Source: Candidatus Moraniibacteriota bacterium (lineage in GTDB: Bacteria > Patescibacteriota > Minisyncoccia > Moranbacterales > JAPLXC01). Taken from it: a stretch of 41,027 nt of DNA. Positions 1-41,027 of the stretch are shown piece by piece (position 1 is the stretch's first letter; every line of letters starts with the position of its first letter). The stretch spans positions 1 through 41,027 of the forward strand of contig JAPLXC010000010.1 in NCBI GenBank assembly GCA_026396275.1. The letters are read 5' to 3'. A model generated the notes under the pieces. That model was not told where the DNA came from and ran no database searches. It saw nothing but the letters and a program-made list of their open reading frames with translations. Position numbers and translations under genes: made by a program.

Positions 1-231
1 AATTCTTTTTCCGAAAATAAAAGAGAAGGCGTGGAAATCAACTCCTACGGCGGAGCCGGAAGAATAGACCTCCACGATTCAAGCATTCACGGAAACGACC
101 GCTGGGGAATTGCCCGGGTTCAAAGAAATCATTTTAATTCAAGCGTGTGGAATGGAGTTACTATTCGCCCGGACAACCGAATCTATGATAATAAATTCGG
201 CACTGTTTCAAATATTATTATAATCAGATAA
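1..231 (+). CDS. C-terminal fragment of a probable right-handed beta-helix (parallel beta-helix repeat) protein
   Basis: The frame is open to the left edge with no stop, so this is the tail of a longer gene; the GTG at 31 is probably internal. The 76 visible residues are Asn/Gly/Ser-rich with short repeated strands (IDLHDSSIHGND, GVTIRPDNRIYDNKFG). This resembles the last coils of secreted parallel beta-helix proteins (pectate-lyase-like or NosD-like carbohydrate-binding folds). No catalytic residue can be assigned. The gene ends 10 nt before a glycosyltransferase and lies in a surface-polysaccharide region, so a role in binding or modifying extracellular glycan is a reasonable guess. Family assignment is tentative because only the end is visible. 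Confidence 0.5.
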   Translation, partial: NSFSENKREGVEINSYGGAGRIDLHDSSIHGNDRWGIARVQRNHFNSSVWNGVTIRPDNRIYDNKFGTVSNIIIIR

Positions 232-241
232 ATCAAATCCG

Positions 242-1381
242 ATGCGCATCGCTTTTATTGGTCAAAAAGGAATACCGGCTGTTTCCGGAGGAGTTGAGAA
301 GCGAGTAGAAGAACTTTCTTCAAGAATGGCTGAAATGGGCCATGAGGTTTTTGTGTATGCGCGCAATAATTACACTGACCGAAATTTAAAGGAGTACCGG
401 GGAGTAAAAATTATTCATCTTCCTAATATCCCCACAAAACACTTGGATGCCATCAGTCATACATTTTTGGCTACCATGCATGCTCTTTTTCAGGGTTACG
501 ACGTGATAAATTATCAGGCTCCGGGTCCTTCCACATTATCTTGGATAATAAAAATATTTAACCGGAAGACCGCATTAGTAGGAACTTTTAATTCGCGTGA
601 CTGTTTTCATCAAAAATGGGACTGGCTGGCAAGGACTTATCTTCGTTTTGGCGAATACATAATCTGCACTATTCCTCACAAAACAATCGTGGTGAGCAAG
701 TCCCTATACGATTGGGCGCGGAAAAAATATGGGACCTATGGGGCTATTATTCCCAATGGAGCGGAGATTGCTCATAATCCTGAAACTAATCTGCTTTCCC
801 AATGGGGATTGAAAGAAAAACGCTATATTCTCTATGTCGGGCGACTGATAAAGCATAAGGGAATTCACTACCTCATTGAGGCCTTCAAGCGGCTGGAAGA
901 CACAAACAAACTTCCCAATAATTTCAAGCTGGTTATTGCGGGAGACGGATTTCACACCGACGAGTATGTCAAATATCTTCGCCTGATCAGTGAGAAAAGG
1001 GGAAACATTATATTTACCGGCGCTCAATCAGGAAAGGCGCTCTCACAGCTTTTTTCCCATACCTATCTCTTTGTCCAGCCGTCAGAATCAGAAGGACTTT
1101 CCATCGCGCTTTTGGAAGCTATGGGTTACGGCATCGCGCCTTTAGTAAGTAACATTAAGGAAAACAAGGAAGCGGTCGGGAATGCCGGCTTTACCTTTAT
1201 TGTAAAAGACATTGAAGATCTTAAAGAAAAACTGGCTTATTTGCTTAATAAACCAGCTGAAACGGAACGTATAGGGGCACTGGCTAGGGAGCGGGTGAGG
1301 CGCGAATTCAGTTGGGACTCCGCCGCTGGAAAGACCTTGCGGGCTTATCAGGATGTTATTAATTCTTTAGCGAGAAAGTAA
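242..1381 (+). CDS. Glycosyltransferase family 4 (GT-B fold, DUF1972-like N-terminus)
   Basis: 379 aa, full length for the family. The N-terminus MRIAFIGQKGIPAVSGGVEK is typical of rhamnosyl/galactosyl GT4 enzymes with a DUF1972-type acceptor domain. The C-terminal donor domain has YILYVGRLIKHKGIHYLIEA and an EX7E-type motif (SESEGLSIALLEAM, about residues 280-293) that contacts the nucleotide-sugar phosphate and sugar. It should transfer a sugar from a nucleotide donor to a lipid-linked or surface glycan at the cytoplasmic membrane face. There is no convincing SD. The Wzz-like gene follows after 11 nt, so the two are probably cotranscribed. Donor and acceptor cannot be read from the sequence. 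Confidence 0.88.
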   Translation: MRIAFIGQKGIPAVSGGVEKRVEELSSRMAEMGHEVFVYARNNYTDRNLKEYRGVKIIHLPNIPTKHLDAISHTFLATMHALFQGYDVINYQAPGPSTLSWIIKIFNRKTALVGTFNSRDCFHQKWDWLARTYLRFGEYIICTIPHKTIVVSKSLYDWARKKYGTYGAIIPNGAEIAHNPETNLLSQWGLKEKRYILYVGRLIKHKGIHYLIEAFKRLEDTNKLPNNFKLVIAGDGFHTDEYVKYLRLISEKRGNIIFTGAQSGKALSQLFSHTYLFVQPSESEGLSIALLEAMGYGIAPLVSNIKENKEAVGNAGFTFIVKDIEDLKEKLAYLLNKPAETERIGALARERVRREFSWDSAAGKTLRAYQDVINSLARK

Positions 1382-1392
1382 AAGCATAAATT

Positions 1393-2316
1393 ATGAACGG
1401 CAACCAAGAAAAGTTTAAATCTATCAATATCCGATTTTCTTTTTCTTTTTTTGTCCTGGCGCTCATTTTGGGAGTTACTTTTTTCCTTTTGCTGACTGGT
1501 GAATTTCGGTATTACCGCTCGCAGGTCTCTGTACTTTTTATTCCCAAAAGCGAAAAGGCGGCTTTTCATACTCCCTACATTTTGGCAAACTTAGTCAAAA
1601 TTCCCCGCACTTTGGCTTTTTATGATCGCCTCCTGAAAGATAATCCGGAATTAACCGACCAATTTTCTGGCCGCTCAAAAGACGAGCGGAAGAAATTGTG
1701 GAATAAAACTTTAGGCATAAAACAGGAAAACAAAAGCACATTTATCAATATTGAAATTATGGAAAAAGACCGGACGCAATCAGTTCAACTTGCTGAGCAA
1801 GCCACTCGCACCCTCATCGACACCGCCAGCCGGTATTATAATATTAAAACAGACATTGATTTGCGAATTGTGGAAGGTCCAATTACTACTCCGATTTTAA
1901 AGTACTGGTATTGGCTGATTCTTTTAAGCGCGGCCCTGGGGCTGTTGAGCTCGTTCTTACTAAATGTTATTTTTTCGGCCTTTATTAATCTTGCCAGAGT
2001 TAAAAAAGATATTTTTAAATTGCCGAGATTTGAAAGAAAAGAGGAGAATAAAATTGCCGCAATGGAAGAAGAACTGGTAATCCCTGGCTTTCCTGCCGGA
2101 AAAGAAGAATCAACAGCTAGAAAATCTAAAGCGCCGGAAAATCTTCCGGTGGCGGATGAGATCATCTCTCCTCCTCAAGAGGAATTGTACGATATCCCTC
2201 CTGCCTTAAATGGCGAAGCGGCTGAAATCTTAGAAGAAGAACCGAAAGAAATTACCGAACCGACTGAAGAGGAATTAAAAAAGCGGCTGAATCAGCTTTT
2301 GAGAGGAGAACTGTAA
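1393..2316 (+). CDS. Wzz/chain-length-determinant-like membrane protein with acidic C-terminal tail
   Basis: 307 aa. A first transmembrane helix lies at about residues 17-37, an extracytoplasmic segment of about 130 aa follows, and a second helix lies at about 170-198. This is the two-helix hairpin topology of polysaccharide co-polymerases (Wzz/capsular biosynthesis). The cytoplasmic tail of about 110 residues is rich in Glu, Pro and Lys and ends in EELKKRLNQLLRGEL. It has no Walker motifs, so it is not a fused BY-kinase. Next to a GT4 gene and a DUF4012 gene it probably helps set glycan chain length or organise a glycan-export complex. The family call rests on topology and context; sequence similarity to classical Wzz is weak by eye. 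Confidence 0.55.
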   Translation: MNGNQEKFKSINIRFSFSFFVLALILGVTFFLLLTGEFRYYRSQVSVLFIPKSEKAAFHTPYILANLVKIPRTLAFYDRLLKDNPELTDQFSGRSKDERKKLWNKTLGIKQENKSTFINIEIMEKDRTQSVQLAEQATRTLIDTASRYYNIKTDIDLRIVEGPITTPILKYWYWLILLSAALGLLSSFLLNVIFSAFINLARVKKDIFKLPRFERKEENKIAAMEEELVIPGFPAGKEESTARKSKAPENLPVADEIISPPQEELYDIPPALNGEAAEILEEEPKEITEPTEEELKKRLNQLLRGEL

Positions 2317-2424
2317 AATAAATTAAAAATGTAAAAATCAAAGTGTAAAATGGCAAATCAAAATTCAAAAAAACGACATAATTTTTCATTTTGATTTTTG
2401 ATATTTGATATTTGCATTTCAACA
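2317..2424. repeat. Intergenic AT-rich inverted element built from 7-bp units
   Basis: Between the Wzz-like and DUF4012 genes a purine-rich left half (units such as AAAATCA, AAATCAA, AATTCAA) faces a pyrimidine-rich right half (ATTTTGA, TTTTTGA, TATTTGA, TATTTGC). The halves are approximate reverse complements and could form a long imperfect hairpin. The roughly 7-bp periodicity matches the heptamer arrays found inside several genes in this window. It could act as a weak terminator, but there is no GC-rich stem. Confidence 0.6.
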
Positions 2425-2426
2425 TT

Positions 2427-3797
2427 ATGTATAAAAAACGTTCAATTAAATTCTGGCTTATATTCTGGGTAGCGGCGATACTGTTTCTTATTGGCTGGTT
2501 TTTCTTTTGGCAGACGCGCTTCGGAGGAACGGAAAAAATTGGCGCCGTCTTGGATTATTTGCCGGTAGGGAAAGAACAATTGGGCGATTACAAAACATTA
2601 ATAACACTGGCGGATTACTTTACTAAAAAGGACAGTACAGAAAAAACCTTTTTAGTCCTATTTCAAAACAACCTTGAAATCCGGCCGGGTGGAGGATATA
2701 TAGGATCATTCGGAATTTTGAAAGTAAAAAATGGCCAAATTCAGGAAATTCAGACCCATGACCTTTCCAATTTTGATGCAAGAATTCCTGATACCTTTGA
2801 ACCTCCTTACCCAATGAAAGAAACGCTTCGAATTTCTTCCTGGAAACTCCGCGATTCTAATTTTTCCCCGGATTTTCCGACTAACGCCAAAAAGGCCGAG
2901 GAATTTTACCACCTTGGCAAAGGGGAGGAGCAATTTGACGCGGTTATCGCCATAACTTCCAACGTTTTAACATCTGTTTTGAAAGTTACCGGACCTGTTC
3001 AGATCGAGGACTACCCGGGAACTTACGACAGTGAAAATGCGGTCATCTCTCTTGAATATCAGGTGGAGAAAGGTTACGCCCAGCAGGGAATCGAAAAGGG
3101 GGAAAGAAAATCAGTAATGAATTTGCTGGCGGCTGAAATTTCCAAAAGAGTTTCTGGATTCAACAGCACCCAAAAATTGGAACTAGCAAAAATTATTCTT
3201 GAGGACTTAAAGAAAAAAGATATTCAGCTTTATTTTAAAAATTCCGATCTTCAAAAATCGGCTGAAGAGACAAATTGGGCAGGTGCAGTGGATCAAAATT
3301 GGAGCAAGGATTATCTGATGACGGTAGATGCCAATCTAGGAGCATATAAAAGTGATTATTATGTCAAGCGATTAGTTGACTATTCTATTGATCTGACCCA
3401 AGAAAAGCCGGTTGCCCATCTCAGGATAACTTACAACCATACTGCCAAACAAAAGGATTTTATGACTAGGGATTATTTAACATACTTGCGGGTTTACGTG
3501 CCGGACGGAAGCTGGCTGACAAATTGGCAGGGGGCCGATTCGGACCCAAAATTCGGAACGGAATTCGGCAAAAAGTTTTTCGGCGCCATCGTCAAAGTTC
3601 CGCTGGGACAGAGCAAAACAGTGGAGTTAACCTATACACTGCCGGAAAATGTCAAAAACGAGTATGATCTGAAAATCCAAAAACAGGCAGGGATTAACGA
3701 TGTACCAATTCAACTTCACATTACTGATTCAAGTGGTATAAAAAATGATTATTCTTTCACAATAAATTCAGACATTGTTTTAAATAATCAAAAATAA
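2427..3797 (+). CDS. DUF4012 domain-containing membrane-anchored protein
   Basis: 456 aa from the ATG at 2427 (MYKKRSIKFWL); a TTG 15 nt upstream is in frame but falls in repeat sequence. One transmembrane helix (about residues 8-27) anchors a large extracytoplasmic domain. The segment FLVLFQNNLEIRPGGGYIGS is the hallmark of DUF4012, a family common in CPR and Gram-positive bacteria and often found in exopolysaccharide loci. Function is not established; context suggests involvement in surface glycan assembly. The C-terminal half is beta-rich with no recognisable enzyme motif. The gene has no SD and is followed by a separate promoter. Confidence 0.85.
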   Translation: MYKKRSIKFWLIFWVAAILFLIGWFFFWQTRFGGTEKIGAVLDYLPVGKEQLGDYKTLITLADYFTKKDSTEKTFLVLFQNNLEIRPGGGYIGSFGILKVKNGQIQEIQTHDLSNFDARIPDTFEPPYPMKETLRISSWKLRDSNFSPDFPTNAKKAEEFYHLGKGEEQFDAVIAITSNVLTSVLKVTGPVQIEDYPGTYDSENAVISLEYQVEKGYAQQGIEKGERKSVMNLLAAEISKRVSGFNSTQKLELAKIILEDLKKKDIQLYFKNSDLQKSAEETNWAGAVDQNWSKDYLMTVDANLGAYKSDYYVKRLVDYSIDLTQEKPVAHLRITYNHTAKQKDFMTRDYLTYLRVYVPDGSWLTNWQGADSDPKFGTEFGKKFFGAIVKVPLGQSKTVELTYTLPENVKNEYDLKIQKQAGINDVPIQLHITDSSGIKNDYSFTINSDIVLNNQK

Positions 3798-3809
3798 AAA
3801 AGAATATGG

Positions 3810-3837
3810 TACTATGATATAATGTAATATCGTAGTA
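3810..3837 (+). promoter_or_regulatory. Extended -10 promoter inside an 11-bp dyad, for the small-protein pair
   Basis: TGATATAAT at 3815-3823 is a perfect extended -10 (TGnTATAAT); no good -35 is visible. It sits within an inverted repeat TACTATGATAT (3810-3820) / ATATCGTAGTA (3827-3837) with one G-T wobble and a 6-nt loop. A start near 3830 would give a leader of about 34 nt to the SD and ATG at 3864. The dyad over the -10 could be an operator; this is inference. Confidence 0.6.
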
Positions 3838-3863
3838 AAAGCAAACTTGATGAGGAGGAAAAA

Positions 3864-4061
3864 ATGGGGTACCTTAAAAATTTGGAAGAAAGATGGAAAG
3901 TGACGAAAAAGGAAAAAGCGGAGCTGTATAGATTGGAACAGGATACTTATTCCGATCCTTATGTTAATACTTTTGATAAGGTATATGAAGCAGAAAGGAA
4001 AATAAGAGAAATAAGGAATTCTATAAGAAAAAGAAGGTTAGTCGCTATTTTCGGTAAATAA
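3864..4061 (+). CDS. Small charged hypothetical protein (65 aa)
   Basis: 65 aa with a strong SD (GAGGAGG) before the ATG and its own promoter, so it is very likely expressed. The protein is highly charged and helical: lysine/glutamate-rich with two short amphipathic stretches (residues about 5-27 and 40-58), no cysteines and no membrane helix. I do not recognise a family. It precedes a 33-aa single-helix membrane protein and a terminator, so the two form a compact transcription unit of about 470 nt. Codon use (AGA, ATA, TTA, GTA) is more AT-biased than in the neighbouring sugar genes. A soluble partner of the downstream membrane peptide is possible but only inferred. Confidence 0.65.
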   Translation: MGYLKNLEERWKVTKKEKAELYRLEQDTYSDPYVNTFDKVYEAERKIREIRNSIRKRRLVAIFGK

Positions 4062-4138
4062 AAGAAAAGGAAGAGAAAAATAGGAGTTAGAAAAAAGAAA
4101 AGAAGTAGAAAAACATATCCAAAAAAAAGGGGGGAGAA

Positions 4139-4240
4139 ATGATTGACTTAGATGTATTAATAATAGCAGGTTTTTTGCTTATACTTGGCATAACTGTTCT
4201 TTCTGAAAATATATTGAAAAGAAAAAACAGAAAAAACTAG
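4139..4240 (+). CDS. 33-aa single-pass membrane peptide
   Basis: A short frame with a GGGGGGAG SD just before the ATG. It encodes an acidic N-terminus (MIDLD), a hydrophobic helix (VLIIAGFLLILGITVL, residues 6-21) and a basic tail (KRKNRKN). This is the layout of a real small membrane protein, probably N-out/C-in by the positive-inside rule. It ends 14 nt before a strong terminator and follows the 65-aa gene in the same transcription unit. It could be a regulator of a membrane complex or a type I toxin-like peptide; no antisense RNA or toxin motif was identified. Function unknown. Confidence 0.55.
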   Translation: MIDLDVLIIAGFLLILGITVLSENILKRKNRKN

Positions 4241-4254
4241 ATTTAATCTGTTAA

Positions 4255-4296
4255 AAGGCGAGTAAGCTTAAGTAGACAAACTCGCCTTTTTATTTT
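4255..4296 (+). terminator. Rho-independent terminator after the small-protein pair
   Basis: A perfect 9-bp stem AAGGCGAGT (4255-4263) / ACTCGCCTT (4280-4288) is followed by TTTTATTTT. It closes the small-protein transcription unit before rfbB. Confidence 0.85.
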
Positions 4297-4327
4297 GCCT
4301 AAAATGTACTATGATTAAAATGCATCT

Positions 4328-5335
4328 ATGAAACTACTTATCACCGGCGGAGCCGGATTCATTGGCTCCAATTTCATCCGCCACCTCCTCAATAAATATC
4401 CGGACTACCAGGTGGTAAATCTGGACCTTTTGACCTACGCCGGAAATTTGGAAAATCTTCGCGACGTGGAAAATGATCCCCGTTACGGCTTTGTTAAGGG
4501 CGATATCACTGATGAACAACTGGTCAATAAGTTGGTAAAAGATGCGGATGTTATTGTTAATTTCGCCGCTGAAACCCACGTTGATCGATCCATCCTAGAT
4601 CCGCAAAACTTCATTCGCTCTAATATCGTCGGTACTTATGTCTTGCTTGAAGCCGCCAGAATTAACGGCGGAAAACGCTTCCATCATGTCTCCACCGATG
4701 AAATTTTCGGCTCACTTGGACCAAATGATCCTCCTTTTTCCGAAAACACCCTCTATGATCCCAGCAGCCCCTACAGCGCCTCCAAAGCTGCTTCTGATCA
4801 TCTGGTTAGGGCCTATCACCGCACCTATAATTTACCTGTCACCATTTCCAACTGTTCCAATAATTACGGCCCGTATCAGTTTCCGGAAAAACTTATACCG
4901 TTATTTGTCACTAATTTGATTGAGGGTAAAAAAATTCCTCTCTATGGAGATGGTCTGAATGTCCGCGATTGGCTTTATGTTGAAGATCACTGCGAAGCAA
5001 TTGATTTGATAATTCATCGCGGTAAAATAGGGGAGACCTACTGCGTCGGAGGAAACACCGAAAAAAACAACAAGGAAATTACCGATAAAATTTTGGAACT
5101 TATGGGCAAAGGAGAAGAAATGATAGAATATGTCAAAGACCGTCCGGGCCACGACCGCCGCTACGCGATTAACTCTTCTAAAATCAAAAATGAACTGGGG
5201 TGGCGGCTAAAAACATCATTTGATGAAGGAATTAAAAAAACAATCGAGTGGTATAAAGACAATGAAAGCTGGTGGCGAAATATCAAGAACGGGGAATACA
5301 AAAATTACTACGAAAAACAATATTCTAATTTATAA
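4328..5335 (+). CDS. rfbB: dTDP-glucose 4,6-dehydratase
   Basis: 335 aa, the usual length for RmlB/RfbB. This extended SDR enzyme converts dTDP-glucose to dTDP-4-keto-6-deoxyglucose in the cytoplasm, the second step of dTDP-rhamnose-type sugar synthesis. Visible motifs: NAD-binding GGAGFIG (residues 7-13), the family signature HVSTDEIFG with the catalytic Asp-Glu pair, the YSASKAASD Tyr-Lys dyad, and NCSNNYGPYQFPEKLIP. The ATG lacks an SD; TACTATGAT about 20 nt upstream is a possible -10 with a short leader. The RmlA-like gene lies 1.9 kb downstream; rmlC and rmlD are not in the window, so the final sugar is unknown. Confidence 0.95.
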   Translation: MKLLITGGAGFIGSNFIRHLLNKYPDYQVVNLDLLTYAGNLENLRDVENDPRYGFVKGDITDEQLVNKLVKDADVIVNFAAETHVDRSILDPQNFIRSNIVGTYVLLEAARINGGKRFHHVSTDEIFGSLGPNDPPFSENTLYDPSSPYSASKAASDHLVRAYHRTYNLPVTISNCSNNYGPYQFPEKLIPLFVTNLIEGKKIPLYGDGLNVRDWLYVEDHCEAIDLIIHRGKIGETYCVGGNTEKNNKEITDKILELMGKGEEMIEYVKDRPGHDRRYAINSSKIKNELGWRLKTSFDEGIKKTIEWYKDNESWWRNIKNGEYKNYYEKQYSNL

Positions 5336-5349
5336 TTGTTAACTAAAAA

Positions 5350-5383
5350 TTTTACTACCGTATAACAGTATACGGTAGTAAAA
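5350..5383 (+). promoter_or_regulatory. Perfect 15-bp hairpin between rfbB and the DUF1003 gene
   Basis: TTTTACTACCGTATA and TATACGGTAGTAAAA are exact reverse complements separated by ACAG. There is no U-tract on the + strand, so a classic terminator is unlikely in that direction; on the - strand the stem is followed by TTTTT. The right arm ends 11 nt before the DUF1003 ATG. It resembles the dyad at 3810-3837 (shared GTAGTAAAA), so an operator or RNA regulatory hairpin are both possible. Confidence 0.6.
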
Positions 5384-5394
5384 CTGCAACAAAT

Positions 5395-5892
5395 ATGAAC
5401 ACCAATACTAATAATCGACTCGAACTTCGGACACTCAAGGAACTGCGCAAAACTACGAAACCAATTCGCAATGTTTACACCACTTATCAGGAAAACTTGA
5501 CGGTTCTGGAGCGGATCGCTCGTTGGATCACAGAACACGTTGGTTCAATGGGATTTTTCTTGATAATTTTTATCTGGACAATCGGATGGCTGTTTTGGAA
5601 CACTCTAGCCGCAGAAGAACTGCGTTTTGATCCTTTCCCGGCTTTTGTTCTTTGGCTTTTTATTTCCAATATGATTCAGTTGCTTCTATTTCCACTTATT
5701 CTTATTGGTCAAAATCTTCAAGCCCGCCACGACGAAACCCGAGCAGATGTTGATTTTGATGTAAATCTTAAGTCGGAAAAAGAAATTGAAACAGTGCTTA
5801 TTTATTTGGAGCACCAGCACGAGATGATTATGGAAATAAAAAATAAATTGGAGGATCTCAAAAATATTAACTCGCCGGAAAATAGCAAATGA
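5395..5892 (+). CDS. DUF1003 family inner-membrane protein
   Basis: 165 aa. The core ITEHVGSMGFFLIIFIWTIG followed by a second hydrophobic segment (FPAFVLWLFISNMIQLLLFPLILIGQN) is the DUF1003 signature of two membrane helices, at about residues 52-70 and 81-104. A soluble C-terminal stretch follows: ARHDETRADVDFDVNLKSEKE, then a coiled segment. The family is widespread and its biochemical function is not settled. The start overlaps nothing upstream. The stop overlaps the glyA start (ATGA), implying translational coupling, although a functional link with serine hydroxymethyltransferase is not obvious. Confidence 0.88.
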   Translation: MNTNTNNRLELRTLKELRKTTKPIRNVYTTYQENLTVLERIARWITEHVGSMGFFLIIFIWTIGWLFWNTLAAEELRFDPFPAFVLWLFISNMIQLLLFPLILIGQNLQARHDETRADVDFDVNLKSEKEIETVLIYLEHQHEMIMEIKNKLEDLKNINSPENSK

Positions 5893-7139
5893 ATTTCAAA
5901 ACACTCAAAAAACAAGATCCGGCGGCATATCAGACCGTAGCCGGAGAACTTCGACGCCAGCAGGAGGGACTGGAACTCATCGCATCAGAAAACTACGCGT
6001 CCGTCGCGGTTCTGGAAGCGCTTGGCTCGGTTTTCACCAATAAATATTCGGAGGGATATCCCGGCCGAAGATACTACGGAGGCCAGCGCCATACTGACGA
6101 AGTTGAACGCCTAGCCATTAAGCGGGCTAAGAAACTTTTTGGCGCCGATCACGTAAATGTCCAGCCGCTTTCCGGCGCGCCGGCCAATATGATTGTTTAT
6201 TCAGCGGTGCTTAATCCCGGCGACAAGATCTTGAGTATGGAACTTTCCCATGGGGGGCATCTCACGCATGGCCATCCAGTAACACTTTCGGCTAAGCTTT
6301 ATAATTTCATCCGTTATAAAACCGGCCCTTCCGGAAAAATTGATTATCGCGAATTGGAGCGAATTGCCATAAAAGAAAAACCAAAATTGATTTTGGCCGG
6401 CTTCTCCGCCTATACAAGGCAGCTTAATTATAAAAAGTTCCAGCGAATCGCCAAAAAAGTCGGCGCCATCTCAATGATTGATATTGCTCATATCGCCGGC
6501 CTAATTGCCGGGCGTGCTCTTCCCAATCCGGTGCCGTATTTTGATATTGTCACCACCACGACCCACAAAACGCTCCGAGGGCCGCGGGGTGGAATGATTA
6601 TGTGCAAAAAGAAATTCGCGAAGGTGATTGACAAAGCTGTTTTTCCCGGTTTTCAAGGCGGACCGCATATGAACAATATTGCCGCCATGGCGGTCGCTTT
6701 CGGGGAAGCGCTGAAACCGTCTTTTAAGAAATATGCTAAACAAATTCTTAAAAACGCAAAAGTTTTGGAACTGGAACTGCGAAAATATGGATTTAAAATA
6801 ATGTTCGGCGGAACGGAAAATCATATGGTTCTGGTTGATGTCTTTGGAAGCAAGGGCGTAACCGGCAGGCAAGCCGAAGAGACACTGGATAAAATAGGAA
6901 TTACGCTTAATAAAAATGTTATTCCTGATGATCCGCGCCCGCCAATGGATCCTAGCGGCATCCGCATTGGCGTTCCGGCGGTCACCAGCCGGGGAATGAA
7001 AGAAAAAGAAATAAAAATGATTGCCCAATGGATTAATGACGCAATTGAAAACCGCAACAACAGAAATGTCTTAAGAAAGTTGCGCAAAGAAGTAGTCACT
7101 TTATGTAAAAAGTTTCCCATATATAAAAGTTTGGGCTAA
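5889..7139 (+). CDS. glyA: Serine hydroxymethyltransferase
   Basis: 416 aa, full length. This PLP enzyme interconverts serine and glycine and charges tetrahydrofolate with a one-carbon unit in the cytoplasm. Seen: ELIASENYAS, NKYSEGYPGRRYYGGQ, the SHGGHLTHG region, DIAHIAGLIAG, and TTTTHKTLRGPRGG with the PLP-binding lysine. The start ATG overlaps the DUF1003 stop. In a reduced genome this is usually a main source of one-carbon units, linking to the fmt gene elsewhere in the window, which needs formyl-tetrahydrofolate. A promoter and dyad for the next gene begin immediately downstream. Confidence 0.97.
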   Translation: MNFKTLKKQDPAAYQTVAGELRRQQEGLELIASENYASVAVLEALGSVFTNKYSEGYPGRRYYGGQRHTDEVERLAIKRAKKLFGADHVNVQPLSGAPANMIVYSAVLNPGDKILSMELSHGGHLTHGHPVTLSAKLYNFIRYKTGPSGKIDYRELERIAIKEKPKLILAGFSAYTRQLNYKKFQRIAKKVGAISMIDIAHIAGLIAGRALPNPVPYFDIVTTTTHKTLRGPRGGMIMCKKKFAKVIDKAVFPGFQGGPHMNNIAAMAVAFGEALKPSFKKYAKQILKNAKVLELELRKYGFKIMFGGTENHMVLVDVFGSKGVTGRQAEETLDKIGITLNKNVIPDDPRPPMDPSGIRIGVPAVTSRGMKEKEIKMIAQWINDAIENRNNRNVLRKLRKEVVTLCKKFPIYKSLG

Positions 7140-7142
7140 AAC

Positions 7143-7203
7143 TTAAAGGACTTGAAATAATTTGCCGGTTAAGTTATGATGAGCAGACCAAAAAGTCCTT
7201 TAA
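7143..7203 (+). promoter_or_regulatory. Sigma70-type promoter overlapped by an 11-bp inverted repeat
   Basis: TTGAAA (7152-7157), a 17-bp spacer and TATGAT (7175-7180) form a good promoter for the RmlA-like gene. It is bracketed by TTAAAGGACTT (7143-7153) and AAGTCCTTTAA (7193-7203), exact reverse complements; the left arm overlaps the -35. The arms could bind a repressor, or the stem could act as a weak terminator for glyA, though no U-tract follows. Confidence 0.6.
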
Positions 7204-7242
7204 AATAAGAAATTTATGGAAAAAAATAAAAGGAGGAAACCA

Positions 7243-8061
7243 ATGAAAGGAATAATTTTAGCCGGAGGAAGCGCTAAAAGACTTTTTCCAAACACAATTA
7301 TTGTTTCTAAACAGCTGCAGTCTATTTATGACCGACAAATGATATTTTATCCGCTCAACACTTTGATTAAGGGCGGCATAAGAGACATCCTTATCATTAC
7401 CTCACCGGAACATATCGGCTCTTTCAAGAATTTATTAGGGGATTTTCTGGAAGATTATGGTATAAATATATCTTTCAAAATTCAAAGGGAACCGCGCGGA
7501 CTTCCAGAAGCTTTTGTTTTAGGAAAAAAACATATAGACGACGATAATGTTACGTTGATCTTAGGTGACAATGTTTTTGAGGAGGATTTTTCGGAAACTA
7601 TAAGAAACTTCGAAAGCGGAGGTCATATCTTTATCAAAGAGGTTTCAGACCCGGAGCGATTCGCGACAGTTGTTTTAGGAGATAATGGCGAGATTGTGGA
7701 GATTGTCGAAAAACCGAGAAGACCAAAAAGTAACTATGTATCTGTCGGTCTTTACATATACGACAATAGAGTTATTAAAAAAGCTATGAAATTAAAGCCT
7801 TCAAAACGCAATGAATTTGAAATTGTCGACCTGCATAAATATTATTTGAATTTGGGAGAATTAAAGTATACTATTGCAGACAAGAATAAACTATGGATGG
7901 ATGCAGGAACACCTGATGCGCTCCTTGATGCAGGGATAGCAGTAAGAGAGAAGGGGATCCATAAAAACTTTGATCCTATTCTAGAAGAAGCTATTAATCG
8001 CATGTGTGATATGCATAAAGATCTGGTTGATAAAAGATTTCGATATATGCATCGCCCCTAG
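7243..8061 (+). CDS. RmlA-like sugar-1-phosphate nucleotidyltransferase (divergent)
   Basis: 272 aa from the ATG at 7243, chosen because AGGAGG lies 6 nt upstream; an in-frame ATG at 7216 has no SD. The N-terminus MKGIILAGGSAKRLFPNT, SKQLQSIYDRQMIFYPL and LGDNVF match short glucose-1-phosphate thymidylyltransferases, which couple dTTP and glucose-1-phosphate upstream of RfbB. The nucleotide-binding loop reads GGSAKRL where GGSGTRL is usual, and the C-terminus is shortened and divergent. It may prefer another nucleotide or sugar. The gene has its own promoter, a strong SD and its own terminator, and uses more AT-rich codons than rfbB and galU, which suggests a separately acquired unit. Confidence 0.82.
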   Translation: MKGIILAGGSAKRLFPNTIIVSKQLQSIYDRQMIFYPLNTLIKGGIRDILIITSPEHIGSFKNLLGDFLEDYGINISFKIQREPRGLPEAFVLGKKHIDDDNVTLILGDNVFEEDFSETIRNFESGGHIFIKEVSDPERFATVVLGDNGEIVEIVEKPRRPKSNYVSVGLYIYDNRVIKKAMKLKPSKRNEFEIVDLHKYYLNLGELKYTIADKNKLWMDAGTPDALLDAGIAVREKGIHKNFDPILEEAINRMCDMHKDLVDKRFRYMHRP

Positions 8062-8076
8062 CTAGACATTCATTAA

Positions 8077-8113
8077 AAACCCTAATACAATAGTATTAAG
8101 GTTTATTTTTTAT
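8077..8113 (+). terminator. Terminator after the RmlA-like gene
   Basis: An imperfect stem AAACC-TAATAC / GTATTA-GGTTT (8077-8104, one bulge on each side) is followed by ATTTTTT. The 100 nt between it and galU are AT-rich, with an inverted pair ACACGAAT / ATTCGTGT of the same style as other intergenic repeats here; no further gene is seen. Confidence 0.75.
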
Positions 8114-8221
8114 TAAATAACTAACTTACACGAATAAAAAATTTCGAATTGTCATAAATAATATTATCCAAATAATTAGCGATTAATTTTAGCAAATTCG
8201 TGTAGATGCGTGAATTTTTTT

Positions 8222-9106
8222 ATGAAAATCAAAAAAGCCATTTTGCCGGTAGCCGGATTTGGTACAAGGTTTCTTCCGGCCACCAAAGCCCAGCCCAAGG
8301 AAATGCTTCCCATTGTCGACAAGCCGGTAATTCAGTATCTTGTTGAAGAAGCCGTCGCCGCCGGCATAGAAGAAATCATCTTCGTCACCGGCCGCGGGAA
8401 ACGGGCCATTGAGGATCATTTTGACGTATCTTTTGAACTGGAGGAAACATTGGTCGAAAAAAACAAACATGAACTTCTCAAAGAAGTTAGAAAAATTTCA
8501 AAACTGGCTAATTTTTCTTATGTTCGTCAGCCCCTTCCGCTGGGAGATGGCCATGCAATACTCCAGGCCTATCACATTACCGGCCAAGAGCCCGCACTGA
8601 TACTATTCGGCGACTGCGTTTACGACAGCAAAGTTCCAGCTGCCAAACAACTTATTGATACTTATGAAAAATACGGGGACAGCGTCATCGGTTTAAGCCG
8701 AGTGGCTAAAAAAGAAGTATCTAAGTTTGGTGTTATTGATGGGGTAAAACTCGATGCTCACACGGTGGAAATAAAAAATATTATGGAAAAACCATCTCCC
8801 GAAAAAGCTCCTTCAAACATGGTAGCGGTTGGAAAATACGTTATCACTCCCGAGATTTTCCGGATTCTTTCCCGAATGCGGCGGGGAAAGTCAGGGGAGA
8901 TTCGCTTAGCCGACGCTTTTAAAATTATGCTTTCCAAGAATCGTCCCGTTTACGGGCGCCTTCTTGAAGGAGAATGGCTAGACACCGGCGATAAATTCAA
9001 TTTCGTAAGAGCCACTATCCACTTTGGGCTGAAACATCCAGAGATTAAAGATAAATTGAAAAAATACTTGCGGGAAAATCACCAAAAAGTCATTTGTAAA
9101 CGCTAA
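8222..9106 (+). CDS. galU: UTP-glucose-1-phosphate uridylyltransferase
   Basis: 294 aa starting at ATG 8222 (MKIKKAILPVAGFGTRFLPA); an in-frame GTG 12 nt upstream is less likely. It makes UDP-glucose from UTP and glucose-1-phosphate. Motifs: GFGTRFLPATKAQPKEMLP (nucleotide-binding loop and catalytic lysine), a GDCVYDS metal-binding region in place of the common GDD, VGKYVITPEIF, and GEWLDTGDKFNF. Length and motif order match bacterial GalU. UDP-glucose would feed the glycosyltransferases in this window. A membrane protein gene starts 6 nt downstream. Confidence 0.95.
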   Translation: MKIKKAILPVAGFGTRFLPATKAQPKEMLPIVDKPVIQYLVEEAVAAGIEEIIFVTGRGKRAIEDHFDVSFELEETLVEKNKHELLKEVRKISKLANFSYVRQPLPLGDGHAILQAYHITGQEPALILFGDCVYDSKVPAAKQLIDTYEKYGDSVIGLSRVAKKEVSKFGVIDGVKLDAHTVEIKNIMEKPSPEKAPSNMVAVGKYVITPEIFRILSRMRRGKSGEIRLADAFKIMLSKNRPVYGRLLEGEWLDTGDKFNFVRATIHFGLKHPEIKDKLKKYLRENHQKVICKR

Positions 9107-9112
9107 CTCAAA

Positions 9113-9793
9113 ATGTACTGGATTTATTTAATCATTTTCATTCTGGCGGTTCTTTCCCCTGAACTTATTCGCCAGGACTTTCCTCTGATTGACGAGGAAA
9201 GAGCGGAGGAGCTGGCTATTTTCTTTTTGGGGACAGCCGCTTTTTTAATATATCTGATAAAAGAAAAACAACTCATATGGAATATTAAGGAAAAGCAAAA
9301 GATCCAAAAAGAGGCCTCAATTATTTCCCGGAACCTTACCGATTCTTATTCCTATATCGGTGAAATCAACCGCAAAATGGATATTTTAAAAAACATCGCT
9401 TTGGGCCTTCCGGAAAGCTCGGTCTTGACTCCGGAAAAAGAAAAAGAAATCTATGATTCAATTCTCCATGCCCTTTATGCCTTCAGTAAATCCAAACGCA
9501 TTATTATTCGCTTCATCGATTTGAGTTCTCATCACACTATTAAAGAGGTTAAAAGTAACAAGAAAATATCGTGCGGTTCCACTAACGAAGAAATTGTTAA
9601 ACGGAAAGAAAGGTTAATTGAGACCGACTACTATTTCTTAATAAAACCACCTCGCGACATTAACAACACCACTGTTTGCATCGCAATTGCCAAGCAGAAT
9701 AAGCAGCAGAAACTGGAAGATCCTGAAATAATAGAAGCCCTGGCTTCCCAAGCACTATTCCTTTTCACCTTTTCCCAAAAGGCAAAGAGATGA
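9113..9793 (+). CDS. Hypothetical two-helix membrane protein with a cytoplasmic, possibly GAF-like domain
   Basis: 226 aa. Hydrophobic segments lie at about residues 2-16 and 35-48, followed by a charged coiled stretch (IKEKQKIQKEASII...) and a mixed alpha/beta domain of about 120 aa. That domain includes YAFSKSKRIIIRFIDL, a cysteine segment KKISCGS, and a hydrophobic terminal helix EIIEALASQALFLF. The layout is that of a membrane-bound sensor with a degenerate GAF-type domain, but no output domain or diagnostic motif is visible. It follows galU by 6 nt and is probably cotranscribed with it. Family not recognised with confidence. Confidence 0.55.
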   Translation: MYWIYLIIFILAVLSPELIRQDFPLIDEERAEELAIFFLGTAAFLIYLIKEKQLIWNIKEKQKIQKEASIISRNLTDSYSYIGEINRKMDILKNIALGLPESSVLTPEKEKEIYDSILHALYAFSKSKRIIIRFIDLSSHHTIKEVKSNKKISCGSTNEEIVKRKERLIETDYYFLIKPPRDINNTTVCIAIAKQNKQQKLEDPEIIEALASQALFLFTFSQKAKR

Positions 9794-9796
9794 CAT

Positions 9797-9825
9797 TTGA
9801 TCAATCCCGGTTCTTTAGATATAAT
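9797..9825 (+). promoter_or_regulatory. Sigma70-type promoter for rplI
   Basis: TTGATC (9797-9802), a 17-bp spacer and a perfect TATAAT (9820-9825). Transcription from about 9832 leaves a leader of about 14 nt without SD before the rplI ATG at 9846. Confidence 0.8.
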
Positions 9826-9845
9826 AGATATGAACTAACAAACTC

Positions 9846-10286
9846 ATGAAGGTTATTTTTCTGCAAGATGTCGGAAAAACGGGAAAAAAGGGGGATATAA
9901 GAGAAGTGGCCGACGGCTACGCTCGAAACTTTTTGCTGCCCGGAAAATTAGCGGAAGTGGCCACTCCCACCACTATTCAAAAAGCCCGGGAATTAACAGA
10001 AAAGCGGATTGAGCGGGAAAAAGAAGACCTAAAAAAATCCCAAGATGTAGCTCGCCAACTTAAAGAAAAAGAAATAACCATTGTAGTCAAAGAGAAAAAA
10101 GGAAAACTGTTTGGATCCGTGGGGACAAAAGAGATTGCCACTGAACTAAAAAAACAAGGGCTGGAATTGGAGGAAAAAAATATTTTACTGGACAAGCCCG
10201 TCAAGGAAATAGGGGAAAGGGAAGTTGCCGTTGAGTTAGGTCACGGCGTCAAAATAAAAATTAAATTGGTGGTTAAAGGGAAATAA
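9846..10286 (+). CDS. rplI: 50S ribosomal protein L9
   Basis: 146 aa. The N-terminal rRNA-binding domain has the L9 signature [21 protein letters not shown] (about residues 17-37); a long basic connecting helix (residues about 45-80) and a C-terminal domain (about 80-146) follow. L9 bridges the L1 stalk and neighbouring ribosomes and supports reading-frame maintenance. Some CPR lineages (notably Microgenomates-type) are reported to lack L9, so its presence fits Parcubacteria better; that is background knowledge, not proof. There is no SD; the leader is very short. The usual neighbours rpsR and dnaB are absent. Confidence 0.97.
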
Positions 10287-10321
10287 TATTTTTGCATATT
10301 TATAATACGCTAATGAAACTT

Positions 10322-10346
10322 AAAGTCGCGGGGGAGCGACTTTTAT
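10322..10346 (+). terminator. Terminator after rplI
   Basis: AAAGTCGC (10322-10329) / GCGACTTT (10336-10343), a perfect 8-bp stem with a G-rich 6-nt loop, followed by TATAAT. The U-tract is short but position and stem are convincing. Confidence 0.75.
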
Positions 10347-10351
10347 AATAG

Positions 10352-10462
10352 TTTACGAATTACGAATCATTTACGAAAATACGAATCCGGCATTTGTCAT
10401 CCCGAATTTTTTCGCCAAAGGCGAACGGGTCGAGGAATCCCATTGCAATTCGTAACTTGTAA
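10352..10462. repeat. Composite intergenic repeat: TTACGAA-type units around a GTCATCCCGA element
   Basis: The left part holds repeats of TTTACGA/ATTACGA/AATACGA; the right part has the inverse, AATTCGTAACTTGTAAA. Between them GTCATCCCGA begins an element with an inner hairpin TTCGCC/GGCGAA (10411-10425). The element starts like the GTCAT...ATGAC palindromes at 22272, 22618 and 30729 but lacks the closing ATGAC. It fills the space between the rplI terminator and pyrG. Confidence 0.6.
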
Positions 10463-10470
10463 AGAAACTC

Positions 10471-12117
10471 ATGAAGAACAGAAAATATATTTTCATGTTT
10501 GGAGGAGTAATGTCAGGAATTGGAAAGGGGATTGCTACTTCTTCCATTGCCAAAATTATTCAGGCCAAGGGTTTTTCCGTGACGGCTATTAAAATTGACC
10601 CTTATGTCAATGTTGACGCCGGCACCATGAATCCCACAGAACACGGGGAAGTGTTTGTTTTGGCCAGTGGACTGGAAACCGATCAGGATATGGGGAATTA
10701 TGAAAGGTTTCTGGGTGTTTCCTTGCCACCGCAAAATTACATGACCACGGGAAGCATTTTTGGAAAAGTAATCAGGCGGGAAAGAAATCTTGAGTACAAT
10801 GGAAAATGCGTTCAAATTATTCCCCATATCACCGACGAAATAATAAAAACAATCAAAAAAGCTGGCAATCTAAATAAAGCGGACTTTGTAATAATTGAAG
10901 TTGGTGGAACAACGGGCGATTATGAAAATCTTCTTTATACTGAAGCGGCTAGGCAAATGAAACTCAAAAATCCGCCGGACGTTTTATTTGTGATGATAAG
11001 TTATTTGCCCTGCCCGCCGAAGATCGGCGAGATGAAATCGAAGCCCACTCAGCAGGCCGTTCGGGCTTTGAATTCCGCCGGAATCCAGCCGGATATTATT
11101 ATCGCTCGAAGTGAAATGCCGATCGATGACAGAAGAAAAGAAAAAATCGCGCTTTTCTGCAATGTAAGCGGAAAAGATGTGATATCGGCGCCTGACATTG
11201 ATTCAATCTATGAAGTACCGCTTAATTTTGAAAAGGATCATTTGAGCGCGAGGATTCTGGAAAAGCTGGGACTTAAGGCGAGAAAGAAGGACTTAAAAGA
11301 ATGGAAAAAACTGGTGAAGAATATCAAAGAGGCCAGAGAAAAAATAAAAATTGGAATCGTTGGCAAATACTTTGGAACCGGGGATTTCACTTTGAGCGAT
11401 TCCTATATTTCGGTGATTGAGGCCATAAAACACGCTGCTTATAACTTTAGATTAAAACCGGAAATTAGCTGGATAAACAGCGAGTTGTTTGAAGGCAATC
11501 CCGATAAAATTGAAGAATTAAAAAATTATGACGGCATTATTGTTCCCGGCGGCTTTGGGGAAAGGGGAGTGGAGGGAAAAATTAAAGCTATTCATTTTTG
11601 CCGGGAAAATAAGATCCCTTATTTCGGTTTGTGCTACGGAATGCAGCTGGCCGTCATTGAATTCGCCAGAAATGTTCTGGGTCTCAAAGACGCCCACACC
11701 ACTGAAATCAACCGCGATACGAAAAATCCGGTTATTGACATTATGCCGGAGCAAAAAAAGAATTTGGAAGACAGAAACTACGGAGCTACAATGCGCTTGG
11801 GAATTTATCCAGCCGTTCTTAAAAAAGGTACGCTTGCTTACCGCGCCTACGGCAAGAAGATAATTTCTGAACGTCATCGTCATCGCTGGGAGGTTAATCC
11901 CGAACATATTGATCGTCTGGAAAAAGGAGGACTGGTGTTTTCCGGAAAGTCACCTGATCGGCGGCTGATGGAAATCGCCGAACTTCCTCAATCAGTTCAT
12001 CCTTTCTTTTTAGGAACCCAATTCCATCCGGAATTTACATCTTCACTACTCAAGTCGCATCCACTGTTTCTCGAGTTTATGAAAGCTTGTAGAGAAAATA
12101 AAAAAACAGGACATTAA
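10471..12117 (+). CDS. pyrG: CTP synthase
   Basis: 548 aa, full length. It aminates UTP to CTP using glutamine and ATP. The N-terminal synthetase domain has the P-loop GGVMSGIGKG (the usual form has SSLGKG), KIDPYVNVDAGTMNP, HGEVFVL, and ITDEI plus the EVGGTTGDYE nucleotide region. The C-terminal class-I glutamine amidotransferase domain has GGFGERG, the nucleophile Cys388 in FGLCYGMQ, and FHPEF with the catalytic His/Glu. The start ATG is preceded by repeat sequence without SD. It converges on rpmA with a shared terminator. Confidence 0.97.
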   Translation: MKNRKYIFMFGGVMSGIGKGIATSSIAKIIQAKGFSVTAIKIDPYVNVDAGTMNPTEHGEVFVLASGLETDQDMGNYERFLGVSLPPQNYMTTGSIFGKVIRRERNLEYNGKCVQIIPHITDEIIKTIKKAGNLNKADFVIIEVGGTTGDYENLLYTEAARQMKLKNPPDVLFVMISYLPCPPKIGEMKSKPTQQAVRALNSAGIQPDIIIARSEMPIDDRRKEKIALFCNVSGKDVISAPDIDSIYEVPLNFEKDHLSARILEKLGLKARKKDLKEWKKLVKNIKEAREKIKIGIVGKYFGTGDFTLSDSYISVIEAIKHAAYNFRLKPEISWINSELFEGNPDKIEELKNYDGIIVPGGFGERGVEGKIKAIHFCRENKIPYFGLCYGMQLAVIEFARNVLGLKDAHTTEINRDTKNPVIDIMPEQKKNLEDRNYGATMRLGIYPAVLKKGTLAYRAYGKKIISERHRHRWEVNPEHIDRLEKGGLVFSGKSPDRRLMEIAELPQSVHPFFLGTQFHPEFTSSLLKSHPLFLEFMKACRENKKTGH

Positions 12118-12130
12118 AAGGTCCTCCTTT
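12108..12130. terminator. Bidirectional terminator between convergent pyrG and rpmA
   Basis: Short stem AGGAC (12108-12112) / GTCCT (12121-12125). On the + strand CCTTTTTC follows; on the - strand the stem is followed by a run of seven Ts, making it stronger for rpmA. The pyrG stop codon lies in the loop. Confidence 0.6.
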
Positions 12131-12141
12131 TTCAACTTATT

Positions 12142-12414
12142 TTACTCGACACTTACAAACCGCCGTTTAACCAGTTTGCCTGTGTAATTCTTAACTTTTT
12201 TAGAAGCAAATTTAACAACGCCGTCTTTTAAAGCAAAGAGGGTATCATCTTCTCCGCGTTTGACATTTTTTCCAGAATGAAACTTCGTTCCGCGCTGGCG
12301 AATAATTATATTGCCGGTTTTCACAATCTGGCCGCCAAAAATTTTCACGCCTAAGCGTTTGGAAATTGAATCCCTCCCTAATTCTGTTGAGCCGCCGGCT
12401 TTACGATGTGCCAT
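12142..12414 (-). CDS. rpmA: 50S ribosomal protein L27
   Basis: 90 aa. It starts [16 protein letters not shown], the mature-type N-terminus that reaches the peptidyl-transferase centre; no Firmicute-style cleavable extension is present. The core [20 protein letters not shown] and the G.DDTLFA segment are diagnostic. rplU, its common partner, is not adjacent, so the gene stands alone. No SD is seen. The upstream region (on the - strand) contains a 14-bp hairpin that might be a regulatory leader or the terminator of an upstream transcript. Confidence 0.97.
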
Positions 12415-12431
12415 TTTTGTCTGCGAACAAA

Positions 12432-12494
12432 GCCCCGCACTAAAAGTGCTTGACTTAGCTCTAACAATTTAGTTAAAATTTTTTAGTGCGGGGC
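12432..12494. repeat. 14-bp perfect inverted repeat upstream of rpmA
   Basis: GCCCCGCACTAAAA (12432-12445) and TTTTAGTGCGGGGC (12481-12494) are exact reverse complements around a 35-nt AT-rich loop. Read on the - strand the stem is followed by TTTGTT and lies 17 nt before the rpmA ATG. It is either a terminator-like leader element or half of a larger repeat, since the next hairpin (12521-12630) begins with the same CCCGCAC core. Confidence 0.75.
12449..12477 (+). promoter_or_regulatory. Possible promoter for the Ada-like zinc protein gene
   Basis: TTGACT (12449-12454), a 17-bp spacer and TTAAAA (12472-12477) lie in the loop of the first inverted repeat. If used, the transcript would carry the second, larger structure in its leader. 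The -10 is weak. Confidence 0.4.
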
Positions 12495-12520
12495 GAAGTG
12501 AGCGGGAACAAAAATGAGCA

Positions 12521-12630
12521 TCCCGCACCAGTTCGATAAATTAAGAATTTATTTCGGATAATTCAGCCGCAGGCGTGGCCGCGGTGCCAGTTTCAAATCA
12601 CCGTGTACGAAATTCGGAACTGGTGCGGGA
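12521..12630 (+). other. Structured element: 14-bp closing stem with several internal hairpins
   Basis: TCCCGCACCAGTTC (12521-12534) pairs perfectly with GAACTGGTGCGGGA (12617-12630). The 82-nt interior contains ATAAATT/AATTTAT (7 bp, 3-nt loop), a CCGC/GCGG pair and CGGTG/CACCG, so the element could fold as a multi-branched RNA of 110 nt. It is GC-rich compared with its surroundings. It may be a noncoding RNA, a leader regulator of the gene at 12671, or a miniature mobile element; no known riboswitch was recognised and it is not a tRNA. Confidence 0.55.
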
Positions 12631-12670
12631 CGCCATACAACATAAAATAATTTACCAGATATTCTTAAAT

Positions 12671-13093
12671 ATGTCAATTGAAAAGTCCAAAATTAAATCC
12701 TTCTGGAATCAATATGAAACAAAAATCATCCTTATATCTGGCTTTATTTTGGTGGCTTCTATCTCCTTTGAGGCCGGCGTCCTTAAGGGCCAAAAATGGC
12801 AGCAAAAGCCGTTAATTATTGAGAAATTAGCCGGCAGCCAGGATATCCCGGAAATGGCTTCTCCAGTCCCTCCTGATACGCAAAATTTGCCTCCAGAAGG
12901 CACCCAAAGTGCCTCACCGGCAAATATACCCTTAAAGGACTGTGCTTTCGTAGGAAGCAAAAATTCAACGAAATATCACCGGCCAACCTGCCAATGGGCC
13001 AAACGGATAAAGCCGGAAAATACGATCTGTTTCAAGAGCGGGGAAGAAGCAAAAAGCAAGGGATATACACCTTGCGGAACATGCATAAAATAA
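12671..13093 (+). CDS. Membrane-anchored protein with Ada-like metal-binding domain
   Basis: 140 aa from ATG 12671. An upstream in-frame GTG at 12575 would translate the structured element and is rejected. A short basic N-terminus leads into one membrane helix (about residues 18-36), then a Pro/Ser-rich linker. The C-terminal domain of about 45 aa is FVGSKNSTKYHRPTCQWAKR...TPCGTC: its Cys and His spacing (YHxPxC...GYxPCxxC) is that of the Ada-type zinc-binding fold seen at the end of many secreted or tethered bacterial proteins. It is probably extracytoplasmic and may bind metal or DNA; there is no methyltransferase domain. A terminator follows. Confidence 0.8.
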   Translation: MSIEKSKIKSFWNQYETKIILISGFILVASISFEAGVLKGQKWQQKPLIIEKLAGSQDIPEMASPVPPDTQNLPPEGTQSASPANIPLKDCAFVGSKNSTKYHRPTCQWAKRIKPENTICFKSGEEAKSKGYTPCGTCIK

Positions 13094-13115
13094 TTTCTTG
13101 ATATAATTTATATAG

Positions 13116-13162
13116 GTAGCGCCTACCCGCATATGCGAGTCAATGCTACTTTTTTATTTTTT
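13116..13162 (+). terminator. Terminator after the Ada-like gene
   Basis: GTAGC (13116-13120) / GCTAC (13145-13149) with an inner CGC/GCG helix, followed by TTTTTTATTTTTT. A TATAATTTATA box just upstream might also start a very short RNA. The following 120 nt up to the kinase terminator show no gene. Confidence 0.7.
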
Positions 13163-13281
13163 GTAACGCATAACACAATCTTTCATTAAAAGTGCCGAAG
13201 ATGCTATTTCCAAAAACTACCAGCTAGATAAAAATTGTATTGAATAAGGAAAGAAATTTAAGTATTTCAGATAAACGGGCT

Positions 13282-13324
13282 TAAAAAAAGATAAGCCCTG
13301 CATTAATCATATAATGCAGGGCTT
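13282..13324 (-). terminator. Terminator of the histidine kinase gene
   Basis: A perfect 13-bp stem AAGCCCTGCATTA (13293-13305) / TAATGCAGGGCTT (13312-13324) with a 6-nt loop. Read on the - strand it is followed by ATCTTTTTTT. Strong intrinsic terminator. Confidence 0.9.
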
Positions 13325-13327
13325 TAG

Positions 13328-14425
13328 TTATGCAGGAATGGTAAAAACAAAATTATTGTAGCCATCTCCCGCGGTCTCATACCACAAATCTCCCCCATGT
13401 AATCGTACGATGGAGCGGCATTTTGAAAGTCCAATTCCAGTACTATCTCCGGTAGAAAAACCTTCTTCAAACATCTTTTCTCTGATCTCTGGAGGAATTA
13501 AAGGGCCTGTATCAAATACATTGAATTTTTTGAATTTCTCTAAAAATTCAACTCCGACTGCAATTCTGGTTCCTTTTTTTCCATGCTTTATCGCGTTTCC
13601 AAGCAGATTACGAAAAATAGCTGACACCACTATTTTAATAGCTTCAGGAAGGATGACTTCGTTTTCTGGAATTCCGCCCAGTCTGTTGTCAATCACTATG
13701 TTTTTTTCTTCGATTTCTTTGGAAAATTCATCAATAATTGGATCCACGACATCGATCCCAACATCAAAAGTTTTTTTACTGGGTATTTGCATCTTCAATA
13801 AAGAAGATTCTGCAAGATAGTCATTTAGAATTTGTTCTAATTGCAGAGCTGTTTTATACAAATCTTTGTATGCGACATCAATGCTTTCAAACCGCCCCTT
13901 CATAAGCAGCTTAATGGTAGAAATTAGTGCCATTACCTTGCTTCGCATATCATGTTTTGCGATACTTAGTATGTGCAGTATCATTTCGTTAAGCTTTTTC
14001 AGTTCTTCTTCTGCTCTTTGCCTCTCTTCTTCAGCCTTCTTTCTTTCAGTTATATCTATAGAGACGCCAAAAACACCTTTTATTTCACCTTTTTCTATCC
14101 AAGGAGCTTTTGTCGCAGATACCCATACTACGCTATCTGGATGTGTAAGTTTTTCTTCCTTCCCGATGATTGGTTGTCCGGTTTTCATAACTTCCAGATC
14201 ATCCTCAAGGGCGCTTTGGGCTTCATCTGGGAGCAGGAAATCACTGTCCTTTTTTCCCAGCATTTCTTCAACTGTAACGCCGTAATGTGCCGCTTTAGTC
14301 CTGCTTACAGCTATAAATGCGCCATTGCAATCCTTATAATATACCGACAATGGTATATATTTAAGGAAAGAATAAAGCATTGAAACAGGAAATCTTTCTG
14401 GCTTTTGTTCCTTTTCTTCCTTCAT
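13328..14425 (-). CDS. Soluble PAS-domain sensor histidine kinase (orphan)
   Basis: 365 aa, no membrane helix. A PAS domain (about residues 13-125; FIAVSRTKAAHYGVTVEEMLGKKD...GVFGVSIDITERKKAEE) is followed by a coiled linker and a HisKA-like dimerisation region with the phospho-acceptor His158 in SIAKHDMRSK. The ATPase domain has the N-box RNLLGNAIKHGKKG (Asn277), G1 FDTGP (Asp305) and GFSTGDSTGIGLSKCRSIV, then the terminal HGGDLWYE. It should autophosphorylate in response to a cytoplasmic signal. No response regulator is adjacent. GGAGGGG precedes the ATG, and the gene has its own promoter and terminator, unlike most neighbours. Confidence 0.93.
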   Translation of the reverse strand: MKEEKEQKPERFPVSMLYSFLKYIPLSVYYKDCNGAFIAVSRTKAAHYGVTVEEMLGKKDSDFLLPDEAQSALEDDLEVMKTGQPIIGKEEKLTHPDSVVWVSATKAPWIEKGEIKGVFGVSIDITERKKAEEERQRAEEELKKLNEMILHILSIAKHDMRSKVMALISTIKLLMKGRFESIDVAYKDLYKTALQLEQILNDYLAESSLLKMQIPSKKTFDVGIDVVDPIIDEFSKEIEEKNIVIDNRLGGIPENEVILPEAIKIVVSAIFRNLLGNAIKHGKKGTRIAVGVEFLEKFKKFNVFDTGPLIPPEIREKMFEEGFSTGDSTGIGLSKCRSIVRLHGGDLWYETAGDGYNNFVFTIPA

Positions 14426-14507
14426 GGTACCCCTCCAAATCTATAAATTTTTTGAACTTTTTACTTGTTAAAGAGCATTAAACTATAATACTCTAAACCA
14501 ACAGCCT

Positions 14508-14536
14508 ATATTACAACAATTCACAGATTTAGTCAA
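14508..14536 (-). promoter_or_regulatory. Promoter of the histidine kinase gene
   Basis: Read on the - strand: TTGACT (14536-14531), a 17-bp spacer, then TAATAT (14513-14508). It leaves a leader of about 75 nt before the SD and ATG at 14425. Confidence 0.7.
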
Positions 14537-14570
14537 GAAAAAACAAGGAACAATAAGAATTATCCTTGTT
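14537..14570 (-). terminator. Terminator of the Cas4-like nuclease gene
   Basis: On the - strand AACAAGGA / TCCTTGTT (plus-strand arms 14542-14549 and 14563-14570) is followed by TTTTC. It sits immediately upstream of the kinase -35, isolating the two units. Confidence 0.8.
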
Positions 14571-14596
14571 TATAGGTAAAATACCGATGATATAAA

Positions 14597-15709
14597 TTAT
14601 TTTTTCTTCACGGTAAAACTTTTTGTCTCCTTGTCAATCATTTTCGCTTTTTCCGCTTCTTTTCTAACTTGATAGGGAAGAACGCCTAAAATATTGCGCA
14701 GTGCTATTCCGTCCACCTTTAAAACATCCTCCCACTTGTCCAATGGTTCCAGTATTTCTCTTAATTTTTTCTCGTCGTATTTGTAGGTTTTTCTCAATGC
14801 TCGCATAATTGTCCCGCTTTCGCTGAACACTTGGTCCACCCCTTCACTGTCCATATATTCGGATATCTTTTCCTGCAGTTCTTCTATTTGGGTTTTGAGC
14901 TTTGCGCTTTGAGCTTTTACCTCAATATACTCAACTATATTTCTATTTATTTCCTCCGTATCTGCTTTTCTTAATTCTTTGAATTTATGCTTCCACATCG
15001 GACAGCGTTTCTGGTATCCGCACCAGTCGCAAAGCGGAGAGATTATCGGTTCAAATTTCCCGCTCTCTATGATTTTAATCGTATCCAGAAATAAATTTTC
15101 GCTTTGCTTGAGCTGGTCGAAAGTCCTCTTGGAAGAAAGCTTAACGCCGTGTTTTAAATAATATAAACTGACAGTGATTTTATCGAGATTGTCCATTTCT
15201 TTCGGATAGCGGGAAAGAAAAGCATGGAGATAAATAGAAAGCTGGACATCATTGTCCACTTTTTCCTGCGAGGGCATCTTTTTGGTGGTTTTATAATCAA
15301 TTATTTCATAGCCCGCTTCGGTTTTATCAATCCGGTCAATGATTCCGGAAACAATATGCTCTCCCACTTCAATGGCAAACCGGCTTTCCAGATCAACAAT
15401 ATTGATCTTGGACGGATCATTTTTCTTGTAATAATCCTGGATCATTTGCACTCCCTGCGAAAACGCAGAACGCTCTTCAATTTCGCTCTCAAAAACCTCG
15501 CTATTCCAGTTGCGGGAAAAATAATCCAGTGCCTGTTCAAGAGTGGGGGAAAGGATGCCAGGAGTATGAATAAACTTAAGCGTGGAATGCAAAACCGTCC
15601 CGAAAACCATCTCTTTGGATTTAGGAACTCTGATCTTGTCAATTTCCTGAAATTTGTATTTTAGGGGGCAAGTTTGATAGGTGTCTAATGCTGAATATGA
15701 AATGCGCAT
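14597..15709 (-). CDS. PD-(D/E)XK nuclease, RecB/Cas4-like, probable 4Fe-4S
   Basis: 370 aa from the ATG at 15709 (MRISYSALDTYQTCPLKYKF); an upstream in-frame ATG at 15730 lies in a heptamer repeat. Motifs of the RecB-nuclease/Cas4 family: C14 in TCPLKYKF, GTVLH (His41), GIIDRID (Asp125), YEIIDYKTT (Asp138, Lys140), QLSIYLHA (Gln156), and C227-DW-C230 ... C236-P. The four cysteines are placed as in the iron-sulfur cluster of AddB/Cas4 enzymes. It likely cuts or resects DNA in repair. No cas genes or helicase are adjacent. A heptamer array at 14894-14917 lies inside the coiled C-terminal region, which carries an extra domain of about 130 aa. Confidence 0.88.
   Translation of the reverse strand: MRISYSALDTYQTCPLKYKFQEIDKIRVPKSKEMVFGTVLHSTLKFIHTPGILSPTLEQALDYFSRNWNSEVFESEIEERSAFSQGVQMIQDYYKKNDPSKINIVDLESRFAIEVGEHIVSGIIDRIDKTEAGYEIIDYKTTKKMPSQEKVDNDVQLSIYLHAFLSRYPKEMDNLDKITVSLYYLKHGVKLSSKRTFDQLKQSENLFLDTIKIIESGKFEPIISPLCDWCGYQKRCPMWKHKFKELRKADTEEINRNIVEYIEVKAQSAKLKTQIEELQEKISEYMDSEGVDQVFSESGTIMRALRKTYKYDEKKLREILEPLDKWEDVLKVDGIALRNILGVLPYQVRKEAEKAKMIDKETKSFTVKKK
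14894..14917. repeat. In-frame heptamer array (TTTGAGC ×3) in the Cas4-like gene
   Basis: TTTGAGC, TTTGCGC, TTTGAGC and a partial fourth unit. On the coding strand it gives the peptide KAQSAKLKTQ within a predicted coiled coil. It shares the 7-bp period of the other arrays here. Confidence 0.7.
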
Positions 15710-15714
15710 ATTAG

Positions 15715-15749
15715 AAGTATAAAGTAGCAAGTATAAAGTATCAAGGTAT
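15715..15749. repeat. Intergenic heptamer array (AAGTATA-type ×5)
   Basis: Five 7-bp units, AAGTATA, AAGTAGC, AAGTATA, AAGTATC and AAGGTAT, lie between the divergent Cas4-like and iscS genes, extending into the possible upstream start of the former. Confidence 0.85.
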
Positions 15750-15798
15750 TAAAGGGTTATTGTTTGATTTTTTGTTTTAAAGTAGTAATATTATACAC

Positions 15799-17013
15799 AT
15801 GAAGAAAAAGAGAATTTATTTAGATTATGCCGCCACCACGCCGGTTGATCCGGCGGTTTTGGCCGCGATGAAGCTGTATTTTTCTGAAAAATTTGGCAAT
15901 CCGATGTCTATTCATAGCTTCGGCCAGGAAGCAAAAGAAGCGATTGAGAAAGCCCGCACTCAAGTAGCTAGATTTTTAAATTGCGAGCCGCGGGAAATAA
16001 TTTTTACTTCAGGAGCAACGGAAAGCAATAATTTAGCCATTCGCGGAGTTGTCAAAGCTTATTGGGGCAAATATAAGAGAAAACCACATATTATCACAAC
16101 GCAGTTTGAGCATCATTGCGTTTTGAATACATGTAAGGTCCTGGAAGTAGAGCGCCAAGGCCTAGCTGAAGTTACTTATCTTCCAGTTTATAAAAACGGA
16201 ATTGTAAAAGTTAAGGATGTTAAAAAAGCAATCAGGACGAATACAATTTTGGTTTCAATTATGTACGTCAACAATGAAATCGGAACCGTCCAACCAATTG
16301 CCGAAATCGGAAAGTTAATTCATGAAACACGAAACATGAAACATGAAACAAAATATCCCTTATTTCATACCGATGCCGTTCAGGCAATTAATTATTTTGA
16401 TTGCGATGTTAAAAGATTAAATGTTGATTTGCTTTCGCTCTCGGCTCATAAAATTTACGGCCCAAAAGGAGTCGGCGCGCTATATATCAAAAAGGGGACG
16501 CCAATATCCCAAGTCCAGACGGGCGGAGAGCAGGAATTCAACTTAAGAGCTGGAACGCATAACGTAGCAGGAATGGTCGGATTGGGTGCCGCAATCCAAC
16601 AAGTCAAAAGTCAAAAGTCAAAAGTCAAAAGTATTGTATTGCTTCGCGATTATCTAATAAAAAGAGTGCTGAAAGAAATTCCAAATTCATATCTTAATGG
16701 TTCCTGGGAAAAACGATTGCCCAATAACGCTAATTTTCGGTTTGACAATGTGGAAGGGGAGAGTATCGTGCTGGCGCTGGACGCAGTGGGCATTGCCGCT
16801 TCTACCGGATCAGCTTGCACTTCATCCACTCTGGAACCCTCGCATGTTCTTATGGCCTTAGGACTCCGGCACGAACAGGCCCATGGAAGCTTGCGATTGA
16901 CATTGGGAAAACAAACTACTAAAGAAGAAATTGACCTCACAATTAGTGGACTTAAAGAAATTATCAAAAAACTTCGAACTATATCAGGAGAAATACTAAA
17001 AGAATTCAAGTAA
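15799..17013 (+). CDS. iscS: Cysteine desulfurase (IscS/NifS family)
   Basis: 404 aa. This PLP enzyme removes sulfur from cysteine as a persulfide for Fe-S clusters and tRNA thiolation. Seen: YLDYAATTPVDP, FTSGATESNN, the EHH region (His106), the PLP lysine Lys218 in SAHKIYGPKG, and the catalytic Cys340 in TGSACTSSTLEPSHVL. Two heptamer arrays are translated in frame, giving HETRNMKHETK (residues 175-185) and QVKSQKSKVKS (268-278). Both fall where surface loops are expected, and all catalytic residues remain. No SD; TATTAT ends 4 nt before the ATG, so the mRNA may be nearly leaderless. The scaffold gene iscU lies 0.8 kb downstream past a diguanylate cyclase unit. Confidence 0.96.
   Translation: MKKKRIYLDYAATTPVDPAVLAAMKLYFSEKFGNPMSIHSFGQEAKEAIEKARTQVARFLNCEPREIIFTSGATESNNLAIRGVVKAYWGKYKRKPHIITTQFEHHCVLNTCKVLEVERQGLAEVTYLPVYKNGIVKVKDVKKAIRTNTILVSIMYVNNEIGTVQPIAEIGKLIHETRNMKHETKYPLFHTDAVQAINYFDCDVKRLNVDLLSLSAHKIYGPKGVGALYIKKGTPISQVQTGGEQEFNLRAGTHNVAGMVGLGAAIQQVKSQKSKVKSIVLLRDYLIKRVLKEIPNSYLNGSWEKRLPNNANFRFDNVEGESIVLALDAVGIAASTGSACTSSTLEPSHVLMALGLRHEQAHGSLRLTLGKQTTKEEIDLTISGLKEIIKKLRTISGEILKEFK
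16321..16350. repeat. In-frame heptamer array (CATGAAA ×4) in iscS
   Basis: CATGAAA, CACGAAA, CATGAAA, CATGAAA and a partial unit, translated as HETRNMKHETK within iscS just before the segment YPLFHTDAVQ. Confidence 0.9.
16601..16632. repeat. In-frame heptamer array (AAGTCAA ×4.5) in iscS
   Basis: Four perfect AAGTCAA units plus AAGT, translated as QVKSQKSKVKS in the region joining the large and small domains of IscS. Confidence 0.95.
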
Positions 17014-17032
17014 TTTACCTCTAGTGCAAAAC

Positions 17033-17061
17033 TTGCCAAAATAATAAACTTGTGCTATACT
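17033..17061 (+). promoter_or_regulatory. Promoter of the diguanylate cyclase gene
   Basis: TTGCCA (17033-17038), a 17-bp spacer and TATACT (17056-17061) with an extended TGn. The predicted transcript starts near 17068, about 42 nt before the TTG start codon. Confidence 0.85.
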
Positions 17062-17109
17062 AAGTCCTTCTGGAAAAACAAACAAAGGAAAAAGAAAGGA
17101 GTAAGTACC

Positions 17110-17721
17110 TTGAAATCGAAATTTACGTTCAAAGAGAAAATTTACCATTTAAAGGGAAAAATTCGCGAGCTCAATAAAGAATTAAAGAATCGAGATAGAA
17201 AGATAAAAAAGCTGGAAAGTGAGGTAAATAAGGATGATCTTACACGCATATACAGCCGAAAGAGAATACTTGAAGAGCTATCATATTTGATAAATTTATA
17301 TGATAGAAATCACCTTCCATTCACAAGTATACTGTTCGATATTGACGATTTTAAAGACGTAAATGTTGTGGGTCTTGTTATTGGAGACAAGCTTCTTAAG
17401 CATTTGTCAATGCTTATAAAAAGATACTTACGCAAAACTGATAAGCTTGGACGCCTAGGAGGTGACGAATTTCTCATTCTGCTTCCTGGCACAAAAATCG
17501 CTAATGCCAAAGAGTTCGCGGAGAGAATAAGAAATAAAGTTGAAAGCCACACTTTTAACTTTAAAAACAGTGACAAAATCAAAGTAACAATCAGCGGAGG
17601 ATTAGTTCAATACAATGGGGAATATAAAGATCCAATCGAGTTACTAAGAAGAGCTGATGTTGGCCTTCGCGAGTCAAAGAAAAACGGAAAAAATCAATTC
17701 AATATTTTTCCAGAAGATTAA
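17110..17721 (+). CDS. Diguanylate cyclase (GGDEF domain) with I-site
   Basis: 203 aa from TTG 17110, chosen because AAGGAG lies 8 nt upstream; a longer frame from 17050 would overlap the promoter. The N-terminus is a charged coiled coil (residues about 8-40) and the rest is one GGDEF domain: FDIDDFKDVN, GD at 92-93, GRLGGDEFLILLPG (GGDEF 117-121). RKTD (108-111) lies exactly five residues before GGDEF, the position of the product-inhibition I-site. The usual ND..GH stretch is altered (NVVGL), but the guanine-contacting Asn and Asp are kept. It should make c-di-GMP in the cytoplasm. It stands between iscS and iscU as a separate promoter-gene-terminator unit. Confidence 0.92.
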   Translation: MKSKFTFKEKIYHLKGKIRELNKELKNRDRKIKKLESEVNKDDLTRIYSRKRILEELSYLINLYDRNHLPFTSILFDIDDFKDVNVVGLVIGDKLLKHLSMLIKRYLRKTDKLGRLGGDEFLILLPGTKIANAKEFAERIRNKVESHTFNFKNSDKIKVTISGGLVQYNGEYKDPIELLRRADVGLRESKKNGKNQFNIFPED

Positions 17722-17760
17722 GCGGAAAGACACTTATTAAGGTCTTTCCGCTATTTTATT
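17721..17760 (+). terminator. Terminator of the diguanylate cyclase gene
   Basis: A perfect 11-bp stem AGCGGAAAGAC (17721-17731) / GTCTTTCCGCT (17742-17752), 10-nt loop, followed by ATTTTATTT. It begins at the last base of the stop codon. Confidence 0.92.
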
Positions 17761-17789
17761 TGCAAAAATAAATTACTTATGCTTATAAT
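17760..17789 (+). promoter_or_regulatory. Promoter of iscU
   Basis: TTGCAA (17760-17765), an 18-bp spacer and TATAAT (17784-17789), directly behind the upstream terminator. The leader would be about 24 nt, without SD. Confidence 0.7.
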
Positions 17790-17819
17790 TATTTATAATT
17801 AAAAAATAATTTTTGTAAT

Positions 17820-18209
17820 ATGCAATATTCAAAAAAAGTGCTGGAGCATTTTATGCAACCGCACAATCTGGGAAAAATAGAAAATCCCGACGGCGTCGGA
17901 ACGGTCGGCAATCCCGTTTGCGGAGACATTATGCGCATTTATATTAAGGTGGCTAAAAACAAAAAGGGCGAAGAGATTATTAAAGATATAAAGTTTGAAA
18001 CGTTGGGCTGCGGAGCAGCGATAGCTACTTCCTCAATGGTAACGGATCTGGCGAAAGGCAAAAAATTAAACGAGGCAATGAGAATCACTAGGGGAGACGT
18101 AGCCGAAAATCTGGAGGGCCTTCCGCCAATTAAGATGCACTGCAGCAATTTAGCGGCTGAGGCGTTGCACAAAGCTATTGAAGAATATCAGAAGAAATCT
18201 AAAAAATAA
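17820..18209 (+). CDS. iscU: Fe-S cluster assembly scaffold protein (IscU/NifU N-terminal family)
   Basis: 129 aa. It accepts sulfur from IscS and iron to build 2Fe-2S clusters. The three ligand cysteines are in place: Cys34 in GNPVCGD (with Asp36), Cys64 in TLGCGAAIA, and Cys108 in KMHCSNLA. The chain is short, like the IscU/NifU-N type, without the SufU insertion. No SD. It follows its own promoter, so despite the nearby iscS the pair is not a simple operon here. The M23 peptidase gene begins 13 nt after the stop and is probably cotranscribed. Confidence 0.96.
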   Translation: MQYSKKVLEHFMQPHNLGKIENPDGVGTVGNPVCGDIMRIYIKVAKNKKGEEIIKDIKFETLGCGAAIATSSMVTDLAKGKKLNEAMRITRGDVAENLEGLPPIKMHCSNLAAEALHKAIEEYQKKSKK

Positions 18210-18222
18210 CTCCCGCAATGTT

Positions 18223-18768
18223 ATGTTATATCGCCACACTTCAAAAGTCAGATTTCCTCTTGATGATGCTGGTAATATTGCATTAAGATTCAAACAAAGA
18301 AATTTTTACGATAAAAAAGATTGGGGACTTCATTTAGGGACTGATATTCCCGTCAAATCCGAGACAGAAGTTTATTCAATTGGAAACGGAATAATTGTTT
18401 ATTCCAAACTCCATCCCGCTAAATTTTCCGAAAAAGGAAAAATTGCCAAAAGAAACTGGGGCGGGATAATAATCATCGCTCATAAAAGTCCAAAAAGCGG
18501 AAAAATTTTTTATTCTCTTTACGGACATTTGGGAAAACGCCTCGTCAAAAGCGGCGATAGGGTAAAAATAGGGGACACAATAGGAAGGATCGGGAAAGCG
18601 ATGAGTACTTCCAATGGAGGATGGGAAGAAGAACATTTGCACTTTTCAATTTATACCGGACCGTTTGAAAATAAAATTTTACCGGGATATTATCGGGAGG
18701 GTGAAAAGAGAACAAAACTAAATTATTGGAAAGATCCAATAATCTTCATAAAGAACTATTTAAAATAA
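18223..18768 (+). CDS. M23 family (LytM-type) metallopeptidase, short form
   Basis: 181 aa from ATG 18223 (MLYRHTSKVRFPL), placed after the iscU stop; a longer frame would overlap iscU. The zinc site is complete: His37 and Asp41 in GLHLGTD, His140 in HLHFSIY, with the catalytic His102 (YGHL) and His138. Such enzymes cut peptide cross-bridges in peptidoglycan. No signal peptide or membrane helix is visible, which is odd for a cell-wall enzyme: either export is non-classical, the protein acts inside, or the true start was missed. Followed by a hairpin terminator. Confidence 0.9.
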   Translation: MLYRHTSKVRFPLDDAGNIALRFKQRNFYDKKDWGLHLGTDIPVKSETEVYSIGNGIIVYSKLHPAKFSEKGKIAKRNWGGIIIIAHKSPKSGKIFYSLYGHLGKRLVKSGDRVKIGDTIGRIGKAMSTSNGGWEEEHLHFSIYTGPFENKILPGYYREGEKRTKLNYWKDPIIFIKNYLK

Positions 18769-18770
18769 AC

Positions 18771-18815
18771 AGCCACTCACTGGCAGGGAAGAAGGGCCAA
18801 AGAGTGGCTTCTTAA
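18771..18815 (+). terminator. Hairpin terminator after the M23 gene
   Basis: AGCCACTC (18771-18778) / GAGTGGCT (18802-18809) with an inner TGGC/GCCA helix, followed by TCTTAAT. The U-tract is weak but the stem is strong. Confidence 0.65.
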
Positions 18816-18820
18816 TATAG

Positions 18821-18855
18821 CTAGGACGTCGTACAATGAAAGATGGACGACCTAG
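18821..18855. other. Dyad overlapping the homing-endonuclease stop codon
   Basis: CTAGGACGTC (18821-18830) and GACGACCTAG (18846-18855) pair over 9 of 10 positions (A-A mismatch). There is no T-tract on either side. It could be a weak terminator for the endonuclease gene or a trace of its insertion or target site; neither is shown. Confidence 0.5.
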
Positions 18856-19340
18856 TATTTAAAATTTCTCCTAAGAGAACCACTTTTGTACTTAAGCATC
18901 TTGTTTCTTATTACTTTTAATCTATTAATATCATCGGTGTTCCAATGATTCCAAGTGAAGCCCTTTTTGCCAATTGACACATTTATCTTTTTCATTTTGT
19001 TCTTATCGATAATTAAAACTGCCTCTTTCCATAATTCAAAGTCGTTTCTTTTCTTTCCAATTAATTTAAATTTGTCAAAGAAAGGAATTATCACTTTAAC
19101 AAGATCATCATTGTTGGAAATTTGATATCTTACAAAGCTCCTTGTATATGATATACCGCCACAGTTGAAATAATTTCTAATACGGGTCAGGATATTAACA
19201 TCATCATCTCTTAATAAAATTGAAAAGCCAGATTTCCAGTATAAATATTTTCCCTTGTCTTTTCTTAGCGTTAACGAAAAGCATCCTTCTCCATCGACAA
19301 AGCCAGCAATATATTCCCCAGTAATTTTCTTTTTATCCAT
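18852..19340 (-). CDS. LAGLIDADG homing endonuclease, free-standing
   Basis: 162 aa with one LAGLIDADG motif (GEYIAGFVDGEGCFSL, about residues 8-23), so it should act as a homodimer. The remainder (RNYFNCGGISYTRSFVRYQIS, then KRNDFELWKEAVLII) matches the compact fold of single-motif enzymes, and the acidic DGEG end of the motif is kept. These enzymes cut long target sites to spread their own gene. Here it lies in the gap between the C39 peptidase gene (17 nt upstream, same strand) and the M23 gene, and no intron or intein host is visible. No SD. Codon use is AT-rich. Mobility or recent arrival is likely but inferred. Confidence 0.9.
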   Translation of the reverse strand: MDKKKITGEYIAGFVDGEGCFSLTLRKDKGKYLYWKSGFSILLRDDDVNILTRIRNYFNCGGISYTRSFVRYQISNNDDLVKVIIPFFDKFKLIGKKRNDFELWKEAVLIIDKNKMKKINVSIGKKGFTWNHWNTDDINRLKVIRNKMLKYKSGSLRRNFKY

Positions 19341-19357
19341 GTTTTAATTTTATTATT

Positions 19358-20701
19358 TTACTTCCTACTATAAAGTATCATTTGATCAATTGAATTTTTT
19401 GACACCGAAGTCCCGTAAAGTTTGGAAAGAAGTTTTATGGTTGAGTTTAAGTAAATGTTTGCTCCCCAATAAGGATCGTGTACCACGTAACGCCCATCTT
19501 TGTTCTTGTGATGAATGACCACGTAGTGGCCGGCGTTTCCTCTGGCTCGCACAAAAACAACCACCGGATTGCCTTTGGCCAGTTCCTTGTCAACCACGCT
19601 CCAATTGATATTGCCGTGGCTGTGGCCGTAGGTCGAACTTAAAACAATTTTGCTTCCCGACCACGAAAGCGGCCAGACAATAAGATCTTTATAATAAATG
19701 GGCTGTTTGGCTAGCGACTGGGGCGAAATTCGCGAACCATGATAAGTAAAAATCATCGCTACGGAACTTACTGCGCACCCATAGTCCTTCATTTTGCTGT
19801 TGGAAATTCCGATAATATCATTTTTCCAGCGCGAGTCCTTTTGGGAATAATACCAGCTGGTGGATGCCAGTCCCGCCGTTGGTCTCTCTAGAGCGGCAAA
19901 AAGGGCATCAATTTCAGTGGTATTAGCCGCGTAACGCTCATCGATATCTCCCAGCAGTTCTTTCTTCTGCTCCTCCACTCTGGAAAGAAGATCCTGATAA
20001 CGATTTTCCTCACCCTGCGTTTGGGTAATTAAGATTTCTTTTTGGGCTTTACTACTGTCTAAAAGAGACATTTTTTCTTCCATTTTATATTGAAGGTCCA
20101 TTACTTCTTTCTTTTTATCCTCAAAGGATTTTTTCTCATTTTCCAAATCAGTTTTCAGCGCCTGGATGGTATCCAGCATACTTTTTATTCCGTCCCCTAT
20201 TTGAGTAATTCGGTCAGACCTTACCATAAACCGGGACAATTCATTTTCACTAAGAAGGATGGAAACAAGCGCTTGCTGGTTATATTCATAGTATGTTTGA
20301 ATCAGTTCGGCCAGTATTTTCTTCTGCGCTTTCACCGCATCTTCCTTTTCTTCTATTTGAACGCGCAGTTGTTCAATTTGGCTGTTAAATATCTCTATTT
20401 TTTCCTTGTTAAGCTCGGTTTCTGCTTCCAATTGGCTAATTTCAGCTTCCATGATGGAAATTTGATTGCCAAGAGTCGTTTGCTGCTTTCTTTTTATATC
20501 GATAATCTGCTGATAAATTTTGGCTTTTTCTTCCAATTCTTTAATCTTTTTGGCTATATCTGATTCAGATTGTTTCTCCTGAGTGAGATTTGTGATGCTG
20601 TCATTATCCCCGTGGCTCCTTTTTCCCCAGCAGAAAATCAGCGCGAAAATACATATTCCCAGAATAATGATTTTTTTGTTTATTTTTATTTGTCCAGCCA
20701 T
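19358..20701 (-). CDS. Secreted coiled-coil protein with C-terminal C39-like peptidase domain
   Basis: 447 aa. An N-terminal membrane or signal segment (about residues 10-25) is followed by a long coiled coil (about 45-265) resembling the N-terminal region of CwlO/EnvC-type cell-wall proteins. A papain-like C39 domain follows: Cys309 in DYGCAVSSVAM, His392 in GHYVVIHH, Asp409 in VHDPYWG. WYYSQKDSRW opens the domain as in other C39-like proteins. It probably cleaves peptides or peptidoglycan stems outside the membrane, with the coiled coil as regulator or divisome contact. The homing endonuclease gene follows by 17 nt. The catalytic triad is complete. Confidence 0.87.
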   Translation of the reverse strand: MAGQIKINKKIIILGICIFALIFCWGKRSHGDNDSITNLTQEKQSESDIAKKIKELEEKAKIYQQIIDIKRKQQTTLGNQISIMEAEISQLEAETELNKEKIEIFNSQIEQLRVQIEEKEDAVKAQKKILAELIQTYYEYNQQALVSILLSENELSRFMVRSDRITQIGDGIKSMLDTIQALKTDLENEKKSFEDKKKEVMDLQYKMEEKMSLLDSSKAQKEILITQTQGEENRYQDLLSRVEEQKKELLGDIDERYAANTTEIDALFAALERPTAGLASTSWYYSQKDSRWKNDIIGISNSKMKDYGCAVSSVAMIFTYHGSRISPQSLAKQPIYYKDLIVWPLSWSGSKIVLSSTYGHSHGNINWSVVDKELAKGNPVVVFVRARGNAGHYVVIHHKNKDGRYVVHDPYWGANIYLNSTIKLLSKLYGTSVSKNSIDQMILYSRK

Positions 20702-20727
20702 AAAAGCGAAGCTAAAAAAACTACAAA

Positions 20728-22263
20728 CTACAAAATATCTATTGCCTGCTTTAATCTTTTTAGTGTTTCATCCTTGCCTAAAACCCAGGCGATTTCAAAA
20801 GGCGGAGGAGATTTTTTCTCGCCCGTTAAAGAAACGCGAAGAGGCCAAAGAAGCTCTCCGCGCTTTTCTCCGGCCGCCTCCAATAATATTTTTTCTAAAT
20901 TTTCTTTAGTCCAATCAGCTTCTGAAATATTTTCTGAAATATTTTTTGATTTTTCTAACGAATTTTTTAATTCTTCATCACTCATATTTTTCCAGCGCAA
21001 AAGTTCTTTATCATACTCAACATCCTCAAAGAAAAATCGATCGTTCTCCCCTACTCCGGCAAGGTTTGCCAGTCGTTCTTGTTCAACTGCCAATACTTTT
21101 CGGAGATATTCTTCTGATTTTTTTTCCGGCAGCGCGTTGTTGTAAAAATCTTTTCTCTTGAAAAATTCCAGCGATTCTTGATAAAGTTCGGAAATTGTTA
21201 ATTTTTTAATGTATTGAGAGTTTATCCAGTCCAGTTTTTTCAAATCAAAAATTGCTCCGGCTTTGTGAACTTTTTTCAATTCGAACTCTTTAACAAGTTC
21301 ATTGAGAGAAAAAAATTCTTTTGTGCTTCCTTTGCCCGGATTCCAGCCCAAAAGCGCCACGAAATTAATGATTGCCTCCCTGAGATACCCTTTTTGAATG
21401 TAGTCCTCAACGCTAACATCCCCCTGTCTCTTGGATAACTTTGTCCGATCAGGATTTAAAAGCAGCGGCAAATGGGCAAATTTAGGCGGTTCCCAGCCAA
21501 ACGTTTGATAAAGCAAAATATGCTTGGGAGTGCTGGGAAGCCATTCCTCACCGCGGATTACATGAGTAATTTTCATTAAATGATCATCCACTACGCCGGC
21601 TAAATGATAAGTGGGATATCCGTCGGATTTCAGCAGTACTTGGTCGTCAATCGTTCCGGTTTCAAATTTTACGGCTCCCCGGATGATGTCGGAAAATTCC
21701 AGGGTCTCGCCGGGGTCAATTTTCAGCCGGATCGTGCGCGGACAATTGTTTTTTAAATTTTTATTTATTTCTTCCTGAGTTAAATTCTTCAGGCAATATT
21801 TGTCATACATCGGCGCTTGCTTTGCGGCAATCTGGTCTTTTCTCATTTGATCCAGCCGCTCGGGTGTGCAAAAACAATAATATGCTTTTTCTTCCTTAAC
21901 TAGCTGTTCAGCGTATTTCTGATAGATATCTAGGCGTTCCGACTGGATGTATGGTCCGTACTCCCCTATTTCGGCAATTCCTGGATAATTTTTCGATTCA
22001 ATAAATTTGGAATTTGGAATTTGGAATTTGGAATTTTTTAAGTATGTTCCTTCATCATAATCAAGTCCCGCCCACTGCAAAGATTTTATTAAATTCTCTA
22101 CCGATTTCTTGACATGCCGTTTCTGGTCAGTATCCTCAATGCGCAGAATAAAAGTTCCGTTATTCTTTTTGGCAAACAAATAATTATATAAGGCACTGCG
22201 AAGCCCCCCAATATGCAAATATCCGGTTGGCGAAGGTGCGAATCTGACACGAATTTTATTCAT
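20728..22263 (-). CDS. gltX: Glutamyl-tRNA synthetase
   Basis: 511 aa class I synthetase. It charges tRNA-Glu (and perhaps tRNA-Gln, if GatCAB exists). HIGH-type motif HIGG (17-20), ERLDIYQKYAE, a zinc-site-like set Cys130-x-Cys132 ... Tyr153/Cys157, DGYPTYHLAGVVDD, and KLSKR (275-279). The C-terminal anticodon-binding domain is shortish. An in-frame insert at residues 75-98, partly made by a CCAAATT heptamer array, sits between DYDEG and EYGPYIQSERL where other GltX proteins are only a few residues long. A 12-bp unit is also tandemly repeated at about 20920-20945. No SD. Confidence 0.96.
   Translation of the reverse strand: MNKIRVRFAPSPTGYLHIGGLRSALYNYLFAKKNNGTFILRIEDTDQKRHVKKSVENLIKSLQWAGLDYDEGTYLKNSKFQIPNSKFIESKNYPGIAEIGEYGPYIQSERLDIYQKYAEQLVKEEKAYYCFCTPERLDQMRKDQIAAKQAPMYDKYCLKNLTQEEINKNLKNNCPRTIRLKIDPGETLEFSDIIRGAVKFETGTIDDQVLLKSDGYPTYHLAGVVDDHLMKITHVIRGEEWLPSTPKHILLYQTFGWEPPKFAHLPLLLNPDRTKLSKRQGDVSVEDYIQKGYLREAIINFVALLGWNPGKGSTKEFFSLNELVKEFELKKVHKAGAIFDLKKLDWINSQYIKKLTISELYQESLEFFKRKDFYNNALPEKKSEEYLRKVLAVEQERLANLAGVGENDRFFFEDVEYDKELLRWKNMSDEELKNSLEKSKNISENISEADWTKENLEKILLEAAGEKRGELLWPLRVSLTGEKKSPPPFEIAWVLGKDETLKRLKQAIDIL
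22004..22036. repeat. In-frame heptamer array (AATTTGG ×4.7) in gltX
   Basis: Four perfect AATTTGG units plus AATTT; on the coding strand CCAAATT repeats give KNSKFQIPNSKF in the catalytic domain of GltX. Confidence 0.95.
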
Positions 22264-22271
22264 TTAAATAT

Positions 22272-22347
22272 GTCATCCCGGACTTGATCCGGAATCCAGA
22301 TAAACAAATTTTTATATTTTCTGGATTCCTGCATTCGCAGGAATGAC
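22272..22347. repeat. GTCAT...ATGAC palindromic element (76 bp)
   Basis: It starts GTCATCCCGG and ends CAGGAATGAC. Inside are CCGGA/TCCGG and CTGC/GCAG mini-hairpins, with GGAATCCAG pairing to CTGGATTCC (9 bp). It lies between gltX and wecG/tagA. Same family as 22618-22700 and 30729-30803. Confidence 0.8.
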
Positions 22348-22353
22348 ATTGTA

Positions 22354-23106
22354 TTATTTAAAAAATACTTTTATTGGAAAAATTATTATTGCGTTAAATA
22401 TTCTTCTGAACCTTTTTGGCTGCTGAATCAGCCGGAAAAGCCATTCGAGGCCCAAATCTCGCATAAAGCGCGGCGCGCGGCGCAGTTTACCGGTGACAAA
22501 ATCAAAACTGCCACCGACTCCTACGGCTAGCTTTATTTTACCATTTTTCAGCGTATTTAGAAATTTTTCCTGATTCGGATGGCCAAAGTTACAGAAAACA
22601 ATGTCACTATTAAAAATGTCATTTCGAGCATGGCCGAGAGATCTACTTGAAATTTTAAAATTAGATTCCTCAGCTTCGCTATCACTTCGCTCGGAATGAC
22701 AATTCATATTCAATCCCTCAATCTTTAAATCTGGATAAATTTTTCTTATCGCGTCTCTCGTTTTCTCCCAATTGCTTAGTCCCCTATTATTAGCGACTAA
22801 ATAAACACTTAATTTTTTATCATTTGCCGTTCTTAAAATTTCCCACATTAAATCAACTCCGGATATTCTGACCTTGAGTTTCCCGCCGAGCCGCCAAAAA
22901 GCAAATTTAATGCCAGCCCCGTCGGCTAGGTTAAGATCGCAATTGTTGAGTATATCTCTAAATTCCCTGTTCTTTTGAGCCGCCAAAATAAATTCGGGAT
23001 TAATTGTGGCGATTTGATGAAATTTTTCAGCGCCCAAAAAATTTTCTATTTTTTCAATAATTTCTTTTTTCTCCAAATTATCAATCCTGACATTTAAAAT
23101 ATTCAT
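22354..23106 (-). CDS. WecG/TagA/CpsF family glycosyltransferase carrying an in-frame palindromic-repeat insertion
   Basis: 250 aa from ATG 23106; a GTG 12 nt upstream is the alternative. Family motifs: TINPEFI (TagA T-x-N), NLADGAGIKFA with the catalytic-type Asp, VYLVA, then FCNFGHPNQEKFL and VGVGGSFDFVTGKLRRAP. These enzymes transfer an N-acetyl-mannosaminuronic or N-acetylmannosaminyl residue to undecaprenyl-linked sugar. Between IEGLNMN and NSDIVF about 28 residues (135-163, CHSERSDSEAEES...GHARND) are encoded by a GTCAT-type palindrome at 22618-22700. The frame is intact and the motifs on both sides are kept. The membrane-binding C-terminus is present. Confidence 0.9.
   Translation of the reverse strand: MNILNVRIDNLEKKEIIEKIENFLGAEKFHQIATINPEFILAAQKNREFRDILNNCDLNLADGAGIKFAFWRLGGKLKVRISGVDLMWEILRTANDKKLSVYLVANNRGLSNWEKTRDAIRKIYPDLKIEGLNMNCHSERSDSEAEESNFKISSRSLGHARNDIFNSDIVFCNFGHPNQEKFLNTLKNGKIKLAVGVGGSFDFVTGKLRRAPRFMRDLGLEWLFRLIQQPKRFRRIFNAIIIFPIKVFFK
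22618..22700. repeat. GTCAT...ATGAC palindromic element translated in frame (83 bp)
   Basis: GTCATTTCGAGC (22618-22629) and GCTCGGAATGAC (22689-22700) are terminal inverted repeats with one mismatch, enclosing two further small stems. It is located inside the wecG/tagA reading frame. Confidence 0.88.
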
Positions 23107-23156
23107 AATATATTTCACATTATCATGGTATATACTTGATACATACTACGTATATA

Positions 23157-23705
23157 CTACCTTCCGAGCGGGCAGCTTTCAAGAAGCAGGTATTTCCTTT
23201 TCCCCTCTTCCATGACGCTTTCAAGAATTTCTATGCTTTCCACCGGAACCAAAAGATTGATCTTTTCATCAATTGCCGGTGTTTCGGGAAGTCGCGCCCA
23301 TTTTTCCTTGCGGATTCTTCCCAAGGTCACGTGAGGACGAAATTCTCTTTTCTCGCGCTCGAAAATCTTAAGCCGTTTTTCAATCTCCTCTTGAATTAAC
23401 TTCAATTCTTCATTCGGCTCCCCTACTGCCCAAACCATCCGGATCTGGTTGACATTCGGACCAAAAGTAATTTTACTTAATTCTAAATCAAATCCATGAA
23501 ACTGACAGCTTGCTTCCCGCACCGCCGAACATACATCCGGAAGCACACTATCTTCAATATAACCCAAAAAAGCAAGAGTGATGTGCAAATTTTCCTCTAA
23601 AGTCCACCGCACCGGCAAATCCCGCCATTTTTCAATTTTTTGCGCGAGACGCTTTTTTACTTGGTTTGGCAAGTTAATGCCAATAAAAACCCTGCGTTGC
23701 TTCAT
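23157..23705 (-). CDS. thpR: RNA 2',3'-cyclic phosphodiesterase (2H family)
   Basis: 182 aa from ATG 23705 (MKQRRVFIGINLP); the longer frame begins with a poorly conserved extension. The two catalytic H-x-T motifs are HITLAFLG (about residues 42-49) and HVTLGRIR (about 130-137). The family (LigT/ThpR) hydrolyses 2',3'-cyclic phosphates on RNA ends to 2'-phosphates and has 2'-5' ligase activity in vitro; the physiological role is debated. Standard length. It lies between wecG/tagA and the divergent priA promoter. Confidence 0.94.
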   Translation of the reverse strand: MKQRRVFIGINLPNQVKKRLAQKIEKWRDLPVRWTLEENLHITLAFLGYIEDSVLPDVCSAVREASCQFHGFDLELSKITFGPNVNQIRMVWAVGEPNEELKLIQEEIEKRLKIFEREKREFRPHVTLGRIRKEKWARLPETPAIDEKINLLVPVESIEILESVMEEGKRKYLLLESCPLGR

Positions 23706-23746
23706 AAGATTGATTCTAACAAAAATTTTTGCTTTTATCAATTTTT

Positions 23747-23775
23747 TTGCCTTTCGTATGGGAAATTGTTAAAAT
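23747..23775 (+). promoter_or_regulatory. Promoter of priA, giving a leaderless mRNA
   Basis: TTGCCT (23747-23752), a 17-bp spacer and TAAAAT (23770-23775). Only 6 nt separate the -10 from the ATG at 23782, so transcription should start at or next to the start codon. Confidence 0.75.
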
Positions 23776-23781
23776 ACGACC

Positions 23782-25797
23782 ATGAACAAAAATGATAAAA
23801 ATTTCATTATTGACATTATTCCCCTGACGCGAATTCCCCTTTCCCGCCAGCAGTATTTTTCCTATGAATTCAGCCGGGAATTGCCGGCAGGAACGCTGGT
23901 AACTATTCCTTTATTTCGCCGCTTTGTGCAGGGTATAGTAGCTGTCAGCCGATCTGATTTTCACCGGCTGGGAAATATCCGTCTTAAAAAAGTTGAAAAA
24001 ATAATCGAAGAAAAATCTCTTACCCCCGAACAGCTGGAACTGGCTCAATTCATTTCGGACTATTATATCTGCCCTCTGGGAGTGGTATTAAAGTTTTTTG
24101 TGCCAAAACGTACTAAGGCGCGAAAGAAGTATAATGTATCAAGTATTATGTATAATGTATTGCCCAAAATTATACTTACAAGAGAACAAGAAGAAGCTGT
24201 AAAAGAAATATCCAAAAAAAATACATTATACAAGATACATGATACTAAATACTTATTATTCGGCCCGGCGGGCTCCGGCAAAACGGAAGTTTATATTCAT
24301 TCAATCCTGAAACTTAGGGAAAAAAATAAAAAATGCCAATTTCTGGTCCTGGTTCCGGAACTTATGCTTACTTCCCAAGCAATTGAACGCTATGGTGCGC
24401 ATTTACGAGCCGAGGAAATCGCAATTCTGCACAGCAAAATCTCCAAGGGAGAATTTTACCGCCAGTGGCAAAGAATAAAAATGGGCGAAGCTAAGCTTAT
24501 CATTGGTACCCGCATGGCTGTCTTCGCGCCTTTTAAAAATCTAAAATTAATCATCATCGACGAGGAACAGGATGTTTCTTTTAAACAGTGGGATATGAGT
24601 CCCCGCTATGATGCCCGGAAGGCGGCCGAAAAACTGGCTCAAATTCATCAGGCGAAAGTCTTGCTTGGATCCGCTACACCAAGTATTGAATCATATTATA
24701 AAGCATTGAATAAAGAATATGAGTTATTAAAATTATCAGGGTTACAGATTACAGATTACAGATTACAAGAACCTAACATTGAAATCATTGATATGAAAAA
24801 AGAGCGCTGGATAAAAAATTACTCCCCTATTTCAAGGGTCCTGAAGTCGGAAATTGAATACGCTCTAAAAAATAAACTGCAAACCATTTTATTCGTTAAC
24901 CGCCAGGGCATGAGTTCCTTTTCTATCTGCGCTAACTGCCGGACAGTCCTGCGCTGCGCCCGCTGCGACCGGGCCCTCGTTTATTCAGCTGATGGCACTT
25001 ACCGATGCCTGCACTGTTCCAATAAAACAGGAGTGTTTGCCGCTTGTTCCAGTTGCAAGGGCATGGCGTTTCGCAATATCGGATTTGGGACTCAAAAAGT
25101 CGAGCAGGAAATCAAAAGGTATTTCCCCGGAGCGCGCGTGAGAAGAGCTGATTTTGAAACAATGAAAAAATTAAAAGAAATCAAGGATCTTTACCGTGAA
25201 TTTACCAATGAAAAAATCGACATTTTAATTGGAACTCAAATGATTACCAAGGGATGGAACAGCCCCCAAATAGGACTAACCGGCATCATTGATGCCGATA
25301 ACTTGCTTTCACTGCCTGATTTTAGAGCCGGGGAAAGGGCTTTTCAGTCCATTGTGCAACTCGCCGGGCGAGTAAGAAGGCCTGCCGGATCTTCACCGGG
25401 AAAGGTGATAATTCAAACATACAACCCGGAAAATCCTATTATCAAAAGCGCCGCCAAAATGGATCTTGAAGGATTTTATCAGAAGGAAATAGAAGAAAGA
25501 ATTTCCTTGCAGTATCCGCCAATGGCCAGATTTATAAAAATCGCGTTTCAAAATACCAGCCAAAAAAAAGTTGAAAAAGAAGCCGAAAAGGCCTATTATG
25601 ATCTAAAGGGATTGGAAAATATAATTGTCTCAGAGCCCCAAAATCCATTAGTTCCGCGAAGGCGTGAGAAATTTAGAAAACAAATTATAATTAAAATTAA
25701 GAACCATTCTAAGGAAATACCTCCGGCATTGTTAAAAATGCTGAAAAAATTGGGGAGCGGTTGGATAATTGACGTTGATCCGATCTCCATAGTGTAA
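23782..25797 (+). CDS. priA: Primosomal protein N' (replication restart helicase PriA)
   Basis: 671 aa. It rebuilds the replisome at stalled forks. An N-terminal DNA-binding part precedes the helicase: Walker A GPAGSGKT (161-168), Walker B DEEQ (260-263, where DEEH is usual), LGSATPSIESY, and KGWNSPQIGL...DFRAGERAFQ...AGRVRR (GRAGR is usual). Eight zinc-binding cysteines lie between 383 and 425 in four CxxC pairs. Heptamer arrays are translated at about residues 116-127, 147-158 and 321-329; the first two flank the LTREQEEAV Q-motif-like segment. Leaderless start. Despite these, the catalytic motifs are intact. Confidence 0.95.
   Translation: MNKNDKNFIIDIIPLTRIPLSRQQYFSYEFSRELPAGTLVTIPLFRRFVQGIVAVSRSDFHRLGNIRLKKVEKIIEEKSLTPEQLELAQFISDYYICPLGVVLKFFVPKRTKARKKYNVSSIMYNVLPKIILTREQEEAVKEISKKNTLYKIHDTKYLLFGPAGSGKTEVYIHSILKLREKNKKCQFLVLVPELMLTSQAIERYGAHLRAEEIAILHSKISKGEFYRQWQRIKMGEAKLIIGTRMAVFAPFKNLKLIIIDEEQDVSFKQWDMSPRYDARKAAEKLAQIHQAKVLLGSATPSIESYYKALNKEYELLKLSGLQITDYRLQEPNIEIIDMKKERWIKNYSPISRVLKSEIEYALKNKLQTILFVNRQGMSSFSICANCRTVLRCARCDRALVYSADGTYRCLHCSNKTGVFAACSSCKGMAFRNIGFGTQKVEQEIKRYFPGARVRRADFETMKKLKEIKDLYREFTNEKIDILIGTQMITKGWNSPQIGLTGIIDADNLLSLPDFRAGERAFQSIVQLAGRVRRPAGSSPGKVIIQTYNPENPIIKSAAKMDLEGFYQKEIEERISLQYPPMARFIKIAFQNTSQKKVEKEAEKAYYDLKGLENIIVSEPQNPLVPRRREKFRKQIIIKIKNHSKEIPPALLKMLKKLGSGWIIDVDPISIV
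24127..24161. repeat. In-frame heptamer arm 1 in priA (5 units)
   Basis: Five 7-bp units: AAGTATA, ATGTATC, AAGTATT, ATGTATA, ATGTATT. They match the reverse complement of the 24220-24254 arm at 29 of 35 positions. Confidence 0.88.
24220..24254. repeat. In-frame heptamer arm 2 in priA (5 units, inverted)
   Basis: Five 7-bp units: AATACAT, TATACAA, GATACAT, GATACTA, AATACTT. An inverted partner of the array 58 nt upstream; together they could form a large hairpin in the mRNA or in single-stranded DNA. Confidence 0.88.
24742..24768. repeat. In-frame heptamer array (TTACAGA ×3.7) in priA
   Basis: Three perfect TTACAGA units and a partial one, translated as LQITDYRLQ between the two helicase lobes. 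Confidence 0.9.
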
Positions 25798-25816
25798 TTG
25801 AATCAGCAAACAAATT

Positions 25817-26296
25817 ATGACTCTACTGGCAATACTTAAATATCCTCATCCTCTTCTTCGCCGCAAGGCGATTAAAATCAAAAATCCGCTTGAACCGCAA
25901 ATTCAGGCATTAATTCCCCGAATGATTGAAGCGATGAAGAAAGGCAACGGCCTAGGTCTCGCCGCTCCTCAAGTAGGAAAGTCGCTGCGCTTGTGTATTG
26001 TCGGAGAAGAAAAAAAGGTTTATGTTTTAATTAACCCTTCCATAAAATCCTGCTCTCGGAAGAAAGTGTTTATGGAAGAAGGGTGTTTGAGTTTCCCGGG
26101 AAAATTTTTTTTAATTTCGCGTCCTGAAGCGGTGAAGGTCCGCTATTTGGACGAAACCGGAAAAAAAGCTAAAATTAAAGCACAGGGGCTTTTGGCGAGA
26201 ACTTTGCAGCACGAAATTGACCACCTGGACGGAATACTCGTCATTGATCGCGCCAAAAAGAAGAAAGCTATTTCTTACCAGAAGGTAAAAAAATAA
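25817..26296 (+). CDS. def: Peptide deformylase
   Basis: 159 aa. It removes the N-formyl group from nascent proteins. The three motifs are present: GLGLAAPQVG (45-54), EGCLS with metal-ligand Cys90, and QHEIDHLDG with His132, Glu133 and His136. It starts 19 nt after priA and ends 8 nt before fmt, so it forms a translation-maturation pair with fmt; fmt adds and def removes the formyl group. No SD. Confidence 0.97.
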   Translation: MTLLAILKYPHPLLRRKAIKIKNPLEPQIQALIPRMIEAMKKGNGLGLAAPQVGKSLRLCIVGEEKKVYVLINPSIKSCSRKKVFMEEGCLSFPGKFFLISRPEAVKVRYLDETGKKAKIKAQGLLARTLQHEIDHLDGILVIDRAKKKKAISYQKVKK

Positions 26297-26304
26297 CCAA
26301 ATAT

Positions 26305-27273
26305 ATGACAAACAGCAAAAAAGCGATTAAATTGCGGATGATATTCATGGGAACGTCTTCGTTTGCCCGGGACATTCTGGAGTCATTGGTTAAAAATGAC
26401 TATAACATCGTGGCGGTCTTTACCCAGCCGGATAAAGAAGCCGGAAGAAAAAAAGAAATAAAGATCAGTCCGGTAAAGGCCTTTAGCCAGGAACATAAAT
26501 TACCCGTTATTCAGCCGGAAAGATTCGCCAAGGAAACAGTGGATAACATCAAAAAAATCAAACCCGACATAATTGTCGTGGCGGCCTACGGAAAAATTCT
26601 CCCTCGGGAGGTTCTGGATATTCCCGGCTTTGGATGTCTTAATGTGCATGCCTCGCTTCTTCCTCGTTTTCGCGGGCCTTCGCCTATTCAAAATGCTCTT
26701 TTAGCCGGAGAAAAAGAAACGGGAATAACAATTATGCGGATGGATGAGGGAGTTGATACCGGGGAAATACTTTCTCAAGAAAAACTTGAGATTGATCCTA
26801 ATGACACCACTGAAACACTATCGCAAAAACTTTCTCAACTGGGATCTCTCCTCATTATTAAAACCATTCCTCTTTGGATAGAACAAAAAATTGAACCGCG
26901 CGTCCAGGATAATTCCCGAGCTACTCTCTGCCAGCTTATTGAACGAGAAGACGGGCACATCATCTGGGAAGAAGAAGCGGAAAATATTTATAATAAATAC
27001 CGGGCGTTCCAGCCCTGGCCTGGGATTTTTGCCTTCTGGAAAAACAAAGATACCCTGGAGCGTGTGAAGTTTAACAAAATCTCGTTTCAAAAATCAGATC
27101 CCGAGACAAGCCACCAATCAGGAGAAGTATTTCAATTGGGGGATAAAATCGGCGTTCAGACCCTTAAAGGGATAATTGTTCTTGAAGAAGTTCAGCTGGA
27201 AGGAAAAAAACCCGTGCCGATCAAGGAATTTATTAATGGCTATCCCAATTTCTTGGGAAGCATTTTACGCTAA
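26305..27273 (+). CDS. fmt: Methionyl-tRNA formyltransferase
   Basis: 322 aa. It formylates initiator Met-tRNA with 10-formyl-tetrahydrofolate. MIFMGTSSFA begins the Rossmann-like domain after an extension of 11 residues, so a TTG at 26332 is an alternative start. Catalytic Asn113, His115 (LNVHASLLPRFRG) and Asp151 (DEGVDTG) are present, and the SLLPRFRG loop is canonical. The C-terminal OB-like domain is present (RAFQPWPGIFAFW). It follows def closely and is followed 8 nt later by the rhodanese-like gene. Confidence 0.96.
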   Translation: MTNSKKAIKLRMIFMGTSSFARDILESLVKNDYNIVAVFTQPDKEAGRKKEIKISPVKAFSQEHKLPVIQPERFAKETVDNIKKIKPDIIVVAAYGKILPREVLDIPGFGCLNVHASLLPRFRGPSPIQNALLAGEKETGITIMRMDEGVDTGEILSQEKLEIDPNDTTETLSQKLSQLGSLLIIKTIPLWIEQKIEPRVQDNSRATLCQLIEREDGHIIWEEEAENIYNKYRAFQPWPGIFAFWKNKDTLERVKFNKISFQKSDPETSHQSGEVFQLGDKIGVQTLKGIIVLEEVQLEGKKPVPIKEFINGYPNFLGSILR

Positions 27274-27281
27274 ATAATTCT

Positions 27282-28091
27282 ATGCCGCTTGATAAAAAAA
27301 ATGAAAAACTGGCGCTGACTATCGGTTTTGTTTTGATTCTTTTGGTCGGACTGATAACTTTTTTGCGTCCTTCACTCAAAAGCGAAGAAACAAAAAACAT
27401 AGCCATTGACTCAAACTCAAAAACAGCCGACTATCCCAGGATTTCAGCCAAAGAGCTTCTTCAAAAAATAGACAAAAAGGAAAATGCTGTTTTTATTGAT
27501 ATTCGGAGCAATGACGCTTTTCAGCAGGAACATATCACAGGGTCGCTGAATATCCCGCTAGCCGAATTAAAAGAAAGTGAAATTGATTCCTCGCCAACTG
27601 ACTTAATTGTTATTGTCAGCGATCCGGCAGCTACCGAAGAAGCCATTCAGGCAGTGCAAATACTCAAAGAGAAAAATTTTGAAAACGCGATGGTTCTTTC
27701 CGGCGGCATCAATTCCTGGAAGCAGAATCAGGGCGGGGCGGTCTCCTGGGGAGATCCTACTTCCTTTATCAACCAATCCAAAGTAACCTTTATTTCTCCC
27801 GAGGACGCCAAGAAATTTTTGGATGAAAAAAGGCCGATTTACATTTTGGATGTCCGGCCGCAAAATTCTTTTTCGCCGCATCTTCCCGCCACTGTTAATA
27901 TCCCTTTTGAATCACTCGAAAAAAGAAAAGATGAACTGCCGCGAGGAAAAGAAATTATTGTTTACGGCGACACGGAACTTTCTAGCTTTCAAGCCGGGGT
28001 GCGGCTTTTTGACTTAAATATCTTTTCCGCCCGGGTGCTCCGCGGAGGATTCACCGGCTGGCAAGAAAAGAGATTTCCAACGGAAAAATAA
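27282..28091 (+). CDS. Membrane-anchored tandem rhodanese-like protein lacking both active-site cysteines
   Basis: 269 aa. A membrane helix (about residues 11-29) leads into two rhodanese folds: about 52-148 (FIDIRSNDAFQQEHITGSLNIP...VLSGGINSWKQ) and about 165-265 (ILDVRPQNSFSPHLPATVNIP...VLRGGFTGWQ). The expected Y-C active-site positions read IVIVSDPAATEE and IIVYGDTELSSF, so neither domain has the sulfur-carrying cysteine. It is probably extracytoplasmic and non-catalytic, perhaps a binding or scaffold module. It is the last gene of the priA-def-fmt run. Confidence 0.85.
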   Translation: MPLDKKNEKLALTIGFVLILLVGLITFLRPSLKSEETKNIAIDSNSKTADYPRISAKELLQKIDKKENAVFIDIRSNDAFQQEHITGSLNIPLAELKESEIDSSPTDLIVIVSDPAATEEAIQAVQILKEKNFENAMVLSGGINSWKQNQGGAVSWGDPTSFINQSKVTFISPEDAKKFLDEKRPIYILDVRPQNSFSPHLPATVNIPFESLEKRKDELPRGKEIIVYGDTELSSFQAGVRLFDLNIFSARVLRGGFTGWQEKRFPTEK

Positions 28092-28130
28092 GTGGTATTA
28101 ACCCTAGAGCAAGTTCTGGACTCTATTTAC

Positions 28131-28199
28131 GTAACAAGTTGCGGGGTACTACCCAGCGAGCTCGCCCGCCTTTGGCGGGAATAAAAAACTTCTTGTTAC
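28131..28199. repeat. Nested inverted repeats at the left edge of the cassette cluster
   Basis: GTAACAAG (28131-28138) / CTTGTTAC (28192-28199) enclose a GC-rich hairpin CCCGCC-TTT-GGCGGG (28165-28179). No U-tract follows on the + strand. It marks the boundary between the rhodanese gene and the attC-like cluster; the function is unknown. Confidence 0.6.
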
Positions 28200-28201
28200 A
28201 G

Positions 28202-28228
28202 CGCCATAACGTATCTGCGTATCTGAAG
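28202..28228 (-). other. Partial attC-like site (R'-L' half) after the Ntn-hydrolase-like gene
   Basis: GCCATAACGTATCTGCGTAT with CTGAAGT following on the + strand matches the other spacers except for one inserted A in the GCCTAAC box. No matching R'' box is visible before the gene end, so the site looks degraded. Confidence 0.45.
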
Positions 28229-28230
28229 TT

Positions 28231-29019
28231 TTAAATTATTTTTTCTTCATATCCTTTTGGTGTCAATTTGGCACTTATTATTGGTTTACCACAATCGGGC
28301 ACCATAATAGCAAATCTCTGATATTCACACGTAAAATCAACAAGAAAATTTGTATAATCAACAGCATCCTCTAGAGAAAGTAGTTCATATTGACCTTGTA
28401 TTGGAGGCAGAGTTTTGTTATCTGTTACCAAGTGCGATATAAATTCAGTGCGGCCAATCCAACAGCCACCAAATCTTGAACCCTGAGTGTTTTGCCATTT
28501 TACAATATGGCCAGATTCATTTTTTTTACCATCAATAGTTAAGACACCTGAAAAAACTAAATGTGATTCAATTCTTGGTTTAGAAACGTCATCGTCCTCA
28601 TATCCAGCTAAAATAAAATCAACAGTTAAAATTTGTTTTGCTGATTTTAATTCAGTTACTTCCAATTGTTTTTTCATTTCTTCTTTCAATCCTTCAATAA
28701 AGTAGCTAACTATTTCCTCAAATTTACCCTCTCCCTTATACTTTGATTCAAAGGATTTGAATATAGAATAAGTTGTTTTGTGATTTAATAAAGCAGCTCC
28801 AGCCACACAGACAGCGTAACTTTTTTCTTTCATCTTTATTTCAAATAATTTTCTGGCCATTTTAGACCAAGAAATTGGCTGTTGGATTGGCCGCTCCAAT
28901 TCAATCATTTTGTTAGTGCTCTTCTCCTGCACCTGTGTAATGGTTTGGTTCCAAGTTGTTTGACTGTCAGCAGATAGAGCTATGCCATCTGGAACAGCTA
29001 TTGCAATACAAATTGACAT
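28231..29019 (-). CDS. Proteasome-fold Ntn-hydrolase-like protein with Ser at position 2
   Basis: 262 aa. The N-terminus MSICIAIAVPDGIALSADS has the spacing of proteasome beta-type Ntn hydrolases: counting from Ser2 as residue 1, the Asp-Gly falls at 10-11 and the Asp of ADS at 17, where beta subunits have D-G and the active-site Asp17. Those proteins use Thr1; here the exposed residue after Met removal would be Ser. GGCWIGRTEFISHLV and DAVDYTNFLVD also resemble this fold. Lysine candidates lie around 32-36. The substrate is unknown. It is the 3'-most gene of the attC-like cluster, with no partner subunits or ATPase nearby. Confidence is moderate, from motif spacing only. Confidence 0.6.
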   Translation of the reverse strand: MSICIAIAVPDGIALSADSQTTWNQTITQVQEKSTNKMIELERPIQQPISWSKMARKLFEIKMKEKSYAVCVAGAALLNHKTTYSIFKSFESKYKGEGKFEEIVSYFIEGLKEEMKKQLEVTELKSAKQILTVDFILAGYEDDDVSKPRIESHLVFSGVLTIDGKKNESGHIVKWQNTQGSRFGGCWIGRTEFISHLVTDNKTLPPIQGQYELLSLEDAVDYTNFLVDFTCEYQRFAIMVPDCGKPIISAKLTPKGYEEKII

Positions 29020-29054
29020 ATAGATTTACTTAAAAAAATAATTTAAAATATTTC

Positions 29055-29130
29055 GCCTAACGTCATCGGTATATCTGAAGTGCGAAGCATTTAGGTGAAG
29101 CGTAGCAAAACTAGATATTCGGTGTTAGGC
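29055..29130 (-). other. attC-like recombination site, complete
   Basis: 76 bp. On the coding (-) strand GCCTAAC (R'', 29130-29124) is followed by ACCGAATATCT and, at the other end, AGATATACCGATGAC before GTTAGGC (R', 29061-29055). The ends pair perfectly and the inner AATATCT/AGATAT pair with an offset, as in the bulged hairpin of attC sites. It lies 35 nt upstream of the 262-aa gene and 14 nt after the 169-aa gene. Confidence 0.65.
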
Positions 29131-29143
29131 GATGTAAATGACA

Positions 29144-29653
29144 TCATTGTATTTTTATTGCATTGCCAATAGAAAATCCGTTTTCATGAATTTCTAACAT
29201 CTCGGATAAATTTTTTGTAATAGTCGTGTCATTGAGCCACTGTTTTGTCGCTTCTATCATATCTCGGCAAAAATTATTGACTGATAATTGTAAAATGTCT
29301 TTTTCATCATATCTCGGATCGCCAAAGTGGCAATTACTAAGTCTATTACAATGAGAACCGCTAGTAATGAAAACAAAATGATCCAAAACATCTTTTGCCC
29401 GCTGCTTTTCTATATTGCTAGACCCTTCGTGTAAAAAAGAACACCGGAGAGCATAGCAATCATTGCCAGATAAAAAACCATTATATTTTTTGCCAAGATA
29501 TGTATCAAACCATACGGGATATCTTTCTGATGAACTCTTGTTACTTCCTTCTAGCTTGCTACAAATATCTGGCAAAATAAGCGACAAAACAAGGGCGGAA
29601 TACCAATTTTTGCTCTGTAAGGAATTTTCTATTGATTTAAGAATATTTTCCAT
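29144..29653 (-). CDS. Hypothetical cassette protein, possibly HEPN-like
   Basis: 169 aa, no membrane helix. Mostly helical with a conserved-looking centre FLSGNDCYALRCSFLHEGSSN (about residues 60-80). The R-x4-H arrangement (RCSFLH) is reminiscent of the RX4-6H signature of HEPN domains, which are often RNases in toxin or defence systems; the match is suggestive only. Five cysteines are scattered (C31, C66, C71, and two near 102-108). No SD. It is flanked on both sides by attC-like sequences in the same orientation. Confidence 0.6.
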   Translation of the reverse strand: MENILKSIENSLQSKNWYSALVLSLILPDICSKLEGSNKSSSERYPVWFDTYLGKKYNGFLSGNDCYALRCSFLHEGSSNIEKQRAKDVLDHFVFITSGSHCNRLSNCHFGDPRYDEKDILQLSVNNFCRDMIEATKQWLNDTTITKNLSEMLEIHENGFSIGNAIKIQ

Positions 29654-29671
29654 AATGATGTCATTTATTTC

Positions 29672-29758
29672 GCCTAACGTTTAAGTGTATCTGAAGTTTC
29701 GCCGACTTCTTTGTTAAATATAAGATAGAGGCGAAATTTGGATGAGAAAGCGTTAAAA
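29672..29758 (-). other. attC-like site, one end canonical
   Basis: The R' end is GTTAGGC (29678-29672) preceded by CAGATACACTTAAAC, as in the neighbouring site. The far end is degenerate (TTTTAAC at 29758-29752; a better RYYYAAC match, ATTTAAC, lies at 29719-29713). An inner stem TTTCGCC/GGCGAAA is present. Confidence 0.5.
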
Positions 29759-29764
29759 ATAAAA

Positions 29765-29968
29765 TTATTTTTTATCCACTGGTATATAGCCTTGCTGTAA
29801 GCAGTAACCAGTAGCATATTTATCTGCTTCTTCTTTGGTATCGAATTGTTTATCCCAAGAACTTTCTTGCATACTAGTATGTGGACCACTTTGTATAATC
29901 CTATTGAAACTGGGGGTCCATTTCCCGTTTGCTAGTTGATAGGAAGTTGGCTCGAAGAATGTTTGCAT
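29765..29968 (-). CDS. Small hypothetical cassette protein (67 aa)
   Basis: 67 aa, soluble. The pattern FDTKEEADKYATGYCLQQGY near the C-terminus resembles short modules in which a helix reads the ends of an extended strand (F-x-T-x-E-A-x-x-x-A). A strand-rich N-terminus (FFEPTSYQLANGKWTPSF) precedes it. Not recognised as a named family. Between two attC-like sequences, no SD, no partner apparent. The alternative frame 29674-29889 on the same strand overlaps the spacer and is less likely. Confidence 0.5.
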   Translation of the reverse strand: MQTFFEPTSYQLANGKWTPSFNRIIQSGPHTSMQESSWDKQFDTKEEADKYATGYCLQQGYIPVDKK

Positions 29969-29996
29969 AGTGTAAGGATTAAAAAATAATTTTATT

Positions 29997-30026
29997 TAGC
30001 TTGCGAATGAATATTCCTTGTTAGGC
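29997..30026 (-). other. attC-like remnant with GCCTAAC end
   Basis: On the coding strand GCCTAAC (30026-30020) is followed by AAGGAATATTCATTCGCAAGC. No R' partner is visible before the 67-aa gene, so it is probably decayed or truncated. Confidence 0.4.
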
Positions 30027-30038
30027 GACGTAAACTTT

Positions 30039-30296
30039 TTAATTATCCTTTCTCATTTCATTAAGCCAATTATCGAGGGCCTGCTTGGATTTTCTTATCG
30101 CTTCATCCATTTGAGGAGCAAGTGTTTCAAGCACAATTTTTTCGGCTTCTTCTCTGTTTGGCGTGGTCGCGAGCACATTATCAATCTCTTTCATTATACG
30201 CTCCTCCTCATCCATTGTTGCTTGAAATTCTTTATATTTTTGGTCCTCTAATTTTTCTGGAGCAGGACCGACTTCTCCCTTGAATTGTTCTATCAT
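30039..30296 (-). CDS. Small helical hypothetical protein (85 aa)
   Basis: 85 aa, strongly charged and helical throughout (EEERIMKEIDNVLATT, EEAEKIVLETLAPQMDEAI), with no cysteine and no membrane segment. No family recognised. First gene of the attC-like cluster in transcription order; a GTTGTGGCG variant of the R' box is found about 50 nt upstream (30341-30349). The stop is followed by the GCCTAAC spacer. No SD. Confidence 0.55.
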   Translation of the reverse strand: MIEQFKGEVGPAPEKLEDQKYKEFQATMDEEERIMKEIDNVLATTPNREEAEKIVLETLAPQMDEAIRKSKQALDNWLNEMRKDN

Positions 30297-30374
30297 AATG
30301 TTTTTAAGTTAGTCATTAAAAAATTTATTTCGCCACAACTCGTTTTTATGCGAATTAATTGGCTATATTGTACA

Positions 30375-30401
30375 AAAAAGTGCGTATGAGGCGCACTTTT
30401 T
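30375..30401 (-). terminator. Terminator of groES
   Basis: AAAAAGTGCG (30375-30384) / CGCACTTTTT (30392-30401), a perfect 10-bp stem with a 7-nt loop; on the - strand six Ts end the hairpin. It separates groES from the cassette cluster. Confidence 0.85.
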
Positions 30402-30406
30402 GAAAA

Positions 30407-30679
30407 TTATCCGATTATTGCCAAGACATCTTCATTTTTAACAATCAGGTAGTCCTCGTTGTCTATTTTTATTTCCGTCCCGGAATATTTCCGAAAAATC
30501 ACTTTCTGGTTTTTCTTCACTTTGATGTCCTTGCTTTCCCCTACCGCTATCACCCGCCCCTCCTGCGGCTGTTCTTCAGAAGTGGTTTCCGGAAGGAAAA
30601 GGCCGGTCTTAGTTTTTTTGTCCTGTTTTTCGGGCTTGATGAGTATATTTTCACCGAGTGGCTTTATTTTCGTTTTCAT
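30407..30679 (-). CDS. groES: Co-chaperonin GroES
   Basis: 90 aa, normal length. IKPLGENILIKPEKQDKKTKTGLFLP contains the mobile loop that binds GroEL (KTKTGLFLP, about residues 22-30); EGRVIAVGE and the terminal NEDYLIVKNEDVLAII are diagnostic. It caps GroEL and assists protein folding. groEL is not adjacent, unlike most bacteria. AAGGA lies close before the ATG. Transcription may start within the end of the upstream protease gene, giving a leader that contains a palindromic repeat. Confidence 0.95.
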   Translation of the reverse strand: MKTKIKPLGENILIKPEKQDKKTKTGLFLPETTSEEQPQEGRVIAVGESKDIKVKKNQKVIFRKYSGTEIKIDNEDYLIVKNEDVLAIIG

Positions 30680-30728
30680 ATCCTTGCAAAAAATTACTTA
30701 TTATAAAATCACTGAACAGTATATATTT

Positions 30729-30803
30729 GTCATCCTGAACTTGTTTCAGGATCTAATGAATAAATCGTTATCCCCTAGATTCCGGCTCGGAGGCCGGAAT
30801 GAC
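30729..30803. repeat. GTCAT...ATGAC palindromic element (75 bp) in the groES leader
   Basis: GTCATCCTGA ... CCGGAATGAC, with two hairpins: ATCCTGA/TCAGGAT (30732-30752) and TTCCGG/CCGGAA (30780-30799). Same family as 22272-22347 and 22618-22700. Confidence 0.8.
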
Positions 30804-30822
30804 ATCGACTTTATCACGCTTC

Positions 30823-30851
30823 ATTCTAATAAAATAGAGGTGGAGTGTCAA
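30823..30851 (-). promoter_or_regulatory. Consensus promoter for groES
   Basis: On the - strand TTGACA (30851-30846), 17 bp, then TAGAAT (30828-30823). It overlaps the end of the S41 gene and would give a leader of about 135 nt containing the palindromic element. Confidence 0.75.
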
Positions 30852-32143
30852 TGGGAAATTTTTTCCTTGAGTATTTCCATTGTTCTATCCAATTGCGGAT
30901 CGCGGTTGTTTTCATAATCATCGCTGGTAAGATCTACTTCAACATCGGGGTTAATCCCTACTTCATTTATTTGCTCTCCCTTTGGAGTAAGCCAGCGGGC
31001 TACCGTTATTTTTACTGCTATATCCTGGGGAAGAGGAACAAGTTCTTGAACTGATCCTTTTCCGAAAGAACGCTTTCCCACCAGTGTCACATTGTCCCGA
31101 TCTTCGCGCAACGCTCCTGCCAAAATTTCCGAAGCACTGGCGCTTCCTTCGTTAATAATGACAATAGTCGGTATCTGACTAAGCAGATCTCCGCCGCGGG
31201 TCAAAAGTTTTTTCTGATTTTTACCGCTGTCTTCTTCAATCACCACCACCTGATCCTTGGGAATCATTTTGCTGGCGATATTTACCGCCGCGTCAAGATA
31301 ACCGCCCGGGTTGTTGCGAAGATCAAGAATTATGCCTTTTGCTTTTTGGTTAATAATTTGATTTGCCGCCGAATTAAACTCGCGGTCGGTATCTTCCCCG
31401 AAGCGCGAGATTTTCACGTAGGCAATGCCGTTATCTTTGAATTCTGCTTTGACGCTCTTCACGTTGATGATATCGCGCTGAACGGCGATTTCCTTTGCCT
31501 CTTTATCGCCGTTTCGAAAGATGGTAAGTTTCACTTCGGTTCCTTTGGGACCGCGGATTTTATCCACTGCTTCCTCAATTCCCATTTCAGCGCTGTTCTC
31601 CCCGTTGATTTTAATAACTTTATCCCCAGCCCTAAGCCCGGCTTTTTCCGCCGGCGATCCCTCCAGAGGCGCGATGATAGTCAGCATCCCGCCTTTAATC
31701 CCCATTTCCGCCCCGATGCCTTCGAAGCTCCCGGCTATTTCCTCATTGAATTTTTTACTCTCTTCCGGATCAAAAAAAACCGTGTAGGGATCGCCAGTTG
31801 CCTGAAGCAAACCCTTTATCGCGCCGTAGAGCAATTGTCGGGAATCAAGCTTGGCCGAATCAACATATTTTTCTTTGAGCAAATCCCACGCCTTCCAGAA
31901 AAGAGAAAAGTCAAGAACGCGGTTTTTCTCCCGGTCTTGATTGATAATAATAGTTTGTTCCAGCGGCAGGGCTTCCTGCGGCGGCGCGACTTCCTTTTTC
32001 CCCTGACTGAATCCAAGCCAGAACCCCAAAGCCACCAGCATCACAACCAGCCCGAATAAAAGCGCCCGATTAAAAAGCTTTCTATTTTTCCGCTCTAATT
32101 GATCTGTTTCCTGCTCCGGGATAAGATTATTATCGTTTTCCAT
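30848..32143 (-). CDS. S41 family C-terminal processing peptidase with PDZ domain
   Basis: 431 aa. A membrane anchor (about residues 26-46) is followed by the S41 helical part (about 75-135), a PDZ domain (about 140-225) and the serine protease domain. The Ser-Lys dyad is seen in GSASASEILAGAL (Ser in 334-338) and GKRSFGKGSVQ (Lys362). Members (CtpA/CtpB type) trim secreted or membrane proteins outside the cytoplasm. It begins 9 nt after the GT2 gene, so they probably share a transcript. Length and order match CtpA. Confidence 0.94.
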   Translation of the reverse strand: MENDNNLIPEQETDQLERKNRKLFNRALLFGLVVMLVALGFWLGFSQGKKEVAPPQEALPLEQTIIINQDREKNRVLDFSLFWKAWDLLKEKYVDSAKLDSRQLLYGAIKGLLQATGDPYTVFFDPEESKKFNEEIAGSFEGIGAEMGIKGGMLTIIAPLEGSPAEKAGLRAGDKVIKINGENSAEMGIEEAVDKIRGPKGTEVKLTIFRNGDKEAKEIAVQRDIINVKSVKAEFKDNGIAYVKISRFGEDTDREFNSAANQIINQKAKGIILDLRNNPGGYLDAAVNIASKMIPKDQVVVIEEDSGKNQKKLLTRGGDLLSQIPTIVIINEGSASASEILAGALREDRDNVTLVGKRSFGKGSVQELVPLPQDIAVKITVARWLTPKGEQINEVGINPDVEVDLTSDDYENNRDPQLDRTMEILKEKISH

Positions 32144-32152
32144 AATTGATTT

Positions 32153-32962
32153 TCAGTTATGTTGAGGTACTGGTTTTCCCCAGTATTTCTTAAAGTATTT
32201 TACGGCGCTAAAAATATGAATCCAGGTGAGTCGGTTAAAAAACAGCGAATAAAAAAATCCTTTCTTGGCGCTTCCTTTTCCGTGATAGTGGTGCATTTTA
32301 GAGAGCGGAAAGTACATAACTTTGCAACCCGCTTCCCAAAAGCGCCGGCACCAGTCAACGTCTTCCATATACATAAAAAATTGGGGATCCATCAGGCCTA
32401 CTTTTTTCACCGCTTCTCTGGAAACCAGCATGGCTGAACCCATTATCCAATCCACTTCTTGGGGACGGCGGTGATTATAATCCTTCATTAAAAACCAGTC
32501 GAGGTGTTTTTGAGCAAATTTAAATTTTCTCAAAAAAGTTCTCCGGTAAACGATGGTAATCGGCCGATAAAACCTGAAACAAGAATACTGAAGCGTCCCG
32601 TTAAAATTAAGAAGCTGGGGACCGACAATGCCTGCCGCCGGATTGTTTTTAATAAATCCAAGGAGTGATTCAACAGAACCCTTTGTTACTATTATGTCGT
32701 AATTAAGAATGAGGATATATATTCCAGTACTTTCTTCTACCGCTTTTTTCAAAAGTGCTTGAAATCCGACATTTTTCTTAAAAGGAAAAAATTTTACCTC
32801 GGGATAGTCCTCGCGCATCATAATTGCCGTGGCTTCCTGGGTAGCACTGTCAGCTACAATCATTTCGTAGGAAATGCCAGTGATGTTTTCTTTAATTGAA
32901 TCAAGGCACAACTTTAAAAGCTCCGTGTTTCTATAGCTGTTTATGGCGATTGAGAGTTCCAT
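32153..32962 (-). CDS. Glycosyltransferase family 2 (rhamnosyltransferase-like)
   Basis: 269 aa GT-A enzyme. SIAINSYRNTELLKLCLDSI starts the nucleotide-binding half. The metal-site position reads LNYDIIV (the usual form is NPD or DxD), and FMYMEDVDWCRRFWEAG is the ED.DWC acceptor signature of WbbL-type rhamnosyl/glycosyltransferases. The C-terminal helix (FFYSLFFNRLTWIHIFSAVKYF) suggests membrane contact. It likely adds a sugar to a lipid-linked glycan. It sits between the LCP and S41 genes on the - strand. Confidence 0.9.
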   Translation of the reverse strand: MELSIAINSYRNTELLKLCLDSIKENITGISYEMIVADSATQEATAIMMREDYPEVKFFPFKKNVGFQALLKKAVEESTGIYILILNYDIIVTKGSVESLLGFIKNNPAAGIVGPQLLNFNGTLQYSCFRFYRPITIVYRRTFLRKFKFAQKHLDWFLMKDYNHRRPQEVDWIMGSAMLVSREAVKKVGLMDPQFFMYMEDVDWCRRFWEAGCKVMYFPLSKMHHYHGKGSAKKGFFYSLFFNRLTWIHIFSAVKYFKKYWGKPVPQHN

Positions 32963-32970
32963 GATATATC

Positions 32971-33060
32971 TCTACAAATTACGAATGCGCTACGCTTTAC
33001 AAATGTACGAATTGCGAAAAGTTATTATTTGTATATTCGTATCAATTCGTAGTTCGTAGA
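32971..33060. repeat. Intergenic heptamer-based inverted element (TACAAAT/TACGAAT and TTCGTAG units)
   Basis: The left part has TACAAAT, TACGAAT, and again TACAAAT and GTACGAA; the right part has TTTGTATATTCGTA and TTCGTAG ×2 (33046-33059). The halves are approximate reverse complements. Same kind of composite as 10352-10462. Confidence 0.7.
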
Positions 33061-33068
33061 GAATTCGC

Positions 33069-34241
33069 TTATTTCGGCTTTATGTCTGACTGCGGTGGGA
33101 GCGAAAAGATGTTCTGAAACATTTCCTGGATCCTGGAATAATTGTCCCCCCGGGGAAGCAGGATGTAGCCGGTCTCCGGAGTTTCAGGAGGGGAATAAAG
33201 CATTCCTTCTTCTGTATTCTCCAGCACTCTCTGAAATATCTGGGGATTTCCCATTTTTTGGTAAAGTGCGAAAAATTTCTGCATTTCCCAGGGTTCTAAA
33301 TCAGTGCGTACATTATCGCCCAAAGCGTTAAATATGGCGTTCACTTTTCCAAAATCAGTGAGCGTCCCTATCTGGAGCGCTTTTTCCTTAATTTGCTGGA
33401 GTACTATCTGCTGGCGCTTAGCCCGTTCAAAATCATTGGAAGTGGCCCGCGAGCGGACAAAGCAAAGCGCTGTTTTTCCGTCCAGAACACTTTTCCCTGC
33501 CGGAAGCGTGAAATTTCCCCCGCATTCAACATTTTTGTTGGTGCAAAGAGGATAACGAGCTGTTATTCTCCCCTTCTTATTTTTTTTGATTTCATATTGG
33601 CCCGTTGGCATCGTAAAAACATTGGGGTCGCAAACGTGCGCCTCCCGAAATTGCACAGATTCACTGAAGGGCTGGTCTAAAGTAATTTCCACCCCGCCGA
33701 TGGCGTCAACTAATTGCTTAAAGCCGTCAAAATTAATACTGGCTCCGTAATGAATGGGAATGCCCACTACTTCGCCTACCACTTTTTCCATATCGGCTAT
33801 CCCCTGCTTTTTTCCGTTTTCCTCGCCGGCGGCGTAAACGGCGTTGATTTTCGTTTTGTTTCCCCATCCGGGATTATTAACATAAAGGTCGCGGGGAATG
33901 GAAACGATTGCCGCCTTGTTTTCCTCCGGCTTAATACTCATCACCATAATCGTATCGGCCAGAAGCCCTCCGCCAGGAATATTTTCACCCCGCATTCCTA
34001 AAAGCAAAATATTTATCCTTCCTTCTTTTTCCCCTTTCAGAGTATCCGTCACTCCCGGAATGGCATGAACCAAACTTTTAAAAATGTTTCCGTCCACGGA
34101 AATTTTGTTTAAAATATAACCGGTTTTCCAGGCGAGGGCGCCTCCGCCAATAAGGAGAATAATAAAAAAAGCGACCAGCAGTTTAAACCAGAGGGTCTGG
34201 TAAAAACGTTTTTGAGGAGGAGGATTGTAAGAAACATCCAT
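33069..34241 (-). CDS. LytR-CpsA-Psr (LCP) family transferase
   Basis: 390 aa. A proline-rich N-terminus and one membrane helix (about residues 18-37) precede an external LCP domain: RINILLLGMRGENIPGGG, LADTIMVMSIKP, VSIPRDLYV, INAVYAAGEENGKK, and the later R-x-R motif FVRSRATSNDFERAKRQQ. The Asp/Arg residues that bind the lipid pyrophosphate are conserved. LCP enzymes attach lipid-linked glycans to peptidoglycan or protein. This fits the surrounding glycosyltransferase and ligase genes. The C-terminal 30 residues are proline-rich. Confidence 0.94.
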   Translation of the reverse strand: MDVSYNPPPQKRFYQTLWFKLLVAFFIILLIGGGALAWKTGYILNKISVDGNIFKSLVHAIPGVTDTLKGEKEGRINILLLGMRGENIPGGGLLADTIMVMSIKPEENKAAIVSIPRDLYVNNPGWGNKTKINAVYAAGEENGKKQGIADMEKVVGEVVGIPIHYGASINFDGFKQLVDAIGGVEITLDQPFSESVQFREAHVCDPNVFTMPTGQYEIKKNKKGRITARYPLCTNKNVECGGNFTLPAGKSVLDGKTALCFVRSRATSNDFERAKRQQIVLQQIKEKALQIGTLTDFGKVNAIFNALGDNVRTDLEPWEMQKFFALYQKMGNPQIFQRVLENTEEGMLYSPPETPETGYILLPRGDNYSRIQEMFQNIFSLPPQSDIKPK

Positions 34242-34300
34242 TTTTTTGCAGTTAAGTTTTATTTTTTAATTCAGCCGGACTGGCTAAAAATTGCGTGAAA

Positions 34301-35449
34301 TTAACTGGCGAGTTTCTGGTATATTTTTAAAACATTCAGTGCCGCGTCTTTCCAAGAAAAGTCCCGGAAGCGTTTGGCGCCTTTTGTCCTCAATTCAGCA
34401 CGAAGGCGCTCATCTACAGAAACATCATATAATTTTTTGGAAAAATCATCAAGATCAAAAGGATTAAAATAAAAAGCTGATTCCCCGGCTACTTCTCTGG
34501 CACTTGGTATATCAGAAACCAGGACTGGAACATTCCGGCTCATCGCTTCCAGAACAGGAATGCCGAATCCTTCATAAAGGGAAGGAAAAACGAAGAGATG
34601 CGCTAATTGGAACAGTGCGGGCTTGTCTTTTTCATCAATAAAGCCGGGAAAAATAACATCCTGTTTATTATCGCACTTTTTCAGAACTTCGTCAATCTTT
34701 GCGTCAAAATTACGCGCTTCTCTATTGCCTGCGATTACCAGCTTAATGTCCGGCAGTTTGTGCTTGATTTCGCTGTATCCTTTGATTAAAAAGGGCAAAT
34801 TTTTGCGGGGCTGCATGGTGCCGATGTAAAGCATGAATTTAGCCGGTAAACTGTACTTTTTTCTCACTTTTTCCAATTCTTCCGGAGAGGGATCATTTCG
34901 CAGGAAGTCATCATCCACAGAATTATGCACCGTTTCAATTTTTTCAGGATTGATCTTATAGTATTTGACAATTTCGTCTTTCGTGAAATGGGAAACAGCT
35001 ATTATTTTGTTTGCTCTTTTGAGCGACAGAGGAATGAGTATTTTCAGAAAAAATAAATCAGAGAATTTAATAAGTTGAGGAAAAAAATTAAACGAGATGT
35101 CGTGGATGGTAGTTATAATTTTAATTTTCTTGGGAACAAAAAACGGCGTAATGTACTGAGTGTGATAAACATCAACCGGATGGCGGCGAAGATAGCGCGG
35201 CAAAGTCCAGGAGTTCCAGATAAATTTATTAGCTGCTTTCAGGGAAACTATCTTAAAATTGGAACGGTTTTCAATTCCCAGCGGCTTCATTACCATATTA
35301 CGTAATACGACAGTGTCAGTGATGTCGGTGAACAGAAAATATTCATTGCGGCTGTTAATGAATGTCAGATTTTTCACCAAATTGAAAAAAACCACCTCAT
35401 CGCCGGTTCGCTTTTTTCCGATGTTGCGGATATCAATTCCGATTTTCAT
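34301..35449 (-). CDS. Glycosyltransferase family 4
   Basis: 382 aa GT-B enzyme. MKIGIDIRNIGKKRTGDEVV opens the acceptor domain, HDISFNFFP lies at the cleft, FMLYIGTMQPRKNLPFLIKGY opens the donor domain, and YEGFGIPVLEAMSRNVPV carries the EX7E motif. It probably elongates a surface glycan at the cytoplasmic face. It is the first gene of a GT4-LCP-(repeat)-GT2-S41 run on the - strand. No SD. Specificity not readable. Confidence 0.92.
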   Translation of the reverse strand: MKIGIDIRNIGKKRTGDEVVFFNLVKNLTFINSRNEYFLFTDITDTVVLRNMVMKPLGIENRSNFKIVSLKAANKFIWNSWTLPRYLRRHPVDVYHTQYITPFFVPKKIKIITTIHDISFNFFPQLIKFSDLFFLKILIPLSLKRANKIIAVSHFTKDEIVKYYKINPEKIETVHNSVDDDFLRNDPSPEELEKVRKKYSLPAKFMLYIGTMQPRKNLPFLIKGYSEIKHKLPDIKLVIAGNREARNFDAKIDEVLKKCDNKQDVIFPGFIDEKDKPALFQLAHLFVFPSLYEGFGIPVLEAMSRNVPVLVSDIPSAREVAGESAFYFNPFDLDDFSKKLYDVSVDERLRAELRTKGAKRFRDFSWKDAALNVLKIYQKLAS

Positions 35450-35491
35450 ATAAGCAATTTTACATTCATTTTCGGGTTATGTAAAACAAGT

Positions 35492-35519
35492 AAGGGAACC
35501 CGGCTTTCCAAGTTCCCTT
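35492..35519 (-). terminator. Terminator after the 86-aa gene
   Basis: AAGGGAAC (35492-35499) / GTTCCCTT (35512-35519), a perfect 8-bp stem with a 12-nt loop. On the - strand TTACTTGTTTT follows, a moderate U-tract. Confidence 0.7.
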
Positions 35520-35780
35520 TTAGAATTTGTCTCTGAATATGGTGGACGGCGGCGGTGAAAAACATTCGCGAAAATTATTTTTTCTCTGTTCTGCATGAAC
35601 GAATTCTGTCAGGTTTTTAGCCTCTTCTAATAAACTGGCTAGTGAAAAAAATTTATAGCTATTTCTGTAAAATTTAATCGCCAATTCATTAGCAAGAACT
35701 CTCACGCTCTTATATATGCGATTGCTATTTCCGCAACCGCCCCAATAGAGACAACTTGCATTCTCGCATTTTTCCCCCAT
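35520..35780 (-). CDS. Small cysteine-rich hypothetical protein (86 aa)
   Basis: 86 aa with a strong SD (AAAGGAGG) before the ATG, which makes it convincing. The N-terminus holds four cysteines in C-x4-C-x5-C form plus one at residue 5 (KCENASCLYWGGCGNS), suggesting a small metal or disulfide site. The rest is helical and basic, ending FSPPPSTIFRDKF. No family recognised. It follows the O-antigen ligase gene by 21 nt and ends at a terminator, so it is the last gene of that transcript. Confidence 0.65.
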   Translation of the reverse strand: MGEKCENASCLYWGGCGNSNRIYKSVRVLANELAIKFYRNSYKFFSLASLLEEAKNLTEFVHAEQRKNNFRECFSPPPSTIFRDKF

Positions 35781-35801
35781 TTTTCCTCCTTTAGATAAAA
35801 A

Positions 35802-37400
35802 TTACTTATTAATCCTTGAAATTGAAAAAAACAACCACAAAATTCCCAAAAATATTCCAGCGTTGAACAAGTTGACGGTTATAAGCGCCAGCCCTCCTGA
35901 AAACAAAAACAATCCGAGGGTCTTTTCCCCCAGATCGTCTTTTGAAAAATACTTTATTCCCCTGACTAAAATATAAACCCAAATTAAAATTATAGCAAGC
36001 AGTCCCAAGATTCCTGCTCCCAGCCACACTTCTAGAAAAATATTGCTTGAGTTAAGGGCAATTCTTCGCTCGTCGCTGCCTAAAACCGCTCCGATATTCC
36101 CCCACCCTATCCCGAAAATCGGGTGTTTTTTAATTTCCTGCCATGATTTCCGGTAAATTTCACCGCGAATGTTAACATTGGGATCGGTGCGGTAAATTTC
36201 TTTAATAACATTGCCGGCCGATTTTTCTTTTTCAATATCTTCAAGGTTAATATGCCGGCAATTGTATTGTTCCAGGGCTGAAATATTTCCTATTGCTTCT
36301 GGCAGTGTGATATCCTTTTCGCAGGAAACAGTAATTTTCTGAAGTCCTGTTCCTGTGCTTTGAATTCGATTGAAAATTTGAAAGTTTGTTAAGTTAAAAA
36401 TGTAAACAATTCCAATACTCCCAATCATTGCGACAGCAATAAAAAGGAATTGCTGGAAAAATTGCCTCCATTGCCACTCTCTAATCTTCACTGATAGTTT
36501 AGTAAGTGCAAATAATAAAAATACGATGGTAATAGCTGCTACTCCCAGCCAAGCGCCGCGAGAAACGGTGAGAATTAACAAAACTAAACAACCAACAACT
36601 AACAACCAGCAATTTGATAAATAAATTCGTTTTTGCTGTAAGTTGTAAGTTGTAAGTTGCAGGTTGTTAAAAAAATAAATTAGTGAATATATTACGGTCA
36701 ACAATAAAACCAAGCAAATGCCCAGCCAGTCGGGTTCCGCAAACGTTGCATTCGGCCTTCCCGGCATTGTTTCAAAGGACTCCAGTCCTTTCATAAAGCG
36801 AATATTCTGCCAAATGCCGTAAAAAATAACAACAATCCCCGAGCTCAAGAAAAAAGGAATGATTCTTTTGAGATCGCCAATATTTTGAATAAACACCCTT
36901 GCCAGAAAATATATGGCCACAAAGGAAAGGGCAACGATGGAATGCTTTAAGCCGGCGTTTTTGTCCGTCGCGCCGAGAACGCTAATAAATCCCGACATTG
37001 CAAAAACTGCCGGCGCGATATCATACCAGCTAAATCTTGGTAGTTTAAACCCCAGACGTCCCACAACTAATCTTCCTAGTACCGCCAAAATAGTAAGACC
37101 GGCAAAAAACTGATAAGGCCTGACAGCAATACCTAAACTACCCGGTGCGATGTTAATATTTTCCAGCGTGATTGTCCCGACGAAAAACAAAAAACTCCAT
37201 CCCGGGCGGTACAAGGAGAAAAGCAAAAAGAGCAAAGTAAAAAACAAAAAGTCGCTTAAATTCTTAATCGGCAAGACACCAAGATTAGAAAGGAGGATTG
37301 CGAAAAAAACCAGCAAAATGTTGGCTAGAATGAGATATGTTTTGGGTCTGTTTAAATTACTAAAAAAGTATTCAAAAGCAGTTGTCATAAAAAATGACAT
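35802..37400 (-). CDS. O-antigen ligase/polymerase-like membrane protein (Wzy/WaaL family)
   Basis: 532 aa with about 12 hydrophobic segments and a large extracytoplasmic loop near residues 330-440. That loop holds the family-typical GEIYRKSWQEIKKHPIFGIGWG. Members join or polymerise lipid-linked glycan units on the outer side of the membrane. The start is ATG 37400, overlapping the stop of the upstream GT4 gene (TAATG), which suggests coupled translation; ATG 37388 is an alternative. Two heptamer arrays facing each other (36587-36614, 36638-36665) are translated within a membrane-proximal stretch (LQLTTYNLQQ ... WLLVVGCLVLL). Confidence 0.88.
   Translation of the reverse strand: MSFFMTTAFEYFFSNLNRPKTYLILANILLVFFAILLSNLGVLPIKNLSDFLFFTLLFLLFSLYRPGWSFLFFVGTITLENINIAPGSLGIAVRPYQFFAGLTILAVLGRLVVGRLGFKLPRFSWYDIAPAVFAMSGFISVLGATDKNAGLKHSIVALSFVAIYFLARVFIQNIGDLKRIIPFFLSSGIVVIFYGIWQNIRFMKGLESFETMPGRPNATFAEPDWLGICLVLLLTVIYSLIYFFNNLQLTTYNLQQKRIYLSNCWLLVVGCLVLLILTVSRGAWLGVAAITIVFLLFALTKLSVKIREWQWRQFFQQFLFIAVAMIGSIGIVYIFNLTNFQIFNRIQSTGTGLQKITVSCEKDITLPEAIGNISALEQYNCRHINLEDIEKEKSAGNVIKEIYRTDPNVNIRGEIYRKSWQEIKKHPIFGIGWGNIGAVLGSDERRIALNSSNIFLEVWLGAGILGLLAIILIWVYILVRGIKYFSKDDLGEKTLGLFLFSGGLALITVNLFNAGIFLGILWLFFSISRINK
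36587..36614. repeat. In-frame heptamer arm 1 in the O-antigen ligase gene (AACAACC-type ×3-4)
   Basis: AACAACC, AACAACT, AACAACC, AGCAATT. Its reverse complement aligns with the GTAAGTT arm 23 nt downstream. Confidence 0.8.
36638..36668. repeat. In-frame heptamer arm 2 in the O-antigen ligase gene (GTAAGTT ×3 + GCAGGTT)
   Basis: Three perfect GTAAGTT units, then GCAGGTT and GTT. Coding strand AACTTAC repeats give NLQLTTYNLQQ. Confidence 0.92.
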
Positions 37401-38575
37401 TACAATTCTTCAATAATATTCAAAACCTTCTCCCCAAACTTTTCCCACGAAAAATGCTTGGCACGCTCTTTTCCCCTTTCGGAAAGAGTGTCGCGCAAGT
37501 GCCTGTTGAGCAAAACATTTTTCATTACCATCGCGATATCCCCGACGTCTTCCGGGTGGCAGTAAAGCACCGCGTCGCGCCCGATTTCGGGAAGAGAAGA
37601 GACCTTGGAGGCAATTACCGGCGTTCCCTGATTCATCGCCTCCAGTACTGGCAGGCCAAATCCCTCGTAAAGAGAAGGATAGACAAACATAAAGGCGTTA
37701 GCATACAAAGCCGGCAGATCCTCTTGTGGAACAAAATCCAGTAGTTTAACGTGTTGGGTTAAATTCAGCTCTTTTATCAGCTTCTCGGCATCGGTTGCCA
37801 GCGGAGCCAGCTCGGGCATTAGTTTTCCGGATATTACCAGTTTGGGCAGTTCATTAATAAAATGAATTTGCTTGTTCTTATCAAGCAATGTTTTATAAGC
37901 CCGAATTACCCTTTCAATATTTTTTCGCATCTCCAGCCCCCCGCCGGAGTAAATATAACCGGGATTCAGTTTATATTTTTTTAGGACTTTCTTATTTTTT
38001 TCTTCAGAAACCCTCTTTTTATAAATTTCATCAACATCAATATGCGAGACCGTTATCTTCGCCGGATCTATGCCAAGATGCTGAACTAAGTCCTTTTCGG
38101 TGCGATGCGACACGGCGATGATTTTGTCTGCTTTTCTAATTGCTTTTTCCGTCAGTTTCCAGTATAATCTTTTCCGCGAGTTATTGAGATATTCCGGAAA
38201 GAGTTTAGGAATAATGTCATGAACTACCATGATGTGTTTTACCATATTAGGTAATAAGGTAGCGGACTGATACAAACTTAAAAAGACGTCGCATTCATCT
38301 TCCCTAACTTTTTTCAGCAGCAAAAATTTCTCCCACCAAATTTTGCGGACCAAATCGTCGCGTTTATAGGCAGGCAGAAATATGCGCTTCTCCCAATTTC
38401 CCGGCAGTTTAATTTCTTTTGGCAGGTCTTCTTCCAAATATAAAATAAACTCTAGGGTTGTGAGTTGTGAGTTATGGGTTGTGAGTTCAATTAATTTCTT
38501 CAGGAAATTAATTGTCACCTGGCCGATGCCGGTATTTGGCTTCCGGGCGAAAGAGGCATTGATTCCGATTTTCAT
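37400..38575 (-). CDS. Glycosyltransferase family 4
   Basis: 391 aa GT-B enzyme. MKIGINASFARKPNTGIGQV opens the protein, HDIIPKLFPEY follows, the donor domain starts YIYSGGGLEMRKNIERVIRAY, and LYEGFGLPVLEAMNQGTPVI holds the EX7E motif. It likely works with the downstream ligase, whose start overlaps its stop by one base. The segment IELTTHNSQLTTLEF (about residues 30-45) is made by a GTGAGTT heptamer array in the N-terminal domain. The mRNA is probably leaderless (TATAAT 6 nt before the ATG). Confidence 0.92.
   Translation of the reverse strand: MKIGINASFARKPNTGIGQVTINFLKKLIELTTHNSQLTTLEFILYLEEDLPKEIKLPGNWEKRIFLPAYKRDDLVRKIWWEKFLLLKKVREDECDVFLSLYQSATLLPNMVKHIMVVHDIIPKLFPEYLNNSRKRLYWKLTEKAIRKADKIIAVSHRTEKDLVQHLGIDPAKITVSHIDVDEIYKKRVSEEKNKKVLKKYKLNPGYIYSGGGLEMRKNIERVIRAYKTLLDKNKQIHFINELPKLVISGKLMPELAPLATDAEKLIKELNLTQHVKLLDFVPQEDLPALYANAFMFVYPSLYEGFGLPVLEAMNQGTPVIASKVSSLPEIGRDAVLYCHPEDVGDIAMVMKNVLLNRHLRDTLSERGKERAKHFSWEKFGEKVLNIIEEL
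38455..38514. repeat. In-frame heptamer array (GTGAGTT ×4) followed by an 11-bp perfect inverted repeat, in the GT4 gene
   Basis: GGGTT then GTGAGTT, GTGAGTT, ATGGGTT, GTGAGTT (38455-38487), then CAATTAATTTC (38488-38498) / GAAATTAATTG (38504-38514) with a 5-nt loop. Both parts are coding. Confidence 0.88.
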
Positions 38576-38581
38576 GATTTA

Positions 38582-38587
38582 ATTATA
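38582..38587 (-). promoter_or_regulatory. -10 box of the GT4-ligase operon (leaderless)
   Basis: TATAAT on the - strand, ending 6 nt before the ATG at 38575; the -35 is weak (TTTTTA at 17 bp). The mRNA would begin at or beside the ATG. Confidence 0.6.
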
Positions 38588-38601
38588 CCCTAAATTTTAG
38601 G

Positions 38602-38644
38602 AAATAAAAAACCGCGGAAGAGAGATGCTTTTCTCTATCCGCGG
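38602..38644 (-). terminator. GC-rich terminator of the 170-aa gene
   Basis: CCGCGGA (38612-38618) / TCCGCGG (38638-38644) plus inner AGAGA/TCTCT; on the - strand followed by TTTTTTATTT. Nearly identical to the hairpin at 40252-40294. Confidence 0.9.
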
Positions 38645-38655
38645 ACAGCCTTTAA

Positions 38656-39168
38656 TCAGGTCAGTTTATACATCTTTTCAAGGGCCTCAATAAAGCCTTT
38701 GATCGCGAGCATATTCATAGTTGATGTTTTTTTATCCCGAAGTGCCAACTTGAGATCTTCAAGCGTACTGCTTAAAGCGAGTTCCATTTCTGATCCATCG
38801 TAGTCCTTCATGTCCGCGGCATCGATCCGCTCAATTCTCCCCATTAAATCACTTCGGAACGCTTGTAAAGGAAAGCGGTTGATACTGTTTAACACACTTC
38901 TGTTCTGTGTTTTATCGGGATTATAATTGGCTACAAACTTATCAATCAATGGGTCCAGTAATGAACTCGAAAGCAATAATGCAACCAGTAAAAGGATAAA
39001 AATACTGGTTACGGGATCGGCAATTGATTCACGCATATGAAAAAAACTAACCAGGAGCACTTGCACGAATCTATAGGCAGTATTAACTATTATGCCGAAA
39101 AGCACTGCGAAGATCGCAGCTTTAATCAAAAAGCTTATGCTAAATGTTCCCCTTGCAAATACTTTCAT
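38656..39168 (-). CDS. Hypothetical two-helix membrane protein (170 aa)
   Basis: 170 aa. Membrane helices at about residues 10-40 and 52-72, then a cytoplasmic-type charged domain of about 95 aa with helices (SEMELALSSTLEDLKLAL, MLAIKGFIEALEKMYKL). No family recognised and no catalytic motif. AGGAGG sits ahead of the ATG, with a small hairpin between it and a consensus promoter, and a GC-rich terminator follows: a well-expressed single-gene unit. The next gene on the - strand, also an unknown, has the same architecture. Confidence 0.75.
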   Translation of the reverse strand: MKVFARGTFSISFLIKAAIFAVLFGIIVNTAYRFVQVLLVSFFHMRESIADPVTSIFILLLVALLLSSSLLDPLIDKFVANYNPDKTQNRSVLNSINRFPLQAFRSDLMGRIERIDAADMKDYDGSEMELALSSTLEDLKLALRDKKTSTMNMLAIKGFIEALEKMYKLT

Positions 39169-39183
39169 AATTCCTCCTGTTTT

Positions 39184-39198
39184 TGCCCATTTTGGGCA
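39184..39198 (-). promoter_or_regulatory. Short hairpin just upstream of the SD of the 170-aa gene
   Basis: TGCCCA / TGGGCA with a 3-nt loop, about 10 nt upstream of AGGAGG in the leader. It may be a simple leader structure that protects the message or modulates translation. Confidence 0.45.
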
Positions 39199-39236
39199 GA
39201 TTTTTGTAAAATAACTGTCATTTTCAGTATCAAAAT

Positions 39237-39265
39237 AATATATACCTTTTTTGAAAATTTGTCAA
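39237..39265 (-). promoter_or_regulatory. Consensus promoter of the 170-aa gene
   Basis: On the - strand TTGACA (39265-39260), 17 bp, TATATT (39242-39237). Leader of about 60 nt. Confidence 0.85.
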
Positions 39266-39278
39266 GGTCTGGACAAAA

Positions 39279-39312
39279 CAAAAAACCGCAGCGGGGAAAT
39301 CCCCTGCTGCGG
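39279..39312 (-). terminator. GC-rich terminator of the 249-aa gene
   Basis: CCGCAG (39286-39291) / CTGCGG (39307-39312) with inner GGGG/CCCC; on the - strand followed by TTTTTTGTTTTG. Confidence 0.9.
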
Positions 39313-39343
39313 CCACACCATCATTTTAGAAAGATTTTTTGTT

Positions 39344-40093
39344 TTAATTCGTAGTCCGTGGGTTGCGCACAGACGCATATCTCATTATCACATCCTCATA
39401 ATCCGCGGGTTGTCCTTGGAGCAATCCTTCATTACACAAATCCTCAATCATTACTTTCCGCGCATAATAATTCGTGATTGAGATAATTGCATAGACAATA
39501 GCTACCTGCTTTTTTGGTTCTTTATGCGAGAATATTGAGTCACGGAGAAACGAAGCTTGGTCAGCAAAGTTAAGGAAGCGAATACCTTCTTGTCCAATGG
39601 ACTTTTTGATTACCTCAATATTTTGAGGCATTTCCCCAAGAATATTTATTACTTCATTTATATTTTGAAAACGCACTGTTGCTTGAGGATAGTTATATGG
39701 AGCTGGTCCACCGAACATCAGATTAAGAACTATGAAAATTTTTTCATCTTCGTCTGATCGCTCATTGATCATCTCGAGAGTCTTTTCTGCGAACTCTTTT
39801 GCAGATAATCTTTGCAAGGTCATCTTTTGAAATTTGAGATCAAGCTTGCTTTTGAGAGAATCCTGAATTTTATCAAGCTTATCCATCGATACTTCTCTTA
39901 AATTTGGAACTTCATAGTAAGTGTCGGTTACTTCTGAAGGATTGAATTTCTCAAGTACGTAAGCCATAAGTTCAATTCTGGAATTTTCCGGTGCGTTTGA
40001 CACAAAATCCCAAATAGCCGCCGCATGCAACGCGATACTTTTAAATCGCACAAGCAACAACTCTGAAAGTTTTTTAGTCAGTTCTTTGTTCAT
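39344..40093 (-). CDS. Hypothetical soluble protein (249 aa)
   Basis: 249 aa, no membrane helix or signal peptide. Predicted largely helical: charged N-terminal helices (KELTKKLSELLLVRFKSIAL), a middle region with KIQDSLKSKLDLKFQKM, then FNINEVINILGEMPQNIEVIKKS-like segments and a helical end. Two cysteines at most; no known motif, and I cannot assign a family. AGGGAGG precedes the ATG by a proper distance, and it has its own consensus promoter and terminator, so it is very probably a real, actively made protein. AT-rich codons distinguish it from the glycosyltransferase genes. Confidence 0.75.
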   Translation of the reverse strand: MNKELTKKLSELLLVRFKSIALHAAAIWDFVSNAPENSRIELMAYVLEKFNPSEVTDTYYEVPNLREVSMDKLDKIQDSLKSKLDLKFQKMTLQRLSAKEFAEKTLEMINERSDEDEKIFIVLNLMFGGPAPYNYPQATVRFQNINEVINILGEMPQNIEVIKKSIGQEGIRFLNFADQASFLRDSIFSHKEPKKQVAIVYAIISITNYYARKVMIEDLCNEGLLQGQPADYEDVIMRYASVRNPRTTN

Positions 40094-40201
40094 GTGTATC
40101 CTCCCTGTTCTTTAATAAGAACAATTTTTAAATTTTACTGGTTCTTTGTCTACACCAACCTAATTTTTAAAGTGCTTCTTTATCCATCTTTAGGATTCTT
40201 T

Positions 40202-40230
40202 AGTATATATTACTTTTTACGTCCTGTCAA
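40202..40230 (-). promoter_or_regulatory. Consensus promoter of the 249-aa gene
   Basis: On the - strand TTGACA (40230-40225), 17 bp, TATACT (40207-40202). Leader of about 100 nt before the SD, otherwise without visible structure. Confidence 0.88.
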
Positions 40231-40251
40231 GGGTTTTACCTCTTTCTAGCC

Positions 40252-40294
40252 AAAAACAAAAACCGCGGAAGAGAAAAGCTTCTCTCCTCCGCGG
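40252..40294 (-). terminator. GC-rich terminator of the EamA transporter gene
   Basis: CCGCGGA (40263-40269) / TCCGCGG (40288-40294) with inner GAGA/TCTC; on the - strand followed by TTTTTGTTTTTGG. Near copy of the terminator at 38602-38644. Confidence 0.9.
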
Positions 40295-40319
40295 GTCACA
40301 CTAACGCGTTTCGCTTGCT

Positions 40320-41027
40320 TCACTTAAAAATGGTTATTACAATCGCTCCGGCGACCATCAACGCGGTGGCCAGCATCTTTTTCTTGAGATTGGTTCTTTC
40401 TTTGAAATAGAGCAAGCCGATGACAAATGCGAAAAACGGCATTAAGCGCTTCACGCCCATAACATACGCGACTTTCTGGACATCCAGCGCGGCATTAATA
40501 CTTGTGTTGGCGATAGCAATCGAAAGCCCGGCCAAAATCACAGCTCCAAAAAAACTTTTTCTTGCTGATTTATCAGAATAGATTTCTTTCGCTCTTTCAG
40601 TTTCTCTAAAAACCACTATAAGAGCTATAAACCCAATTCCGATAAGCAGATGCGACAGAAAGCTGGTAAAAAGAACGGAACTTTCGCGAATTGCCAGAGT
40701 AAGGGCGGTGGGCGTGATTGTGAAGCATCCGGCTGTGACCAGAAAATACATCAGTCCCCTTCTATTCTTTTTCGCCGTGTTTTCTGAATCCAAGCTTCTG
40801 GCTTTCTTTTTGATCTCCATTATTATCGCTCCAATAACCACGAGAAATATGCCAATGAATCCAAGAAGTGAAGGCACTTCGCCGAGAATTATTATCGGTG
40901 GCACGATGAGCGTAAGCGATGTCAGAGTCATATAAGGCATCAAGTAGCTCAAATCGGCAATATCCAAGGCCTTATAAAGAAAATAAACGGCTAGGATATT
41001 GAGAGTCACTCCCCAAAACATGCCCTG
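40320..41027 (-). CDS. EamA/DMT family transporter, N-terminally truncated by the window edge
   Basis: At least 235 residues; the frame is still open at the right edge (QG precede the first Met), so an ATG at 41021 is probably internal and perhaps 50-60 residues are missing. Eight hydrophobic helices are seen in two EamA-like halves (YLMPYMTLTSLTLIVPPIIILGE ... VAYVMGVKRLMPFFAFVIGLLYFKER). The LGE and FKER turns after the helices are typical of drug/metabolite transporters. It probably exports or imports a small metabolite; the substrate is unknown. Confidence 0.85.
   Translation of the reverse strand, partial: QGMFWGVTLNILAVYFLYKALDIADLSYLMPYMTLTSLTLIVPPIIILGEVPSLLGFIGIFLVVIGAIIMEIKKKARSLDSENTAKKNRRGLMYFLVTAGCFTITPTALTLAIRESSVLFTSFLSHLLIGIGFIALIVVFRETERAKEIYSDKSARKSFFGAVILAGLSIAIANTSINAALDVQKVAYVMGVKRLMPFFAFVIGLLYFKERTNLKKKMLATALMVAGAIVITIFK

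What the first reader, a model, noticed from the sequence alone, without database searches (positions are those of the whole stretch)
22618..22700. A palindromic repeat has become part of a WecG/TagA enzyme
An 83-bp element with GTCATTTCGAGC/GCTCGGAATGAC ends, of the same family as intergenic copies at 22272 and 30729, is translated in frame as CHSERSDSEAEES...GHARND between two conserved family blocks. This is the behaviour of Rickettsia palindromic elements, which insert in frame into proteins. It means such elements create new peptide segments in CPR bacteria too.
Basis: partly seen in the sequence, partly recalled or inferred. Interest (0 to 1): 0.7.

Follow-up and report, generated by a model that had tools for sequence, protein, structure and literature searches.

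The report
Repeat DNA captured in a glycosyltransferase loop
A short palindromic DNA repeat has been absorbed, in frame, into a surface loop of a sugar-transferring enzyme of a tiny Patescibacteria (Moranbacteria) cell; relatives have absorbed different repeats into the same loop at least six separate times, so repeat DNA keeps supplying new protein segments in these bacteria.

Summary
An 85-bp palindrome (22617-22701) lies in frame, without stops, inside a single-copy WecG/TagA gene (22354-23118, minus strand; Pfam 127 bits). It encodes CHSERSDSEAEES...GHARND.

The elements in this genome are head-to-head dimers of TGTC-tagged hairpins. They match the published CGTC superfamily of REPs, which includes Rickettsia RPE-4 and RPE-6. 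The WecG copy is a divergent, long-armed type, not a close copy of those at 22272 and 30729.

In 435 kb of the own genome, 9 of 26 elements are translated inside genes: WecG, LeuRS, AlaRS, RecG, a Xer recombinase, two GT4 glycosyltransferases and two O-antigen ligases.

But those are other palindromes: 7 of 106 WecG genes of the order carry one, all in this loop, and the tree needs about six gains. Many other loops are heptamer iterates. LeuRS shows the same at one site.

Best reading: a tolerated surface loop repeatedly captures repeat DNA, and selection keeps only net frame. The palindrome interior is unconstrained, and no mobilising enzyme was found.

In-frame REPs are known elsewhere. The Patescibacteria case and the recurrence at one loop appear unreported in the papers I could search.

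The parts
22354..23118 (-). WecG/TagA-family glycosyltransferase gene (254 aa), single copy in the genome, intact
   Evidence: ORF and Pfam PF03808 127 bits; PDB TagA 7mpk 144 bits; Foldseek TagA E 3.5e-16; one match in G000
22617..22701 (-). Palindromic element, TGTC-tagged head-to-head dimer with long imperfect arms, translated as CHSERSDSEAEESNFKISSRSLGHARNDI (28 codons plus the shared I)
   Evidence: absent from most homologues
22617..22645 (+). One arm of the dimer: TGTCATTTCGAGCATGGCCGAGAGATCTA
   Evidence: sequence; tag and arm listed
22662..22701 (-). Other arm of the dimer: TGTCATTCCGAGCGAAGTGATAGCGAAGCTGAGGAATCTA (codes CHSERSDSEAEES)
22271..22348 (.). Intergenic REP dimer between gltX and wecG (8-bp-stem units TGTC-ATCCCGGA-CTTGA-TCCGGAAT-CCA and TGTC-ATTCCTGC-GAAT-GCAGGAAT-CCA)
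30728..30804 (.). Intergenic REP dimer between a GroES-like gene and an S41-type peptidase gene (genes named from their sequence, not searched)
22004..22036 (-). Heptamer iterate (AATTTGG)n translated in frame in gltX (NSKFQIPNSKF): the other class of repeat that fills the WecG loop in relatives

Best explanation
The segment is a TGTC-tagged REP dimer of the CGTC-REP (RPE-like) superfamily that landed, or was copied, into a tolerated surface loop of WecG, the stretch before the strand DIVFCNFG. It survived because its net effect on length kept the frame and it had no stop in that frame. The enzyme core stays under purifying selection, while the loop is free filler in which only net frame matters. 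Independent lineages of Moranbacteria therefore captured different palindromes, or heptamer iterates, in the same loop. Shown: anatomy, frame, absence in relatives, recurrence, low-confidence loop in the structure model, free internal turnover in one pair of related genomes. Inferred: mobility, the mobilising enzyme, translation in the cell and neutrality.
For:: palindrome in frame in an intact WecG; usual loop 14-20 aa, with long loops made of other palindromes in G044/G012, G054, G114, G126 and G128; the tree without loop columns needs 6 changes for 7 carriers, and congeners of G114 and G128 lack the insert; 7 of 7 palindromes among 106 WecG ORFs (82 kb) lie in this loop; 29 of 91 other loops exceed the 99th percentile of same-gene windows for iterated repeats, the strongest with a period of 7; pLDDT 55-79 in the insert, above 90 almost everywhere else. 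G044 and G012 inserts share ends but differ by internal indels of 23, 1, 5, 3 and 13 nt with net 3 nt, while flanks show third-position excess; 9 of 26 elements in 435 kb are in frame in genes; alignments to solved LeuRS, AlaRS, RecG and XerC-like proteins break at the repeat peptide. LeuRS of G011 has another palindrome at the same site; 40 of 52 half-units have an 8-bp stem and 48 of 52 the TGTC tag.
Against: The palindrome often takes the place of native loop residues (WecG own: 8 native + 28; G114: 6 + 20; usual 14-20), so it is not a clean insertion. No target-site duplication was seen. The Y1 transposases of the own genome are not flanked by such repeats. The in-gene list for the own genome was collected through open ORFs, so genes broken by elements would be missed; the WecG survey is by homology and less exposed to this. 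Tree support is modest (43 of 95 inner branches open).
Confidence: 0.88

Rival explanations
1. The loop is an ancient, functional extension of the enzyme that happens to look palindromic, with repeat likeness by convergence or low complexity.
For: Some family members outside this order have longer loops with a helix here (TagA HHGYFTEEEENKIIEEINNKG), and the model puts a helix at A1 residues 154-165.
Against: The peptide is the translation of a repeat type found about 26 times in 435 kb of the genome. Carriers have unrelated inserts, and congeners lack them.
Confidence: 0.04
2. Targeted capture: a DNA-level process (recombination between repeats, or a transposase with a site preference) directs palindromes and heptamer iterates to this loop.
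For: All 7 palindromes in 106 WecG genes are in one loop, LeuRS has two different palindromes at one site in two genomes, and loops are swapped, not only extended. Iterates and palindromes share the same loops.
Against: No shared target sequence or duplication at element borders. Elements also sit in nine different genes and many intergenic places. Tolerance of the loop explains the pattern without targeting.
Confidence: 0.08
3. The ribosome skips or the RNA loses the hairpin (like mitochondrial byp elements or an intron), so the peptide is never made.
For: The element can form a strong hairpin.
Against: All inserts found in WecG genes are stop-free and in frame, and internal indels between G044 and G012 sum to a multiple of three; neither is needed if the segment is removed.
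Confidence: 0.02
4. Assembly or binning artefact, or a decayed gene.
For: The genomes are metagenome assemblies.
Against: Carriers come from different assemblies. The ORF is intact and single-copy, conserved residues T, D, R and Q are kept, and flanks of the G044/G012 pair show third-position excess.
Confidence: 0.02

Closest known systems
CGTC-tagged REPs (Di Nocera et al. 2013, PMC3733652)
   Same: Tag (TGTC variant), 8-bp stem starting AT, 4-5 nt loop, CCA-like tail, head-to-head dimers; some copies inside genes; no link to tyrosine transposases
   Different: Published for Proteobacteria, Chlorobi, Bacteroidetes, Spirochaetes and Thermotogae, not Patescibacteria. Here the tail is mostly CTA, some loops are 6 nt, and the WecG copy has long imperfect arms
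Rickettsia palindromic elements (RPE; Ogata et al. 2000, 2002, cited in PMC10969869)
   Same: Palindromes of about 100 bp, many in frame inside unrelated protein genes; RPE-4 and RPE-6 are CGTC REPs
   Different: Several unrelated palindrome types recur here in one loop of one gene across species, and native loop sequence is replaced; no single preferred frame beyond stop avoidance
REPs at about the same site of recB in two Xanthomonas species (PMC3733652)
   Same: Different REPs at one site of orthologous genes
   Different: Two species there; about six independent gains in one order here, plus LeuRS
Protein-coding palindromic repeats of Wolbachia (WPE; cited in PMC3733652)
   Same: In-frame palindromes in genes of a reduced genome
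   Different: Reported unrelated to CGTC repeats; not compared by sequence here
Heptamer short tandem repeats as in cyanobacteria (from own knowledge)
   Same: Period-7 iterates
   Different: Here they are translated inside WecG, gltX, priA and LeuRS loops; not compared by sequence

Membership tests
CGTC/TGTC-tagged REP superfamily (genome's elements) | CGTC or TGTC tag at one end of the unit | tested here: met
   48 of 52 half-units TGTC, 1 CGTC
CGTC/TGTC-tagged REP superfamily (genome's elements) | 8-9 bp stem beginning with A-T pairs, 4-5 nt loop | tested here: met
   40 of 52 have an 8-bp stem; loops 5 (24), 4 (9), 6 (8); AT start in 38 of 41
CGTC/TGTC-tagged REP superfamily (genome's elements) | short tail, mostly CCA | tested here: inconclusive
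   CTA 26, CCA 13
CGTC/TGTC-tagged REP superfamily (genome's elements) | head-to-head dimers predominate | tested here: met
   most halves pair head to head within 150 nt
CGTC/TGTC-tagged REP superfamily (WecG copy itself) | 8-9 bp perfect stem in each unit | tested here: not met
   both arms have long imperfect stems and no short stem, though tag, AT start and CTA tail fit
Rickettsia palindromic elements (RPE-like behaviour) | in frame in protein genes that stay open | tested here: met
   9 genes in 435 kb; WecG in 6 relatives
Rickettsia palindromic elements | sequence identity to a named RPE family | not tested
   no RPE sequences were compared; link only through the paper's statement on RPE-4 and RPE-6
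RAYT-mobilised REPIN | transposase gene flanked by the same repeats | tested here: not met
   two Y1_Tnp ORFs (33 bits) in the own genome, none flanked by such palindromes
WecG/TagA/CpsF glycosyltransferase (PF03808) | family profile and fold | tested here: met
   127 bits against a cut-off of 27.4; TagA 7mpk E 3.5e-16, TMt 0.87
WecG/TagA/CpsF glycosyltransferase (PF03808) | enzyme activity with the insert | not testable with these tools
   needs expression and assay

The most novel reading that the evidence does not exclude
Loops of envelope-polysaccharide enzymes in these bacteria are exchanged repeatedly by repeat DNA through a DNA-level process (repeat-mediated recombination or an unknown mobiliser of CGTC REPs) that prefers certain genic sites, so repeats act as a running source of loop variation and not just tolerated debris. 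Five of the nine in-gene copies found lie in polysaccharide genes (WecG, two GT4, two Wzy_C; small sample without a baseline).
Probability: 0.12. Interest if true: 0.75.

Novelty: new member of a known kind. Interest (0 to 1): 0.55.

Why it matters
In-frame palindromes in proteins are best known from Rickettsia, with scattered cases in other bacteria. Here they are common in a Patescibacteria genome and hit essential genes (LeuRS, AlaRS, RecG). One loop has been filled at least six times by different repeats in related species, some within a genus. That gives a natural replicate experiment on how repeat DNA becomes protein, with empty-site relatives at hand. It also warns annotators that strings such as HSERSDSE, VIPAQAGIQ and DSRFRGND inside proteins are repeats and not domains.

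Tried and rejected
Protein-adapted elements: intergenic copies have no excess of open frames (27 against 34.9 expected), so the 'preferred frame' is stop avoidance.
Target-site duplication: flanks show none.
RAYT as mobiliser: not supported, in line with the published lack of association.
A composite DNA pattern (element end plus the FCNFG codons) over 384 genomes of the class found only known cases and one unrelated hit.
I took about half of the genome as stretches, as the tool's message offered, and did not rebuild the rest.
One first scan for elements with loose ends gave no more hits than shuffles, so it was replaced by half-unit matching with zero control hits.
Papers: nothing found on such elements in Patescibacteria; subscription journals are not held.

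Full report
Observation. The window is contig C10 of a draft genome of 810 kb. Its nearest named relatives are Candidatus Moranbacteria/Moraniibacteriota, Patescibacteria. The WecG/TagA ORF is 22354-23118 on the minus strand (Pfam PF03808, 127 bits), the only copy in the genome. An 85-bp palindrome, 22617-22701, is read through in frame as CHSERSDSEAEESNFKISSRSLGHARND. Its ends and fold are beyond chance. TagA motifs with T, D, R and Q are kept, and the AlphaFold model (pLDDT 93, pTM 0.90) matches TagA crystal structures. The insert is the only weak region of the model (55-79).

What the element is. I matched half-units in 434,882 bases of the own genome (52 hits, none in reversed controls) and curated 26 elements. 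Of the 52 half-units of these 26 elements, 48 carry the tag TGTC, 40 have a stem of exactly 8 bp, nearly all starting with AT, with loops of 4-6 nt and tails CTA or CCA. They sit head to head. This is the published description of CGTC REPs, whose tag is often TGTC, and to which RPE-4 and RPE-6 of Rickettsia belong (PMC3733652). The intergenic copies at 22271 and 30728 are of this kind. The WecG copy shares tag, layout and tail but has long imperfect arms, so it is a divergent member at best.

Not only WecG. Nine of the 26 elements lie in frame inside genes: WecG, LeuRS, AlaRS, RecG, a Xer recombinase, two GT4 glycosyltransferases and two Wzy_C proteins. A tenth outside the sample is a thymidylate-kinase-like gene. 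Alignments to solved relatives break at the repeat peptide: LeuRS 27 residues against 3, RecG 44 against 11, Xer 30 against 2, with a gap also in AlaRS. This list was gathered through open ORFs, so broken genes are not counted.

Recurrence. Among 106 WecG ORFs of the order, the loop between PDLKIEG and DIVFCNFG is usually 14-20 residues. Seven carry a GTCAT...ATGAC palindrome, all in this loop and nowhere else in the gene. The inserts are unrelated to each other apart from the pair from one genus: CHSERSDSE (own), VIPAQAGIQ/DSRFRGND (G044, G012), VIARRETTKQS (G054), CHSHAAPAGRQVGG (G128), CHSELAEES (G126) and CHAELVSAS (G114). A tree without the loop columns needs six changes (support modest). 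Congeners of G114 and G128 lack the insert. A further named relative, L249, has another one. In LeuRS, own and G011 carry different palindromes at one site.

The rest of the loops. Of 91 palindrome-free loops, 29 exceed the 99th percentile of same-gene windows for iterated repeats, the strongest with a period of 7. The window itself holds six period-7 iterates and none of period 6, 8 or 9, two of them in frame in gltX and priA. So the loop takes up repeat DNA of two kinds.

How it works. G044 and G012 share the insert's ends, but its inside differs by several indels that are not multiples of three, and the sum is three. The flanks differ mostly at third positions (46 and 29 third-position differences). 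So the enzyme is constrained while the insert is held only to net frame. Start frames are CHS or VI and ends mostly ND or DD. The remaining frames tend to hold stops, and intergenic copies are no more open than shuffles. No target duplication was found, and no transposase is linked, as published for CGTC REPs. The native loop is often partly replaced, so simple insertion is not the whole story.

Known or new. In-frame palindromes are known in Rickettsia and Wolbachia and in several free-living bacteria, including tRNA synthetase genes, and one case of two species with REPs at about the same recB site. Neutral placement in loops was proposed there. New, as far as the searched papers go, are the Patescibacteria setting and the repeated capture in one loop by different repeats.

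Noticed in passing
window 22004-22036 and 24742-24767: Period-7 iterates translated in frame inside gltX (NSKFQIPNSKF) and priA (LQITDYRLQ); further ones at 2381, 16321, 16601 and 36637. Period 7 only.
   Followed up: partly
window 24124-24257: Inverted pair of AAGTATAATGTAT-type iterates in priA, translated as KYNVSSIMYNVL and NTLYKIHDTKY on either side of the helicase start.
   Followed up: no
L012 (own LeuRS), residues about 405-569: About 165 residues between aligned parts where T. thermophilus LeuRS has about 20; a large extra segment besides the palindrome. Several relatives have gaps of hundreds of bases near the palindrome site.
   Followed up: no
L110 (G113, genus g35): WecG frameshifted inside the same loop at a GAAGCTTAGCTTC palindrome; the congener L087 has an intact longer form.
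   Followed up: partly
L090 (G073): WecG ORF runs on without a stop into a GltX-like protein (739 aa); gltX lies next to wecG in the window too.
   Followed up: no
own-genome in-gene elements: Five of nine are in envelope-polysaccharide genes; both GT4 copies sit just before the C-terminal domain strand (KYLLFIGRL, KFFLVVSR).
   Followed up: no
L188 about 2516 (G114): The open frame upstream of the WecG start is also repeat-derived (APACRQAGSEGS), with a GATGAC half-unit.
   Followed up: no
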